Source: Planctomycetales bacterium
GTDB lineage: Bacteria > Planctomycetota > Planctomycetia > Planctomycetales > Planctomycetaceae
Reading direction: 5' to 3'
NCBI GenBank assembly: GCA_026400835.1
Contig: JAPLOA010000066.1
Location: 24,554-88,553 of the forward strand
DNA: 64,000 nt
The notes below the pieces were generated by a model. The model searched no databases. It was not told where the DNA came from and saw only the letters and a list, made by a program, of their open reading frames with translations. The translations under genes were made by a program, and so were the position numbers. This document shows, one piece after another, positions 1 to 64,000 of this stretch (position 1 is the first letter of the stretch; each line of letters begins with the position of its first letter).

Positions 1-1
1 A

Positions 2-95
2 GGCGAGCGGCAGGGCGTCATCCCTCCGAGTAGAGCATTGAATCCATCCCTCGTAATGTGCGCGGACTCGGAGGGCTGACGCCCTGCCGCTCGCC
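2..95. repeat. Palindromic element, intergenic copy
   Basis: Left arm 2-30 and right arm 67-95 are inverted repeats of 29 bases with one mismatch, separated by 36 bases. The same arms occur twice inside leuS (59219-59314 and 59633-59728), while the centres differ. Transcribed, it would form one long hairpin. No target duplication or transposase is visible. This copy is 94 bases, not a multiple of three, and lies outside any recognised gene. Confidence 0.9.
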
Positions 96-573
96 GTGGT
101 GGGATTTTTGGCAGATTTGTTCGAATCGTTGCAAACCGTCTTTTTGTAATGTTTGCGTCGCTCGTCTCGTGAACGTTTTTGCGTCAACGCTCGCTACCAA
201 CTGCATCTTGAATGTCAAGCCTCGATTTCTGAGCTTTCACGGCCAGGTAATAGATTAAAGTCGGTACCACCGTCCACTCGGCCCTGCAGGCACAAGCGGA
301 TTTTCGGCAGTGCCTGGTTGACTGTTACATCCGGCAGGTCGTGCCTGTGTGGTGCGTTTTCGAAACGTTGGTTGAGTTTTTGCAACAGCGGACAAAAGTT
401 GAGATGGTAGTGTTGCCGGGGCGTTGGCATGGATTGCCATCATTCCTGCGCCGCAGAAGTTCTGTCGTGGACGGAGAACTCGTTCTGTTCACCGCCATTA
501 ATCATCGCCAGGTTCCTCAAAGAGTTCTGTCAGTGAATTCACTTCGAATTCGCAAGGGCATTGCTCCGGTGAG
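96..573. other. Region upstream of ftsK, no gene recognised
   Basis: Short open frames exist on both strands, but none resembles a known family or has a convincing ribosome binding site. It probably holds the ftsK promoter; I cannot point to clear -35/-10 boxes. Confidence 0.4.
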
Positions 574-2925
574 TTGCTGCGCGCGGTGAGTGTTAACTTT
601 GAATCTGTCTGGATCAACATCGTGGACACGGAACGACTAAAAACCGACTTACTCGCGCTGGGGCTGCTGGCCCTGGTCGTGTTCGTTGGTTTGAGCTTTC
701 TGAGCTACGACCCTGCTGATCCGCCTTCGTCGCTTGTGTTTCCCGTTCGACAGGCACCGACCAATATCTGTGGAGAAGTTGGAGCGGCTGTTGCGTTTCA
801 TTCTCGTCAGTTAATGGGGTTCGGCGTTTGGATTGTTCTCGCAACACTGATCTCGTGGGACCTCAAACTGTTTTCGCGCGAGCAGGCTCGCCGAACGGCA
901 CCAACATTGATGGGAATTGTTCTGCTGGTTGTTTCGTCCTGCGCGCTGTTGCATTTGTTCGCTCCGGGAATTTCTTCGGGGTCAACTTATGGAAGTGGCG
1001 GACAGATAGGTGCGTGGACGGGGCTTGTTCTGCAGAAGAAGTTTTCTGCGATCGGCGTGATGATCTTTGCCGGAAGTCTGGCTGCGGCCGGAATCCTGCT
1101 GACGCCTCTGTCAGATATTCTTCAGCCTGCGTTACGTCTTGCGGCATTGCCAGCCAGTGCGATTCGCGGAGCTGGCTCGATGTTCCAGCGGGCTCCGGTG
1201 AAAGTTCGAAGTCCGAAAGAGACTGCGAAGCCTGGCAAGGCTCCTGTTGAGTCACCTGCGACGATTCCGTTTGTTGCTCCTGTCCCTGTGGCTCCTGTTG
1301 CGGAGGCTGCGGACGAAGCTGAGCTCGTATCGGCTGCAGTGGATGGTCGATCGATTCGCATCAACCCTCCTGCTGCTCTTTCACTCCACAATCCGGAAGG
1401 ACTCGCAGTTTCGGAACGTCGAGGTTTCTCGCTTCCGGATATTGCTTTGCTGAAGGAGTCAGAAGAGTTTCCGTATGAACTGCTCGCCAAAAAGGCGCGG
1501 GTTGCCGCGACGACGTTGGAGAAAGCGTTCGAAGAGTTCGGCCTGAACGTCAAGGTTGCGGAAATTGATACCGGCCCGGTGGTGACTCAGTTCGAGCTGG
1601 AGCTGGAACGTGGTCTGCGCCTGAATAAAGTGACGGCTTTGGAAGATGACCTCGCCATTGCGTTGCGAGTTCCCTCCGTTCGCGTTGTCGCGCCGATTCC
1701 TGGCAAGAACACGGTTGGCGTTGAAGTTCCGAATGACAAGCAGGTCATGGTGCGAATGCGGGAACTGTTGCAGGTTTCACGTTCGACCTGGGACGATCTA
1801 CGGCTGCCATTATTCCTTGGCAAAGACGTGAGTGGTCGTCCGCTTGTTGTTGATATGGCCAAGATGCCGCATCTGCTGATCGCTGGTCGTACGGGAACCG
1901 GCAAGAGCGTTTGCCTCAACACGTTGATTCTGTCGTTGTTGATGACTCGAACGCCGGACGAAGTACGCATGCTGATGATCGACCCGAAAATGGTCGAACT
2001 CAGTCCATACAAGAAAATTCCGCACCTCATGCATCCGGTCATCACGGATATGAAGAAGGCGGAAGCGGTGCTCGCGTGGGCCGTTGACAAAATGGAAGAG
2101 CGTTACGATCTTCTGGCGCGGGTTGGTGTGCGGCATCTGGACAGCTACAACAAGCTTGGCAAACCCGAAATTCTTGAACGACTGGGATTGAAGGAAACAG
2201 ATCCTGACGCCGCGGCGGTTCCTGATCGAATGCCGTTCATTGTGATTATCGCCGACGAAATGGCGGACCTGATGATGACCTCTGGTAAGGAAGTGGAGGC
2301 TCACATTATACGACTGGCTCAAAAGTCTCGAGCGGTCGGGATTCATCTGGTTCTGGCGACTCAGAAACCAACAGTCGACGTGATCACAGGTCTTATCAAA
2401 TCAAACTTGCCTGCTCGAATTTCATTCCAGGTGGCAAGCAAGATGGATAGCCGCGTAGTTCTGGATGAGGGTGGTGCGGAGCGACTGCTGGGCAGTGGAG
2501 ACATGTTGTATCTTGCTCCTTCGACCAGTTATCTGACACGTGCTCAGGGCACTTATGTCAGTGATGAAGAGATCAATGCGGTGATCGACTTCTTCAGTGA
2601 TGTCGAACCTGAATACAGTCCGGAACTGACCAAACTGACGTCGGCTGCATCTGCTGCAGCGGCCGGTGGTGGTGGTTCGGGTGAAGGTGGAAACCGAATT
2701 CACGACGACCTCTACGATCAGGCCGTAGAAGTGGTTATTCGCGAAGGTCGAGGCAGTGTTTCGCTTCTGCAGCGAGCGTTGGGCATCGGCTACGGTCGAG
2801 CGGCCCGCATGATCGATTACATGGCCGAGGATGGCGTTGTAGGCGATTACAACGGTGCTCAGGCTCGCGAAGTCATCTGCTCGATTGATGAGTGGGAAAG
2901 CCGCAAAGCCGAGCGGGATGATTGA
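574..2925 (+). CDS. ftsK: DNA translocase FtsK/SpoIIIE
   Basis: Septal DNA pump that clears and aligns chromosome ends at division. Four hydrophobic helices lie at about residues 24-45, 75-95, 110-130 and 150-175, followed by an Ala/Pro-rich linker (about 200-265). The motor carries Walker A AGRTGTGKS at 437-445 and a Walker B strand ending in ADE at 560-562. The last about 65 residues form the gamma winged helix (YGRAARMIDYM), which in the family reads KOPS sites. The frame opens with TTG at 574. An in-frame GTG at 622, giving a product beginning VDTERLKTDLL, is an equally plausible start, because homologues start close to this helix; no strong ribosome binding site decides it. Confidence 0.95.
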   Translation: MLRAVSVNFESVWINIVDTERLKTDLLALGLLALVVFVGLSFLSYDPADPPSSLVFPVRQAPTNICGEVGAAVAFHSRQLMGFGVWIVLATLISWDLKLFSREQARRTAPTLMGIVLLVVSSCALLHLFAPGISSGSTYGSGGQIGAWTGLVLQKKFSAIGVMIFAGSLAAAGILLTPLSDILQPALRLAALPASAIRGAGSMFQRAPVKVRSPKETAKPGKAPVESPATIPFVAPVPVAPVAEAADEAELVSAAVDGRSIRINPPAALSLHNPEGLAVSERRGFSLPDIALLKESEEFPYELLAKKARVAATTLEKAFEEFGLNVKVAEIDTGPVVTQFELELERGLRLNKVTALEDDLAIALRVPSVRVVAPIPGKNTVGVEVPNDKQVMVRMRELLQVSRSTWDDLRLPLFLGKDVSGRPLVVDMAKMPHLLIAGRTGTGKSVCLNTLILSLLMTRTPDEVRMLMIDPKMVELSPYKKIPHLMHPVITDMKKAEAVLAWAVDKMEERYDLLARVGVRHLDSYNKLGKPEILERLGLKETDPDAAAVPDRMPFIVIIADEMADLMMTSGKEVEAHIIRLAQKSRAVGIHLVLATQKPTVDVITGLIKSNLPARISFQVASKMDSRVVLDEGGAERLLGSGDMLYLAPSTSYLTRAQGTYVSDEEINAVIDFFSDVEPEYSPELTKLTSAASAAAAGGGGSGEGGNRIHDDLYDQAVEVVIREGRGSVSLLQRALGIGYGRAARMIDYMAEDGVVGDYNGAQAREVICSIDEWESRKAERDD

Positions 2926-3090
2926 AATCTCCGCAAACGCGGCCTTTTGTCGCGTTGTCTAAAGTGGATCGGTGACACTTCGTAGATTGAGCAAAATTGG
3001 TTAGAGTGTTGTGTCGTATCAGATTGAATTGTTGATCTGACGCGAATCTTCACTCTGCTCAATCCGGCTGTTTGCTTCATCCGATCGACT

Positions 3091-4125
3091 ATGAAAACAC
3101 ACTTGCTCCTGCTCACGCTTGTTCCCGGGCTACTGCAGTCTTTGGCTGTGGCTCAGGACAATCCCTCGGCCCCTGTGCCCCTGATTTTTGATACCGATAT
3201 TGGTAATGATTGTGACGACGTTCTGGCAATGGGCGTCATTCACTCGTTGCAGAGTCGAGGTCTTTGCCAGCTGCTGGCGGTCACGATTACGAAAGATCAT
3301 GACCAGTGTGCTCCTTTTACGGACGCCATCAACACCTTTTATGGACGTGGCAACATTCCGATCGGTGTTTGTCGCAGCGGGATAACTCCTCAACAGAGTC
3401 GCTTCACGGGATTGGTCATCGAGAAGAACGGGGATGCTGATCGGTATCCACATGATCTTCGCTCGGGCAAGGATGCTGCGGATGCAGTCAAAGTCCTGCG
3501 ACAGGTCTTGTCATCTCAAGCGGACGGAAGTGTTGTGATTGCTCAGGTGGGCTTTTCGACGAATCTGGCCAACTTGCTGAAGTCGCCTGCGGATGACATC
3601 AGTCCTTTGACGGGTCGCGAGCTGGCGATCAAAAAGGTGAAGCTGGTTTCCGCGATGGCGGGAGCGTTTGCACCGATCAATGGTCAGCCTCATCCGGAAT
3701 ACAATGTCACGGAAGACGTGGCGTCCGCGAAAACTTTGGCGACGGAATGGCCAACAGCGATTGTTTACAGTGGCTTTGAAATTGGTCTGGCGATTCCTTA
3801 TCCGGCGTCCAGTATTCTGAGCGACTATCAGTATGTACCTCATCATCCATTGAAAGAGTCATACGTGCTGTATGAGCCACCACCGCATAATCGTCCGACC
3901 TGGGACTTGACCAGTGTTTTGTATGGTGTGTTGCCGGATCGCAACTACTTTGGCATCTCGCCGAAGGGTTCTGTGTCGGTGGATGACAAAGGATTCACGA
4001 CGTTTACTCCGTCAGAAAACGGGTTGCATCGCTATCTGACGCTGACGGCCGAGCAGCAGGTTCGAGTTACAGAAGCTTTGGTCCAGCTATCGAGCGAACC
4101 GCCGCATCTCAGTCCAACCAACTGA
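3091..4125 (+). CDS. Exported inosine-uridine nucleoside hydrolase family protein
   Basis: Predicted to split ribonucleosides into base and ribose. A signal peptide (hydrophobic 4-20, likely cut near AVAQ-D) precedes the family metal site DTDIGNDCDD at residues 34-43, the N-terminal Asp cluster that binds calcium and ribose in nucleoside hydrolases. At 344 residues it is close to family length. Ribokinase starts 8 bases after its stop, so the two are very likely one operon: nucleoside cleavage outside the cytoplasm, then phosphorylation of the ribose. Many planctomycete paralogues have untested substrates, so the exact nucleoside is unknown. Confidence 0.85.
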   Translation: MKTHLLLLTLVPGLLQSLAVAQDNPSAPVPLIFDTDIGNDCDDVLAMGVIHSLQSRGLCQLLAVTITKDHDQCAPFTDAINTFYGRGNIPIGVCRSGITPQQSRFTGLVIEKNGDADRYPHDLRSGKDAADAVKVLRQVLSSQADGSVVIAQVGFSTNLANLLKSPADDISPLTGRELAIKKVKLVSAMAGAFAPINGQPHPEYNVTEDVASAKTLATEWPTAIVYSGFEIGLAIPYPASSILSDYQYVPHHPLKESYVLYEPPPHNRPTWDLTSVLYGVLPDRNYFGISPKGSVSVDDKGFTTFTPSENGLHRYLTLTAEQQVRVTEALVQLSSEPPHLSPTN

Positions 4126-4133
4126 GCCGTCCC

Positions 4134-5060
4134 ATGGCAAAACGCGCTAGAATTATCGTTGTCGGTTCGATCAACATGGATCTGGTGTTTCGAACGCACC
4201 AGCTTCCTCGACCGGGAGAAACCAGGACAGGCCATAGCTTTCGACAGTTCCCCGGTGGAAAAGGTGCCAATCAGGCTATTGCTGCGGCACGACTGGGGGC
4301 TCAGGTTTCGATGGTCGGGCGAATCGGTGACGACGGTTTTGGCCGAACGCTGATTGACGGTTTGACCGAAGAAGGCATCGATACGAGTTTCGTAAAGGTG
4401 ACGCCGAATTGTTCGAGTGGGCTCGCGGTGATTGGCGTCGAAGACAGTGGGCAGAATTCAATTACGGTGATTCCCGGAGCCAATGGATTCGTCACGCCAG
4501 ATGATGTGATTACGGCGGAAGAATTGTTTCCATCGGCTGATGTTCTGCTCCTTCAGTTTGAGATCCCATTGCCTGCAGTGCAGAAAGCCGTTGAGCTGGC
4601 TCATCGCCATGGCGTGAAGATTATTCTGGATCCAGCACCGTCGGTGAGGGTTGTTCCTGCCGATCTCCTGCAGATTGATGTCATCTGTCCGAACGAAACA
4701 GAGGCCGAGTCACTGTCCGGGCAGGTCGTGGATTCGGTTGAGACGGCGATGTCTGCTGTTCAGCAAATTGGCGGTCTTGGCCCGCAAATCAGTCTCGTCA
4801 CTTTGGGATCGCAGGGCGTGGTTGTGTTCGACGGGAAAACCTCGGAACACGTGCCGCCGTTCAGTGTGGATGCGGTCGACACGACGGCCGCGGGCGATGC
4901 CTTCGCTGCAGCCTTTGGAATCGCCCTTGCAGAAGAGATGTCGGTTTCTGAGGCGACTCGTTTCGCGGCTGCAGCGGGTGCTCTGGCGACAACTCAACAC
5001 GGAGCCCAGCCAGCGATGCCGACGCGAGATGCGGCCGAGGTCCTTCTGCGAGGCCGATAG
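4134..5060 (+). CDS. rbsK: Ribokinase (PfkB family)
   Basis: Phosphorylates D-ribose to ribose 5-phosphate with ATP in the cytoplasm. The N-terminal substrate motif GGKGANQAIAAARLGA and the C-terminal anion-hole motif DTTAAGD at 249-255 are present, with D255 as the expected catalytic base; the usual DTTGAGD has Ala in place of the first Gly. Length (308) matches ribokinases. ATG at 4134 follows the nucleoside hydrolase stop by 8 bases, supporting co-transcription. No ribose transporter is encoded nearby, so how ribose released outside reaches this enzyme is open. Confidence 0.92.
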   Translation: MAKRARIIVVGSINMDLVFRTHQLPRPGETRTGHSFRQFPGGKGANQAIAAARLGAQVSMVGRIGDDGFGRTLIDGLTEEGIDTSFVKVTPNCSSGLAVIGVEDSGQNSITVIPGANGFVTPDDVITAEELFPSADVLLLQFEIPLPAVQKAVELAHRHGVKIILDPAPSVRVVPADLLQIDVICPNETEAESLSGQVVDSVETAMSAVQQIGGLGPQISLVTLGSQGVVVFDGKTSEHVPPFSVDAVDTTAAGDAFAAAFGIALAEEMSVSEATRFAAAAGALATTQHGAQPAMPTRDAAEVLLRGR

Positions 5061-5083
5061 TTTACTATGCTCGGGTCTGATCG

Positions 5084-6016
5084 CTATTTCTTATCATCCA
5101 AAACAGGTCTGACAGTTTTCTGCTCCCGAAACAATGTCTGCAGCTTGTGCTTCCGAATTCGAAATGCGGTGCCATGATTGCGAGCAGATCCATCAGGGCG
5201 AAGATGCATGCGAAGTTCAACGATAATGTCACCACTGGCAGCCAGTTCAAGCAATCGTTTCGCGGATGGTTCCTGATACCACGTCACTGTCTTGTACCAG
5301 AATTCTTCATCAGCCCCCTTCTCTCTTGATTCTGCACCGATGAAGACGGAATGAGCGTGTTTCTCCTGAAGGCGTTGTTCCAAAACTTTCAGGCTCCAGT
5401 GAGCGATAGCGACATTGTTGCAATGCAATTCCAGCACATCGCCCTGCGCCGTTACGACGAGCTGCAGGTGAGCTTCGTTCTTTCGACTGGTGACTGAGAG
5501 ATACCACGCCTGCCGTCCGTTGGGATCTTTGTAGCCATATTGCTGAATTCGTTCAGCCGCTGTCAGACCATCCAGCCATTCCGGCTCCTTCAGGAACAGG
5601 TTCATTTTCTCCTGATCGTCGAACTCTGTTTCTGAATCGCGATAAGCCTTGATCTCCATTCCCTGAAAATCACCGCGTGGAGAATTGTTTTCCGGGATCT
5701 CCAGAAGCGTTTCCAATGTGTATCCAACGCCTGTGTCGCCGGGGCGAAGAGTCTTCACAAAGCCGCGGGCGGATACTTTGTCAAACTGAACGAGGAATTC
5801 CTGAAGGATCGATTCATGCGACTTCGCGACTGTGGATGCGGCTTGTTGACTTGCGGCGCAATGAACTGACGTCAATAAGAGCGACAGTAAAAACAAGTAC
5901 CTGCAGAATGTCTGAATCAGGAACTTCCGCCTTCGCGTTTGCTCGCGAAATTTTTCAGCAGATCTCATCTCAAATGTACTGCCCGGATTGTTTTCAAGGA
6001 TTTTATTTCGCGACAC
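5084..6016 (-). CDS. Exported MvaI/BcnI-family endonuclease-like protein
   Basis: The body matches the MvaI/BcnI restriction endonuclease family (MutH-like fold): GVGYTLETLLEI around E102, the catalytic-type signature D116-FQGM-E121-I-K123, and a C-terminal HGTAFRIRKHKLQTLF block typical of these enzymes. Unlike a cytoplasmic restriction enzyme it has a basic n-region (RRRKF, residues 28-32), a hydrophobic segment about 33-50 and a possible cleavage site near CAAS at 53-56, so it is probably exported or anchored. No methyltransferase gene is near. An internal ATG at residue 17 would still leave the signal segment. Likely roles are extracellular DNA digestion or nutrient scavenging; this is inference, and activity is untested. 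Confidence 0.75.
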   Translation of the reverse strand: MSRNKILENNPGSTFEMRSAEKFREQTRRRKFLIQTFCRYLFLLSLLLTSVHCAASQQAASTVAKSHESILQEFLVQFDKVSARGFVKTLRPGDTGVGYTLETLLEIPENNSPRGDFQGMEIKAYRDSETEFDDQEKMNLFLKEPEWLDGLTAAERIQQYGYKDPNGRQAWYLSVTSRKNEAHLQLVVTAQGDVLELHCNNVAIAHWSLKVLEQRLQEKHAHSVFIGAESREKGADEEFWYKTVTWYQEPSAKRLLELAASGDIIVELRMHLRPDGSARNHGTAFRIRKHKLQTLFREQKTVRPVLDDKK

Positions 6017-6124
6017 GTTCTTCTACACGCCTCAGAATCATTTTCTACATCGCGAAACAAACTACGAAATCAGAAGTAATGATTAACAGTGTTCGTCAAC
6101 GGAGTGACTTGTGTTCTTTGGTTG

Positions 6125-6146
6125 CGTCGCTCCGCCGACGGGATTT
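6125..6146 (+). repeat. 22-base dispersed repeat, copy 1
   Basis: An exact 22-base match to 58565-58586. It contains a small internal inverted repeat (CGTCG...CGACG). Here it lies just past the 3' end of the broken DUF1501 gene. Confidence 0.6.
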
Positions 6147-6153
6147 CGTTTCC

Positions 6154-7519
6154 TTACGACAAGGCGGCCTGAATCACTTCGCCATGCACATCTGTCAGTC
6201 GGAAATGACGCCCCTGATACTTGTAGGTGAGTTTCTTGTGATCAACTCCGGCCAGATGCAGCAAGGTCGCGTTGAGATCATGAACATGGACGGGATCTCG
6301 AACAATGTTGTAGCTGAAGTCGTCTGTCTCACCGATCGTTGTTCCCGGTTTGATTCCGGCTCCAGTCATCCAGATCGAAAAACATCGTGGATGGTGATCA
6401 CGTCCATAATCATCCGGCGTCATCTTGCCCTGGCAGTAAACCGCGCGACCAAATTCGCCGCCCCGTGATGTTTCTCGGAAGTTCCAGATGCTGATCCCAG
6501 CCGCGATGAAACATCTGCACAAATCGGACGCCTCGCTCGCACAATCGACGAGCCATCAGGCAATTCCACGCAAAGGTTCCCGGCTTCCGAGCATCTTCAC
6601 CGTACAAATCGAACGTGCTGGCCGGCTCACCGGACAAGTCCGTGAGTTCAGGCACCGACGTTTGCATGCGGTAAGCCATCTCGTACTGCGCGATGCGAGT
6701 TGAAATCTCCGGGTCGCCGGATTCTTTCAGCTTCAGAGCATTCATGGCCGCCAGATCATCCAGCATACCTCGACGTACGGAGTTGCTGATTCCCGGCGGA
6801 TTGGAAAGATAAAGAACCGGGTCACCCATCGAACGAAATTTGACGCCCGCATAGCGAGTCGGCAGAAACCCACTTCCCCAGAGCCGATCGTAAAGGGGCT
6901 GATCGCCGGACCCGGAAATCATCGCCACAAAAGCCGGCAGATCACTGTTTTCGCTCCCCAGCCCATAGGACAACCACGACCCAAGACTTGGCCGCCCTGC
7001 TTGCTGAGCACCCGTCTGCACGAACGTAATTGCCGGATCGTGATTGATGGCTTCTGTGTGCATCGTCTTGATAAAGCACAGGTCATCCGCAATCTTCGCT
7101 GTGTGAGGCAGCAGTTCACTCAGCCACGCGCCCGACGCCCCGTGCTGTTTGAATTTGAACTTTGTTGGAGCAATGGGAAAGCTCTTTTGGCCGCTGGTCA
7201 TTCCCGTCAATCGCTGACCCTGACGCACGGAATCCGGCAGTTCCTGACCTCGCATGGATTCCAGTGTTGGTTTGTGTTCGAACAAATCCAACTGCGACGG
7301 TGCACCTGACTGAAACATGTAGATGATGCGTTTGGCCTTCACCGGCAGGTCCGGGAAGCCGCTCAGTCCGGGAGTGCCTGCAGGCACATCGGCCGCTTTT
7401 GACTCCTGCAGCAGGCCTGCCAGAGCAGCCAGGCCAAGGGCCTGTGATCCTCGCGAGAAAAAGTGACGTCGATTCTCGGCGAACAGATGATCGTTCAACA
7501 TTGTCATGGGAAGACTCAC
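6154..7519 (-). pseudogene. DUF1501 protein, broken by internal deletion and frameshift
   Basis: Two reading frames together give one DUF1501 protein of the exported planctomycete type (Tat-like NRRHFF near the N-terminus). The first frame runs from 7519 through [15 protein letters not shown] and LPRNI, then leaves the family sequence near 6463-6470. The second frame resumes at [12 protein letters not shown] and runs to the end. Compared with the intact paralogue at 31198, about 30 residues (the stretch before WGGEFGR) are missing and the frame has shifted. Its start overlaps the stop of the upstream DUF1549/DUF1553 gene (TAGTG; an ATG 4 codons on is an alternative), so it was the second gene of that operon. 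A sequencing or assembly error is the other explanation. Confidence 0.8.
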
Positions 7520-10500
7520 TATTCTTTCGTCACCACTTCATCAAGATTCAGAATCAGACTTGTGACCGTCGTGAGAGCGGCCAGCTCAGCGGGATTCAGA
7601 TCGGCATTCACGGCAAACTCGCCCGAGTGAATCAGTTGCCGCGCCGCTTCCGGGTCACGCTCATACGCGTTCAAACTACGTTCGTAAGATCGCTGTAGTA
7701 TCGCAAGCTCTTCAGGTTGTGGTTCCCGAGCCGTGGCCATCACGAATGCCTGAGAAATCTGTTGAGCCGGATCGTCTCCGCCTTCCGTCATCATTCGTTG
7801 CGCGAAGACTCGAGCGGCCTCCACGAATGTGACATCGTTCATCAGAGCCAGTGCCTGCAGTGGAGTGTTTGTACGAGATCTTTGCACGACGCACGCTTCG
7901 CGACTCGATGCATCCAGCGTCACCATTGTCGGCGGCGCGACGGTGCGTTTCCAGAACGAATACAGACTGCGTCGATACAAATCTGGTCCGTGTGATTGCG
8001 GATAATCTGTGATCGTGGCGATTTCCTTCCACAGTCCGTCCGGCTGATAAGGATTCACCGATGGCCCGCCGAGTTGTTCGTTCAGCAGTCCGCTGAGAAA
8101 CAACGCCTGATCACGAATCGCCTCCGCCGGAAGACGCCGCCGAGGACCTCGAGCCAGCAGGCGGTTATCGGGATCAAGTCGCAATAGCTCCGATGGGACT
8201 CCTGATGACTGGCGATAGGTTGCACTCATCACAATCAACTTGTGCATGGTCTTCATGTTCCAGCCGGACTCTACAAATTCTACAGCCAGCCAGTCCAGCA
8301 ATTCCGGATGGCTTGGCCGATCACCCTGAGAACCGAAATCCTCGGTGGTGCGGACCAGCCCCTGTCCAAAATACCTTTGCCAGATGCGGTTCACGGCTAC
8401 GCGAGCCGTCAGCGGATGTTGAGGATTCACCAGCCAGCGAGCAAAGCCCAGACGATTGTTGGGAACATTCTCCGGGAGTGACGGGAAAACGGCTGGGACG
8501 CCAGGCTGCACTTCTTCGCCGGGGTTGTCGTATTGCCCTCGGATCAGCACGTGGGTTTTTCGAGGAGTCGGCATTTCCTCCATCACCATCACTGTCGGCA
8601 GGTTCTCCTCAAACACGCGTCGCTCGTATTGAAGTTCCCGCAGGCTCAGATGAGCCTCCCGGATATCTGCAGCGGCGTGATGCAGAATGAAGTGTTCCTT
8701 CAGCTTCTTCTGTTGTGCGGCAGTTCGCATCTCTGGCTTGATGCAAAGAATCTCTGAAATGCTTTGAGCGACTGCGATGAGTTCCGCTTCGCCTGCGGAG
8801 ACATCTCGGCTGTAAATTCGAACGTCATCGATCGCTCCTCTGAACGGTGATGCTCCGCCACCGATCCGCAGAGTCTCCAGCGGCAATGCAAACGTCTGGT
8901 TGATGCGGTCCAGTGTTATGTTCATCTCAAACGGCTGACCATTGACATAAACCTGCACGCCGCGAGCAACTCGAGAACCGTCGTAAGTCATCGTGACGTG
9001 ACACCACTCATTCGGTGGCAAAGGTTGGCGGCTTTCCAGTCGAATGGCATCGTCGAGCCAGCGATTGATCAGATTGACCTGCAGCAGACCATGACGAAGT
9101 TGCAGGGAGTAGCCAGCACCTTCTTCAACCGGAGTCATTCGCGAAATTACCGTACCGTTGGCTTCCTCCGCGCGAAGCCACAAGGCGATGGAAAACTTAT
9201 CCATGTAGCCAAACGACGCCGTATCGCCCGCGCTGACGAAGCTGCCGTTTTGGAATTCAATCGAATGACCCACTGCGCCTCGTGAATAGGGGCTGGAAGT
9301 GACGTCGAACACGCTGTCCATTTTGCGTGCCTGATCGTAGAGGCTTAGGTCAAATGCCATGTGGTTGACCAGTCCGTCTGTCACGGACCAGTCGATTTCG
9401 GAAGCGGCTGCAACGCTGGTTTCCCAGACTCGTTGTGTTTCGGTCAGCGTTGTGTCGAGTTCACGAATTTGAGATTCCGTCGCCTGAATCTGCTGATCCA
9501 GTTTACGCAGCCGTTCTTCTTCAGGCGGACGTGGTGCTCGAATCATTGGGGGCGAGTTGCCCTCTTTCAATGCTCGTCCACTCTCCGGCACGTTATTGAA
9601 GTAAGCGAAAACGCTGTAGAACTCCGTCTGCCGAATCGGGTCATACTTGTGATCATGGCAACGCGCACATCCCATGGTCAGACCCAGCCAGACGGTCGCT
9701 GTTGTGTCGACTCGATCAACCACATACTCCACCTGATACTCTTCGGCGATGATTCCTCCCTCAGAGTTACCTCGATGATTGCGATTAAATCCGGTCGCGA
9801 TGCGCTGGCTGAGAGATGCGTTCTCCTGCAGGTCGCCAGCGATTTGTTCCACGGTAAACTGATCGAAGGGCATGTTGCTGTTGAAGGCCTCGATCACCCA
9901 GTCGCGCCAACGCCACATTGAGCGAGGACCATCGTTCTGGTAGCCACTGGTGTCTGCGTAGCGAGCGGCATCCAGCCATGTCGCCGCCATGTGTTCGCCG
10001 AATCGTGGTGACGCCAGCAATCGATCGACAACGGTTTCGTAAGCGGCTGGTGAGTTATCCGCGAGGAAGGCTTCGATCTCGGCTTGAGTCGGCGGAAGTC
10101 CGGTGAGATCAAGTGTGACTCGGCGAATGAGTGTGCGTCGATCAGCTTCCGCAGATGGCTTCAGGTTTTCCTGTTGAAGCTTCTGCAGAACCCAATGATC
10201 AATCGCATTGTTGCACCATTGCTGATCTTCCAGTTGTGGAAGTTCATGTTTTTCCGGACGGAGAAAGGCCCAGTGTTCGGTCCATTTTGCACCTTCCTGA
10301 ATCCACCGAGTCAGCAGCTGAATTTCGGCTTCAGATAATTCCTGGCCCGAATCTCCGGGCGGCATTTTTTGATCGGCGTCTGTTGATGTGATCCGCTGAT
10401 GCAACACACTCGCATTGAGATCATGCGGAACAATCGCCGTCTTGCCGTCACGTGCTGCGAATGCACTTTCACGCACATCGAGCCGCAATCCACTGGCTCG

Positions 10501-10665
10501 TTGTTGTTCATCCGGCCCATGACAAGTAAAGCATTTGTCGGAAAGAATGGGGCGGATGTCGCGATCAAAGTCAACGGGCCGAGCAGGCTCTTCCGCACCC
10601 GTAGCGATCATGTGAAACGTTGACAGGAATGCTGTCAACGAAAATGTGACTAAACCAACTCTCAT
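7519..10665 (-). CDS. Planctomycete cytochrome C / DUF1549 / LamG-like / DUF1553 protein
   Basis: Large exported protein of the planctomycete PSCyt1-PSD1 class. After a signal peptide (residues 1-23) comes a c-type heme motif CFTCH at 45-49 (PSCyt1), DUF1549 (about 150-360), a concanavalin/LamG-like insert (about 430-640) and DUF1553 (about 730-990). These proteins sit beside DUF1501 genes and are thought to act in the periplasm on polysaccharides, but no reaction is established. The next gene downstream is the damaged DUF1501 partner, so this system may have lost half of its pair. Confidence 0.9.
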
Positions 10666-11180
10666 GCTCCACGCCCCACGCCCAGTGTCGCAACAACTCC
10701 GGATGCCTCCAGCGTACCAGAAGACTGTGCTGAGTGTAAATTGACCTCACTCGGATGTGCGTGCGACATGAGCGTTCTTCTCTCAGAGCGATGAGTGGAG
10801 AAACTCATCCCCGGAGTTGCAATCGGGCTTGATCACGATTACGAGCCAGGATGGGCTTTGGCAGAGCGGCGTGCAGAAAGTCTGCGATATATCGCAAGGC
10901 ACATGTTTCCCGGATGGACGAATACCCCTTTGCGAAACATCGTGACGAAGTCTCCGGAGGCGGGTAAACTGAATCGAAGTGCGGCGTTTGCCTTCGCCGA
11001 TGTCCAATTCTTGATTTGACAAATTCCACTGTCCAGATCTCCCATTGTTCACATCGACATCAGTTTTGAATTCGCCAGATCGACCAACTCTCGTGTGACT
11101 ACGATGTATTGAAAATGCTTCACGGATACGTCCACTTCTAACGGCCACATGTCCTTTTCCTCATCTGCAGAGTGTTCTCA
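10666..11180. other. Intergenic, divergent promoters likely
   Basis: About 515 bases between the minus-strand DUF1549/DUF1553 gene and the plus-strand sulfatase. Open frames up to 121 codons occur on the minus strand, but their products have no recognisable family and low-complexity composition. I see no repeat or RNA gene. Confidence 0.4.
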
Positions 11181-12701
11181 ATGACTCGGCTTCTCCTCTT
11201 TGTTTTTGCTTGCATTCTTCTGGCTAAGCCGACCCTCGCAGATGATCGTCCTAACATCGTTGTCTTCCTTGTTGATGATCTCGGGCGACAGGATCTGGCC
11301 TGCTACGGCAGTAAGTTCCACGAAACGCCGAACATTGATCGGCTGGCCCGTGAAGGAGCCATGTTCACCGATGCCTATGCGGCGTGTCCTGTCTGCTCAC
11401 CCACGCGAGCCAGCTTGATGACCGGCCTCTGGCCTCAGCGTACCGGAATCACCGACTACATCGGAGCACCATTGACTCCTGAAGGCTGGAAACGAAATAC
11501 GCTCCTGCTGCCTGCGCCTTATACAGATCGATTATCGCTGGAAACCACAACTCTGGCGGAGATGGCCAAGTCGGCCGGATACGCGACATTCTTTGCTGGC
11601 AAGTGGCATTTGGGACCTGAAGGATGGTGGCCCGAAGATCAGGGATTCGACGTCAACATGGGTGGCACGGATCGAGGAGGCCCCTATGGTGGCAACAAGT
11701 ATTTTTCGCCATACGGAAACCCGCGTCTCAAAGATGGCCCTGAAGGAGAACATCTGCCGGATCGCCTTGCGACAGAAACCGCCGACTTCATCGAAGCTCA
11801 TCGCGATCAACCGTTCCTCGCGTACTTTTCGTTTTACTCGGTTCACACGCCTTTGATGTCCAGAGACGACCTGCGCGAGAAGTACGAAGCCAAACGAAAG
11901 CAACAGGGGCTGGAAGAAAAATGGGGACGCGAAGGAGAACGTGATGTTCGCCTGGTTCAGGATCATGCAGTCTATGCCGGCATGGTCGAAGCGATGGATC
12001 TGGCCGTGGGAAAGGTCCTCGCCAAACTTGATGAACTCGATCTGGCAAAGAACACTCTGGTCATCTTCACGAGCGATAACGGAGGACTCTCTACCAGCGA
12101 AGGCTGGCCGACCTCCAACGTGCCTTTGCGAGGAGGAAAGGGCTGGCTCTATGAAGGCGGCATCCGCGAACCGTTTCTCGTTCGCTGGCCGACAGCCGTT
12201 GCTGCTCAGTCGAAAATTTCAGAACCCATCAGCAGCCCGGATGTATTCGCTACGGTACTCGACGTCACAAGGGCCACACTCCCTGCAGAAGACGCCCTTG
12301 ACGGAGTCAGTCTCTTGCCAATGCTGAAGGGTCAATCTCTTCCCGACCGATCGTTGTTCTGGCACTACCCACATTATGGCAATCAGGGCGGAGGTCCCGG
12401 TGCAGCCATTCGTCATGGGGACTGGAAGCTGATTCACTGGATGGAGAATGACGAGATCGAATTGTTTAATCTTGCGGGGGATCTCGGTGAGCAGCACAAC
12501 GTCGCAGCACAACATCCCGAGATCGTAAACGGGCTGCGTACTGAGCTATCCGCCTGGCAAAAAGATGTCGGGGCGAAGTACCCCGAACCTAACGCCGCCT
12601 ACGATCCTGACAAGCCTAATGGTCGAGCAGCTGCGAGACTTGGCGGCCAGACAGAGAAAAAGGCGCCGACAGGAAAGAGTAAACGCGGCACAAAAGAATG
12701 A
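11181..12701 (+). CDS. Exported sulfatase (formylglycine type)
   Basis: Type I sulfatase hydrolysing sulfate esters, probably of algal polysaccharides. Signal peptide at residues 1-20, then the metal-site start NIVVFLVDDLG and the formylglycine motif CSPTR with C72 as the residue converted by the formylglycine-generating enzyme (not encoded in this window). HLGPEGWWPEDQGFD and the late metal motif FTSDNGG are present. ATG at 11181 is preferred to a GTG three codons upstream because it opens directly onto the signal peptide. The C-terminus ends in a lysine-rich tail. It is a paralogue of the sulfatase at 20231; the substrate cannot be told. Confidence 0.92.
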   Translation: MTRLLLFVFACILLAKPTLADDRPNIVVFLVDDLGRQDLACYGSKFHETPNIDRLAREGAMFTDAYAACPVCSPTRASLMTGLWPQRTGITDYIGAPLTPEGWKRNTLLLPAPYTDRLSLETTTLAEMAKSAGYATFFAGKWHLGPEGWWPEDQGFDVNMGGTDRGGPYGGNKYFSPYGNPRLKDGPEGEHLPDRLATETADFIEAHRDQPFLAYFSFYSVHTPLMSRDDLREKYEAKRKQQGLEEKWGREGERDVRLVQDHAVYAGMVEAMDLAVGKVLAKLDELDLAKNTLVIFTSDNGGLSTSEGWPTSNVPLRGGKGWLYEGGIREPFLVRWPTAVAAQSKISEPISSPDVFATVLDVTRATLPAEDALDGVSLLPMLKGQSLPDRSLFWHYPHYGNQGGGPGAAIRHGDWKLIHWMENDEIELFNLAGDLGEQHNVAAQHPEIVNGLRTELSAWQKDVGAKYPEPNAAYDPDKPNGRAAARLGGQTEKKAPTGKSKRGTKE

Positions 12702-13121
12702 GCAGTCTCGGAATTGCAGGCCAGAATTGTTCAGCGTTTTACGCTAACCAAAGAACAATTCGGACATACTGCATTCGCGTTGAGTACGTCGGGACTGCAA
12801 CCAGGCAGGGCCGTTGAACAAAGAGACATGCTTGCTGATGGAGTCAATGCGACTCAGCCGTCGGCTTTGATCCTGAGGCACGCCTCTGTAGAGAAGCCCA
12901 GGAACAATGGCAGCGTCCAGTGAAACCTGAACACCGCCGGCAGGGCTTTCGGAAAGAAAGAACGAATCGTCGTCGCTGTCGAGGCGTTGCATGATCATGG
13001 CAAAAAAACTCCGGGTCAAACGTGCTGCAGCTGATGGTGCAACGTGAGCGCAAAGGTTTTCGGTGGGGGCGGTCAGAACTTGCAGGCTGTTCGGTAAAAT
13101 CTGCCGAGGCAGAGAAGAATC
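12702..13121. other. Intergenic, nothing recognised
   Basis: About 420 bases between convergent genes (sulfatase and dedA). A minus-strand frame of 91 codons at 12744-13019 has no family resemblance and no convincing start context; I do not call it a gene. Confidence 0.4.
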
Positions 13122-13790
13122 TCAGTTCGTTTCCGGCTTCTGTTGTGCAGCTTCCTGCTTCGCCTTGTACCACTCGTAAATCACGGGTAGCACGGAAACG
13201 ACGATGATCCCCAGAGTGACAAGAGAGAAGTTCTTCTTCACGGGTTCCCAACCGCCAAAGAAGTAGCCAGCTGTAAGGAAAATGCCAACCCAGCAGATCG
13301 CTCCGCTGATGTTAAACATCCAGAAGCGGCCTCGGTCCATCTTGCCGATGCCAGCGACAAACGGTGCGAACGTGCGAACGATGGGAAGGAAGCGAGCCAG
13401 AAAAATCGCCTTGCCACCATATCTCTGATAGAACGCCTGAGCCTTTTCCAGATGCTGCTTGTTCAGAAATCGGGATGTCTCACTATGAAACACCTTCGGG
13501 CCCAGAGAGCGACCGATCGAGTAATTAACAGCATCACCAAAGATCGCAGCGATCAGTAACAGCACAAACATGAGCGGAAAACTAAGGTTCGCCCCCGGGA
13601 TAGCGACTAACGCTCCGACGGCAAAGAGCAATGAATCGCCGGGAAGAAATGGTGTAACGATCAGCCCGGTCTCGCAAAAAACAACCGCAAACAGAGCGGC
13701 ATAAAGCCAACCGCCCATCGAGTTGGACATTACTTCAAGGTACCGATCCAGATGGAGCACCACATCGATCAGCCGTTTGATTGTGTCCAT
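13122..13790 (-). CDS. DedA family membrane protein
   Basis: Integral inner-membrane protein of the DedA (VTT/SNARE-associated) family, linked in bacteria to lipid carrier flipping and membrane homeostasis. The conserved re-entrant motif ETGLIVTPFLPGDSLLF (E40, D52) and ARFLPIVRTFAPFVAG are both present, with several hydrophobic helices and a short charged C-terminus. Length 222 is normal. It stands alone, convergent with the sulfatase gene. Which DedA subgroup (YqjA, YghB or UptA-like) it belongs to cannot be decided by eye. Confidence 0.9.
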   Translation of the reverse strand: MDTIKRLIDVVLHLDRYLEVMSNSMGGWLYAALFAVVFCETGLIVTPFLPGDSLLFAVGALVAIPGANLSFPLMFVLLLIAAIFGDAVNYSIGRSLGPKVFHSETSRFLNKQHLEKAQAFYQRYGGKAIFLARFLPIVRTFAPFVAGIGKMDRGRFWMFNISGAICWVGIFLTAGYFFGGWEPVKKNFSLVTLGIIVVSVLPVIYEWYKAKQEAAQQKPETN

Positions 13791-14263
13791 CGTCCAATCG
13801 TATCCTTGATGACATTGATGAAACCACGAGTCCCATAGGCTTTGCCTGCTTCGGGAACCTCAGTCGCAAATGGAAGCCGCGTGAAATTCTTTGCGACCCT
13901 CACGAAACTAGGTCACGCCTGTGGTGATGTTGCAATTTCGCAACATTCCTTCTCCAAATCCCCAGTGCAGCGACAGGATTGTAGGAGTTCTGCGGAATTC
14001 ATCACTTGAGTCTGTGTCACGATTTGTGTCCACTGCGTTGAGTGCTGAGTCAAAAAGCTCAGCAAAAGGGGGGCGAAGACCTTCAAGACCGGATCGCTGG
14101 ACGAATACGGTGTTTGATGTGTTTAGCCACTCTTCTCGACAGCTGATGCTATTTGTCGTGCCGACTACTGGCGGTATTCGGGCTCAATATCTGACTACAC
14201 TGCTGGTTGAAGCCGGGACGACATGATTGCCGCCAACTCTGATATTCACTGGACGAAATTTCG
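13791..14263. other. Intergenic upstream of DUF480 gene
   Basis: About 470 bases between divergent genes. A small operator-like inverted repeat (ATGTTGC at 13927-13933 and GCAACAT at 13940-13946) lies in the first third. No gene or RNA recognised. Confidence 0.4.
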
Positions 14264-15034
14264 ATGAGCGAAGAGGAAAAGAACACGATTCGACAACTCA
14301 CCCGCCTGCAGCGGCGAGTTCTCGGAACTCTGATGGAAAAGGGATTTACCACTCCCGATCAGTACCCCATGACGATCAAGGGGGCCATGACAGGCTGCAA
14401 TCAGAAGAGTAATCGGGATCCCGTCACGGAATATTCCGAAGCGGAGGTCGCCGATGCTCTCGAACAACTACGACAGCAGGGTCTGGTGGCAGAAATCTAT
14501 ACGGATGGTGGTCGAGCTGTTCGTTATCGCCACTATGCTCGGCACAAATTTGATTTCAACGAAGCTCAGTTTGCGATCATCTGTGAGTTATTGCTGCGTG
14601 GCAGACAGCAGCCCGGTGAACTGCGAACAAGAGCCAGTCGCATGGTGCGAATTGACAGCCAGGAACAGCTCAAAGCGGACCTGCAGTCGCTTCAGGACAA
14701 AGGTTTTGTGCAAAGCAATGGGCCTTTGGAACGCCGAGGCGTAGAGGTCGACCATACGTTTTATCTGCCCAAAGAGAACATGACGATGGCGGCTGGCAAC
14801 TTTGCAGCCGACGACGAACCAGCCTCTCCTTCACCATTGGCGGCATCCATGGCGCCACGGGGCACAAACCCTGCATCCGGTCTGCCTGCAGCCTCCGCAC
14901 CGGAGCCGGGTTTGCTCCGAGCTTTGCAATCCCAACTGGACCTCATGCAATCAAATGTCATGAGCCTACAAGCAGCGCTGGAAAAAACTCAGGATCGACT
15001 CGAACGCATCGAACGAGAGTTGGGACTCAGTTGA
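14264..15034 (+). CDS. DUF480 (YceH family) protein
   Basis: Matches the YceH/DUF480 family over about residues 10-175: LTRLQRRVLGTLMEKGFTTPDQYPMT, NQKSNRDPV and a second winged-helix half with ELLLRGRQQPGELRTRA. The fold is two winged helices, but the cellular role is not established. After an Ala/Pro/Ser-rich linker (about 185-215) the C-terminus is a predicted coiled coil (LQSQLDLMQSNVMSLQAALE), longer than in the E. coli protein. It is a single gene. Assignment to the family is firm; the function is unknown. Confidence 0.88.
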   Translation: MSEEEKNTIRQLTRLQRRVLGTLMEKGFTTPDQYPMTIKGAMTGCNQKSNRDPVTEYSEAEVADALEQLRQQGLVAEIYTDGGRAVRYRHYARHKFDFNEAQFAIICELLLRGRQQPGELRTRASRMVRIDSQEQLKADLQSLQDKGFVQSNGPLERRGVEVDHTFYLPKENMTMAAGNFAADDEPASPSPLAASMAPRGTNPASGLPAASAPEPGLLRALQSQLDLMQSNVMSLQAALEKTQDRLERIERELGLS

Positions 15035-15121
15035 TTAAAGTGGTCTGACCGCTTTTCTGAGCCTTCGATGTGATGCTGTGTTGGCTTCATCAGCGCAGAA
15101 TGCATCGGACATATGCCGAAT

Positions 15122-15164
15122 AACGGACCGGCATCAGAATGCGTTTACCGCTGAGCGGTCCGTT
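15122..15164 (+). terminator. Stem-loop after DUF480 gene
   Basis: Nine-base arms AACGGACCG (15122-15130) and CGGTCCGTT (15156-15164) with a 25-base loop. No run of T follows, so this is only a possible terminator. Confidence 0.3.
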
Positions 15165-15184
15165 GGTTTAGCCCAACGTTGAAT

Positions 15185-15478
15185 TTATTCGTTCGCAGTT
15201 CCGGCCTCAATCTGAGTTCGCTGGCCACTGTGCTTCAAACTGCCTGAGGGCCGAGCGGCAAACGTAAAGTCAATCAGGAACACCGAGTCTTCGACGAGAA
15301 CGTAGTCCCCGGGCGGGTAATTCCTCCAAGGGAAATGTCGCGTCGCTGGCGAGGACTGCTGTATTTTTACGCCCGTGTTCAGGAAGTAGGCATTTTTGCG
15401 TGCAAAATATTTTCCGCGCGTGTATGATTCCAAGGGACACGACGAAGATATGTGTTCGTGAATGAGCAAGTGCACCAT
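15185..15478 (-). CDS. Hypothetical protein, doubtful
   Basis: A 97-codon frame in an otherwise empty stretch, divergent from the sigma-54 activator. The product (PPGDYVLVEDSVFLIDFTF in the middle) has alternating hydrophobic strands but matches no family I know and has no signal peptide. It may be a chance frame. Confidence 0.25.
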   Translation of the reverse strand: MVHLLIHEHISSSCPLESYTRGKYFARKNAYFLNTGVKIQQSSPATRHFPWRNYPPGDYVLVEDSVFLIDFTFAARPSGSLKHSGQRTQIEAGTANE

Positions 15479-15538
15479 AAATGGGCGTTCACCATCAGCA
15501 TGTGCTTTGCTTTTGTGCCTTTGGGGCGGTCTTGAGAA

Positions 15539-16582
15539 ATGGCGACATCAGAATCAGTGTTGATCAGCGGCCTGATTGGCAGCAGCCCTCCAATGCTGGA
15601 TGTTTATCGGATGACTCGGAAAGTGGCTCCAACAGCGGCCACAGTCCTGCTCACCGGAGAAACCGGCACAGGCAAGGAACTCATTGCCCGAGCATTACAC
15701 GAATTGAGTCCTCGCGCGACCGGTCCGTTTATACGAGTCAACTGCGGTGCTTTGTCCGAGAGCTTGCTGGAAAGTGAACTCTTTGGTCACGCAAAAGGCG
15801 CGTTTACCAGTGCGAATGAAAATCGTACCGGGCGTTTTGAAGCGGCTCACGGCGGCACAATTTTTCTGGATGAGATCAATAGCGTAAGCTATCAGCTTCA
15901 GGTCAAGCTGTTGCGAGTCCTTCAGGAGCATGAATTCGAACGTGTCGGGGATACTCGCACGATTCGAGTGGACGTGAGGGTCATTGCGGCCACGAACGTC
16001 GATCTTCAGGATGAGATCACGGCTGGACGATTTCGCGAAGACCTCTTTTATCGCCTGAACGTTATTCCCATCTACTTGCCTGCTCTGCGCGAACGTGGCG
16101 ATGATATCATCGATCTGGTCACGTTTTTTGCCCGGCGTTATGCCATGGCGAATGGAATTCCGGTACCTACGATCACATCGGATGCGATGCGGTTCCTCCA
16201 GCAATACGGCTGGCCGGGCAACGTTCGTGAACTGCAAAATTACATTGAACGTGCACTCGTGTTGTCAACGGGCGGCGAAATCATGGCCGAGCTGCTGCCT
16301 CCGCATGTTCGAGGTCTTGCCCCGGTTCGGATTGGACGACGAGCGTCAGAAGACCTCGAGTCGCTCTGCACGGACCTGGTCAGCCGACGTCTCGCGCAGG
16401 TCGGCGAAGAAAGCACCGACGTCTATAACCAGGTGATCAACGTCGTGGAAAAAGAACTCATTCTTCAGGTTCTACGGCAGAGTCAGGGCGTGCAAACACG
16501 AACCGCGACCCGACTCGGTATCAATCGCAACACGCTACACAAGAAGATCGAAGATCACCAGTTGGGATCAGAGGCTCGATAG
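15539..16582 (+). CDS. Sigma-54-dependent activator without receiver domain
   Basis: Enhancer-binding AAA+ protein that remodels sigma-54 polymerase using ATP. Walker A GETGTGKE near residues 40-47, Walker [11 protein letters not shown], arginine-finger region [14 protein letters not shown], and a C-terminal Fis-type helix-turn-helix ([16 protein letters not shown]). The loop that contacts sigma-54 reads GAFTSA at 87-92 instead of GAFTGA. There is no N-terminal receiver or PAS domain, so activity must be set by expression or a partner protein. Start ATG at about 15539 leaves only about 17 residues before the AAA+ core. Target promoters are unknown. Confidence 0.9.
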
Positions 16583-16610
16583 GGCAGTGTTGATTGAGTG
16601 AATGGAAAGC

Positions 16611-16680
16611 CGTAGTGCTGGCTTCAGCCAGCATGCGATTTCCATATTGCATAATGATGCCGACTGAAGTCGGCACTACG
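16611..16680 (+). repeat. Two-hairpin dispersed repeat, copy 1
   Basis: Starts with CGTAGTGCTGGCTTCAGCC and ends with GACTGAAGTCGGCACTACG, about 70 bases. It contains two small palindromes (GCTGGCTTCAGCCAGC and GCCGACTGAAGTCGGC), and the ends themselves pair (TAGTGC/GCACTA). Copies also lie at 27053-27120 and, reversed, 47068-47136. Here it sits between the convergent activator and ftsH genes and could serve as a terminator. Confidence 0.85.
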
Positions 16681-16727
16681 GCCTGAATCAACATCCCGTC
16701 CCTGCGTTTCACGGCAGTTTTTTCAGC

Positions 16728-18782
16728 CTAACCCTCAGCGACTTCTCGCGGCGGTATCGCCAGTTCTCCATCGGCACCTTCAGCCTCAACTCGCGAATCA
16801 GCAGGAAGTTCTGCAATCGCCCCGGCAGTCGCCATCAGCTTGGGACCTTTGCGATTCGCATCGATGACTTTGTGCATATGCTCGGCTGACATTGTTTCCA
16901 TCTCAATCAGATCGGCCGTCAGCTTTTCAAGGGTTTCCCGTTGAGATGTCAAGGTGTCGAGGGCAGTCCGATACGCTTCGTCCACCAATCGCTTCACTTC
17001 GATGTCGATTTCTCGCAGGGTGGCTTCAGAGTGAATCGATTCCGAAACGATTCCACCAGACCCGGCAAGAAACGGTGATCGCTGAGCTTCGCTGTAATAC
17101 ATACGCCCCAGACGAGGGCTCATGCCAAATTCTGTGACCATGCGACGAGCCAAATCCGTGGCCCGTTGCAGGTCATTGGAAGCACCGGTTGAGGTTTCAT
17201 TGTAAATCAGTTGTTCGGCGGAAATCCCCCCGAGCAGCACAGCCATTCGGCTCTGCAGTTCTGACTGTGTCAGCAGTTCGCGGTCATCTTCCGGAAGCTG
17301 CAGCATGTATCCCAGAGCACCCATGCCGCGAGGAATAATTGAAATCTTGTGGACTGGATCTGTATGCGGCAGACTGGCCGCGACAAGAGCATGCCCGGAT
17401 TCATGGCAGGCGACACGACGCTTGACGTCTTCCACGATGATGCGAGAAGTTTTCTCGAGGCCGGCCATGACTCGTTCAATGCCCGCTTCAAACGACTTCA
17501 TCGTCACCCGCTTGTCTTCTCGACGAGCCGACAACAGAGCCGCTTCATTCACCAGGTTCGCCAGATCCGCACCGACAAAGCCCGGAGTGAGCTTAGCCAA
17601 CCGTTTCAGATCAACGTCGTCAGCCATCTTGACGCGTTTTGAGTGCACATTCAGGATTGCTTCACGTCCCTTGATGTCGGGGCGATCAACCAGCACATGG
17701 CGATCGAATCGTCCTGGACGCATCAACGCCGGATCCAGCGTTTCCGGCCGGTTTGTCGCGCCCATCACAATGACGCTCTGATCCGTGCTAAAGCCGTCCA
17801 TCTCAACGAGCAACGCATTTAAAGTCTGTTCACGTTCATCGTGACCACCGGGAGCTCCACTGCCGCGCACTTTACCCAGCGCATCAAGTTCGTCGATGAA
17901 AATAATGGCGGGAGCTCTTTGCAGTGCCTGCTGGAACATATCGCGGACACGGGCAGCACCAACGCCCACGTACATTTCCACAAAGTCCGAACCGGAGAGA
18001 CCGAAGAACGGCACACCGGCTTCGCCAGCAACAGCCTTCGCCAGCATTGTTTTGCCGGTACCAGGAGGCCCAACCAGCAGCACACCACGCGGAATTCGTC
18101 CACCCAGCGCCTGATACTTTTGAGGAGTCTTCAGGAACTCCACGACTTCTTTGAGTTCTTCAACAGCTTCATCAATACCGGCGACATCATTGAACGTCAC
18201 ATTGACGTCTTCCTGTGCATAGAGCCGACCACGGCTGCGTCCGAAAGACATCGCAGAGCCAGCCCCGCCAACTCGACGCAGTACGAAAATGAAGCCCAGA
18301 ATGAACAAGGCAGTCACCAGAAGCATCGGGATCATCGACGTCAGTTCGGATGGCGGCTTGGCGGAATTCAGAACGACTCCTTTTGAATGGAGCAGATCTT
18401 CCAGCTTCGCGCGATTGTTCTCGGTGATCCAGGTCAGTGGCGTATAAAAACGCTTCACTGAGGTGACCTTACCCTTACGGATATCGTCGGCTGCCTTATC
18501 CTGCCAATAAATGGCGGATGAGCCCATCGAAACCTCGAACATGCAATCCTTGTTCAAAGTGCCGGTTTCGAGCCGATTCAGGAATTCGCTGTAGGAGATT
18601 TCTTCTCCACCAGTTCCTCGGCCCGCCACTGTAATGAAAACAGCGGCGAGAATACCGATCACCAGCAAATACCAGAACCCACTGTTCGATTGCCCTTGCC
18701 CCTTATCCTTGCGACTACTTTTTCCCGGCTTTCCGGGGCCAGACGCATTTTTGTCGGACAGGGGTTCCTGAGGACCAGCCAT
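16728..18782 (-). CDS. ftsH: ATP-dependent zinc metalloprotease FtsH
   Basis: Membrane-anchored AAA+ protease for quality control of membrane and some soluble proteins. Two membrane helices at about 37-53 and 150-167 flank a periplasmic domain. AAA+ module: Walker A GPPGTGKT at 238-245, [11 protein letters not shown] and the [22 protein letters not shown] second region. Zinc site HESGH at 460-464 (usually HEAGH). The N-terminal 35 residues are charged and Gly/Lys-rich, and the C-terminus is acidic. Length 684 is typical. It is divergent from the STAS gene. Planctomycetes usually carry several FtsH copies; this is one of them. Confidence 0.95.
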
Positions 18783-19160
18783 AGCTCTGTTACCAGTGAG
18801 AGAGTGCTGTGCTCGTCAAAAGCACGGGTTTTCCGGAATGCATCCGGCATTTTGCAACTGTAGGCCCGTTGTTCGACGTGGTCAACCAGACGAACCGGTT
18901 GAGTCTTATGCCAAAGGCCATCGGACCGGCATAATCCCCGCCTTCCGCAAAAACCTCCGTGACCACCGCCGAGCCCCGAAGTCTCCGTCGAACTTACGGG
19001 GGTTTACCATCCGAGCCAATTGAACCTCGGGAACTCACGACATCAACGCTTGACAGTGCGGTTCAGGGGGGTAATGATCGGGCGCAAATAGAGGAATTCA
19101 AAAGCCTTTCACAGAGATTCCTTGCCGAATACCCCCCCAGGGGCCACTCAGAGGTCAGTC
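18783..19160. promoter_or_regulatory. Divergent ftsH / STAS upstream region
   Basis: About 380 bases with no gene. A TTGACA hexamer at 19050-19055 is followed 16 bases later by a weak TAATGA, a possible but poor promoter for the STAS gene. AGAGGTCA just before 19161 is the likely ribosome binding site. Confidence 0.3.
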
Positions 19161-19517
19161 ATGTCAAAGCCGGATCGTCGCATCGATATTGAAGAAATCA
19201 GCGGAGTTACTGTCGCTCGTCTGCTTGAAAAGAAGATCCTCGACGAAGCCAATATTGAAGCGTTGGGACAAGAACTGTTCGCACTTGTGGATAAAGATGG
19301 CCGCAAGAAGATTGTTCTCGACTTTACGCTCGTGGAGTATCTCTCCAGCGCTGCGTTGGGCAAGCTGATTACCATGCATAAGAAAGTGACCACAGCCAAA
19401 GGTAAGCTGGCATTGTGCAGTATTCAGAAAGACATTCTGGACGTCTTCAAGATCACACAGTTGAACAAAGTTCTGACACTGTGCACCAATCTTGACGAAG
19501 CCCTCACCAAATTCTGA
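19161..19517 (+). CDS. STAS-domain anti-sigma factor antagonist
   Basis: SpoIIAA/RsbV-like protein of 118 residues that would bind and block an anti-sigma kinase when its serine is unphosphorylated. The core DFTLVEYLSSAALGKL carries the expected phosphorylatable Ser at 62 or 63. I start at ATG 19161, which has an upstream GAGGT, rather than at an ATG 13 codons earlier. The HATPase kinase gene begins 84 bases after its stop, forming a partner-switching pair. No sigma factor is adjacent, so the output could be a sigma factor elsewhere or another process. Confidence 0.88.
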   Translation: MSKPDRRIDIEEISGVTVARLLEKKILDEANIEALGQELFALVDKDGRKKIVLDFTLVEYLSSAALGKLITMHKKVTTAKGKLALCSIQKDILDVFKITQLNKVLTLCTNLDEALTKF

Positions 19518-19601
19518 CAGCTCACTTGCCCGTGTTAAGCGGGTCTCGTGGATCGTACTTCCTTTCTGCACTGCAGTTTCCTCTCTCTGTCAGATGTGGC
19601 C

Positions 19602-20036
19602 ATGACGAATCCGGTGAAGCTGGAAATCATGATTCCAAGCAACACAGCCGATGGGCTTGGTGCTCAGGAAAAGCTTGTTTCCCTGATGGAGCAATTTGAG
19701 TACAGCATGCGGGATGTCTTCGCTATGCGACTCTCACTGGAAGAAGGGATCACGAATGCCATTCGTCATGGTAATAAGTTTGCCGATGACAAGAGTGTGA
19801 TTATTCGTTGCGACATCAGTACCGAAAAAATGCGGGTTGTGGTGGTTGATGAGGGCGCAGGGTTTGATCCGGAAGATGTTCCGGATCCTACTCTGGAAGA
19901 GTTTATTGAACGCCCCTGCGGTCGCGGTCTGATGTTGATGCGTGCCTATCTGAGTATTTGTGAATATTCAGATGGTGGCCGATGCCTCACGATGGAACGC
20001 GAGCGAAACAGTCCGCTGCCGATTCTGGAAGATTAG
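19602..20036 (+). CDS. RsbW-like anti-sigma factor / serine kinase (HATPase)
   Basis: Small GHKL-type ATPase of 144 residues: N-box EEGITNAIRHGN (E48-N52), ATP-lid motif DEGAGFDP (83-90) and GRGLMLM (107-113). Enzymes of this class bind a sigma factor and phosphorylate the STAS partner, here very likely the gene just upstream. ATG 19602 is chosen; in-frame codons upstream add sequence not seen in the family. Together with the STAS gene it makes a two-gene switch; the phosphatase that would reset it (PP2C type) is not in the window. Confidence 0.88.
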   Translation: MTNPVKLEIMIPSNTADGLGAQEKLVSLMEQFEYSMRDVFAMRLSLEEGITNAIRHGNKFADDKSVIIRCDISTEKMRVVVVDEGAGFDPEDVPDPTLEEFIERPCGRGLMLMRAYLSICEYSDGGRCLTMERERNSPLPILED

Positions 20037-20230
20037 TTCTCTATCAGTCATGGTCTGATGGGTGTAGGCTCAGACCGAGCAGAGTGAACGCCGGATTTTT
20101 CTTGAGTCGCTGAATTGCCGAAACTCGCTGCCGCTTGGTGCGGCCTCTGCAATCTTCGTTTCGACTGCGGTATTTAAGCAGTTGTGCCACCGCCTGCTGT
20201 CCTCAACGATCCCTTTTCCCGGGTGTCACC

Positions 20231-21670
20231 ATGCGCATTTCGATCGCTGTTATTCTCGCGTACCTGCATCTTGCAATTTATTCTCTGCCAGCCGCCGAAC
20301 AACGCACTTTACACATGAACTTTGTGTTCGTCGTGATCGACGACCTGGGCTGGGCTGATCTGTCGTGTTACGGCAGTAAGTTTCACGAAACTCCGCATCT
20401 GGATGCACTGGCCGCATCAGGAATGCGATTCACACAGGCCTACGCTGCTTGTCCCGTGTGCTCGCCAACTCGGGCCAGCATTATGACAGGACGACATCCG
20501 GTTCGTGTGGAAATCACAGACTGGATTCCGGGGCAGCAGGCGAAACGTGATGCCAATCATCGTTTCCTGCAGATCGAAGATCGCAACGAACTGCCGCTGG
20601 AAGAACAAACCATCGCTGAAGTCCTGCACTCAGCGGGATACCAAACATTCTTCGCCGGCAAATGGCATCTGGGTGGAGAAGAATTCCTTCCAACCGACCA
20701 GGGTTTTGATGTTAATCTCGGAGGTGCTCACTACGGTCAGCCTCCGGCCGGCTACTTCGCGCCATGGAAGAACCCATGGCTGAAGGAACGCCACGACGGC
20801 GAATATCTGACGGAGCGACTGACAGAAGAATCTGTCTCATTCCTCCGCCAGCGAGATCCCTCGCGGCCGTTCCTGTTGTTCCTTTCTCACTATGATGTTC
20901 ACACTCCCATTCACAAAGATGAAAAGCATTTCGATCACTTGGCGGAGAAAGTGAAAGGGCTCAACGAAACATCGCCGGTGAAAGAACGGCGAGGTCTCTC
21001 AAGAACTCAACAGGACAATGCTCAGTATGCGAGCATGGTTTCCGCGATCGATGACAGCGTCGGAGCAATCATGGCCGCTTTGCATGAGCAGGGCCTGGAA
21101 GACTCCACAACGATTATCTTCACTTCCGACAACGGGGGCCTCTGTACTTTGGCGAAGCCCGGCCCAACCAGCAATCTGCCGCTGCGTTCCGGCAAAGGCT
21201 GGCTGTACGAAGGTGGTATTCGCGTTCCTCTGATTATCCGATCTCCGGCCGTTGCTAACCCCGGTGAGATTTGTGAGCAACCTGTACTCAGCACCGATTA
21301 CTTCCCGACAATGATCGATCTGGCGAAGCTTGAGCAGCCAGCCGAGACGCCGATTGATGGAATGTCGCTGGCCCCAATGTTATCCGGCAAGGTCATGACG
21401 CAAACGCGTCCTCTGGCCTGGCATTACCCGCACTATCATGGATCCGAATGGACTCCTGGCGCCGCATTTCGTAGCGGAGACTGGAAGGTCATCGAGTTCT
21501 ACGAATTCGGCGACGCAGAACTCTACAACCTGGCGACAGATCCCGGCGAACAGAAAAACCTCGCCATGCAGAACCCCGAAAAGCTTCAGGAACTTCAAAG
21601 TGCTCTGGCCGAATGGCAACAAACCTTAAACGCAAAAATGCCTGAGCCAAATCCTGAGTGGAAACCGTAA
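20231..21670 (+). CDS. Exported sulfatase (formylglycine type)
   Basis: Second type I sulfatase, same subfamily as the one at 11181. Signal peptide at residues 1-22, metal motif FVVIDDLGWADLSCYG, formylglycine site CSPTR with C77, and FTSDNGG. The strings HETP, YAACPVCSPTRAS, HLGGEEFLPTDQGFDVN and LRSGKGWLYEGGIR are shared with the paralogue, pointing to duplication and related substrates. ATG 20231 is preferred to an upstream in-frame start at 20135 because it opens on the signal peptide. Sulfated polysaccharide or glycoconjugate breakdown is inferred. Confidence 0.92.
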   Translation: MRISIAVILAYLHLAIYSLPAAEQRTLHMNFVFVVIDDLGWADLSCYGSKFHETPHLDALAASGMRFTQAYAACPVCSPTRASIMTGRHPVRVEITDWIPGQQAKRDANHRFLQIEDRNELPLEEQTIAEVLHSAGYQTFFAGKWHLGGEEFLPTDQGFDVNLGGAHYGQPPAGYFAPWKNPWLKERHDGEYLTERLTEESVSFLRQRDPSRPFLLFLSHYDVHTPIHKDEKHFDHLAEKVKGLNETSPVKERRGLSRTQQDNAQYASMVSAIDDSVGAIMAALHEQGLEDSTTIIFTSDNGGLCTLAKPGPTSNLPLRSGKGWLYEGGIRVPLIIRSPAVANPGEICEQPVLSTDYFPTMIDLAKLEQPAETPIDGMSLAPMLSGKVMTQTRPLAWHYPHYHGSEWTPGAAFRSGDWKVIEFYEFGDAELYNLATDPGEQKNLAMQNPEKLQELQSALAEWQQTLNAKMPEPNPEWKP

Positions 21671-22013
21671 GATTACATCCGGTGAATAACTATCAAAGGG
21701 AAGCATGCGTGTCGATCAAGGTTTTGTAGACAAAACTGAAAGATTGCGTTCAACAACGATCTACCCTGATCAGTGCACAACACGATTTGATTCGGTCTTC
21801 AAAGACAGCAAGATCCGGATCCCAATCGCAACCTTGCCCCGTGGCCTTGTATTGAAATTTTTCGGTCCCTGAATGTTTCGGTCAACAGATCAGACCATGT
21901 TGCGGACACTGCTGAAGAAACGGGTGCCATGTACAACAGAAAGCCCCTCCACGTTTCGCCATCGCCCTTTTTCGAGGACCACGCATTCGGAGTTGAGCTC
22001 CCGGAATCCAACG
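21671..22013. other. Intergenic, nothing recognised
   Basis: About 340 bases between convergent genes up to the pfk terminator. No repeat, RNA gene or credible small gene seen. Confidence 0.4.
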
Positions 22014-22051
22014 AAAAAACGCCGAGGACTTCTTTGGAAGTTCTCGGCGTC
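22014..22051 (-). terminator. Rho-independent terminator of the pfk gene
   Basis: Read on the minus strand: GACGCCGAGAACTTC, short loop, GAAGTCCTCGGCG, then six T. It lies about 40 bases past the pfk stop codon. Strong GC stem and T run make this a clear intrinsic terminator. Confidence 0.88.
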
Positions 22052-22090
22052 CTTTATGTTTTCAGCCAACAACGGTTCGTACCGCCTCAC

Positions 22091-23350
22091 CTATTCGCCC
22101 GAGCTGCTTTCAAGGAAGCGAGCCAGCTTGTGGAAGTCGCTATTGTGCTTGATGAAGCGGACGACTGTCACCAAAGTCTGCGGATCAACCAGCTGTTCGA
22201 AAGGCACAAAGTGCAGATCCAGCTGTCCTGACACAGACACCATCGCACCATTGAGCTTCTCTTCGCACAGGGCTCGGTAAGCACCAACGCCCAACTGGCT
22301 GCCCAGCATCACGTCGAATGCATGAGGGCGAGCACATCGGCATTCGTAACCCAACTGAAGACCGGTCACCTTGCGTTTCAGGCCTGTCTGCTTTGCAAAC
22401 TCGGCCATAATTCGCTTGGCGAACATCTTGCCCAGGTCAACATTGGCGACCGAAATGTGACCGTGATCGTCGCGAGGCACGTCCTTCAGAACGTCGTCTG
22501 ACAGGAACTCAGCCAGCCCTTCGGCCAGTACGACGACGCCATATTCCTTGCCTTCTTTCTCCTGTCGATGTCGCATCATGCGGACAATTTTCCCGACGAC
22601 TTTATCGATATCCATCACCTTGCGCTTAGGTGTGGAGTCGGGTGTCAGATACTCACCCGTCATGTCTTCCACGCTCAGCACCATGTTGGCTTCGCCGGAG
22701 ATCGCTGCTCCATACGCCAGCCAGCCGGCACTACGTCCCATGCTTTCAACCACGAAGTACGCACGAGCTGCTTCGGCATCGGCGTGCAGGTTGCGAATTT
22801 CGGTTCCCAACGTTTCCACGGCGGTGAAGTAACCGAACGTGAAATCGATTCCCATGTAGTCGTTATCGATGGTCTTGGGAACATGCACAATCGGCATCCG
22901 CTTCATGTCGGCCGGAAGACGATCCTGATACATCTTCAGCTTGTTGGCGGTCTTCAGAGTATCGTCGCCACCAATTGACACCAACGCATCAACACCGATG
23001 GATCGCAGAGCATCGTAGACGCGTTTCAGAGGAGCAGACTTTTCCGGATCACTGAGGTGATCCGGCGAAGTGATCTGCTTGCCTGGGTTGGCACGAGCCG
23101 TCCCGATGATGATGCCTTCCTTGCTGCGTGTTCGACGAAGAGAAACCTCGGTCAGGTTCTTGTAGTGCAATCCTTCCACCAGCGGCGTCGACGGTGAGTA
23201 TTCCATCAGATTGGAGTAGCCGTAGCGGATACCGACGACTTCAATGCCGTTGCGAATGCAGGAGATGGCACAGGTTGAAATGACCGCGTTGGCACCAGGA
23301 GCCGGACCACCAGCAAACAACAAGGCGACGCGCTTAATTCCGTGAGACAT
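22091..23350 (-). CDS. Phosphofructokinase, pyrophosphate-dependent type
   Basis: Interconverts fructose 6-phosphate and fructose 1,6-bisphosphate. Two signatures decide the phosphoryl donor: GGDD at 127-130 (ATP enzymes have GGDG) and PKTIDND at 158-164 with Lys159 (ATP enzymes have Gly), both marks of PPi-dependent enzymes. The family MGRSAGWLA and the active-site AFAKQ..LQLGYECRCARP region are present. Length 419 fits. A PPi enzyme is reversible and can serve glycolysis and gluconeogenesis. Donor use is inferred from residues, not measured. Confidence 0.9.
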   Translation of the reverse strand: MSHGIKRVALLFAGGPAPGANAVISTCAISCIRNGIEVVGIRYGYSNLMEYSPSTPLVEGLHYKNLTEVSLRRTRSKEGIIIGTARANPGKQITSPDHLSDPEKSAPLKRVYDALRSIGVDALVSIGGDDTLKTANKLKMYQDRLPADMKRMPIVHVPKTIDNDYMGIDFTFGYFTAVETLGTEIRNLHADAEAARAYFVVESMGRSAGWLAYGAAISGEANMVLSVEDMTGEYLTPDSTPKRKVMDIDKVVGKIVRMMRHRQEKEGKEYGVVVLAEGLAEFLSDDVLKDVPRDDHGHISVANVDLGKMFAKRIMAEFAKQTGLKRKVTGLQLGYECRCARPHAFDVMLGSQLGVGAYRALCEEKLNGAMVSVSGQLDLHFVPFEQLVDPQTLVTVVRFIKHNSDFHKLARFLESSSGE

Positions 23351-23446
23351 GAACCGTTTTCCTTATGGACAGATTGGAGAAATGATGGGTGTCATGGGCC
23401 GTTGACTGACCGAAAACACGGGTGCATGATCACACCCGATGATGAG

Positions 23447-23501
23447 TACGACGGGCATTCCTGCCCGTCGAATCTCGTCGGACAAGAATGTCCAACCTAC
23501 G
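23447..23501 (-). repeat. GTAGGTTGGACATTC repeat, copy 1 (reversed)
   Basis: About 55 bases holding two hairpins: ACGGGCATTCCTGCCCGT and GTCGGACAAGAATGTCC, ending in AACCTAC. The reverse complement resembles 55947-56003, and its second hairpin recurs at 42587-42610. Located between accC and pfk. Confidence 0.75.
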
Positions 23502-23555
23502 TTCATGCCACACGATCCGCGTAACCAGTCCCGTCTCAATCAACAGTGACTGATT

Positions 23556-24893
23556 CTAAAATGTGCGTTCGACGAAGGTCGTGTCGATATTGAAGTCGAC
23601 GAAGTCCGCGTGGCTGAACATCTTCCGAGCCAGCGGCAGTGTCGTCGCGATTCCCTCGATCACGAACTCACGCAAACAACGTCGCATACACTGAATCGCT
23701 TCTTCGCGTGTGGGCTTGTGAACAATCAGCTTTCCGATCATCGAGTCGTAATACGGGCTGATCGTGTAGCCTTCGTAAACATGTGAATCGAAGCGAACAC
23801 CCGGGCCGCCTGGCAGACGGAGTTTCGTAATCGTCCCCGGACTTCCTCGGAAGCCATTGTCCGGGTCTTCCGCGTTGACTCGAAGTTCGATCGCACAACC
23901 CGTGTGCTTGATGTCTTCCTGCTTGAACGGCAACTTTTCGCCAGCTGCGATGAGAATCTGCTGCTTGATCAGATCGATGCCTGTAACAAGTTCCGTCACA
24001 GGATGCTCAACCTGAATTCGAGCATTCACTTCGATGAAGTAGAAGTTGAAATTCTTATCAACGATGAACTCACAGGTACCAGCATTTGTGTAGCCGGCTT
24101 CGCGAACCAGATTCACTGCACAGTCACAAATCTTCCTGCGAACTTCCGCTGGAAGTTTTGGGGCCGGACTTTCTTCAATCAGCTTCTGGTGACGCCGCTG
24201 CATTGAGCAGTCACGTTCCCACAGGTGCACAACATTGCCATGGTTGTCGGCCAGAATCTGGACTTCCACGTGGCGAGGTCGCTCGACGTATTTCTCCAGA
24301 TAAACACCCGCGTTCTTGAATGCCTTTTCGGCTTCAGCGCTGGCCGCCTGGAGTCCGGCTCGCAGCGAGATCTCATTCCCGGCAACTCGCATCCCTTTGC
24401 CACCACCGCCAGCCGTGGCTTTGATCAGCACGGGGTAGCCAATTCGATCGGCGACTCGCACGGCTTCTTCAACATCTGAGATCAAGCCATCGCTGCCTGG
24501 TACACAGGGCACACCGGCCTTCATTGCGATTTCACGAGCACTGACTTTGTCGCCAAGCTGCTGCATTGCCTGCACCGGAGGACCGATGAATTCAATATTG
24601 CAGCTGCGGCAGACTTCGGCAAAGTGCGAATTCTCCGCGAGGAATCCGTAGCCTGGATGAACGGCTTGCACATTGCCGATTTCAGCCGCGCTGATGATTC
24701 GGTTGATCTGCAGGTAGCTCTCCATCGCCTGAGCAGGTCCGATACACCATGCCTCGTCCGCCAGTTCCAGATAATGAGCGCCACGATCGGCTTCACTGTA
24801 AACGGCAACGGTCTCAATGCCCAGTTCCCGGCAGGCCCGGATAATTCGAAGGGCAATCTCGCCTCGGTTCGCGACCAGAATTCTCTGAAACAT
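23556..24893 (-). CDS. accC: Acetyl-CoA carboxylase, biotin carboxylase subunit
   Basis: Carboxylates the biotin on AccB using ATP and bicarbonate, first step of fatty acid synthesis. Starts [20 protein letters not shown] as in the family; ATP-grasp loop GGGGKG at 162-167; [17 protein letters not shown], catalytic [14 protein letters not shown] and the C-terminal [11 protein letters not shown] region. Length 445 is standard. It lies 243 bases downstream of accB in the same direction, and is the last gene of the peptidase-accB-accC row. The long accB-accC gap is unusual and holds a GGTTCTGAACC inverted repeat near 25058. Confidence 0.96.
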
Positions 24894-25136
24894 GGTGTGC
24901 TCAGCTCAAAAACAAACAAGTTAGCCGGCAGTTCATCCGGCATACAGCAGCAAAGAAACACAGCGACAGACAGCAGGCTCTGCAAAAAAGCCGTGAACCA
25001 TTCGAGCGGTCGGTCGAGGTCGGCAATTGGGTTTCGTTTTGCCAGCCAGTTCGCGCTAGCGTCCGGTTCTGAACCGTGGGCTACGCCTGGCGGCTAACTC
25101 CTTAAACCCTCTTTAAAACCTTGACAGAGCAATAGA

Positions 25137-25649
25137 CTAGAGAGGTTCGATTCTGAAGAGTGGCTGGTTAAATCCAACGGCATCACCGTTCTCAACCAGA
25201 ATCTCCAGAATACGACCGGACTTCTCAGCCTGAATCTGGTTGAACACTTTCATCGCTTCGATAATGCAGATGACCGTGTCAGCCTTCACAACAGAGCCTA
25301 CCGACACGAACGGAGGATCTTCCGGGCTGGCTGCAGTGTAGAACGTGCCCACAGCCGGCGCATTGATCGTGATCCCAACTGGTGCGGCTGGAGCAGCAGC
25401 GGCTGCAACCGGTGCACTAGCCGCAGCGGGTGCCGCGACCGGAGCAGCCTGCATCATCGGTGCAGGCGCGAATCCTTGAGTAAACGTCGGTGCCGCGTAT
25501 CGCGGACCGCGGCGAATCTTCCAGGACTCTTCTTCGTTCTGAAGGTTCACTTCAGACACATCAAACTTTTCCATCAGCTGCAGGAGCTTACGGAATTTAT
25601 CGAGATCGAAGGACTCGCCCTTTTCTTCGTTTTCCACGGATTTCGCCAT
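25137..25649 (-). CDS. accB: Biotin carboxyl carrier protein of acetyl-CoA carboxylase
   Basis: Carries biotin between the carboxylase and transferase subunits. The biotinyl domain at about 92-170 has EAMKV with Lys134 as the attachment site. An Ala/Pro-rich flexible linker (about 60-92) joins it to an N-terminal helical part (LRKLLQLMEKFDVSEVNLQ-like) that binds AccC. Length 170 is normal. It lies between the Xaa-Pro peptidase (upstream, 149-base gap containing a hairpin) and accC, the common bacterial arrangement. Confidence 0.95.
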   Translation of the reverse strand: MAKSVENEEKGESFDLDKFRKLLQLMEKFDVSEVNLQNEEESWKIRRGPRYAAPTFTQGFAPAPMMQAAPVAAPAAASAPVAAAAAPAAPVGITINAPAVGTFYTAASPEDPPFVSVGSVVKADTVICIIEAMKVFNQIQAEKSGRILEILVENGDAVGFNQPLFRIEPL

Positions 25650-25715
25650 ATGAAAATTGCCTCCAGACGCGAAAACTCAGCGCCTTGTCTGATACGTACG
25701 AACGACTACCGCAAG

Positions 25716-25744
25716 AATCCCGGCTTTTCCAGAAAGCCAGGATT
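25716..25744 (-). promoter_or_regulatory. Strong hairpin upstream of accB
   Basis: Arms of 12 bases (25716-25727 and 25733-25744) pair with one mismatch around a 5-base loop. It lies in the accB leader, about 70 bases before the start codon. No T run follows on the minus strand, so it is more likely a leader structure or processing site than a terminator. Confidence 0.45.
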
Positions 25745-25798
25745 CACTCGACAGCGAAGTCGTTCCAAAGAGCACGCAGGATCGTGAACTCCTCGGAT

Positions 25799-26908
25799 TT
25801 ATGCAAGGAAAGGAACGATTGCCTCTTCGAATTCGCGAGGAACGTTCGACAAAACCTCATTTCCGTCCGGGGTCAGCAGGAGATCATCCTCGATCCGGAC
25901 CCCGAATTTTCCTGGCAAATAGATTCCAGGCTCCACGGTCACCAGCATCCCGACCTCAAAGATCTGCTCCGAAAGTGGGCTCATGCGGACCGATTCATGG
26001 ATTTCGAGGCCAAAACCGTGGCCCAGGCCGTGGCCGAAATTCTTGCCAAAACCAGCGTCTGCGATAATTCCTCGCGCAATCTTGTCGACGTCCGCACATC
26101 TTACCCCCGGACGAATCGCCTGAATCGCCGCCTGTTGAGCCTTCAGCACCGTGTTGTAAACCTGCTCCATTAAACGAGTTGGCTTTCCCGTGATCAGTAC
26201 TCGCGTCAAGTCGCTGCGATAGTGAGATTTCACTTCGGCACCCCAGTCGATCAGCAGCACTGGACTCTCAGAAACACATCGGCGCCCGGCATGAGCATGC
26301 GGCAGAGCAGACGTCGGGCCGACACCCACGATGGGCTCAAAAGCCGGCCCCGTAGATCCGAAACTCCGCATCGCTGCTTCCAGCAGAAACCGGATTTCTG
26401 TCTCCGTCTGATTCGGGCGAAGCGAACTGCGAACAACGGCAAAACCTCGTTCCGCAATACGCATCGCTTCACGAGTCTGCTCGATCTCCCACTTATCTTT
26501 GACCTCTCGCAGCCGTTCCACAAGTCCGCTGGTCGCGACAATCTCTGCAGAGACAATTTTCTTTGCCAGCGACGAATGCTGCGACAACGTCACGTAGTCC
26601 GCTTCGATGCCGACTCGCTTTGCTCGGGCCTTCGCAATTAAGCGGGCCGCATGATCATCCAAAGTGCTGGCCGCATCGCGAATCTCGGCATCAAGCCCGG
26701 GACATTCGTCGGCCAATTGCGTTTCGTACCGCGTATCACTCAGGATGACGGTTGTTGAAGACGACAGAAACAGCCATCCCGATGATCCAGAGAACCCCGT
26801 GAGATATCGAACATTGCTGGGCCCGGTCACCAGCAGACTGTCGACAGACGCTTCTTTGAGTTTTCGCAACAGGCGATTTCGCCGAGTTTCGTAGTTGGGG
26901 CCGGTCAT
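25799..26908 (-). CDS. Xaa-Pro aminopeptidase (M24 family)
   Basis: Cytoplasmic metallopeptidase removing an N-terminal residue before proline. An N-terminal creatinase-like domain (VDSLLVTGPSNVRYLTGFSGSSGWL) precedes a pita-bread catalytic domain with metal ligands in LIDWGAEVKSHYRSDLTR, FGHGLGHGFGLEIHE, VEPGIYLPG and RIEDDLLL. Length 369 matches the PepQ/YpdF type. Adjacent to accB, a frequent gene order in bacteria where pepP/pepQ, efp and acc genes cluster; efp is not in the window. Confidence 0.92.
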   Translation of the reverse strand: MTGPNYETRRNRLLRKLKEASVDSLLVTGPSNVRYLTGFSGSSGWLFLSSSTTVILSDTRYETQLADECPGLDAEIRDAASTLDDHAARLIAKARAKRVGIEADYVTLSQHSSLAKKIVSAEIVATSGLVERLREVKDKWEIEQTREAMRIAERGFAVVRSSLRPNQTETEIRFLLEAAMRSFGSTGPAFEPIVGVGPTSALPHAHAGRRCVSESPVLLIDWGAEVKSHYRSDLTRVLITGKPTRLMEQVYNTVLKAQQAAIQAIRPGVRCADVDKIARGIIADAGFGKNFGHGLGHGFGLEIHESVRMSPLSEQIFEVGMLVTVEPGIYLPGKFGVRIEDDLLLTPDGNEVLSNVPREFEEAIVPFLA

Positions 26909-27052
26909 GGCTCAATGTTCCTGATACTTATGTGTTCAAATCTGTATTTAAAGCGTGACGGCGCGAGCCGTCCAGTGCGTGTCAATTTTTGAAAAGTACT
27001 GACGAGATACCACGTCTCATTCTTCTGCTTGCGAAGGAATCGTCGTGCAGCT

Positions 27053-27120
27053 CGTAGTGCTGGCTTCAGCCAGCAAATTCTTGAACCGGAACAACAATGC
27101 CGACTGAAGTCGGCACTACG
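27053..27120 (+). repeat. Two-hairpin dispersed repeat, copy 2
   Basis: Same element as at 16611-16680: CGTAGTGCTGGCTTCAGCC at the left, GACTGAAGTCGGCACTACG at the right, with a different centre. It lies between the oxidoreductase and peptidase genes, both on the minus strand. Confidence 0.85.
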
Positions 27121-27181
27121 ACCTCACTCAAAAACCGGGTCAACAAAATCGCCGCCAACACATAACTTCGCATCCAAACGA

Positions 27182-27216
27182 CAGAGGCCCGACTTCGTAA
27201 AAAAGCCGAGCCTCTG
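27182..27216 (-). terminator. Probable terminator hairpin after oxidoreductase gene
   Basis: CAGAGGCCCGAC (27182-27193) pairs with GCCGAGCCTCTG (27205-27216), nearly perfectly, 34 bases past the stop. Read on the minus strand the T run lies in the loop, not after the stem, so an intrinsic terminator is uncertain. Confidence 0.45.
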
Positions 27217-27249
27217 ATCTATAACGAGTGTTGATCGCAGTGATCAAAC

Positions 27250-28356
27250 TCAACCCAGGTCGGCCTTAATATCAATCCATCGTCGCTGTTCAAAGGATTC
27301 CAGCACGGCATCGGCAATCGCCTGAGCTGATGCACCGTCATGGAAGCCTGGCACAGCGTCACGCTCTTCGATGATGGCCGAGGTCAGTTCCCAGACCAGG
27401 TCATAGCGGAACACAGTGCTTGGTGAACCCTGCGATGGATCACGCGGACTTCCCGGAGCGACCAGGAACTCTTTCGGCACTGCCAGCTTCTCCATATCCT
27501 TGCCGTTGCGAGACAGGATAATGTTGTTCGGATCCGTAAGCTGATAAGCGGCCGAACCTTCGCTGCAATTCACTTCTGCCCATTCGTAGCCGACGCCTTT
27601 ATTGTTGTGGCCCTTCATCAGCGTACTGCCTTCCCAGACTCCAACAGCGCCGCTTTCGAAAAAGCCGATAAGGCTGGACCAGTCATCAACCTCTGACGGA
27701 GGACAAGGCTTTCCATCGGCTGTCTTATCGCGCGGAACGAACTGAGCCACGGCACCACAGATCGACTTAATCGGCCCCAGCAGATCCTGAGCAAAATCGA
27801 TACGATGAATTGTCATGTCGAACAAGTCACCAGCACCGGCTAACTTCTTGATCTGACGCCAGCCCCAGCTTGTTTCCGGGAGATCCAGAAAGCGCTGACT
27901 GCGAAAATGGCGAGGCGTGCCCAGAGCACCACTGCTCACCAGATGCCTCACGTATCGCATTGAAGGAGCAAACCGATAAGTGAAGGCCGTCATGTGGCGA
28001 ACATTGGCATCGCGAGCTGCCCGGTACATTTCAGCAGACTCAGCAAAGTTCAGCCCCAGCGGCTTTTCACACATCACATGCTTACCATTCTTCGCGCACT
28101 CCAGAGCCTGCTCGTGATGCACAAAGTTAGGGGTTGCGATGATCACCGCATCGACATCCGGATCGGCCGCCAGTTGACGATAGTCCGAATACGTTTTGAC
28201 CGGGCCCCACTCCTTTGCTCGTTGTGCCATCAGAGCTTCATTCGGATCACAGATCGCCACCAGTGACGCGCGAGGATCGAGCTTGATTCCGGGCACATGA
28301 TGAAAATCAGAAACCGCTCCGGCACCAATAATTCCGTATCGAACATGAGTGGGCAT
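27250..28356 (-). CDS. Gfo/Idh/MocA family oxidoreductase
   Basis: NAD(P)-dependent sugar or inositol dehydrogenase-like protein. The N-terminal Rossmann motif GIIGAGAVSDFHH (residues 8-20) binds the cofactor, and HVMCEKPLG carries the conserved Lys of the EKP motif. The C-terminal alpha/beta domain covers about residues 130-340. No signal peptide, so it is cytoplasmic, unlike many planctomycete relatives that have a Tat signal. Planctomycetes encode dozens of these and the substrate cannot be read from sequence. Confidence 0.9.
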   Translation of the reverse strand: MPTHVRYGIIGAGAVSDFHHVPGIKLDPRASLVAICDPNEALMAQRAKEWGPVKTYSDYRQLAADPDVDAVIIATPNFVHHEQALECAKNGKHVMCEKPLGLNFAESAEMYRAARDANVRHMTAFTYRFAPSMRYVRHLVSSGALGTPRHFRSQRFLDLPETSWGWRQIKKLAGAGDLFDMTIHRIDFAQDLLGPIKSICGAVAQFVPRDKTADGKPCPPSEVDDWSSLIGFFESGAVGVWEGSTLMKGHNNKGVGYEWAEVNCSEGSAAYQLTDPNNIILSRNGKDMEKLAVPKEFLVAPGSPRDPSQGSPSTVFRYDLVWELTSAIIEERDAVPGFHDGASAQAIADAVLESFEQRRWIDIKADLG

Positions 28357-28414
28357 GATACTGTCTTTCCGACGTTCAAAATAAAGCGAGTGATCGATGA
28401 TGTCAGCCGGATCG

Positions 28415-29704
28415 TCATCTGGCTGAAAGGAAAAGTTCCCTCAAGCGGACCAAAGCCTGCTCACGGGTGGCAAGAAGTTCGTTGAGTTGTTCGTTGCGGA
28501 TTGTGGCGAGCAGTTCACGCACCACGGGTCCGGCCGGAACCCCCAGCCCCATGACATCTCGCCCGTCAATTAACGTGGCCGGCGCAAGGGTTTCCGGGGA
28601 TGTGCGCGAAAGGTAACGTCGACAGAATTCCGCGTCTACCGGATCTCTCCGGCAGGAACGAGCGATCGCCGATGATACATCCAGCAGCAATTTTGCATGG
28701 GGATGATTCAGCAGCGGCTTAAGAATGTGCAGCGGCTGGCTCGCGATGTTGTCCAGAACGGGCAGAGAATTCAGCAGCCAGCACACGCACTCCGTTTCTT
28801 CGTTCGACAACTTCAGCCGACGGCAGACCTCGTCGATCCGTGCAACTCGCCGTTTTGTCTCCTGTTCTCCAGAAGAATACAGAGGCCGCAGCAGAAGACT
28901 CAGAGCTGCCTCGAAACTTGCCGACTCCAGCAGTCCCAGCGCATCGAGTATCTCGTCCTGCTGAAGTAGTCCGCTGATCGACGTGATTTCCGGCAGCACT
29001 TCCGCAAACAGCGATGTCTCCTCCAACATCTTCACGGCGGTTGCACGAGTTGAATGCGAGAGCATCCGCCGCAACTCCTGAGCAATCCGCTCGACACTCA
29101 CCTGACTCAGCTCCGTCGCGAACTGGCGGATCGCATCAGCCGTTTGAATGTCGAGATGGAAACGAAACGTGGCGGCGAATCGCACGGCTCGCAGCATCCG
29201 CAGTTTGTCTTCGCGGAATCGATCCACCGGATCTCCAATCGCGCGGACAACTCCGGCCGCAAGGTCGTCTCGACCACCGACGTAGTCAATGACTTCATTC
29301 CGGATCGGATCGAAGAACAGCCCGTTGATCGTAAAGTCTCGGCGGCGAGCATCTTCTTCGGGACGACAAAACTGCACGGAGTTCGGTCGGCGTCCGTCGA
29401 GGTACTCGCCGTCACTGCGGAAGGTCGCGATTTCAATCTGACCGGCTGACTTTGTCGGACCAAGAACCATGACAACGCCAAAACTTGCACCAACCGGGAT
29501 TGTACGGCGAGTTCCGAAGATCCGAATCACTTCGTCCGGTGTCGCCGTGCTGGCAACGTCGTAGTCTTTGGGCGATTTTCCCAGCAATTGATCACGCACG
29601 CAGCCCCCAGCCCACAACGCTTCAAATCCAGCATCGCGCAATGTTTCGACAACGGAAACCGCAAACTGGCGTCTGGGATCAGAAGATGAGGCTGTGGTCG
29701 CCAT
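28415..29704 (-). CDS. CCA-adding / poly(A) polymerase family nucleotidyltransferase
   Basis: Class II nucleotidyltransferase that adds or repairs CCA at tRNA 3' ends, or a poly(A) polymerase. Head motif AGGCVRDQLLGKSPKDYDVAS supplies the metal-binding Asp pair; RRRDFTINGLFFDP, VVRAIGDPVDRFREDKLRMLRAVRFAA (neck) and a helical body follow. No HD domain is evident at the C-terminus. CCA and poly(A) enzymes share these motifs, so the choice is not certain, though no other CCA gene is seen here. Start ATG 29704. Confidence 0.85.
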   Translation of the reverse strand: MATTASSSDPRRQFAVSVVETLRDAGFEALWAGGCVRDQLLGKSPKDYDVASTATPDEVIRIFGTRRTIPVGASFGVVMVLGPTKSAGQIEIATFRSDGEYLDGRRPNSVQFCRPEEDARRRDFTINGLFFDPIRNEVIDYVGGRDDLAAGVVRAIGDPVDRFREDKLRMLRAVRFAATFRFHLDIQTADAIRQFATELSQVSVERIAQELRRMLSHSTRATAVKMLEETSLFAEVLPEITSISGLLQQDEILDALGLLESASFEAALSLLLRPLYSSGEQETKRRVARIDEVCRRLKLSNEETECVCWLLNSLPVLDNIASQPLHILKPLLNHPHAKLLLDVSSAIARSCRRDPVDAEFCRRYLSRTSPETLAPATLIDGRDVMGLGVPAGPVVRELLATIRNEQLNELLATREQALVRLRELFLSAR

Positions 29705-30066
29705 TGAATCGTTACTAAACAGAGAGCGTGTTTCAGGAAGCAGAACGCAGGCTTGAGCTGCCTCTGAAGAAAAACAGACACTGGTCTGCTCACCGCAGGC
29801 CTACAGATTTCGCAGGAAAACGCAGCGGTAGAGTTTTCCGGACTGGAGAATGATCTTTTTGGGGGCAATTGCCAGGGAATCGCAACTGTAAGCGAATAGC
29901 CGACTTCCGAGAACTCTTCGCTTCGGATGAGATCGAAAAGTATCGGCTGACACAGACGGGACCTCCTGCTAGGATCTCCGGTTCGTCTTCACTTCTCGAG
30001 AAGACACCGCCCTCCTCCGCCTTTTTATCGTCGAACGAAATTGGACGCAGCCCAACAGGCCGATTC

Positions 30067-30945
30067 ATGAGAAATACTCGAGTCAACTTAAAGAACCCTC
30101 TCATCGCTGCGTTATTGGCTTACCTGATTCCAGGTGCCGGGCATTGGTATCAGGGGCGAAGATTCAAGGCCACTATTTATTCCGTGTGCATCTTAAGCCT
30201 GTTTATCTGGGGCATGATTCTCGGTAACTGGCAGCCTGTTTACAGTCAGTTGGTTTACCAGACGGACAGAGTGACTCCCCAGATGGAGAAGAAAGTTCCC
30301 ACGACGAAGTTCTCGTTTGGTTATGCAGCTCAATTCTTTAATGGTGCGATGGCTTTACCAGCTTTGGTTCAGGAGTCACGACTTCGCAATGAGCAGGTCC
30401 GGATCGATCATCTTGATTCCGAACTCCAGAGCGATTTCGTCGGTATGGTTTCGGACTTCAGCGGAAGAGGAGATGACCTGCAAATTGTCACGGGCACAAT
30501 GACAATCGCTCCGGTCAATCCGAGTGGTGGAGAAGCGGTCACGGGAACTCTGAAGGCCAGTGCTGCAGATGATAAGGTTGTGGAATATGGTCTCGGTGGT
30601 CAGATTCGACTGGGGCGCGAAGTCTTCGGTTCTCCTCGTCGAGAGATTGAATGTCGTATCGTGAGTGTGGATGGTGAAGAGCTGAATATCGGCAAAACGC
30701 TGCGTGGCACAATTAGTCGCAGCTTTCTGAATTGGTATCAGGCACCATGCGATTCGCAGGAACTGGATCGGCTTCACGGGGATCTGAGTCGCAAGTTTGA
30801 TATCGCGTCGGTCTTCACCTGGATCGCCGGGCTGTTAAACCTGCTTGCGATCTGGGATGCTGCGGACGGGCCAGCGTATGGTTATGGCAATGAGAAGCCG
30901 GAAGATGAAGAAGACGATGATGAAGATGCCCCAAAGAAACCATAA
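30067..30945 (+). CDS. DUF6677-like membrane protein
   Basis: Protein of 292 residues that resembles the planctomycete DUF6677 family. N-terminal membrane segments include PLIAALLAYLIPGAGHWYQGRR (residues about 11-32), a motif reminiscent of TM2-type domains, and ATIYSVCILSLFIWGMILG. A soluble beta-rich stretch spans about 130-240, a further helix IASVFTWIAGLLNLLAIWD lies near 250, and the tail is strongly acidic (EDEEDDDEDA). I choose ATG 30067 rather than a longer frame from 29869 because the latter adds charged sequence that overlaps the presumed leader. A 58-codon membrane gene follows 15 bases later. Function unknown. Confidence 0.8.
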   Translation: MRNTRVNLKNPLIAALLAYLIPGAGHWYQGRRFKATIYSVCILSLFIWGMILGNWQPVYSQLVYQTDRVTPQMEKKVPTTKFSFGYAAQFFNGAMALPALVQESRLRNEQVRIDHLDSELQSDFVGMVSDFSGRGDDLQIVTGTMTIAPVNPSGGEAVTGTLKASAADDKVVEYGLGGQIRLGREVFGSPRREIECRIVSVDGEELNIGKTLRGTISRSFLNWYQAPCDSQELDRLHGDLSRKFDIASVFTWIAGLLNLLAIWDAADGPAYGYGNEKPEDEEDDDEDAPKKP

Positions 30946-30960
30946 CCCGAGGACTGCATC

Positions 30961-31137
30961 ATGGACCTGACAATTTTGACTCACGCAGTCCCCCTGACAG
31001 CCATCATCTGCCTGGTTTATTCAAACAGTCGTTTTGAATTGCCGGAAAGAATTTTACGCTCAGCGCTGGTCATGTTTATCAAGACGATCAGCTTTCTTGG
31101 GGTGCTGTACGCATTCCTTCTTTGGCTATCACGATAG
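30961..31137 (+). CDS. Small two-helix membrane protein (58 aa)
   Basis: A 58-codon gene beginning ATGGACCTGACA, 15 bases after the DUF6677-like stop and in the same direction. The product has two hydrophobic helices (about 5-21 and 33-56) around a short polar loop NSRFELPERILR. GGACTGC just upstream is a weak ribosome binding site. The spacing and membrane nature suggest it acts with the preceding protein; I recall similar small proteins beside this family in other planctomycetes, but cannot verify it. Confidence 0.7.
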   Translation: MDLTILTHAVPLTAIICLVYSNSRFELPERILRSALVMFIKTISFLGVLYAFLLWLSR

Positions 31138-31197
31138 TTTTCTGTCGTAGCAGTTTGGCTGTTAAGATAGTTTTTGACTGAGATGATGGAGCCTGAC

Positions 31198-32688
31198 ATG
31201 AACCCGATTCAGGAATACCTTCAGACGTTGACTCGCCGCCAGTTCTTTGGCGACGGCGCGATTCGCATGGGAGGCGTTTCTCTGGCGATGCTGGCTGCCG
31301 AACGAACAGCGAAGGCGACCGATCAGCTCTCTCAGGCTTCTACTGCTTCTCCTGCCATGGTTCACCCACCGTTGCCGGGATTCCCGCATTTTGCTCCCCG
31401 GGCCAAAGCGGTGATTTACCTGCACATGAACGGCGGGCCTTCACAGTTGGACACCTGGGATTACAAGCCGAATTTGAAGGAGCACTTCGACAAGGACCTG
31501 CCCGATTCGATCCGGATGGGCCAGCGCATCACGACGATGACCAGTGGTCAGGCTCGCCTGCCCGTGGCTCCTTCGATGTTCAACTTCGCTCGCTACGGAC
31601 AAGCCGGAACCTGGGCCAGCGAATTGTTGTCTCACACCGCGAAGCATGCTGATGACCTTGCTGTTGTGCGGAGCGTTCACACGAACGCGATTAATCACGA
31701 CCCGGCTTGTACCTTCGTCACGACAGGCAGCGAGGTTCCAGGCAAACCCAGCATCGGAGCATGGCTGGCTTATGGTCTGGGCAGCGCCACGAATAATCTG
31801 CCGGCCTTTGTGGTTTTGACACCGCGCTGGACGTCAAAGCAGGCGGCTCAGGCACTGTTTACTCGCATGTGGAGCAGCGGATTTTTGCCGTCAAAGTACA
31901 CCGGCGTTGCCTTGCGCAGCGTAGGTGATCCGGTGCTCTATATTGACAACCCGTCCGGAATCGATGCGCGGCATCGGCGAGCGATGCTGGATACTCTGTC
32001 GCAGCTCAACCAGAAAAACTTCGAACGCTTTGGGGATCCGGAGACGCAGACTCGTATCGCTCAGTACGAAATGGCGTTTCGGATGCAAAGCAGTGTGCCG
32101 GAACTTGTCGATCTGTCCGGCGAAACGAAAGAGACTCTGGACATGTACGGTCCGGAAGTTTCGAAGCGCGGAACCTTTGCCGCAAGTGCGTTGTTAGCTC
32201 GCCGAATGGTTGAGCGAGGTGTTCGGGTTGTGCAGATTCTGCATCGCGGCTGGGATCAGCATGGCTCGCTGCCCAGTGAAATTCGACATCAGTGTTATGA
32301 CACCGACCAGCCCTGTGCGGCACTCTTGCAGGATTTGAAGCAACGCGGACTTCTCGACAGCACGCTGGTGGTCTGGGGCGGCGAATTTGGTCGCACCGTG
32401 TATTCTCAGGGCGCATTGACAAAGACCAACTACGGCCGTGACCATCATCCTCGCAATTTCAGCATGTGGATGGCGGGTGGCGGGATCAAGGGCGGTGTGG
32501 TGCATGGAGAAACCGACGACTTCAGCTACAACATCGTGGACAAGCCGTGTCATGTCAATGATCTGAATGCGACGGTCATGCATTGCATGGGCATTGATCA
32601 TGAGCGGTTCTCTTATCGATTTCAGGGCCTTGACCAGCGTCTGACCGGCGTGGAACCTCAACGCGTGGTTCAGGAGATCCTGAGCTGA
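31198..32688 (+). CDS. DUF1501 protein (Tat-exported, sulfatase-like fold)
   Basis: Alkaline-phosphatase-superfamily-like protein of the planctomycete DUF1501 family. The twin-arginine motif [11 protein letters not shown] lies at residues 10-20. Family blocks [51 protein letters not shown] and [13 protein letters not shown] are intact, making this the reference for the broken copy at 6154. I start at ATG 31198 (GGAG seven bases upstream) rather than at ATG 31183. Unusually it has no DUF1549/DUF1553 partner beside it; it follows the DUF6677 pair by 60 bases. Confidence 0.9.
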
Positions 32689-33133
32689 GGCAGGAACCTT
32701 TTGTAGGTCTGGCTTGAGCCGGACTTTCGGCGCAATCAAGACTATCTGCCGTGGAACGCTGTTCTGTTCCGGTCTTCAGTCATACACCGGACTGCTCGCG
32801 CCGCATTGAATCTCACCCACCGCGTGCGATCTGCTGGCTGCAACAGGATCAATGCACACAGCCGGAGCATTCGGCATCTTGGGCTCAACAGGCGTCTCAA
32901 GGCGCATCTGGAAGGACAGGAACCCAGTGTTCGGATCTGTCAGCTCCTCAGAAAAATGCGCTTATCACTCGCGTGAATGATTTCGATACACGGTGTGTTC
33001 GCAGTCAGGAAACGACTGCCGGAGTGAAAACTCTGCTTGTGGATTTTCCGTCATGGATGCCGCCGTTACCACCAATTGCTGATCGTCCCACTTCGCCGAA
33101 GTCTGGTCTCTCAGCCCTTTGTTCAGGTTGCCC
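32689..33133. other. Intergenic, no gene supported
   Basis: About 445 bases. A small hairpin GTCTGGCTTGAGCCGGAC occurs near 32707. A 154-codon plus frame (32751-33215) has a Cys/Arg/Ser-rich, non-globular product and runs into the next gene in another frame, so I do not accept it. Confidence 0.4.
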
Positions 33134-33622
33134 ATGTCCATCGAAGAACTGCTTTTACAGATGGAGCAGTATCGGTTACGCAGGGAACAGCGGGATTGCC
33201 GTCCGGACTGGCTGAAGCAGTTTGTTCAGCAGGCCTCGGCAATTTTTGAACCTCTTTCCAATGTGGGTCGAGTTGGCTATGACTGCCAGTTCGACGAACG
33301 TGGCTGGACGGTCTGCATGTATCTGGGAACCACCGAGATTGTCGGGGGTGCTCGTGATGGTCAACTTGATCATGCCAGTTTTCGAATCGACCTGAATTCT
33401 TTGACAACTCTCTTCAGTACGGTGACTCGGTTCGAATGGTACTCCATGGCAGGCAACGCAACCGACGTCGCAACTGTCGAAAAGATTCGCTCTCTCATCT
33501 GTGTCCACGGATCCGTCGGTGGTGCTTATGAAGTGCGACTGGAACTACTGGCGACTCCTCCGGACTTTGTCGGTCCAGGATTGCACTGTCGACCAGACGG
33601 CGCCATTTACGAAACTCATTGA
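33134..33622 (+). CDS. Conserved-looking hypothetical protein
   Basis: A 162-residue soluble protein with no signal peptide or membrane helix. The N-terminal helix SIEELLLQMEQYRLRREQR is followed by a beta-rich body (GRVGYDCQFDERGWTVCMYLGTTEIVGG). Composition and codon use look like a real gene and a strong terminator follows at 33671. ATG 33134 is preferred to one five codons earlier. I do not recognise the family and give no function. Confidence 0.7.
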   Translation: MSIEELLLQMEQYRLRREQRDCRPDWLKQFVQQASAIFEPLSNVGRVGYDCQFDERGWTVCMYLGTTEIVGGARDGQLDHASFRIDLNSLTTLFSTVTRFEWYSMAGNATDVATVEKIRSLICVHGSVGGAYEVRLELLATPPDFVGPGLHCRPDGAIYETH

Positions 33623-33670
33623 TGAACATTCCGCAGCCTTGATCGGTTGCGATTAATATCGGGTCGGGCA

Positions 33671-33716
33671 ACGGCACTCCGGTAGAGCACTCAACTCTGC
33701 CGGAGTGCCGTTTTTT
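33671..33716 (+). terminator. Rho-independent terminator
   Basis: ACGGCACTCCGG pairs with CCGGAGTGCCGT around a loop of about 20 bases, followed by six T (33711-33716). It lies 49 bases after the hypothetical gene's stop. A textbook intrinsic terminator. Confidence 0.9.
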
Positions 33717-33884
33717 ATGCGCCCGGTAATTCCTGGCGTGAGATCGAGAAACCGAAGGCAGATATTCTCGCCCCCAATTTCTATACGGATAGAATCTTCG
33801 CATCGACGTCGCCCTCACCGCCCTCTGAGTTCTACACGATTAGAAATGAGGCACGAAAGTGTTTGACTTCGGCGGAACGACGGC

Positions 33885-34328
33885 ATGTGTGCAGAGAGTC
33901 CTGCTGAGATGGAACATCTGATCCTGAAAGTGCTGTGAGATCAGTCTCCTCGGACAGCCAGCCGGATTCGCGAATTGCTGGAGAGCCGAGGTCGTACGCT
34001 GGATCGCACATCGGTGATTACCGTCCTTCAGCGAATGGTTGGCAAATAGCAGTTGCAGCAAACGGAACCTGTTGAAGGAGAAACTTTCCGCTTCGAACCA
34101 CTGGTCACTGACCAGCAGGTAACGCGCGTTATGCTGGGCGAATTTGTTGATCGAGTGTTCGATAGGTCTGCTGAGGCGGTCATGCCGAGTCTGTTCGAGG
34201 CCACCGAGCTGGATGACGATGCGATCAAGCGACTGCGGAAAGCCTTTAATCAGAAGCTGAAGCAGAAGAGCGATGAGTTATCTTGTTCCTTCGTATCTCG
34301 GGCTGGAGACAGGCCACAACTCTCTTGA
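33885..34328 (+). pseudogene. BlaI/MecI-family transcriptional repressor, broken by two stop codons
   Basis: One continuous frame encodes a BlaI/MecI-like repressor: SPAEMEHLILKVL, then DQSPRTASRIRELLESRGR, TSVITVLQRMVGK (winged helix), FRFEPLVTDQQVTRVML and FDRSAEAVMPSLFEATELDDD (dimerisation part). It is interrupted by TGA at 33936-33938, where family members have the Trp of VLW, and by TAG at 34047-34049 after VGK. All parts stay in frame, so point mutation, not deletion, killed it. Family members normally pair with an M56 (BlaR1-like) peptidase gene; only a 35-codon frame (34273-34380) lies at that place here. Confidence 0.75.
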
Positions 34329-34582
34329 GATCGGCAGCATTGAATTTGCCTGGAGACCAGCACGACGCGACAACGAGTGAATCGAGCAATACACCAGCAA
34401 ACATCCAAGGTAATCAGGTGTATTCAGAAGGTGTTAAAGATATATTGCCTGTAATCTTGTGGAGCGCTTCATTCCATGGTGCGGATCAGATACTTTGCTT
34501 ACTCGGTTGACCAGAGGAGTTGTCCGAGCTGACGTCATGCAGCATCCGTCTGGTGCTTCGAATCAATTTCTGGAGACCGGCG

Positions 34583-36271
34583 ATGAGATTGTCCGTGCGT
34601 CTGATCCCGTTGTTTACAATGTTCCTGCCAACGCTTAGTGCACAGGAATCCGGCTTTGATCTGATTCCGGAAACTGCAGCGGCGGTGATTCGGATTCAGG
34701 CACCCGAACAAATCACGGCGGATCTGGTGGAGTTCATCAACAAAGTTCAGCCGGGCTTCGGCGGACTTGCGGAAGCACAGCTCCCGGCAGCGTTTGGGCA
34801 AGCCATCAAGAATCCTCAACTGGCAGGTGTTGATCAGTCAAAAGATTGGTACTTGGCTTTGTTTATTGATGAGTCCGGACAACCTCAAGGGGTACTCGTA
34901 CTGCCGGTGACTGATTCGGAAGAAGCCAAAGGGGCGATGGAGCAGACTTTTGAGTTCGTGGAACACGAAGACTGGCTGATTTGTTCTCCGGAGGGTCTCT
35001 TCTTTGATGAGTTCGAAGAGCTAAAGGACGGCAAACTTGACTCTGCCGCATCACTTCTGGATGAACAGCTCGAGGCGATCGTCATGAAAGGTCATGTAAC
35101 CTTCGCCGTAAATGCTGTACTACTTCGTGAAACCTTTGCAGATGAATTGAACTCTGCAGATGACCGACTTGAAGAGCTGATTCAGATGATGGGCGCGCAG
35201 ATCAAACAAGCCAGTCCGTCAATGGATATGGAGTACGTTCTTGATATGTACCGAGATCTTGGCAAGACGGTACTGCAGGCTGTGAATGATTCGGAGTCTT
35301 ATGCTCTGTCGATCGAAGTCACAGGCGATGCGTTGAAGATTGACCAGCTGTTGACCGTTGGAAAAGAATCTGACACCGCCGCATTCTTTGCAACTCAGCC
35401 GGTCAGCGACATGCCGACACTGAAGTCTGTTCCGGAAGGCCTGATGGGATACATGGGGATCCATGGTAACCCGGACTCTTTGCTGACGTGGTCAAAGTCT
35501 GTTGTCGAGAAAGTGATCAGGAACGATGAACAAAAAGCACTCACCTTGAAGGCATTGGAAAGCCTGACAGAGGCTGAATTCGGCACCCTGTCAGCCGGTG
35601 GAGATTTGCTTCCGGAAGAAGATGTTGCGATGCGGTATTTCTCGGTAGCCGAGATCGCCCCCGCTCAACTCATTCGCGACATGATGAAGTCACTGGGGAA
35701 TGGTGTCGAATACGAAGTGGCCGGAATAGAGCAACAGCTGACGTATGAGCCGAACGCGGAAAAGATCGGCGACCAGTCGGTCGACATCTATCGGCTTAAG
35801 CAGACGATACCTGATGGTCTTGATCCAACCGGTATGCAGAAGAAAATTAACGAGAAGCTGTATGGCGCCGACGGAATGGTGCAGAGAATGCTGATCAAAG
35901 ATGATGTGATGCTGCAGACGATGGGAGGAGGCCTTGACGCCATGAAGCAACTGGTAGAATCACCAGAATGGCAGGATGAAACGCTTCTCAGTGCGCGAGC
36001 CCGACAGCACGAAAAGGCCAATGTGATCGTATTAGTGGATCTGCCGAATTCGGTTTATAAGTTTGCCAAACTGATTGTCGGAACCGGAGTTCTGCCAATC
36101 CCGATTCAACCAGAACAGATTGAAGGGCTGGAGCTGCCTGCCAGCTACTCGGGGTTCTCGCTGGCGATGGAAGAAAACCGCCTGAGCACCACGACGAATA
36201 TCTCTGTAGAATCGTTTCAGGGATTCGTCCTCATGGCCATGTACGTGCAGCAGATGCGGCAGCAGCAATAG
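34583..36271 (+). CDS. Secreted protein of unknown function
   Basis: A 562-residue protein with a signal peptide (RLIPLFTMFLPTLSAQ, likely cut after SA-Q) and no other membrane helix. The mature part opens with DLIPETAAAVIRIQAPEQ, a style of opening I associate with exported planctomycete proteins, and continues as an acidic, Leu/Glu-rich globular chain. No catalytic motif recognised. ATG 34583 has GGAGA about 8 bases upstream (34572-34576), better than the longer frame from 34520. It stands between the dead repressor and the convergent esterase gene. Confidence 0.8.
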   Translation: MRLSVRLIPLFTMFLPTLSAQESGFDLIPETAAAVIRIQAPEQITADLVEFINKVQPGFGGLAEAQLPAAFGQAIKNPQLAGVDQSKDWYLALFIDESGQPQGVLVLPVTDSEEAKGAMEQTFEFVEHEDWLICSPEGLFFDEFEELKDGKLDSAASLLDEQLEAIVMKGHVTFAVNAVLLRETFADELNSADDRLEELIQMMGAQIKQASPSMDMEYVLDMYRDLGKTVLQAVNDSESYALSIEVTGDALKIDQLLTVGKESDTAAFFATQPVSDMPTLKSVPEGLMGYMGIHGNPDSLLTWSKSVVEKVIRNDEQKALTLKALESLTEAEFGTLSAGGDLLPEEDVAMRYFSVAEIAPAQLIRDMMKSLGNGVEYEVAGIEQQLTYEPNAEKIGDQSVDIYRLKQTIPDGLDPTGMQKKINEKLYGADGMVQRMLIKDDVMLQTMGGGLDAMKQLVESPEWQDETLLSARARQHEKANVIVLVDLPNSVYKFAKLIVGTGVLPIPIQPEQIEGLELPASYSGFSLAMEENRLSTTTNISVESFQGFVLMAMYVQQMRQQQ

Positions 36272-36331
36272 GTTCGTTCGAATAGAGCCCTTGGGCAACA
36301 GCATAGGCGCGAGCATCTGGCAATGCAGATC

Positions 36332-36364
36332 CCTCGTTGCAAAGCAGGCAGCTTCGCAACGAGG
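36332..36364. terminator. Hairpin between convergent genes
   Basis: CCTCGTTGC (36332-36340) and GCAACGAGG (36356-36364), a perfect nine-base stem with a 15-base loop, placed between two converging genes. No T run on either side; a bidirectional terminator is possible. Confidence 0.45.
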
Positions 36365-36390
36365 CACTCAGGATGCGACTCCCTGGATAA

Positions 36391-39300
36391 CTAGAAACCG
36401 AGGGCCCACTCAGTCATCACAATATCAATATTGCCAGAGACCTGCTGCGGCACTTTGCCTGCTTCCATCGGCAAAGCAATCTCTTCACCTTGCTCCGGCT
36501 CTATTTCCGTTTCTGAAGCCATTGTGATTGAACTGCCCGCTGTGATTGAAGTGTCTGCAATATCCGACGCTCCCTGATCTTCAAAGACATCCGGCATCAA
36601 AACAGGCACAACGGAATCCCCTGCGATGAAATGGTTGATCGCCGGAGGATCTGCTGAAGCTATGGTGATGTTGACGAAGTTTCCCCATTCGCTGATGACT
36701 CCCGTAGTACTCACGGCACGCACCCAAATGCGATATTCACGCGGAGCCAGGTCAGTCAGCGGTGCGAAGCTGGTTCCTTTAAGATTCTGTACGTACAGAA
36801 TGGCTCTGCCAGTATCAAGCCGAACAATGTTTACGTGGTAACTGTCAGCCCCCGTCACGGCAGACCAAACGATCGTGGGGGTGCGGTCGGTCGTAGTTCC
36901 AGACGTGGTCAGTACGACAGGTCTTCCTCTGTTGTTGAAATCCTTCGTCAAACTCCAGTTTCCGTTTAGAACATTTCCAAGTCTTCCCCGTACCGACCAG
37001 CGGTAGTCTCCGCCGGCCAGTGCCGTTCTGGGAGTCCATGAAGTCGATGTCAGGGATTGCTCCCACGCTGCTGCTGCGCCGGTACGAGTGTTTCTCAGTA
37101 TCAGTTCATAATTGGTCGCTCCCGGGACCGGCAACCAGGTCAGCGTCGGGAAAGGATTGAACATTGATCCATCTGGGGAAACCAAAGTCACGGGCTCGAT
37201 GGACCGAAATGTCAATGTGGAAGCCCAGTTCCCTGAAAGTCCAGATGCATCAATTCCACTGACTGAAAAACTATACGCTCCCAATCCCAGTGAGTTTGGG
37301 AACTGATAGGCGTTGGCATTCATACGGTCAACAGTAGCGGTAACTGTCTGGCCGCTATTGAGATTTCGGAGCATCAGCGAATACTGCGTAGCGCCGAGTA
37401 AATTGCTCCATCGGAACGTCGGGCGTCCCGTAGTTGCGCCCGAAACTAAAGGTTCCACAACGGGCGGAGTAGAGATTCTGAAGAATTTTGCCTCTGACCA
37501 GGCGGAGAATTGGCCCGATAAACTACGGGATCTCACGTCTACCTTGTATTGACCGATCCCCCAGTTCTCTGGAGGTGTATAGCTTAGCCCTGCAACAGTC
37601 GTTCTCAGGATGACATTTCTGCCCGTGCTGAAATTGCTGACCTGCAGGTCGTAATCCACAGCATCAGGAGTACCCGTCCATGTGATCGTGGGTTTCTGGT
37701 TGACAGTCGCCGCCACCGGTCCCGTTACTGTTGGCGGGATGGTGCCTGATGCTGGTACTGTGAGAATGAAACGATTCCCGGTTCCCATGCCGATTGTTAC
37801 GGAAGGTAATGTGACAAGTCCGTCTGTATCAACAATCAATGTGCCTGACTGAACAAGCTGGCCGGTCACGTTGTTAACATTCTTCCAGGTGACCGTCGTA
37901 CCTGGAATGGGATTGAAAGCTTGCCTTCGCTGTGGTGTAACGTCCGCAGTTTGTGACACGGTGTTTGATCTGATGGAGATTTCATATTGATTGGTTGTGT
38001 CGACCAGATCCGTATGGAATGGATTCCATGGAACGGACCATTCAAACTGCATGTTATAGAAGTTTGTGTCCGTCGTTCCTGGCACATTGGGGCCTGATCC
38101 TGTGGCGTTCGTAATCCCCGGGAAACTAACATTCCGTGGATAGGCCCAGGCACTCAGTCCTCCGTCTGCCGGACTGAACATCGTATCGAGCGAGAAGTCG
38201 AAGCTCATCCAGTTGTGATCCCAGCCGAAACGCTGCTCAGCCGAGAAGCCAACATTGCCTGCATTCAATGCCGCAATAAATGGTCTGCCCTGTGTTGCCC
38301 AGTCAATGACGTCGTCGGCTTTACCATGACCCACCATAAGGAAGGCCATCTTGTCTCCGCGACGATTCACCAGCTGCTCATGATGATTCATCCAGCTGTA
38401 GACGCCGATGCCATCATATTTTTTTATCGGTCCGGCATAAACTCCGTTATTGACGATTGGCAGATTAGAGGCCTGACTGCCCCAAAGTACGGAAAAGTCA
38501 TTCTGAAACAACGGACTGCTGGCATAGTTTGTCATCGGTTCACTGGCGAAGATGCCCGAGAAAACGTTGGCATATCTGATGCCCAGCGACAGTGATCCGG
38601 ACGCCCCCATCGAATGTCCCTGTGAATGAATCTTCAACGAGTCGACATTAAACATCGACGATACCTCGTCGATTGTTTTCAGGACGCGCTGCTCAGTGAA
38701 GTTCTCCACACGACCTGCTGTCGGGAGCGATCCCTGAGTTAGATAATTGTGGTCAGCCGCGAAGCCGTACCACCATGTCTGGAACCGTTCTCCCGGTGCG
38801 CCGCCACCCGGGTCATCCGGAAACACTTCAATGCAGGGCCAGCCGTATTCAGCCGAAGGCTCCATCCGAAGTCGTTCGCCGTATGCATGTGGCATCAGTT
38901 TTATCGGCCATGAAACGTTCGGATCGTAGTTGTCCGGCAAGGCCACCGAGTAGTTATAGGCATATCCCTGAAACGTGGGATTCCACTTCGCGTAGTCCAT
39001 GTACTGCGTATAGATGCGTCCTTTGCCGCTGACATTTCTCACAGTCAGCACCGGTGATGGAGTGGCCACCAGTTCGGTGACGCCTGTCGTTAATGAATTC
39101 GAGCCGGTCGTCAGTAACATGCTCTCCGTGTTGCCGTTCAACTGAGTGACAGCGTAGTACCATGTTCCCGACTGTCCTGTTGGAGTCGTGTAGACGAACA
39201 GCCCTTTGTCTGCTGAAAGCGGAGTTCCCAGATCGTTGATCATGAATGTTGCTGGAATCCCGATGTCCTGCGAGCGTCGTGGATGCAACGATGTATTGTC

Positions 39301-39675
39301 GTCAAGTGGCCCCCATTTGCTGGTGAGCTTTTCTGATGAACCAATATTGGCAGTCGTAATCGGTGACGCAGACCGATAGACGTTGTACTTCTCACCTGTC
39401 ACTGCCGGATCTTCATTCCAGGTAATGAACGTTTGCCCGGAACGGTGAAATGCCTGAAGGGCGGTTGCGGCCAGCATTTGTCGCTCTTCAAGTGGCTCCG
39501 AACGATTCACCGCCAGTGTCCGTCGTCGACGACTCGTTCGAGAAACGCTTCCAGGAAGACCGCAAAGGCGTGCCAGAGAATGTTGAATCATGGAGCAAGT
39601 CTGTCTCATCGAGTAGCCAGGTCGGGATTTGAGCATACAGTTCGCCGGCTGCGTCCTGAGTACAATCTGTCGCAA
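36391..39675 (-). CDS. Large secreted esterase-like protein with LEPR-type motif and FN3-like repeats
   Basis: 1094 residues. Near the N-terminus PLEERQMLAA (about 61-70) matches the LEPR-type motif of planctomycete surface proteins. Next comes an alpha/beta-hydrolase/PHB-depolymerase-like domain with nucleophile motif GHSMGASGS and a later DHNWMSFD that could hold the catalytic His. From about residue 644 to 1006 lie four FN3-like repeats of about 90 residues, each with a P-T-[IFL]-x-W strand. The tail is acidic, with no anchor seen. The true start may be the Met at residue 29 (39591). A secreted carbohydrate or polyester esterase is inferred. Confidence 0.78.
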   Translation of the reverse strand: MRQIVLRTQPANCMLKSRPGYSMRQTCSMIQHSLARLCGLPGSVSRTSRRRRTLAVNRSEPLEERQMLAATALQAFHRSGQTFITWNEDPAVTGEKYNVYRSASPITTANIGSSEKLTSKWGPLDDNTSLHPRRSQDIGIPATFMINDLGTPLSADKGLFVYTTPTGQSGTWYYAVTQLNGNTESMLLTTGSNSLTTGVTELVATPSPVLTVRNVSGKGRIYTQYMDYAKWNPTFQGYAYNYSVALPDNYDPNVSWPIKLMPHAYGERLRMEPSAEYGWPCIEVFPDDPGGGAPGERFQTWWYGFAADHNYLTQGSLPTAGRVENFTEQRVLKTIDEVSSMFNVDSLKIHSQGHSMGASGSLSLGIRYANVFSGIFASEPMTNYASSPLFQNDFSVLWGSQASNLPIVNNGVYAGPIKKYDGIGVYSWMNHHEQLVNRRGDKMAFLMVGHGKADDVIDWATQGRPFIAALNAGNVGFSAEQRFGWDHNWMSFDFSLDTMFSPADGGLSAWAYPRNVSFPGITNATGSGPNVPGTTDTNFYNMQFEWSVPWNPFHTDLVDTTNQYEISIRSNTVSQTADVTPQRRQAFNPIPGTTVTWKNVNNVTGQLVQSGTLIVDTDGLVTLPSVTIGMGTGNRFILTVPASGTIPPTVTGPVAATVNQKPTITWTGTPDAVDYDLQVSNFSTGRNVILRTTVAGLSYTPPENWGIGQYKVDVRSRSLSGQFSAWSEAKFFRISTPPVVEPLVSGATTGRPTFRWSNLLGATQYSLMLRNLNSGQTVTATVDRMNANAYQFPNSLGLGAYSFSVSGIDASGLSGNWASTLTFRSIEPVTLVSPDGSMFNPFPTLTWLPVPGATNYELILRNTRTGAAAAWEQSLTSTSWTPRTALAGGDYRWSVRGRLGNVLNGNWSLTKDFNNRGRPVVLTTSGTTTDRTPTIVWSAVTGADSYHVNIVRLDTGRAILYVQNLKGTSFAPLTDLAPREYRIWVRAVSTTGVISEWGNFVNITIASADPPAINHFIAGDSVVPVLMPDVFEDQGASDIADTSITAGSSITMASETEIEPEQGEEIALPMEAGKVPQQVSGNIDIVMTEWALGF

Positions 39676-39991
39676 ATCTGCCTTCCAGCCTGTTGTTCCC
39701 GATGCTCATGACCATTAAGTCCGGAGACTTGTGACAACGAACTGCCATGAACGATGCATCCGGAACATCGTGCCTGTTGCCGGAAATCAACATCGCTGAA
39801 GACTGATTGCAAAAGGCCTCATTGAGGACCTGCAGTCACTCAAATAAGCAGCCGCGAATCGATTTGCCTGGCTTTTTCCCATGATCATTGAACATCCGCG
39901 AAACACAGGAAGAACCGGACCATCAGGAGATGGCGCAGGTTCTGCTTCGTTTCGCGTCGCCAAAGCCCCGTACCGGAGTTGAACGCCGCCG
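39676..39991. other. Intergenic, nothing recognised
   Basis: About 315 bases between the esterase promoter side and the end of the STAS gene. Short frames only; no repeat or RNA gene seen. Confidence 0.4.
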
Positions 39992-40378
39992 TCAGAGAAG
40001 ACTCAGCGCCTGCAGGGCTGCAGCGCGGTCAGGATAGGCGACCCACGAAAAGTCGATCTTTGGATTCTCCAGCAGCATCAGCGTCTTTAACATGCCTTTC
40101 ATGTTGTCGGACATGTGGCAAAGAGCCGCATTACCTTTATTGGCTCGAGCTTTCTTGGCCAGTCGAATCAGGATTCCGACAAACGTCGAACCGAAGTACT
40201 GCATTGCGGAAAAGTCAACAAGCAGGTGACGGATCCCCGGTTCACTCAATTGCCGAAAAGCTTCGTTGTAGCCGTTTCGAATATCGTTGTCGCGAAACTC
40301 CATGAAGGACCCCGTCGCGGTTACGATCAGGACCTCGCCACACTGTTCAAAACCAAAAATCTGCTTATCCTGACTCAT
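39992..40378 (-). CDS. STAS-domain protein
   Basis: 128-residue STAS protein with HLLVDFSAMQYFGSTFVGILIRLAKKA as its core. At the usual phosphorylation turn it reads FGSTFVG, so a Ser/Thr is available but the context differs from the 19161 protein. I start at the Met 43 codons into a longer frame (MSQDKQIFGFE), since the extension is not STAS-like. There is no kinase partner beside it; it may plug into the RsbW-like gene at 19602 or another switch. Divergent from the TrhO-RluA gene. Confidence 0.8.
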   Translation of the reverse strand: MSQDKQIFGFEQCGEVLIVTATGSFMEFRDNDIRNGYNEAFRQLSEPGIRHLLVDFSAMQYFGSTFVGILIRLAKKARANKGNAALCHMSDNMKGMLKTLMLLENPKIDFSWVAYPDRAAALQALSLL

Positions 40379-40700
40379 CTGCCACTCTCGAATCTGGAAG
40401 ACAGCCTGTCCACTATTCCGGCCGTTAACTGTTCCGGTGCAGGCCGAAGGGCATGGTCCGTGCCGGGCATCTACGCCATCTGGCCCGAACCGTAGCGGCG
40501 ATGTCACCGAAGAACAAGAGTCGAGCAGCCCGATTTCATGGCTCTGCGCGACAGGATTCCCCGGTTCCGATGTCTTTGCCGATCATACCGAGCTACTCTG
40601 TGTCTTCAGAGAAAGCCAGGAGGGTTTTGGGTATACTGCACGCAGACACCCTGAAAACTGATTCCCCCGGAATTTTGCCCGAATCCCTGTGATCCAGCCT
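40379..40700. other. Divergent upstream region
   Basis: About 320 bases between the STAS and TrhO-RluA genes. No clear promoter boxes and no gene; likely holds both promoters. Confidence 0.35.
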
Positions 40701-42572
40701 ATGTCTGCATCTACTGCCCCATCCGCGTCTCCGGAGTCGAAAACTCCCATCATCAATATTTCATGCTACAAGTTTGTCGCGTTGGACAACCTTGAAGTTC
40801 GGAAGTCTGCCGTTCGTCGGCGAGCAGGCGAATTGAATTTGAAGGGCACCGTGCTGCTCAGTCCCGAAGGGATCAACCTGTTCGTCGCCGGACCGCCGGA
40901 AGCCATTCATCTGTTCGTCGATTTCCTCAGAGCCGATCCCGCCTTCGCTGACCTCCAGCCCAAGGAAAGCGCAAACGAGTATCAGCCGTTCAATCGCATG
41001 CTGGTGAAGATCAAAAAGGAAATCATCGCCTTCGGAATCGACGGCGTTGTTCCAGCTCAGAAAACATCGCCCAAACTTTCGGCGAGAGAACTCAAGCGGT
41101 GGCTCGACGAAGGTCGCAAAGTTCATCTGCTGGATACTCGAAATGACTACGAGTATGACCTTGGCACATTCGATAACGCGATCAAAATGGGGCTCGATCA
41201 TTTTCGCGAGTTCCCCGATGGCGTCGCGCGGTTGTCGGAAGAACTAAAGAATGAACCTGTCGTGATGTTCTGCACCGGAGGCATTCGCTGCGAAAAGGCC
41301 GGGCCATATATGGAGATGGCCGGCTTCAATCAGGTGTATCAGCTGGATGGCGGTATACTGAAATACTTCGAAGAAGTTGGCGGCGATCATTATCACGGCG
41401 AATGCTTCGTGTTCGATCAACGTGTCGCGGTCGATCCATCGCTTCAGGAAACGCCGACGACTCAGTGCTACATCTGTCAGGCGGTCGTCACCGCTGAAGA
41501 ACAACAGTTGCCGCAGTACGTTCCGGGAAAGTCCTGCCCGGCCTGTTATCGCGAAGAATTGCAATCCATGGCGGAACTGATCGAATCGCGCCATGCAGAA
41601 ATCAAACGTGTCACGACCCCGCTGCCAGGCAGCGAACCGTGTCTCAATCGTCGTCCCCTGAACGTACCGCAGCGATGTGCGAACATGACGTTGATTGAGT
41701 TCCTGGATGATCTCCACCCACAAGTGGGACGCGATGAGTGGCTGCGACGGATCGCCGATTCAACAATTGTCCCAACGGAACCTGTGCGCCGCCGCAGACG
41801 TCCGAAGTGGACTCCCGAAGCACTGCCACTGTCCCCGGATCGAATCGTGCGTGAAGGGGAACGCTTCGATCAGCTTGCACCGATGTCTGTTGAACCCGAT
41901 GTGGCGACCGATATTCGCGTTCTCCACGAAGACGACGAATTCATCATCCTGTCAAAACCAGCACCGTTGCCGGTTCATGCGTGCGGACGATTTAACCGCA
42001 ACACGTTGCGCAACATCCTGAATCTGGTCTGGTTCCCCTGCCGACCTCATATTGTCCATCGTCTGGACGCCAATACTTCCGGCATCATGGTGCTCTGCAA
42101 ACGCAAACGAGTCGCCGCGATTGTGCAGAAGCAGTTTGAGAATCGACTGGTTGGGAAAACCTATCTGGCGAAAGTTCACGGACATCCGTCCGCAGACAAA
42201 ATGTCGTGTGAGGCATCGCTCGCGCGCGAAGCAGGGGACGGTGGTATTTACCTGATTGATCCCGACGGCAACGAAGCCAGCACGGCTTTCGAAGTTCTGC
42301 AACGTTGCGAAGACGGCACCGCTCTCGTCCGAGCTTTCCCGCGCACTGGTCGCACGAACCAGATCCGCGCGCACTTGTGGCATCTGGGATTCCCGATCGT
42401 TGGCGACCCGGCTTATCTGAAAGGCGGACAGCTCGGTTCAAGTCACACGCTGCTTCCGTCTGAACCGCCGATGTGTCTGCATTCGGAATCGATCGCCTTC
42501 CAGGACGCCGATCGCAAGGAACAAAAGTTCGAAGCACCTGCTCCCGAGTGGGGGGACTACAGAGCGTTCTGA
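40701..42572 (+). CDS. Fusion of TrhO (rhodanese-like tRNA uridine hydroxylase) and RluA-family pseudouridine synthase
   Basis: Two RNA modification enzymes in one chain. Residues about 15-330 match TrhO/YceA, which hydroxylates U34 of certain tRNAs: N-terminal NISCYKFVALDNLE, rhodanese domain with active Cys191 in CTGGIRCEK, and Cys-rich CYICQ...CPACY. Residues about 390-620 match RluA-type synthases with HRLDANTSGIMVLCK, catalytic Asp456, and RTGRTNQIRAHLWHLGFPIVGD. ATG 40701 is preferred over GTG 40689. A short basic linker (RRRRRPK) joins them. Which uridine the second half modifies is unknown. Confidence 0.9.
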   Translation: MSASTAPSASPESKTPIINISCYKFVALDNLEVRKSAVRRRAGELNLKGTVLLSPEGINLFVAGPPEAIHLFVDFLRADPAFADLQPKESANEYQPFNRMLVKIKKEIIAFGIDGVVPAQKTSPKLSARELKRWLDEGRKVHLLDTRNDYEYDLGTFDNAIKMGLDHFREFPDGVARLSEELKNEPVVMFCTGGIRCEKAGPYMEMAGFNQVYQLDGGILKYFEEVGGDHYHGECFVFDQRVAVDPSLQETPTTQCYICQAVVTAEEQQLPQYVPGKSCPACYREELQSMAELIESRHAEIKRVTTPLPGSEPCLNRRPLNVPQRCANMTLIEFLDDLHPQVGRDEWLRRIADSTIVPTEPVRRRRRPKWTPEALPLSPDRIVREGERFDQLAPMSVEPDVATDIRVLHEDDEFIILSKPAPLPVHACGRFNRNTLRNILNLVWFPCRPHIVHRLDANTSGIMVLCKRKRVAAIVQKQFENRLVGKTYLAKVHGHPSADKMSCEASLAREAGDGGIYLIDPDGNEASTAFEVLQRCEDGTALVRAFPRTGRTNQIRAHLWHLGFPIVGDPAYLKGGQLGSSHTLLPSEPPMCLHSESIAFQDADRKEQKFEAPAPEWGDYRAF

Positions 42573-42586
42573 TTTGGCGTAATCTG

Positions 42587-42610
42587 TACGTCGGACATTC
42601 TTGTCCGACT
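42587..42610 (+). terminator. Hairpin after TrhO-RluA gene, part of a repeat family
   Basis: GTCGGACATTCTTGTCCGAC, an eight-base stem with a four-base loop, 15 bases after the stop codon. The same hairpin is one half of the repeats at 23447 and 55947. It may act as a terminator though no T run follows. Confidence 0.5.
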
Positions 42611-42799
42611 TCATTTACACGGTATTCCTCGCACTGGTGAGTTTTTTCATGCATGGTTGGGTGTTGATCCGAAGCAACTCCGCCGAGGGTAAGACAGCGG
42701 ATTTCGGAATCTCTCCTGCCTGAAAATACCGTCTCTGCTAGGATCCTCGCGGAAGTCACCTTAAGAATACTCCACCGATTGCAGGGACGCATTCCGGAC

Positions 42800-44224
42800 A
42801 TGGCCGCGCTGAATCGCAAGCTGACACGTATCGCGTTCGTCTGCATGACTCCGGAAGTCGACAGCCACGAACATCGTGGCGTTGAGCTTCCCTCGTACGG
42901 CATTCATCGAATTCTCGCCGCTGTCGTAGCCGACCCGGACCTGGCCGACGCGGAATCTCGCCTGTTCGATCTTGAACGAGACGATGCCGACGCTTATGTT
43001 GACGCACTCACTGCGTTCGAGCCACAACTCATTGGTATCTCACTCTTCGTCTGGTCCGCGAAATGCCTGATCGAAGTTGCTCGCCGGATGAAGAAGCGGT
43101 TTCCGGATTGCACGATTATCTTCGGTGGTCCGTCAGCACGACCTGCTGTTCTGGATTTGGCTCCTTATCGCAAGGCGATTGATTACGTCGACGCCGTTGT
43201 AACCCGTGATGGAGAACAAGCGATTTGCGACATCGCCCGAGCCATCCAGAATGCTCCGGCCACGGTTGATCATCACACGACATTGTCGGCCATCGTGGGT
43301 CTCGAATTGCCAACTCCTCTTGGCTGGAAGAACACAGGCTTCCGTCCCAGGCTGAAGGATCTGGATGTAATCGCATCGCCCTATCAAATGGGTCTGATGC
43401 ACTACGGCGCTGTTGGTTATCTGGAATCATTTCGCGGCTGCCCGATGTCTTGCACCTTCTGCGAATGGGGAGCCCCGGATATTGCTCAGGGAGCCTTCTC
43501 CGAGGATTATCTCACGCGTGAACTCGAAGCCCTGGCGGCTCACGATGCACCAGCGGTCTTCAATGTGGATGCTGGCCTGAATTTGAACGCCCAGGCTTTT
43601 CGCAATCTGGTCGCGGCCGAAAAGAAAGTTGGTTTCCTGAAGAAATCCGGCCTGTGGTGCGAAATCTATCCGTCAAAAATCACTGACGATCATCTTGAAT
43701 TCCTTTCCCAGTGTGGTCCGTCCTATCTGGGAGTTGGGCTTCAGTCGTTCAATCCCGAACTGCTGAAACGTATGCAGCGTCCCTATGGCCGAGAACGTTT
43801 TGGGCCGGCGATCGAACAACTTTCAAAAGTTGCCTACAACATCGAAGTGCAGATCATTTTCGGACTACCAACCGATACATGGGACGGCTTTCTGGAGACA
43901 CTCAACTACGCACTCAGCTTGCCGGTGACAGTGCGAGTCTACCACTGCCTGGTTCTGCCGGACGCGTTGCTGACTCGAGGAAAAGCTGAGTGGCAGATGC
44001 AGTTCGATCCGTTCACGTTGTCAATGAAATCCTGCGTCGGCTGGAGCGAAACCGAACTGCTCGACATGCGCGATATGCTCAGTCGTGAAACAATTCGCTG
44101 CGGTGGCAACTCCGGACAGTTCTGGTGGTCGTTTCCACCGCCGCTGAAACGACTTGCGATTCCTAACGTCTCGTCGCGCGGATTTGTTCCGGCGCGCATC
44201 GACGGGAGTCTTCGCAGTGCCTGA
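42800..44224 (+). CDS. B12-binding-domain radical SAM protein, paralogue 1
   Basis: Radical SAM enzyme with an N-terminal cobalamin-binding-like Rossmann domain (about 10-130; LIGISLFVWSAKCL, IIFGGPSARP) and a [4Fe-4S] motif RGCPMSCTFCEWG, with Cys214, Cys218 and Cys221. No DxHxxG cobalamin ligand motif is seen. Domain order matches class B-type radical SAM methylases and BchE-like enzymes. ATG 42800 is preferred to TTG 42779. The next gene is a full-length paralogue whose start overlaps this stop. Substrate and product are unknown. Confidence 0.85.
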   Translation: MAALNRKLTRIAFVCMTPEVDSHEHRGVELPSYGIHRILAAVVADPDLADAESRLFDLERDDADAYVDALTAFEPQLIGISLFVWSAKCLIEVARRMKKRFPDCTIIFGGPSARPAVLDLAPYRKAIDYVDAVVTRDGEQAICDIARAIQNAPATVDHHTTLSAIVGLELPTPLGWKNTGFRPRLKDLDVIASPYQMGLMHYGAVGYLESFRGCPMSCTFCEWGAPDIAQGAFSEDYLTRELEALAAHDAPAVFNVDAGLNLNAQAFRNLVAAEKKVGFLKKSGLWCEIYPSKITDDHLEFLSQCGPSYLGVGLQSFNPELLKRMQRPYGRERFGPAIEQLSKVAYNIEVQIIFGLPTDTWDGFLETLNYALSLPVTVRVYHCLVLPDALLTRGKAEWQMQFDPFTLSMKSCVGWSETELLDMRDMLSRETIRCGGNSGQFWWSFPPPLKRLAIPNVSSRGFVPARIDGSLRSA

Positions 44225-45614
44225 TGGTTCAACGAGCACCGGAAATACTCCGCATGCGATGCGAGCGAGCAAACGCTCCGGCCGGCGTGTTGCTCTGATC
44301 GCGATGTATCCCATTCCGGATCCCGCGATGCCGGAGCTGATCTCCAATCATGGCCTGCGCATGATTGAAGCGACGCTTCGAGCCGCCAGCATCGACGGTC
44401 TCGATCTGCATGTGTACGACCTGCATGACGCCTCCGCCGACGCGCTGACTGAGGAACTGGTGCAGCTTGACCCGGATGTGATCGGCTTCTCAACTTATCT
44501 CTGGTCGTTTCCTTTGTTTGCAGAAGTCGCTGTTCAACTGCATCGTGACGATCTATCACGACTGATCGTCTTCGGAGGTCCCTCGGCTCGTCCCAGTATG
44601 CTGGATCAGCTGCCATTCCGAGAAGCACGTGATGTCGTCGACGTGCTTGTGGTCAATGAAGGTGAGCTGACGTTTCTGGAAATCGTGCAGGCCACGAATC
44701 GCGACTCGGAATCCCTCAGTAAAATTCACGGCATCGCTCAGTGGTATGACGACCGCTGGCACGAAACGCCAACTCGCCCGCTGGCCGATCTGAACTTGTT
44801 GCCGTCACCATATGTTATGAACCTGGTACCCCACGGAGGTCTTGGCGTTCTGCAAACCTATCGCGGATGTCCTTACACATGCTCCTTCTGCGAATGGGGC
44901 ACGATGGAATCACCGAAGCGAGTTCGCACGGCCGAGCATCTGGCGGAAGAATTTGAGGCCATGGCGCATGCTCAGGTCACAGGGGCGCTGCTGGTCGATG
45001 CGGGACTTAATCTCAACGGTCGCGCTTTTGATCAGCTTGAGATTGCGGCTGAACGAACTGGATTCTTTCACAATCGAAAGCTGATCTGCGAAGTGTATCC
45101 TGCCAAGGTTACGGACCAGCACATTCGATTTCTGTCGAGCGTTGGAAATCCTCTCGTTGGCGTAGGACTGCAGTCATTCGACAACGAAGTGCTGGCTCAT
45201 GTCGAGCGATCGTTTGATGAACAACGTTTCGAAGACAACATGGCTCGACTGACGAATGTTTCCCGAGTCGCCATCGAGATTATCATGGGGCTTCCCGGCG
45301 ATAGTCCGGAACAATTTCGCCGCAGCTTTCACCGCGCACGGACGTTCCCGTGTGCTCTGCGAGTTTACCACTGCTGCGTTCTGCCTTCGGCGCTGATGGT
45401 TCGATCCCCGGCGGAGCATGCTCTGGATTATGATCCTGTCACACTGAAGATGCGATCATGTCTCGGCTGGTCGCGTGAAGCCATGCTGAGTGAATGCGAA
45501 TTCCTGAATCAACAGGCTCAATCCAATCATGGCCAGATTGGCGACTATTTCTGGGTTTTCTCAGTCCCCCAGGCGACCGACACACCGCCGCAGAGCAAGG
45601 TTGCAAACCTTTGA
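44217..45614 (+). CDS. B12-binding-domain radical SAM protein, paralogue 2
   Basis: Same architecture as the upstream gene: cobalamin-binding-like N-domain (VIGFSTYLWSFPL, LIVFGGPSARPSMLDQLPFR) and iron-sulfur motif RGCPYTCSFCEWG with Cys218, Cys222 and Cys225. Shared blocks include ALLVDAGLNLN, LVGVGLQSF and SCLGWS. GTG 44217 overlaps the previous stop by 8 bases, giving translational coupling; ATG 44259 is an alternative. The close pair suggests two linked steps or a heteromeric enzyme. Both end in an aromatic-rich block (GDYFWVFS here, GQFWWSFPPP upstream). Confidence 0.85.
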   Translation: MPDGSTSTGNTPHAMRASKRSGRRVALIAMYPIPDPAMPELISNHGLRMIEATLRAASIDGLDLHVYDLHDASADALTEELVQLDPDVIGFSTYLWSFPLFAEVAVQLHRDDLSRLIVFGGPSARPSMLDQLPFREARDVVDVLVVNEGELTFLEIVQATNRDSESLSKIHGIAQWYDDRWHETPTRPLADLNLLPSPYVMNLVPHGGLGVLQTYRGCPYTCSFCEWGTMESPKRVRTAEHLAEEFEAMAHAQVTGALLVDAGLNLNGRAFDQLEIAAERTGFFHNRKLICEVYPAKVTDQHIRFLSSVGNPLVGVGLQSFDNEVLAHVERSFDEQRFEDNMARLTNVSRVAIEIIMGLPGDSPEQFRRSFHRARTFPCALRVYHCCVLPSALMVRSPAEHALDYDPVTLKMRSCLGWSREAMLSECEFLNQQAQSNHGQIGDYFWVFSVPQATDTPPQSKVANL

Positions 45615-45709
45615 CTCTGTCAGCACTGAAGTTCATTCGTCGGCCAGAAGATCTGAAAAGGGCTTGTCGGTCAGCTGCACGGGAACAGGCGTGGAATCGG
45701 TCCGTTCTG

Positions 45710-46159
45710 TTACTTCTGTGACTTTACTTCAATCGCGTCTGTTTCTTCGAGTGTCACGCCATCTTCGCCAATAACTTGTGTTGATGGTGCATCGCCCCTG
45801 GGAGAAACGATCATCAGCTTCTCAGTTGGCTCAGTCGGCAGTGTGTTCGCTACAGTGCTACTGCCGGATGATGATGGAGTCTGAACCTTCATGGCTACAA
45901 TCAGTGACATCGCCAGAACCGCAATTGCGCTCGCGACGACCATTTTGTGGCTGCGAGGAGTTGCCGTGGGCTCAGACGTTGATAGCGTCACCAATGAAGC
46001 TGCCGTGTCCTGCTGGCGACCGACGATAGGTCGACGGAAAGGACGATTCAGGCCAGATGGAGTTTCCAGCCTGAAAAAGTCTTTCAGTAGTCCGTCCATC
46101 ATTTCTTCGGACGAAATATTGCCAGCGGATCGATCGTTGGATGAATCATTCATATTCAA
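45710..46159 (-). CDS. Putative anti-sigma factor (single membrane helix)
   Basis: 149 residues: a short acidic cytoplasmic N-part (SSEEMMDGLLKDFFRLETP), one membrane helix at about 74-90 (VVASAIAVLAMSLIVAM) and a Ser/Pro/Thr-rich outer tail. Its start overlaps the end of the ECF sigma gene by 14 bases, the standard position of an anti-sigma factor. It has no Cys and so lacks the zinc anti-sigma signature HxxxCxxC; the role is inferred from position and topology. Confidence 0.6.
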   Translation of the reverse strand: MNMNDSSNDRSAGNISSEEMMDGLLKDFFRLETPSGLNRPFRRPIVGRQQDTAASLVTLSTSEPTATPRSHKMVVASAIAVLAMSLIVAMKVQTPSSSGSSTVANTLPTEPTEKLMIVSPRGDAPSTQVIGEDGVTLEETDAIEVKSQK

Positions 46160-46685
46160 ACCCCTGTTCAGTCAGTACTTCGGCCAGACGGCGTCGTGCC
46201 CTCGAAAGCCTCATGTCGATTGCCGCCGCACTGCAATCCATAACGGTTGCCATTTGAGCTGCGGACCAGTCCATCGAGTATTTCATGACCAGAACTTTCC
46301 GGTCGTCTTCATTCAGTTCCTGCATAGCCTTTCGAATCTGCCCCTGTCGTTCCGAAAGTCTGAGAATATCTTCTGCAGATTCACGATGACCAGCAAAATC
46401 GTCCATGCCAGGCAACAAGCCACAGGAATTGCTCTTCTTGCGAGCGACATCCCGCAGCCAGTTCTGACCAACCCGAAGTAACCATGCTCGCAAATCGCGA
46501 ACCGGCTCTCCGTGATAGTCATAGTAACGCAGAAATGCTTCCTGAACGGCGTCATACGCACGCTCAGCATCGCTGCACATAGAATAAAAGAGAGCCCACA
46601 ACTCACGAGAATGCTCGCGGTAGTAGGTGTCAATCATTTGATCCCGCTCGGGATCATTCTGATTGCCAGAAACCGGACTCGTCAT
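46146..46685 (-). CDS. ECF-type RNA polymerase sigma factor
   Basis: Sigma-70 family regulator of 179 residues. Region 2 spans ELWALFYSMCSDAERAYDAVQEAFLRYYDY...LRAWLLRVGQNWLRDVARKK and region 4 spans LNEDDRKVLVMKYSMDWSAAQMATVMDCSAAAIDMRLSRARRRL. I start at the Met preceded by AGGAA (46685), 16 codons inside a longer frame. The overlapping downstream gene encodes its probable membrane anti-sigma partner. Its target promoters are unknown. Confidence 0.88.
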   Translation of the reverse strand: MTSPVSGNQNDPERDQMIDTYYREHSRELWALFYSMCSDAERAYDAVQEAFLRYYDYHGEPVRDLRAWLLRVGQNWLRDVARKKSNSCGLLPGMDDFAGHRESAEDILRLSERQGQIRKAMQELNEDDRKVLVMKYSMDWSAAQMATVMDCSAAAIDMRLSRARRRLAEVLTEQGFEYE

Positions 46686-47176
46686 GCAGAGTTCCTGCCA
46701 ACGCGGCCAGTGACCGCAGTAAACTACAGTCATCAGGCCAATCCAGACCCTTCGGGGGTCAAGACGGACTAAAAAACAAGTTCTAACAGGGGCAACGCCC
46801 CTGAAACGAATGGGCCTGTCGATTGTTCTGATCGCAGGAGTTGCAGGACTCCCTCAGGTATCGGATGTTCATCTCCTGCGGACATCAGGCGGGTCAGATT
46901 CTTCGTGTTTTACTCCGAATGACAAGCGAATCGGCAGCTGTTGCCCAAACATTTGCCGACCTGCTGCCGAAAGCCGTGTGCTCGGGGGAGACCTGAGGAA
47001 TTTCTCCGAGAAAGATCGCGAGGCCCAGTGATCGCGGCTGAGACGCAAACAGGGGGTTGGATTACTTCGTAGTGCCGACTTCAGTCGGCTCTGTTCTTCA
47101 AATTCACTTAGAAATGCTGGCTGAAGCCAGCACTACATTGGGTGGGCGTTGTCCGTCTGAAACCATGCCTACGGGA
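46686..47176. other. Intergenic with repeat copy
   Basis: About 490 bases between ECF sigma and moeA. Holds the reversed two-hairpin repeat (47068-47136) about 40 bases past the moeA stop. No gene recognised. Confidence 0.45.
47068..47136 (-). repeat. Two-hairpin dispersed repeat, copy 3 (reversed)
   Basis: CGTAGTGCCGACTTCAGTCGG at the left end minus two bases, and GCTGGCTGAAGCCAGCACTAC at the right minus one; the reverse complement of the element at 16611 and 27053, with a different centre. It lies downstream of moeA. Confidence 0.85.
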
Positions 47177-48427
47177 TTACAGCAGACGCTGGTCGCCCCA
47201 CAGCCAGATTTCGACCGTTTCCCCATGACTGTAAAGCCCATGTTCGGGAAGCAGCAGTGCCATCCCGTTGGCATTAACTGTCGCCTTGAGGTCCGATGAA
47301 CCGCTCCAGGGAACTTGCCGAACGGTTAAACGGCCCGTTTGAATCTGAATCTTCGCGGGATGATAAACGGGGCGGTTCCCGAACACCTGAGCGGATTCTT
47401 CCAGTGAAGCGACGAGTGGTGCTGCGGACGAAGCAATCCCTGAAAATTTCTGCAGGGCCGGCCGCACAAAGAGTTCAAAACAGGCGAGGCTGCTGACAGG
47501 GTTTCCGGGAAGACCAAAAACGAGGCAGCGATGAGACCCCTGCTCAAACACTCCGAACCATAATGGCTTGCCAGGCTTCATGTGAACCCCGTGCAGAATC
47601 TGGGCGACTCCGGCCAGCCGCAGTTGTTGAGGCACCAGATCCAGAATCCCGGCGGATACTCCTCCTGTCAGCAACAGAAAGTCGTTCTGTAGTCCCTTAA
47701 GAATTCTGTCGCGCAGTTGCTGTTCTTCGTCCCGAGCGATCCCCAGTGCCACCGGTGTGGCATCACACGCGGCGATTTGCGCAATCAGCATTGGTTCATT
47801 GGAATTGCGAATCTGTCCGGGCATCAGGGCTTCGTCGATCGAAGTCAGTTCATCCCCAGTCGCCAGAACGGCCACAGTCGGACGACGCTCGACCATGACC
47901 GTGTTGAAGCCAAATTCAGCGAGGGCCGCCAGTTGTTGTGGCTGAAGTCGCGTCCCTTTTCCCAGCAGAACTGATCCGGCAGCCGCAGAGGTTCCACGAC
48001 GAATTAAACAGGATTCCAATCGCAGTGCAGATCGAGGAATGGTAACCGTCTCGGGACGATCTTCGTCAAATAGAGTTTGCTCAATGGGAACTACGCAATT
48101 GCAACCCTCAGGCAGTGGAGCCCCTGTCATGATTCGTGTTGCCAGATTCTCTGTGAGAGCAATTTTTGGCAAGTTGCCCGCCGTTACCACTTCGGCCACA
48201 TCAAATATTCGTGACTGAGGGTGCGAGTTGACTCCTGATGTTTCAACCGTCGCGACATGGACCGCAAATCCATCCATCAGCGACTTATCGAACAGCGGAG
48301 AATCATGCGGGACATAGAGGGTCTCAGCCAGAACTCGCGACAGACTGTTTCTTAAAGAAACCGGTTCGGCGGGCCTTTGCTGAACCTGCGCAAGGATGAT
48401 GCTCAAGGCCTCAGAAACCGAATGCAT
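47177..48427 (-). CDS. moeA: Molybdopterin molybdenumtransferase
   Basis: Inserts molybdate into adenylylated molybdopterin, the last step of molybdenum cofactor synthesis. Family motifs: SLMDGFAV (usually SAMDGYAV), IMTGAPLPEGCNCVVPIE, VAVLATGDEL, the molybdopterin-binding TGGVSAGILD, KPGKPLWFG and GLPGNPVSS. Length 416 fits. No other cofactor gene (moaA, moaC, mogA) is nearby. The LuxR-type regulator gene lies 60 bases upstream on the same strand and could be co-transcribed. Confidence 0.94.
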   Translation of the reverse strand: MHSVSEALSIILAQVQQRPAEPVSLRNSLSRVLAETLYVPHDSPLFDKSLMDGFAVHVATVETSGVNSHPQSRIFDVAEVVTAGNLPKIALTENLATRIMTGAPLPEGCNCVVPIEQTLFDEDRPETVTIPRSALRLESCLIRRGTSAAAGSVLLGKGTRLQPQQLAALAEFGFNTVMVERRPTVAVLATGDELTSIDEALMPGQIRNSNEPMLIAQIAACDATPVALGIARDEEQQLRDRILKGLQNDFLLLTGGVSAGILDLVPQQLRLAGVAQILHGVHMKPGKPLWFGVFEQGSHRCLVFGLPGNPVSSLACFELFVRPALQKFSGIASSAAPLVASLEESAQVFGNRPVYHPAKIQIQTGRLTVRQVPWSGSSDLKATVNANGMALLLPEHGLYSHGETVEIWLWGDQRLL

Positions 48428-48487
48428 GAAATGGGACTCTTTCCTGAAGACTCTGTGAAAGCGAAGCCGCCTTCTCCGAGATCAGGT

Positions 48488-49225
48488 TCATTTCTCGTCG
48501 TAGGCGAGCGGCGGGTGCTGTTCTTCAGAAGGCGATCCTCCGCCGGACTCAGCACTGACACGACCACATTCAATTCTCAGGATATCAGACAACATCCATG
48601 CTTTGGAAACGAGTCGAAACAGTTGAGCGGTACAACTGATTCCCAGCTTTTGCATGGCTCTTGCGCGATGTTTCTCGACCGTTTTTTCGCTGATCTGTGC
48701 GGCGATTGAAATGGCCTTGTTGGTCCGGCCCTCGTAAACCATGTGAAGTACTTCACGCTCGCGCTGGGACAGGATTTCCAGTTGTTGCTGCGAACTGGAT
48801 ACTTCCTGCATCAATTTTTCCAGGGCGGTTGCGTCAACGAATTCCTGAAACCGGACCAGTTGTCCGATGACATGAGTGCCATTCTTCACCGCCGTGATGA
48901 TGACGCGAACTTTTGGCAAGTCTCTGCGTAGCAGAAAAATGGGAGGCCGATTGTCATGCCCGCCAGACATTGCAAAAACAAAAAAGTCCTCGACATCGAT
49001 TCCCTGCAGTTTCAGAGCCTGGGCGATCGTGCGGCGAGATTCCGAGAAGATACCGGTGCGTTGCTGAGAGCGAGCCTTGACGTTCCAAAGTGTCAGAAAC
49101 GCCAGCGAGCACCAGACGTCGTCACGGTCATCTTCGGGCAGGAAAAGCCATGCCGATGGGTCCGTCTGCGCCAGCGCCGTCAGAATCGACGAGTCTCGAT
49201 TTTGAATTGGTTCAGCGGTTGACAT
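48488..49225 (-). CDS. LuxR/FixJ-type transcriptional regulator
   Basis: DNA-binding regulator of about 245 residues. The C-terminal helix-turn-helix reads LSQREREVLHMVYEGRTNKAISIAAQISEKTVEKHRARAMQKLG in segments typical of LuxR/FixJ proteins (TVEKHR contacts DNA). The N-terminal half (about 15-150) has no phosphoacceptor Asp pattern; its length and strand content suggest a PAS-like sensor. I start at the Met nine codons inside a longer frame, though 49252 is possible. It ends with a Ser/Gly/Pro tail. Targets are unknown; moeA lies just downstream. Confidence 0.82.
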   Translation of the reverse strand: MSTAEPIQNRDSSILTALAQTDPSAWLFLPEDDRDDVWCSLAFLTLWNVKARSQQRTGIFSESRRTIAQALKLQGIDVEDFFVFAMSGGHDNRPPIFLLRRDLPKVRVIITAVKNGTHVIGQLVRFQEFVDATALEKLMQEVSSSQQQLEILSQREREVLHMVYEGRTNKAISIAAQISEKTVEKHRARAMQKLGISCTAQLFRLVSKAWMLSDILRIECGRVSAESGGGSPSEEQHPPLAYDEK

Positions 49226-49292
49226 TCGGCAGGATCTTTTCGGGGGACTCATTCAGGTCGTTTGGACTCAAATGCGGGCATGTTTCGTCAAC

Positions 49293-49317
49293 GACAACCC
49301 CTGCTCTCGGGGTTGTC
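49293..49317. terminator. Hairpin downstream of PPC-domain gene
   Basis: GACAACCCC (49293-49301) and GGGGTTGTC (49309-49317), perfect nine-base stem with seven-base loop, about 190 bases past the stop of the 49509 gene and upstream of the LuxR-type gene. No T run; could be a terminator or an operator. Confidence 0.4.
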
Positions 49318-49508
49318 AACGCGCGAGTAGGTTCCTTCGCTGTTTCATCGATTACCTGCAACGTGGATGAAATCCTATTCGGCGAGGACTGTGGGTTATT
49401 CCCCATCGATTGCCCGTAAAGTCACTCCAATCGCGCAGCGTCCTCGTTAATGTTTTCTGTAAAGATTTCGGTTCGTCCGCAGTAGTGATGGGGGACTCGG
49501 AGTCCATG

Positions 49509-51617
49509 TTACGGGGCAACAACAGTGATTGTAATCGGGCGACTGCTGTAAGTTGCCTTCATGACGAAATTGATCGAGACATTCGCCATGATGCAGCACT
49601 GCTGGTGATCGACCGGCTTCGCCTCTTTAGCGGCGGTCAGAGTAATCGAACCTTTGCTGTTAGTGCCTGTCAGCAGTGTCTGGCTGTTCTTTGCGTCGAT
49701 TGTCACGCCCGCCGGCATAGTATTGGCGAAGACAGACGACAGATGCTGGTAGAGAAGGTCCAGTGTGACATTCTTGTCGAAGCCTTCCGCTCTGGTCAGT
49801 TCCACGTCGATCTTTACAGATTCGCCGGGCTTCAACACGACGTCATAATTGCTGAGTCGAACATCTCGTATGTCTGAAGGCTGTCCCACGGCGACCGTAT
49901 GCATTTCGACCGGATAGTGACTGCGACCACCGCCGGGCATGTAGATCTCCTGCATCGGTTGAGCCAGCGTGTTCAGAGTGACTGGTTCTTGTCCCTCTTT
50001 TGTAATGGTTGCGATACCACGAATTTGCACGTTAGAGGCGAAGGGTTTTGCGTCGGCGTCGGCTTCCAGCACAATGCAGCCATCAACGGCCGTACCGGGC
50101 AGAATTTTTCCGCACGTGGCGGTAACCCCTTGAGGCAAGCCTTCAATCTGCAGCTGAATGTCGCCGTCAAATCCGTTGCGTCGAACAGCGCGGACGAAGA
50201 TGGCCGCACAACTGCCGGGAGTGAGCCACGATTTATCGCTGTCCATCACCAGATCGAACTGCGGTGTTGCGCGAGTAATCTTCAGGCCATAAACATATTC
50301 CGCGCCGCCGCGAAGATGAACGTCGCGAACTTCGATGGTGTAGCGTCCATCTGAAGGCACCGTCCAGTTTTCGATCAGAGAATCCTGCAGAGTCCTTCGA
50401 CCCCACTGTCGCAAATCATCGTTCTCGATCACTGGATTTCCCTTGTCGTTCAGCAAACGCACGATCGAATCCAACGCCGACCCATTGCGGCGCGCCAATA
50501 ATTCGATGCTGATTCTTTCGTCCTTTTTGGCATCGAACGCATAACAGTCGATGTCGGCTTCATTCTCGATACGGCCACTAACGGCTGACGGGACGGCAAT
50601 CGGGGCCGCAGTCGCGAATGTGTTGTTTTCGCTCGCCGGTTCGAGGGTTACAGGCAGTGTCGTGACCACGACAGGCACAGGATTCAAAGGGCTGCCGTTT
50701 GATGACAGAGAAACATCCAGCGTACAACTCGCATCACTGGCATCCGGCAATTGGCTCGGAGCCGGGTAATCAACAGCCGGAGCTTCCGTCACATTCGAAC
50801 CGACAAGCTGCAACGCGGTGGTTTGTCCGACTCCCACGATGGTCGGATAGACCTGCGAGATGAACGGACGATTGCTGACTTCAATAACGTAGTTCCAGTA
50901 CTTGTTTCCCTGATAACGGACGTCGCGAACTTCCAGCAGATATTCACCCGGCTCGAATGCGTGAGACAAAAACGGATCGGCGGCAAACGTGTTGTCTGCT
51001 GCAGCCAAAGTCGATCCGGTCTTCGCACTACGAATCGCGATGATCGGGTCAACATGAGACTGCAGGTCGTGGATCCGATCTTCAAGGCGCATCGCAAGGC
51101 AATGGAAAGTCAGCGAAGTCGGCTGTTCGACTTTGAATCGATAGAAGTCAACATCTTCCGCTTTCTCAACACATCCGCAGATTGTTCCGGGAGCGACAAC
51201 AGCCTGAGATGTTTCCTGAGTGTCGTTTTTCGGATCTTCCACAATCACGGGATCGCGAGTGATCACGATCTGACCAATCGTGCTGGGACCAGTGGGGCCG
51301 ATAATTCGAAAATCCCGAACTCCCGTCATCGCTTCGGCAGCCACCGTGAACTTCAACTTGATCTGAGTCAGCGCGGGTTCTTTGCCGTCTTTGCCCAGTT
51401 CCATCGGGGTGATCACTTCACCAGTCACACCTTCCCCGGAGATCAGAACCTGATTGGCTCCGAACATGCTGTAACGTGACTCAACAGTGTGCTCTGAAGT
51501 CTGCCCCACCTGAACGGCGGCGGGTGACAGATTCATCAGCATCGGATACGACTTCTGAGCCAGCGCCTGAGAAGTCAGTGTCGTGAATGCAACAACGGCA
51601 AGAAGAAATCTCTGCAT
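49509..51617 (-). CDS. Exported pre-peptidase-domain protein
   Basis: 702-residue exported protein: signal peptide (LLAVVAFTTLTSQALAQ), an N-terminal IPT/TIG-like stretch, then two pre-peptidase C-terminal (PPC)-like domains (VDFYRFKVEQPTSLTFHCLA... and IDCYAFDAKKDERISIELLARR), each with a D-x-D-x-Y/F core, and beta-sandwich sequence to the end. I start at ATG 51617, preceded by GAGGTAA, rather than the longer frame from 51665. It directly follows a DUF1549/DUF1553 gene, with which it is surely co-transcribed. No protease triad seen; likely a binding or surface protein. Confidence 0.82.
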   Translation of the reverse strand: MQRFLLAVVAFTTLTSQALAQKSYPMLMNLSPAAVQVGQTSEHTVESRYSMFGANQVLISGEGVTGEVITPMELGKDGKEPALTQIKLKFTVAAEAMTGVRDFRIIGPTGPSTIGQIVITRDPVIVEDPKNDTQETSQAVVAPGTICGCVEKAEDVDFYRFKVEQPTSLTFHCLAMRLEDRIHDLQSHVDPIIAIRSAKTGSTLAAADNTFAADPFLSHAFEPGEYLLEVRDVRYQGNKYWNYVIEVSNRPFISQVYPTIVGVGQTTALQLVGSNVTEAPAVDYPAPSQLPDASDASCTLDVSLSSNGSPLNPVPVVVTTLPVTLEPASENNTFATAAPIAVPSAVSGRIENEADIDCYAFDAKKDERISIELLARRNGSALDSIVRLLNDKGNPVIENDDLRQWGRRTLQDSLIENWTVPSDGRYTIEVRDVHLRGGAEYVYGLKITRATPQFDLVMDSDKSWLTPGSCAAIFVRAVRRNGFDGDIQLQIEGLPQGVTATCGKILPGTAVDGCIVLEADADAKPFASNVQIRGIATITKEGQEPVTLNTLAQPMQEIYMPGGGRSHYPVEMHTVAVGQPSDIRDVRLSNYDVVLKPGESVKIDVELTRAEGFDKNVTLDLLYQHLSSVFANTMPAGVTIDAKNSQTLLTGTNSKGSITLTAAKEAKPVDHQQCCIMANVSINFVMKATYSSRPITITVVAP

Positions 51618-51622
51618 GGCGG

Positions 51623-54259
51623 TTACCTCACGAACAAAAATTGTTTGCTGTTGATCAGAGTCCACAGAAGATCTTCGAAGAATTCCTGGCGACTGGCTGC
51701 CTCGGGCAGAAAATCCATTGATGCCTTCATTTCTGCTTCACTTGGTTCACGGCTGAGTGTGACCATGTAAAGTTCCTGCACGATTTCTGCATCTGTCTTT
51801 TGTGTCGCCAGCAGCGATGTGACTCGCCCTGTTTTGCTGGCCAGTTTTGTGGCGATGATGTCACCATTCAACGTATGCAGAGCCTGCCCCAGATTTTCAT
51901 CGGGCATGCGTTCGCATTCGCACACACTGACTCGACGCGGCTTTCCGAACGTCATCAGGAAGTGGTCCGGGTATTCACCGTCCGGCAACTCGATCGCTCG
52001 CGTTCCCGGTGGCAGGCCTTTGAACTTGGTAGGAGCCGCTGTCACAACATCGATGGCATCCAGCAGAGGTTCTGCCCCAACGCGTTTGACTCTGAAGTGC
52101 GTATAAAACTTGTTGTCAGAGACATTTTCTGTCGTCGGTTGAGACTGCAGCTGATACAAGCGAGACGACATGATGGCTCGCACCAGCTGCTTCAAATCAA
52201 AGTTGCTGGCGATGAAATGATCCGTCAAAGCCTCCATCATCGCTGGATTTGTCGGAGGATTTGTCGCACGCATATCATCGACCGGTTCGACAAGTCCACG
52301 CCCCAATAGATACGACATGTACCGATTGACGACAGATCGAGCGAAGTCGCGGTTGTCCTTCGAAGTCAGCCATGTGGCCAGCGGAATCCGGCGGTCCAGA
52401 TCGTGATCGACCTCTTCACCATCCAGCGGCTTTGGCTTCAGAACTTTCCCGGTACGCGGATGACGAACATCACCCGTCGAGCGAACCATCACGACCGTTT
52501 CGCGACCAAACAGTCCAAATTCTTCGCTGTTCTTGTTGCCGACGCGGGAGAAGAATGCAGAGAACGCGTAGTAGTCCGCCTGGCTGTATTTCTCAAACGG
52601 ATGATGGTGACATTTGGCACATTGCAGTCTGGCGCCCAGAAACAATTGAGCTGTTGATTCTGCGAGATCTGCGGAGTTGTTGTTGATCTGGAAATAGCTG
52701 GCTGGTCCACTCGAAAAGATTGATCCCTTGGCAGTAATCAGCTCGCGTACAAACTGGTCAAACGGCTTGTTGACTCGGAAGGAATCCCGAATCCAGTTAT
52801 GCATCGCCCACATGCGTTGTTCGTCGGAGGCATCGCCGTTGCTGGTATTTCGCAGCAGATCTGACCACTTCAAAGTCCAGACAGCGGCATACTGATCGTT
52901 GTAGCGATCAAGGTCCGGATTCCCGGTCAGACCCAACAAGGAATCAATCAGCTTCTGTCGTTTTTGCGGGTCCTGGTCTGCTATGAAAGCTCGAGACTGT
53001 TCAGGCGATGGCAAAGTTCCGATCGCATCCAAAAACGCGCGGCGAACGAAAGTGGCGTCATCACAAAGTCCGGACGGAGCAATCCCGAGTTCTCTAAACT
53101 TGGTGACTGCGAACTCATCCATAAAGTTCTGATTCTTCCAGTCCTTGAGATCTGGTTCGGGACCGTAAGGCGAAACAAACATGGCGATGTCTGCCTGGCC
53201 TTCGAAGCGAACCATGATCGGAGCCTGACCGCGACCTTCGACCGTGACAAGCCCATCAGAAGTTACAGACAGCACCGCGTCATCGGTGGAATCAAATTTG
53301 GCCCAGCCCGTGACGTCTCGTGTGATTCCGTCGCTGTATTCGGCGAAGACTCGCAACTGCTGAGTATGTTCCGGAGCAGCAATACGCTCTTTGGGTTCTA
53401 CGGACAACTTCTTGATCGTCGGAGCATCCGGCTTCGGACCTGGGGCTCCCGACTTCAACCATGCGAGCATCGTGTTATACGGCGTTGAACCAACAACCAG
53501 CTTCTTACCACCGCCATGAGCCACTGCCAGAGTTGGTTTGCGAAGCAGCAGGCTCTCTTCCGGCTGCACCAGACTGACTCGCCGTTGTTGTCGATCACGG
53601 ACCATGGCATTGTAATCGAGGTCCGGATCGAAGCCGACGACCGAAAGCACAAAGCCACCTTTGCCGAACTGACTCGCATGACAGGCACCCGCATTACATC
53701 CCATTCGGCTGAGAATCGGCCGAATATGGCTGTCGAATCCGACCTTCGGTTGCTCCTCGAAACCCGCGACTTGAACTGTCACGGTTAGCGATGACTCGCC
53801 GTTTGTCACTGTGACTATGGCCGAACCATTGCCTGTGGCCAGAAGTCTTCCGAATTCAGAAACTGTCACGATCCTGTCGTCTGAAGAAACATACTTAGAC
53901 GATTTTGTCAGATCTTCCGATCGCTTATCCAGCGCGCCTTCGCTGTTGGGGCGAGCGACCAGCAACTGAGCTTCACTGAAGTTGCCGTTGAGAGAGACTG
54001 CGGTCGGGGTCACAGTGATCGCAGCCACAGTTGAAGACGCGGCCTCCGCAGGATTGATGTTGAGCACGGCGATGCACGTCAGCAAAGCGACCGTCAGAGT
54101 CGATGATCGAACCCTTGCGAGCCGAATGGCGATAGCTACGGGTGTCGTGACAGATGCCTCATTCTCACCGGCGGCTAGCGCCGAACCGCTCACAGAGTCA
54201 TCACACGAATTGCAGTTGACTGAAAGGGCAGCACAAAATGCGCGGAGTTGAAGAGGCAT
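51623..54259 (-). CDS. DUF1549/DUF1553 protein with Big-type domain
   Basis: Exported planctomycete protein. A hydrophobic segment (STLTVALLTCIAVLNINPA) precedes a Big_2-like domain (VAAITVTPTAVSLNG... to ...VTVTNGESSLTV). A CNAGACHAS motif (spacing one longer than CxxCH) may bind heme, followed by DUF1549 with CAKCHHHP and DUF1553 to the end (LYMVTLSREPSEAEM). ATG 54259 has GGAG upstream and is preferred to 54322. The PPC gene starts 6 bases after its stop. Divergent from the DUF1501 gene at 54575, its probable functional partner. Confidence 0.88.
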   Translation of the reverse strand: MPLQLRAFCAALSVNCNSCDDSVSGSALAAGENEASVTTPVAIAIRLARVRSSTLTVALLTCIAVLNINPAEAASSTVAAITVTPTAVSLNGNFSEAQLLVARPNSEGALDKRSEDLTKSSKYVSSDDRIVTVSEFGRLLATGNGSAIVTVTNGESSLTVTVQVAGFEEQPKVGFDSHIRPILSRMGCNAGACHASQFGKGGFVLSVVGFDPDLDYNAMVRDRQQRRVSLVQPEESLLLRKPTLAVAHGGGKKLVVGSTPYNTMLAWLKSGAPGPKPDAPTIKKLSVEPKERIAAPEHTQQLRVFAEYSDGITRDVTGWAKFDSTDDAVLSVTSDGLVTVEGRGQAPIMVRFEGQADIAMFVSPYGPEPDLKDWKNQNFMDEFAVTKFRELGIAPSGLCDDATFVRRAFLDAIGTLPSPEQSRAFIADQDPQKRQKLIDSLLGLTGNPDLDRYNDQYAAVWTLKWSDLLRNTSNGDASDEQRMWAMHNWIRDSFRVNKPFDQFVRELITAKGSIFSSGPASYFQINNNSADLAESTAQLFLGARLQCAKCHHHPFEKYSQADYYAFSAFFSRVGNKNSEEFGLFGRETVVMVRSTGDVRHPRTGKVLKPKPLDGEEVDHDLDRRIPLATWLTSKDNRDFARSVVNRYMSYLLGRGLVEPVDDMRATNPPTNPAMMEALTDHFIASNFDLKQLVRAIMSSRLYQLQSQPTTENVSDNKFYTHFRVKRVGAEPLLDAIDVVTAAPTKFKGLPPGTRAIELPDGEYPDHFLMTFGKPRRVSVCECERMPDENLGQALHTLNGDIIATKLASKTGRVTSLLATQKTDAEIVQELYMVTLSREPSEAEMKASMDFLPEAASRQEFFEDLLWTLINSKQFLFVR

Positions 54260-54574
54260 CGCAGGGACTCCGAAGGCGGGATATAAACGCGGGGACCGAA
54301 TTATGGCCTTCTGAACTGCCAATTGCCAACCTTCATGTCCGCACTTCCTCGAGGACGGTGATTGTAAATTCCGAATCCGCGGTATTTTTCGCTGTCCTCA
54401 ATCCAAGCCATGGCATCGGAAGACTCGTGCCGGAAATCCGTGATTTAGCCCTGCGTCGGGTTTCCAGACTGGTACAGAACGGTTTTCCTGGAGTATGCTT
54501 TCGGAGTTCCGCCCGCCCGTATTTGATCCCCCCTGCTCTCGCCCGCCTTTATTCTTTGCTCAGGAGTCAAAGCC
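54260..54574. promoter_or_regulatory. Divergent promoter region of DUF1553 and DUF1501 genes
   Basis: About 315 bases between two divergent genes of the same presumed system. No clear hexamers or repeats; shared control from here is an inference. Confidence 0.4.
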
Positions 54575-55912
54575 ATGTTCGGTTTTGCACCACGTAATCT
54601 TCGTGACTGTGAACGAGTGACTCGCCGAGGTCTTCTGCAGATCGGTAGTCTGACCGGTTTGGGTTTGAGTCTGCCGACATTGCTGGCTGCGAAGACTGCG
54701 ATGGCCACCGAGGGGCGACCTGCAGCCGCTGGCGGCAAGGATATGAACTGCATCCTGATCTGGACGCAGGGCGGAACCAGTCACCATGACACATTTGATC
54801 CAAAGCCAAATGCTCCGGTCAGTGTGAAAGGTGAATTTGGTATTATCAACACCGCAGTTCCTGGCGTTCAGTTCACCGAGATCCTGCCGAACATGGCTCG
54901 GTCGCTGAATCGCTATGCGTTGCTGCGAAGCTGGAATCCGGAAAATGGCAGTCACGGTGTTGCCGATCAGTTTGCGATGTCGGGGCGCAAGCTGAACCCA
55001 TCCTTGCATTACCCGACGTACGGTTCTGTCGTCAGTTGGTACAAAGGATTCAAGTCTGCTCTGCCTGCTTTCGTGCAACTGGGCAGTTCGATTGATCGCC
55101 GATTCGGCGGCGGTGCGGCAGGAATTTTGGGACTGGAACATAATCCGTTTGAGATTCTGGCAGACCCAGGTGCGAAGGGCTTTAATGTTCGAGACATCAG
55201 CTTTCCGAGCGGCGTGACGTCTGGCCGAGTCGATCGACGCAAGCGAATGCTGGCGTCTCTGGACAATCTGCAGCGACAGGCCGATGTTCAGGCCGAAGCC
55301 TTCGACGCGCTGGATGAGAATTTCAAAGCCGCGTTCAATATGATCACGGCTCCGGAAACCAAAGCGGCGTTTCAGATTGATCAGGAAACGGATGAGCTAC
55401 GTGATCGATACGGACGTCACAAGTTTGGCCAAAGCTGCTTGCTCGCTCGCCGCATGATCGAAAGCGGCGTTCGATTTGTCACCGTCACCGATGGCGGCTG
55501 GGATACTCATCAGGACAACTTTAAGTCACTCAAGAACAATCGAATTCCGCCAATTGATCAGGGTCTTCCGGCATTGCTGGAAGATTTGGAAACTCGCGGT
55601 CTGCTGGACACAACTCTGGTGGTCTGGCTCACTGACTTCGGACGCACACCGGTGATCAATTCCGCCAGTGGTCGCGATCACTGGGCGAGTGCAGGTTTTG
55701 CGATTATGGCGGGTGCAGGAATTCCAGGCGGTGCGGTGCTTGGTGCGACTGACGAAGAAGGCGGCCGACCGATTCGAGACGAATATCTCACGGCAGACCT
55801 CGCCGTAACCATCTACGAAAAGCTCGGTATTCCGAGTGACCTGATTGCTCAGGCTCCGGACGGTCGCCCGGTTCGATTGGTCGAAGGCCATCCGATTAAA
55901 GAGTGGATGTGA
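54575..55912 (+). CDS. DUF1501 protein (Tat-exported)
   Basis: 445 residues with twin-arginine motif VTRRGLLQIGS (residues 15-25). DUF1501 blocks: ILIWTQGGTSHHDTFDPKP, LPNMARSLNRYALLRSWNP, RRMIESGVRFVTVTDGGWDTH and VVWLTDFGRTPVINSASGRDHW, which hold the metal-site residues expected in the alkaline phosphatase superfamily. Distinct from the copies at 6154 and 31198 (shorter, no HRGWDQH). Divergent from the DUF1549/DUF1553 operon. The substrate is unknown. Confidence 0.9.
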   Translation: MFGFAPRNLRDCERVTRRGLLQIGSLTGLGLSLPTLLAAKTAMATEGRPAAAGGKDMNCILIWTQGGTSHHDTFDPKPNAPVSVKGEFGIINTAVPGVQFTEILPNMARSLNRYALLRSWNPENGSHGVADQFAMSGRKLNPSLHYPTYGSVVSWYKGFKSALPAFVQLGSSIDRRFGGGAAGILGLEHNPFEILADPGAKGFNVRDISFPSGVTSGRVDRRKRMLASLDNLQRQADVQAEAFDALDENFKAAFNMITAPETKAAFQIDQETDELRDRYGRHKFGQSCLLARRMIESGVRFVTVTDGGWDTHQDNFKSLKNNRIPPIDQGLPALLEDLETRGLLDTTLVVWLTDFGRTPVINSASGRDHWASAGFAIMAGAGIPGGAVLGATDEEGGRPIRDEYLTADLAVTIYEKLGIPSDLIAQAPDGRPVRLVEGHPIKEWM

Positions 55913-55946
55913 TCACGGTACTGCCGAGTTCTTCGCAAGGATAACT

Positions 55947-56003
55947 GTAGGTTGGACATTCTTGTCCGACAAACTGGCGACGGGCAAGAATGCCCATCCT
56001 ACG
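55947..56003 (+). repeat. GTAGGTTGGACATTC repeat, copy 2
   Basis: GTAGGTTGGACATTCTTG, GTCCGAC, then CGACGGGCAAGAATGCCC and ATCCTACGG. Two hairpins and complementary ends (GTAGG/CCTAC). Counterpart of 23447-23501 in the opposite direction. Lies between convergent DUF1501 and VOC genes. Confidence 0.75.
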
Positions 56004-56027
56004 GAAAACTCGAGATTTGACGAAGCA

Positions 56028-56432
56028 CTACGGGTCGATTGCGGTACTTGCCTCTGCTGTATCCGACAGATCTTCATTGAAGCGAATGCGGTTGCCGAAT
56101 GGGTCGGTCACTTCAATCGCCAGGCTGTTGTAAAAGGTCTTCTCGATGCCAGGCCGCATGTAGCCATAGCCGCGTGATGTAATCGTCGAGTGAAACTCTT
56201 CGATGCCCTTCATCCAGACAAAGACAGTGGAGCCCGGGCAGCAGTCGCCGTGATGTTCGGTCAAATGCAGAATGAGATTTTGCTTGCTGATCTGCAGATA
56301 CACGGGTGATCGTTCGTCGAACTTGTGTTCCCAGTCCACGGTGAAACCCAGAAAGCCAACGTAGAAATCTTTGGCTTTGACGGTATCAAAGATTCGCAGA
56401 ATCGGAATAACGCTGACGAATTCGGTATTCAT
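56028..56432 (-). CDS. VOC / glyoxalase superfamily protein
   Basis: 134-residue vicinal-oxygen-chelate protein, similar to bleomycin-resistance-like members: SVIPILRIFDTVKAKDFYVGFLGFTVDWEH, LHLTEHHGDCCPG and VTDPFGNRIRFNED. Potential metal ligands are the His of LHLTEHH and Glu of FNED. A Met two codons upstream is an equal start. Function could be a lyase, dioxygenase or binding protein; antibiotic resistance is not implied. Confidence 0.85.
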   Translation of the reverse strand: MNTEFVSVIPILRIFDTVKAKDFYVGFLGFTVDWEHKFDERSPVYLQISKQNLILHLTEHHGDCCPGSTVFVWMKGIEEFHSTITSRGYGYMRPGIEKTFYNSLAIEVTDPFGNRIRFNEDLSDTAEASTAIDP

Positions 56433-56531
56433 AGGCACTACTCTGTCTGCATAGAGACCGGTTGTTAGCGGGACACATCATAGAAGAACGCCTCACTCTT
56501 TGCCGCGAGCAGAAATTCTTTCGCCGATTCT

Positions 56532-58010
56532 TCAAAACGCGGCACGACGAGACGGTGAGACCTTGATCGGATTCTCCGAACCGCAGCCACTTGCTGTCGG
56601 TAACATCTTTCCTGGGCTGCAGAGTCCTTTCGGATTGAAGACTTTACGAATATCGGTCATGACTTCCAGATCGGTTTCGGTGAACAGTCGTTTCATCAGG
56701 CTGATTTTTTCGACGCCGATGCCGTGTTCGCCAGTCACGCTGCCGCCAAGATCGATGCAGCGGTTCAGGATCTCTTCGCTGGCTTCGATCACGCGAAGAA
56801 TCTGGTCTTTATCACGTTCGTCGAACAGCAGAATGGGATGAATATTGCCGTCGCCCGCATGAAAGACGTTGACGATGCGAATGTTGTGACGTCGGCCAGT
56901 CTCGGTGATGAATTCGAGAATCTCCGGGAGTCGCGTGCGAGGAACCACGCCGTCCTGAGTACAACAGCTGGGAGCCAGACGACCGATGGCTCCGAAGGCC
57001 TGCTTGCGGCACTTCCATAGCATCAGGCGTTCTTCTTCTGTTTTTGAACGCTTCACTTCTCTGGCACCGGCTTGCATACAAAGATCGATAATGGTGACCG
57101 CTTCATCTTCTACAACGCAGTCCAGTCCATCGACTTCAATGATCAGAACTGCTCCGGCGTCCAGCGGGAACCCGAACGAAAATGCTTCTTCCAGAGCACC
57201 GATAATGCCCTGATCCATCATCTCCAGTGCAGCCGGAATAATGCCGGCGCCGATGATGCTGCTGATGGCTTGAGTGGCATCTGAAACGGTGTTGAAGATG
57301 CCGAGCATGGTACGGCAGGCAGCGGGATCTCGTGTGATCTTGACCCACACTTTCGTCACAACGCCGAACGTGCCTTCGCTGCCGACGAACAAACCGGTCA
57401 GATCGAATTCATTACCTCGTCCACAGGGACCACCGAATTGAATCAGCTGACCGTCTGAACTCACAAATTCAACTCCGAGCACATGATTGACGGTCACGCC
57501 ATATTTCAGAGTATGCGGGCCGCCGGAGTTCGTGGCGACATTGCCTCCAATCGTACAGGCTCCCTGACTGCTGGGATCTGGCGCGTAATGAAAGCCGCTG
57601 CCTGCAAGTGCTCTGGTCAGTCGGACATTCACGCAGCCTGGTTCAACGACGGCGTAGCGATCGCGTTGATTGATTTCCAGAATACGATTCATCTTGGCCA
57701 AAGCAATCATGACTCCGCCACCGACGGGCAGACATCCGCCGGCCAGACTGGTTCCGGCTCCGCGCGCGACAAACGGAACGCCAAACTGATTGCATTCACG
57801 AACGATCCGGACGACTTCATCACTGTTCACCGGGAACACGACGATGTCTGGCGAGTTCTTTTCGACGACGTAGCCATCACATTCGTAAACGACCAGCTCA
57901 TCCGGAGCATCCAGCAGCCGTTCAGTTCCGACGATGCTTTTCAGTCGCTGCTTGAACGCGTGAGTAATGAGTTTCGAAGAAGCAGAAGGCGAAGTCGCGC
58001 TGGCCGACAT
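56532..58010 (-). CDS. FAD-linked oxidase, glycolate oxidase GlcD type
   Basis: Flavoprotein of 492 residues that oxidises glycolate or D-lactate-type 2-hydroxy acids. FAD-binding PCMH domain: VVFPVNSDEVVRIVRECNQ, GAGTSLAGGCLPVGGGVMIAL, GCTIGGNVATNSGGPHTLKYG-like block; C-terminal substrate domain with VNVFHAGDGNIHP and SVTGEHGIGVEK. The Met at 58010 is preferred to one 14 codons earlier. The Fe-S subunit (GlcF) is not beside it. The last residues (SPSRRAAF) are basic. Confidence 0.9.
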   Translation of the reverse strand: MSASATSPSASSKLITHAFKQRLKSIVGTERLLDAPDELVVYECDGYVVEKNSPDIVVFPVNSDEVVRIVRECNQFGVPFVARGAGTSLAGGCLPVGGGVMIALAKMNRILEINQRDRYAVVEPGCVNVRLTRALAGSGFHYAPDPSSQGACTIGGNVATNSGGPHTLKYGVTVNHVLGVEFVSSDGQLIQFGGPCGRGNEFDLTGLFVGSEGTFGVVTKVWVKITRDPAACRTMLGIFNTVSDATQAISSIIGAGIIPAALEMMDQGIIGALEEAFSFGFPLDAGAVLIIEVDGLDCVVEDEAVTIIDLCMQAGAREVKRSKTEEERLMLWKCRKQAFGAIGRLAPSCCTQDGVVPRTRLPEILEFITETGRRHNIRIVNVFHAGDGNIHPILLFDERDKDQILRVIEASEEILNRCIDLGGSVTGEHGIGVEKISLMKRLFTETDLEVMTDIRKVFNPKGLCSPGKMLPTASGCGSENPIKVSPSRRAAF

Positions 58011-58098
58011 AAGATAACACTTTCTGAGGCAAACTACGGAAGTATGCCGCATTCGTACCGCAACTGGCGTTCACGGTCCAGTGTCGGGTCAATTGCAG

Positions 58099-58356
58099 TT
58101 ACAGGAGCCGTCGCTGGAAGAAGAGGATCATTTCTTCTTTGTTATGCGGATTCGGGACGGCGGAGACCAGTTGCCAGCCTCGGTCACCGACCTCTTCATT
58201 GATGTCTTCTCCCAGAAATCGACCATATTTGTCGGTTTCGAGATAGTAAGTGCGATACTCCATCTGCGGCTTCAGGAGTGCATCAAACAGCAGCCTCGTG
58301 CACAGTTCTGCGGACCAAATTGTCAGAATCAGGAGGAAAAGTTGTTTGTAGCTCAT
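58099..58356 (-). CDS. Small membrane-anchored protein, DUF4177-like
   Basis: 85 residues: a hydrophobic N-terminal helix (FLLILTIWSAELCTRLLF) followed by a soluble part EVGDRGWQLVSAVPNP...EEMILFFQRRLL, which matches the DUF4177 pattern (GWELV... strand, FxxKR strand). Function unknown. It lies between the glycolate oxidase gene and leuS. Confidence 0.7.
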   Translation of the reverse strand: MSYKQLFLLILTIWSAELCTRLLFDALLKPQMEYRTYYLETDKYGRFLGEDINEEVGDRGWQLVSAVPNPHNKEEMILFFQRRLL

Positions 58357-58564
58357 AGCAATTCCCTTTGCGCCGTGTCACCAATCTGGTTACAGGATAT
58401 TCTCCGCATGGTGTGACGTGAGTCCGGTTGGTCGCGGGGTACAATTTCGTAGCACCCCTCAATTGTGGCTGAGTGCAGAATAGAGTATTCCGGGAATCGT
58501 GAAAATATGGACCCTGTTGCATCGTCGATGCGGTTCAATAGACTTCCGGGAATTACTGAAGCTC

Positions 58565-58586
58565 CGTCGCTCCGCCGACGGGATTT
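58565..58586 (+). repeat. 22-base dispersed repeat, copy 2
   Basis: Exact match to 6125-6146, same orientation. Located about 95 bases before leuS. Confidence 0.6.
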
Positions 58587-58642
58587 GCTCGTCGCCCGGA
58601 ACTTAAGGGACTCACTCTTTGGTGTCCGCCGATTGCGATTGT

Positions 58643-58672
58643 CTGAAAACCGAACACTGAACACCGAAAACC
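58643..58672 (+). repeat. CCGAAAACC tract just upstream of leuS
   Basis: Tandem-like units of the form GAACACYGAAMACC end seven bases before the leuS ATG. A very similar tract occurs at 61725-61758 ahead of the next gene. Could be a repeat remnant or a leader element; there is no Shine-Dalgarno sequence here. Confidence 0.5.
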
Positions 58673-58679
58673 TTCCCCC

Positions 58680-61517
58680 ATGCCCCGTTACGACTTCAAA
58701 CCCGTTGAATCCCGCTGGCAGCAATACTGGGACGAAAACCAGACCTTCCGCACTGAGGACGCTGTTTCGGAAAAGAAGAAGCTGTATGTGCTCGACATGT
58801 TCCCGTATCCGTCCGGCAGCGGATTGCATGTGGGGCATCCGGAAGGTTACACCGCGACGGATATTGTCTGCCGTTACTCGCGGATGAAGGGCTTGAATGT
58901 TCTGCATCCAATGGGTTGGGATGCATTCGGACTTCCAGCGGAAGAGCACGCGGTCAAGACAGGCACTCATCCTCGCGAAACGACGAATCAGAACATTGCG
59001 ACGTTTAAACGTCAGCTGAAGATGCTCGGCTTCAGCTACGACTGGGAGCGAGAACTCGCGACGACTGATCCGGATTATTACCGTTGGACGCAGTGGATCT
59101 TTCTGCAGATTTTCGACACATGGTATGACTCGGAATATGAATGGACGGGCCCCGATGGAGTGAAGCGAAAAGGCAAAGGTCGACCGATTAGTGAGCTGCC
59201 GATACCGGAAGAAATTTTGGCGAGTGGCAGGGCGTCAGCCCTCCGAGACTCCGCGTCAACAGACACCACAGTTGCAGGAAATACACTCGGTGGGCTGACG
59301 CCCGACCGCTCGCCTGACGTTACGGAGGCCGTTCGCCGTTTTCAGGACAAGCATCGACTCGCCTATGTTTCCGACGCGCCGGTGAACTGGTGCCCTGCCC
59401 TTGGCACTGTTTTGGCGAATGAAGAAATCATCGACGGCAAGAGCGAACGAGGCGGCCATCCGGTTGTCCGCATGCCGCTCAAGCAATGGATGCTGCGCAT
59501 CACCGCGTACGGCGATCGTCTCGCAAATGAGCTCGATCCGTTGACATGGTCCGAAGCGATTAAGCTGATGCAACGCAACTGGATCGGACGCAGTGTTGGC
59601 GCGGAAGTCGATTTCAAGATAGCGATAGATTCGGCGAGCGGCAGGGCGTCAGCCCTCCGAGATCAAGCGCAAGCCGTCACCTTAACCGCAGAAAACGCAC
59701 TCGGAGGGCTGACGCCCAACCGCTCGCCATTTCCGAAGGAACCTGTCGCCGAAACGATCCGCGTCTACACAACTCGCCCCGACACACTCTTCGGCGTGAC
59801 CTACATGGTTCTTGCGCCGGAGCATCCGCTGGTCGACATGATCACGACGCCGGAACAAAAGGCGGCGGTGGATGAGTATCGCACGAAGGCATCGTTGAAG
59901 AGCGATCTCGATCGTACCGATCTCGCGAAAGATAAGACGGGCGTTTTCACCGGCGGCTATGCGATCAATCCCGTCAACGGAGAGAAAGTTCCTGTCTGGA
60001 TCGCCGACTATGTGCTCATCAGTTACGGCACCGGAGCCATCATGGCTGTGCCCGCGCATGATGAACGCGACTATGAATTCGCAAAGGCGTTTGGGATTCC
60101 GATCAAGCAGGTTGTTGCACCAGCTCCTGGCAGCGGACACGTTGCGGATATCGAGAACTCGGCCTTCACAGAGACTGGAATCGCAGTCAATTCCGGCAAG
60201 TATGACGGTCTTGCGACGGCGGATTTCAAATCTCAAATTTCAAATGACCTGACTGCCGCGGGTCTTGGCAAAGAAGCGGTCAACTATCGTCTGCGAGATT
60301 GGTTGTTCAGCCGTCAACGATATTGGGGCGAGCCGTTTCCGATCTGGCATGAGCTGGATGCTGATGGCAATCCAACTGGCCTGATGCGAGCGGACTCGGC
60401 TGAATCGCTGCCGGTTCTGCATCCTCATATGGAAGACTTCAAACCGACTGGCACGCCCGAGCCGATGTTGGCCAAGGCGACTCAGGAATGGTTGTTCAAG
60501 ACCGACACCGACGGCGTGAAGCTTAAGAGAGAAACCAACAGCATGCCTCAATGGGCCGGAAGCTGCTGGTACTATCTGCGCTTCTGCGATAACAAGAACT
60601 CGACCAACTTCATCGACCCGGCAAAAGAAAAGTACTGGCTGCCAGTCGACCTCTACATCGGCGGCGCGGAACACGCGGTGTTGCATTTGTTGTACTCACG
60701 CTTCTGGCACAAGGTCCTGTTCGATCGCGGCCACGTGAGCACCCCTGAACCGTTTCAGAAGCTTGTGAATCAGGGCATGATTTTGGGTGAGCCGGATGAA
60801 AACGGCAAAGCCGAGAAGATGTCCAAGTCTCGCGGCAACGTCATCAACCCGGATGAAGTCGTGAAGGACTACGGTGCCGATTCTCTGCGACTCTATGAAA
60901 TGTTCATGGGTCCGCTTGAACAAACCAAGCCGTGGCAGATGAGCGGTGTCGAAGGCGTCTATCGATTCCTCGGTCGCGTCTGGCGAATGATCGTCGACGA
61001 ACGCGCGGAGACGGTGAAGCTGGCGGATGCGGTTGTCGACGCGGCTCCAACGGACGAACAACTGCGAGTTCTCCACAAGACGATCAAGGCTGTGACGGAT
61101 GACATTGATCGTTTGTCATTCAACACGGCGATCAGTCGCATGATGGAATTCTCCAACTTTATGTCGAGCCAGGAAGCTCGTCCGAAGTTGGTCTTGTCTC
61201 AGTTCGTGCAGCTGCTGAGCCCATTTGCGCCGCATATTGCCGAAGAACTCTGGAATGTGCTCGGCCATCCGAATACTCTGGCTTACGAACCGTGGCCAAC
61301 ATACGACCCGGCGTTGTTGGTGGAAGACTCTGTGGAAGTTCCTGTTCAGTTCAACGGCAAGCTGCGATCCAAGATCGTCGTGCCCGCGAATAGCGACGCA
61401 GCCGCCCTTGAAGCGGCCGCCCGAGCGGATGAACAAGTGCAGAAGAATCTGGAAGGAAAGACTGTTGTAAAGGTCGTCTCGGTGCCGGGGCGAATGGTAA
61501 ATTTTGTCGTCAAGTAG
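58680..61517 (+). CDS. leuS: Leucyl-tRNA synthetase with two 32-residue palindrome-encoded inserts
   Basis: Charges tRNA-Leu. HVGH at 50-53 and KMSKS at 713-717 are the class I signatures; the CP1 editing domain has VYTTRPDT (362-369) and [14 protein letters not shown]. At 945 residues it is about 64 longer than expected. The excess is two inserts, residues 181-212 and 319-350, both beginning [10 protein letters not shown] and containing LGGLTPxRSP. They are encoded by the palindromic elements at 59219-59314 and 59633-59728. Without them the protein lines up with ordinary LeuRS ([24 protein letters not shown] intact). As an essential gene with all motifs it is surely functional. Confidence 0.95.
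59219..59314. repeat. Palindromic element inside leuS, copy A
   Basis: Arms 59219-59247 and 59286-59314 (29 bases each), centre 38 bases; total 96 bases, an exact multiple of three. Reads as residues 181-212 of LeuRS. Arms match those at 2-95 with a few changes; the centre does not. Four mismatches between its own arms. Confidence 0.93.
59633..59728. repeat. Palindromic element inside leuS, copy B
   Basis: Arms 59633-59661 and 59700-59728, centre 38 bases, total 96 bases. Same reading phase as copy A, giving residues 319-350. Two mismatches between arms, so better preserved than copy A. It falls between the MQRNWIGRS stretch and the threonine-rich editing motif. Confidence 0.93.
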
Positions 61518-61532
61518 AGGGACGACCGTTTT

Positions 61533-61758
61533 CGGTTTGAGGTTTTCAGTTTTCGGAGAGTGATGACCTTAAGCATCCGCCACCGGGCTGTTGATTTGAT
61601 TAAGCATTCCACGTTTTCGTTTAACGTCGAGCCGCAAGCGTGGGCGAAAACAAAGCACCGACGCCTGCGGCTTGCCGTTAAACGAGTTAAATCGACATAC
61701 ACCCGGTGGCGTGTATGTTTGCGACTCTCCGAAAACTGAATACCGAAAACCTCAAACG
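61533..61758. repeat. Nested inverted repeats between leuS and DUF1501
   Basis: Three nested inverted repeats: outer arms 61533-61560 / 61725-61758 (GTTTGAGGTTTT...CAGTTTTCGGAGAG, 5-base difference), middle arms CGCCACCGGG 61578-61587 / CCCGGTGGCG 61702-61711, inner arms 61619-61641 / 61662-61684 (GTTTAACG...AAGCCGCAGGCG type). Could fold into one long cruciform or mRNA hairpin. Confidence 0.75.
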
Positions 61759-61786
61759 TGTTTTCCCTTCCCCGGAGCCCCATCCC

Positions 61787-63199
61787 ATGACAACTCCCAT
61801 CCATGCCGATCAATCTCGCCGTGGCGTTCTGCGTTCGATGGTTGGCGGTTCGATCCTGTTTCCGGGGCTTGTGTCGCAACTGCTGGCGGACGAAGCGAAG
61901 CCCGATGCTGGCGACCCGCTCGCTCCGAAGCCGTCTCATTTTCCGGCGAAGGCCAAGCGAGTCATCTTCCTCTACATGAGCGGCGGAGTTTCTCACGTCG
62001 ATTCGTGGGACCCGAAACCGAAGCTGTTCGCGGATGCCGGCAAGACCATTCCGGTCAATGAGTTTCAAGGTCGCAAAGGGGACTTCAACATGTTCCTCAA
62101 GCGGCCTCAGTGGCAATTCAAACCACGCGGCCAGAGCGGCATCGAAGTCAGCGACTTGTTTCCTCACATGGCCGAATGTGTCGACGATTTGTGTGTGATT
62201 CGATCGATGAAATCGGACCACACCAACCACTACGAAGCGACGCTGGGGATTCATACCGGATCGTTTACGTTTGCTCGGCCCAGTATCGGTTCATGGCTGA
62301 GCTATGGCCTCGGGACCGTCAATCGTAATCTGCCATCGTTCGTCGTCATCGCACCGCATTCACCGTATGCCGGTGGTCAGGTCTGGGGCAGCGATTTTCT
62401 TCCCGGTGCTCATCAGGGGACGCTGGTTTTGCCGGGAACGGAACCGGTCGCCAACATTCAGCGACGTGCACCCAGCAGTCGACTGCAGGAGATGGAACTG
62501 GCCGCGATGGCTCGCATGAATCAAAAGCATCTGGCGGCTCGTCCGAATGATCCTCTGCTGACAGCTCGCATGAAGTCGTTTGAAACTGCGTTTGGTATGC
62601 AGGCCGAGATGCCGGAGGTGTTTGATTTGTCGAAAGAAGACGATACCACGCTTGAGATGTACGGGTTGCCGCGTGGAAGTACAAACGGTTTCGCGTGGCA
62701 GTGCCTGGTTGCTCGCCGATTGGCGGAACGAGGCGTCCGGTTTGTTGAACTGATCGATGTTGGTTCATCCGGCAACTGGGATGCTCACGGCGACATGATG
62801 ACTCATGCTCCGCTGGCGAAAAATATTGATCAGCCGATTGCCGGGTTGCTGAAAGATCTGAAACAGCGAGGAATGCTGGAGGATACTCTGGTGGTCTGGA
62901 CCACGGAGTTTGGCCGCACGCCTTTCAATTCGGCCGCCGGAGCTGCAGGCCGCGAGCATCATCACTGGGTATTTTCGTCCTGGCTGGCTGGTGCCGGCGT
63001 GAAGCCCGGAATGACCTGGGGCGAATCTGACGAGTATGGCATTGATGTCGCTAAGGATGTTGTCCACGTGCACGACTTCCACGCGACGATTTTGCACCTG
63101 ATGGGTTTGGATCACGAGCGCCTGACGTTCCGCCATTCCGGTCGCGATTATCGACTGACGGATGTTGCGGGGCGCGTTGTGAACGAGATCCTTGCGTGA
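61787..63199 (+). CDS. DUF1501 protein (Tat-exported)
   Basis: 470 residues with Tat motif QSRRGVLRSMVGG (about 9-21). DUF1501 blocks: VIFLYMSGGVSHVDSWDPKP, LFPHMAECVDDLCVIRSMKSDHTNHYEA, AERGVRFVELIDVGSSGNWDAH, VVWTTEFGRTPFNSAAGAAGREHH and a final LTDVAGRVVNEILA. ATG 61787 opens on the Tat signal. No DUF1549/DUF1553 gene lies within the window on this side; such a gene may be missing or the protein may act alone. The next gene is an exported enolase-superfamily protein. Confidence 0.9.
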   Translation: MTTPIHADQSRRGVLRSMVGGSILFPGLVSQLLADEAKPDAGDPLAPKPSHFPAKAKRVIFLYMSGGVSHVDSWDPKPKLFADAGKTIPVNEFQGRKGDFNMFLKRPQWQFKPRGQSGIEVSDLFPHMAECVDDLCVIRSMKSDHTNHYEATLGIHTGSFTFARPSIGSWLSYGLGTVNRNLPSFVVIAPHSPYAGGQVWGSDFLPGAHQGTLVLPGTEPVANIQRRAPSSRLQEMELAAMARMNQKHLAARPNDPLLTARMKSFETAFGMQAEMPEVFDLSKEDDTTLEMYGLPRGSTNGFAWQCLVARRLAERGVRFVELIDVGSSGNWDAHGDMMTHAPLAKNIDQPIAGLLKDLKQRGMLEDTLVVWTTEFGRTPFNSAAGAAGREHHHWVFSSWLAGAGVKPGMTWGESDEYGIDVAKDVVHVHDFHATILHLMGLDHERLTFRHSGRDYRLTDVAGRVVNEILA

Positions 63200-63465
63200 A
63201 TGCATGGGGCCAATTCAGCTACGCAGATGTGGTTGATGGTTGATGATAAGATATGACGATATGATTTCATGCGCTGGCTCTGGACGTTTGACGTAAGACG
63301 ATGAGATCATCAGCTGGTGCCGCATGTTGTCGGTTTTCTTTCCGGGCTGCGGAAGTCATACTGGTCTGACAGATTCGTCGACATAATTGATCCCCCAGCG
63401 ACGATTCTTCCCACCTCAATTCTCCCCCGCTTTTTTGCTCTCCATTCTGCCCTCAGGAGCATCTC

Positions 63466-64000
63466 ATGGTTTCTGCTCGACGCGCATTTTTGAAGAAGTC
63501 GGCTGGTGTGGCCGGGTTATTGGCGTTCTCTGGATTTAGTCGCAGCACACTTCGTGCCGTGGGGGCGGTGGCGGCTGAGAAGCACTTTGAGATCACAGAT
63601 ATCAAACGTACGACCGTCAAGCTGGAGTTTCGCCCAACTCCGCGCCGCAATATGGATCGCGAGATTCCTCATTGGCGCTATTCGGAGATCTGCGATGTGA
63701 CTCTCAAATGCGGCGTCACGGGAACCGGCGAGACACTGCTGTACTACACCTGGGGAGCAACTCCGGATGAAGCGATTCCTCGCGTGATCGGTCGCAGTGC
63801 AATCGACGTTATGTGGGATGATACTTTGGGAGCAGGTCTGCAAATGGCGTTGTTTGACGCCGTTGGACGTGCCGCAGAAGTTCCGGTGCATTCGCTGCTC
63901 GGCGAAAAAGTCCATGACACAACGCCACTGTCGTGGTGGAACATCGATACGTCGGCTGCTGATATGGTTTCCGAATGCAAAGAAGCGATGCGATTGGGTT
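63466..64000 (+). CDS. Enolase-superfamily protein (mandelate racemase / muconate lactonizing type), partial
   Basis: Gene cut by the window end after about 178 codons. AGGAG at 63455-63459 precedes ATG 63466. A Tat signal (ARRAFLKKSAGVAGLLAF, residues 4-21) is followed by the N-terminal capping domain of the enolase superfamily: ITDIKRTTVKLEF, EICDVTLKCGVTGTGET and the start of the barrel with LGAGLQMALFDAVGRAAEVPVHSLLGEK. The catalytic Lys and metal ligands lie beyond the edge, so the subgroup is not decided. Acid-sugar dehydratase or epimerase is the usual role. Confidence 0.85.
   Translation, partial: MVSARRAFLKKSAGVAGLLAFSGFSRSTLRAVGAVAAEKHFEITDIKRTTVKLEFRPTPRRNMDREIPHWRYSEICDVTLKCGVTGTGETLLYYTWGATPDEAIPRVIGRSAIDVMWDDTLGAGLQMALFDAVGRAAEVPVHSLLGEKVHDTTPLSWWNIDTSAADMVSECKEAMRLG

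Follow-up and report, generated by a model that had tools for sequence, protein, structure and literature searches.

The closest described enzymes are R.MvaI (CC^WGG) and R.BcnI (CC^SGG), monomeric Type IIP restriction endonucleases that have a sequence family (PF15515), a fold, a D-X4-E-X-K motif and an HGTAFRI block in common with the nuclease analysed here. Unlike these two, the enzymes of its clade combine an export-type N-terminus with the lack of a linked methylase. EcoRII and UbaLAI, which read CCWGG, are restriction enzymes with a B3 domain, and the long-form members of the clade likewise have a B3-like domain ahead of their MvaI-like nuclease. In these members, however, a predicted export signal comes first, and the protein encoded in the window (the whole 64-kb stretch of DNA that was analysed) has no B3 domain. 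MutH, the nickase of methyl-directed mismatch repair, is cytoplasmic and works with MutL; it has the same fold, but nothing was found that links the window nuclease to repair. Mm19 of Mycoplasma meleagridis, which is related to AlwI, is likewise a restriction-type nuclease and is found on the cell surface, but it belongs to another family, has an adjacent methylase gene and a predicted topology that is mostly inside, and no clade-wide signal has been shown for it (PMC4807054). SNIPE, a membrane-bound anti-phage nuclease, likewise separates self from non-self by place and not by DNA modification; it is a GIY-YIG nuclease on the cytoplasmic face (PMC13190303), whereas the window enzyme is of the MutH fold and predicted to lie on the outer side.

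Solitary restriction nucleases are puzzling because they would be expected to kill their host. A survey of 272 solitary restriction genes weighs methylases that lie far off or have decayed, silent genes, a lack of target sites, and repair; neither signals nor the periplasm come up in its text (PMC3488263). The clade described below points, as a whole, to export as an alternative answer. If its enzymes are active and site-specific, they would represent restriction without modification, based on place; if they are not specific, a restriction enzyme would have been recruited as a secreted DNase. Phrase searches of open-access literature for secreted, extracellular or periplasmic restriction enzymes yielded a single paper, in which restriction enzymes are said to accumulate outside cells in cultures. 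Older microscopy reportedly located some restriction enzymes in the periplasm.

The nuclease gene is an intact minus-strand open reading frame (5084-6016 of the window) that encodes 294 residues from an ATG at 5968, the likelier start, or 310 residues from an alternative GTG at 6016. A promoter scan gave nothing exceeding chance. The features are as follows.

5084..5968, minus strand: coding sequence of the predicted exported MvaI/BcnI-type nuclease (open reading frame; PF15515 match; likely start ATG 5968)
5852..5968, minus strand: predicted export signal, residues 1 to about 39, end approximate (hydropathy, charge, N-termini of the clade)
5648..5671, minus strand: active-site motif D-X4-E-X-K, D116, E121 and K123 in GTG numbering (alignment with MvaI; invariant in nine clade members)
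5156..5176, minus strand: HGTAFRI block, common to MvaI (HGTAFRI in both)
5129..5788, minus strand: MvaI/BcnI nuclease domain of MutH-like fold (PF15515, residues 77-296 in GTG numbering; AF2 model)

By sequence and fold, the protein is a member of the MvaI/BcnI restriction endonuclease family, as the preliminary description had proposed from D116...E121-x-K123 and HGTAFRI. A Pfam profile search matched PF15515 (MvaI_BcnI) with E=1.7e-42 (146 bits, the cut-off being 25) over positions 3-227 of 227, and phmmer matched R.MvaI (E=3.5e-15) and R.BcnI (E=0.0016). In the alignment, DFQGMEIK of the window nuclease stands opposite DFHDIEIK of MvaI. In ATG numbering, the active-site residues are D100/E105/K107 and the HGTAFRI block is H265-I271; in MvaI, the H and R of this block serve to read bases. 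Nine clade members show no variation in the D, E and K of the active site or in the RNHG, A and FR of RNHGxAFR. The window nuclease is the sole PF15515 gene in its 7.6-Mb genome; PADLOC labels it a Type II restriction enzyme (a label given by homology alone), and no NCBIfam model was found for it. The MutH-like fold expected of such an enzyme was present in an AF2 model built from 35 sequences (pLDDT 92.7), which matched the MvaI-DNA complex (Z 24.1, rmsd 3.2 over 231 residues), BcnI (Z 22.4), MutH (Z 8.0) and Sau3AI (Z 6.4).

The basic-then-hydrophobic segment noted earlier ahead of the nuclease domain is also there. Several arginines form a basic n-region, followed by the hydrophobic core YLFLLSLLLTSV, possible small-residue cleavage sites and then the domain. 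By our own scoring of charge and hydropathy, which is not a dedicated signal-peptide predictor, net charge ahead of the core is +6 and the best 12-residue mean hydropathy is 2.18 (shuffle p=0.02). The n-region and core expected for Sec export are thus present, and the cleavage site is not clear-cut: cleavage may occur after VHC or CAA, which are less canonical than the sites in most relatives. Since the window N-terminus by itself argues only weakly for export, the N-termini of its relatives were compared.

Relatives were sought in the family, the phylum and 84,980 species genomes. Close relatives (47-85% identity) come from Planctomycetaceae, Pirellulaceae and one member of the Verrucomicrobiales, and distant ones elsewhere are 29-36% identical. 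Fifteen signal-bearing sequences form one branch in the tree (support 100/99), and this group has a single origin. All fifteen have an export-type N-terminus, mostly SPase I-like (for example MTMPLRSARAIIALCLSGSLFLSWMTVRADD and MKKVTHCIIAFSLFFAFARGEE) and in four Pirellulaceae lipoprotein-like, with a lipobox (for example MSACRYWKAIYLSVLLVIVAGC and MPKTTIIYWMLVLAIVTTGC). Homologues outside the clade begin at the nuclease domain or carry another, non-hydrophobic N-domain. The best 12-residue hydropathy is 1.25-3.27 within the clade against 0.16-1.45 outside it; the lowest clade value, that of L046, falls inside the range of the non-clade homologues, and L041, a close ortholog for which TTG is the only start, is borderline at 1.48. 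Among a further 384 genomes of the class to which the Verrucomicrobiales member belongs, 20 loci were read and one clear signal was seen, that of the member already known. Homologues with an N-terminus of this type, which the preliminary description proposed to look for in other planctomycetes, occur in both Planctomycetaceae and Pirellulaceae, and no clade member was found that begins after the hydrophobic segment beside a methylase. A one-off signal or a start-site artefact was rejected, given that clade members in general have such a segment and homologues outside the clade lack it. Because two kinds of signal occur at one place, these N-termini suggest that the conserved trait is export.

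PF15515 is patchily distributed, with any match at all in 16 of 170 family genomes, and broken-looking copies were seen in four genomes (G004, G137, G114 and G048), some of them perhaps through assembly error. Against the 92%-identical ortholog L041, the window nuclease has a dN/dS of 0.10-0.14 over 254 codons, which indicates purifying selection on the mature nuclease; the signal segment evolves fast (0.83 by the ratio of two rates). The gene is useful yet dispensable.

The nuclease was described from the start as lacking a methyltransferase, and a motif scan of flanking DNA extended this to the clade, so that the export-type N-terminus and the missing methylase go together in the whole clade and not in the window gene alone. 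Of the 17 clade loci none has a methylase alongside, whereas 18 of 20 cellular non-clade homologues do, in flanks that vary in length and are sometimes short; the contrast has a probability of about 1e-8 assuming independent loci, which these are not. Of the two outside homologues scored as methylase-less, L062 adjoins a C5 methylase match that is interrupted by stops, and L073 is located at a contig edge. Genome-wide searches covered the methylase families PF01555 and PF00145. Neither has a match on the window's 92-kb contig, the nearest ones being on other contigs, and in a complete clade genome (G059) about 760 kb separate the nuclease from the closest match. Because a linked methylase is absent, the window nuclease does not qualify as part of a Type II restriction-modification system. 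One genome, G562, has both forms: the solitary gene for a predicted exported enzyme on contig 220, and on contig 221 a presumably signal-less MvaI homologue beside a C5 methylase. A conserved C5 methylase was considered as a distant partner and rejected because it is as common in the family without the nuclease as with it. On seven viral contigs (L080-L086), signal-less MvaI/BcnI homologues also occur, with a methylase nearby in none of the seven.

These results bear on whether the enzyme might be cytoplasmic or misread, its segment going unused for export through a wrong start or as an inward anchor, with the cell surviving through weak activity or silence of the enzyme or through protection by a methylase encoded far away. 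The start codon is unproven, PF01555 or PF00145 methylases are present elsewhere in the genomes of most clade members, and restriction genes that stand alone have often decayed or have a distant partner (PMC3488263). Nevertheless, we consider this account unlikely: signals recur across the clade and switch type, positive charge before an N-terminal core orients the remainder outward, the conserved C5 methylase is no commoner with the nuclease than without it, and the dN/dS given above speaks against decay.

Instead, the protein is in our judgement quite probably a solitary MvaI/BcnI-type endonuclease of MutH fold that is exported, with the chromosome protected by location; this estimate leaves its purpose aside. 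It draws on family, fold, an intact active site, the export-type N-terminus of the clade, the lack of a linked methylase and purifying selection, all read from sequence. Counting against this reading are the uncertain start codon and cleavage site, the weak signals of L041 and L046, and the patchy, sometimes broken copies. The nuclease would be made with its signal, pass the inner membrane by Sec export, undergo signal cleavage or lipid attachment, and fold outside the cytoplasm. We infer that the signal is used and cleaved, with lipid anchoring in Pirellulaceae, and that the mature enzyme, probably a monomer, acts in the periplasm or on the cell surface, where it would cleave double-stranded DNA in a Mg2+-dependent manner. 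Cutting may be at a CCNGG-like site and nick one strand after the other, the mode described for the monomeric MvaI and BcnI (PMC4081073). The pattern suggests that the cell escapes self-cleavage by exporting the enzyme; the chromosome would be safe because the enzyme sits across the membrane, location doing the job of methylation. Location is also the simplest protection because sites are abundant, with 258 CCWGG and CCSGG sites in the 64-kb window, the stretch to which all site counts here refer. Within it, CCAGG and CCTGG are under-represented (108 observed against about 168 expected from shorter words), and CCCGG and CCGGG are not.

Four intact clade members (L044, L047, L049 and L053) have some 165 additional residues that separate the signal from the nuclease. 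This N-domain gave no match in Pfam, none by sequence in the PDB and none among 392 phylum genomes (a search run without a positive control), and hhalign showed it to be unrelated in sequence to the N-domain of long homologues that lack a signal (probability 0.2). Only fold comparison gave a match, and the domain was identified as B3-like on that ground: in a model of modest confidence (pLDDT 66), it matched the EcoRII effector domain (Z 10.5) and the UbaLAI B3 domain (Z 10.4), with BfiI and plant B3 domains next in rank. Some clade members are thus predicted to be exported B3-MvaI enzymes, whereas the mature part of the window protein is the nuclease domain alone. Because a B3-like domain accompanies an MvaI-like nuclease in the long form, the model favours retained sequence recognition. 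A B3-like fold behind an export signal is also an uncommon case of this DNA-binding fold.

As to purpose, DNA degradation at the cell surface and periplasmic defence during DNA uptake, the roles named in the preliminary description, are both reasonable and are not distinguished here. The exported enzyme could be a nutritional or biofilm DNase that cuts environmental DNA for P, N, C or nucleosides, or thins biofilm DNA. This would involve the same export step as the solitary exported endonuclease set out above, with a different purpose, and we regard it as a serious possibility, if short of an even chance. Macromolecules accumulate in the planctomycete periplasm (PMC5394234), the AlwI-related mycoplasma surface nuclease is thought to feed its cell (PMC4807054), and clade members have housekeeping genes and sulfatases around them and do not lie in defence islands. 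In the window, the nuclease gene lies next to genes for a ribokinase and for a nucleoside hydrolase that carries a signal-like N-terminus of its own; this pair is kept without the nuclease in 11 genomes of the genus and is not conserved beside the nuclease elsewhere. An enzyme that cuts only at rare sites would also be ill suited to general DNA degradation, and the block for recognition is kept, with a B3 domain added in four members.

Retention of the recognition parts, membrane anchoring of some members and patchiness would fit an extracytoplasmic restriction barrier, in which a sequence-recognising Type II-like endonuclease, equipped in some species with a second recognition domain of B3 type and stationed in the periplasm or at the membrane, cuts foreign DNA as it enters and can do without a methylase, since it never encounters the chromosome. 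ComEC, present in 13 of 13 genomes, is a weak pointer in the same direction, being common in bacteria. In this full form the barrier is put forward tentatively, at rather less than an even chance. As a bare choice between purposes, a barrier to incoming DNA (phage, transformation) is slightly preferred over plain scavenging because the sequence-recognition apparatus seems to be kept, a near-even call. The estimates for the solitary exported endonuclease and for the nutritional DNase overlap because the export step is common to them, and both purposes could be true.

Some secreted bacterial nucleases kill competing bacteria, and an exported nuclease could in principle be a weapon that is released, enters competitors and kills them. 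For the window nuclease we hold this to be very improbable: it has no delivery domain and no conserved adjoining immunity-like partner, and a subgroup of the clade is predicted to be lipid-anchored.

The surroundings of the nuclease genes gave further observations. The pair of nucleoside hydrolase and ribokinase (window 3091-5060, plus strand) is conserved in the genus and may salvage nucleosides outside the cytoplasm; a functional link between the nuclease and nucleoside salvage was rejected, because congeneric species have the pair without the nuclease. In four clade members (L046:8901-12536, and also L016, L050 and L055), the nuclease adjoins, in a conserved arrangement, an altronate dehydratase-like gene and a protein of 548-630 residues that has no Pfam match. 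Upstream of the window nuclease, a DUF1501 gene (window 6154-7519, minus strand) occupies two reading frames, 6410-7519 and 6154-6522, where the G004 ortholog (L018:5674-7125) has one; the split in the window is a frameshift or a sequencing error.
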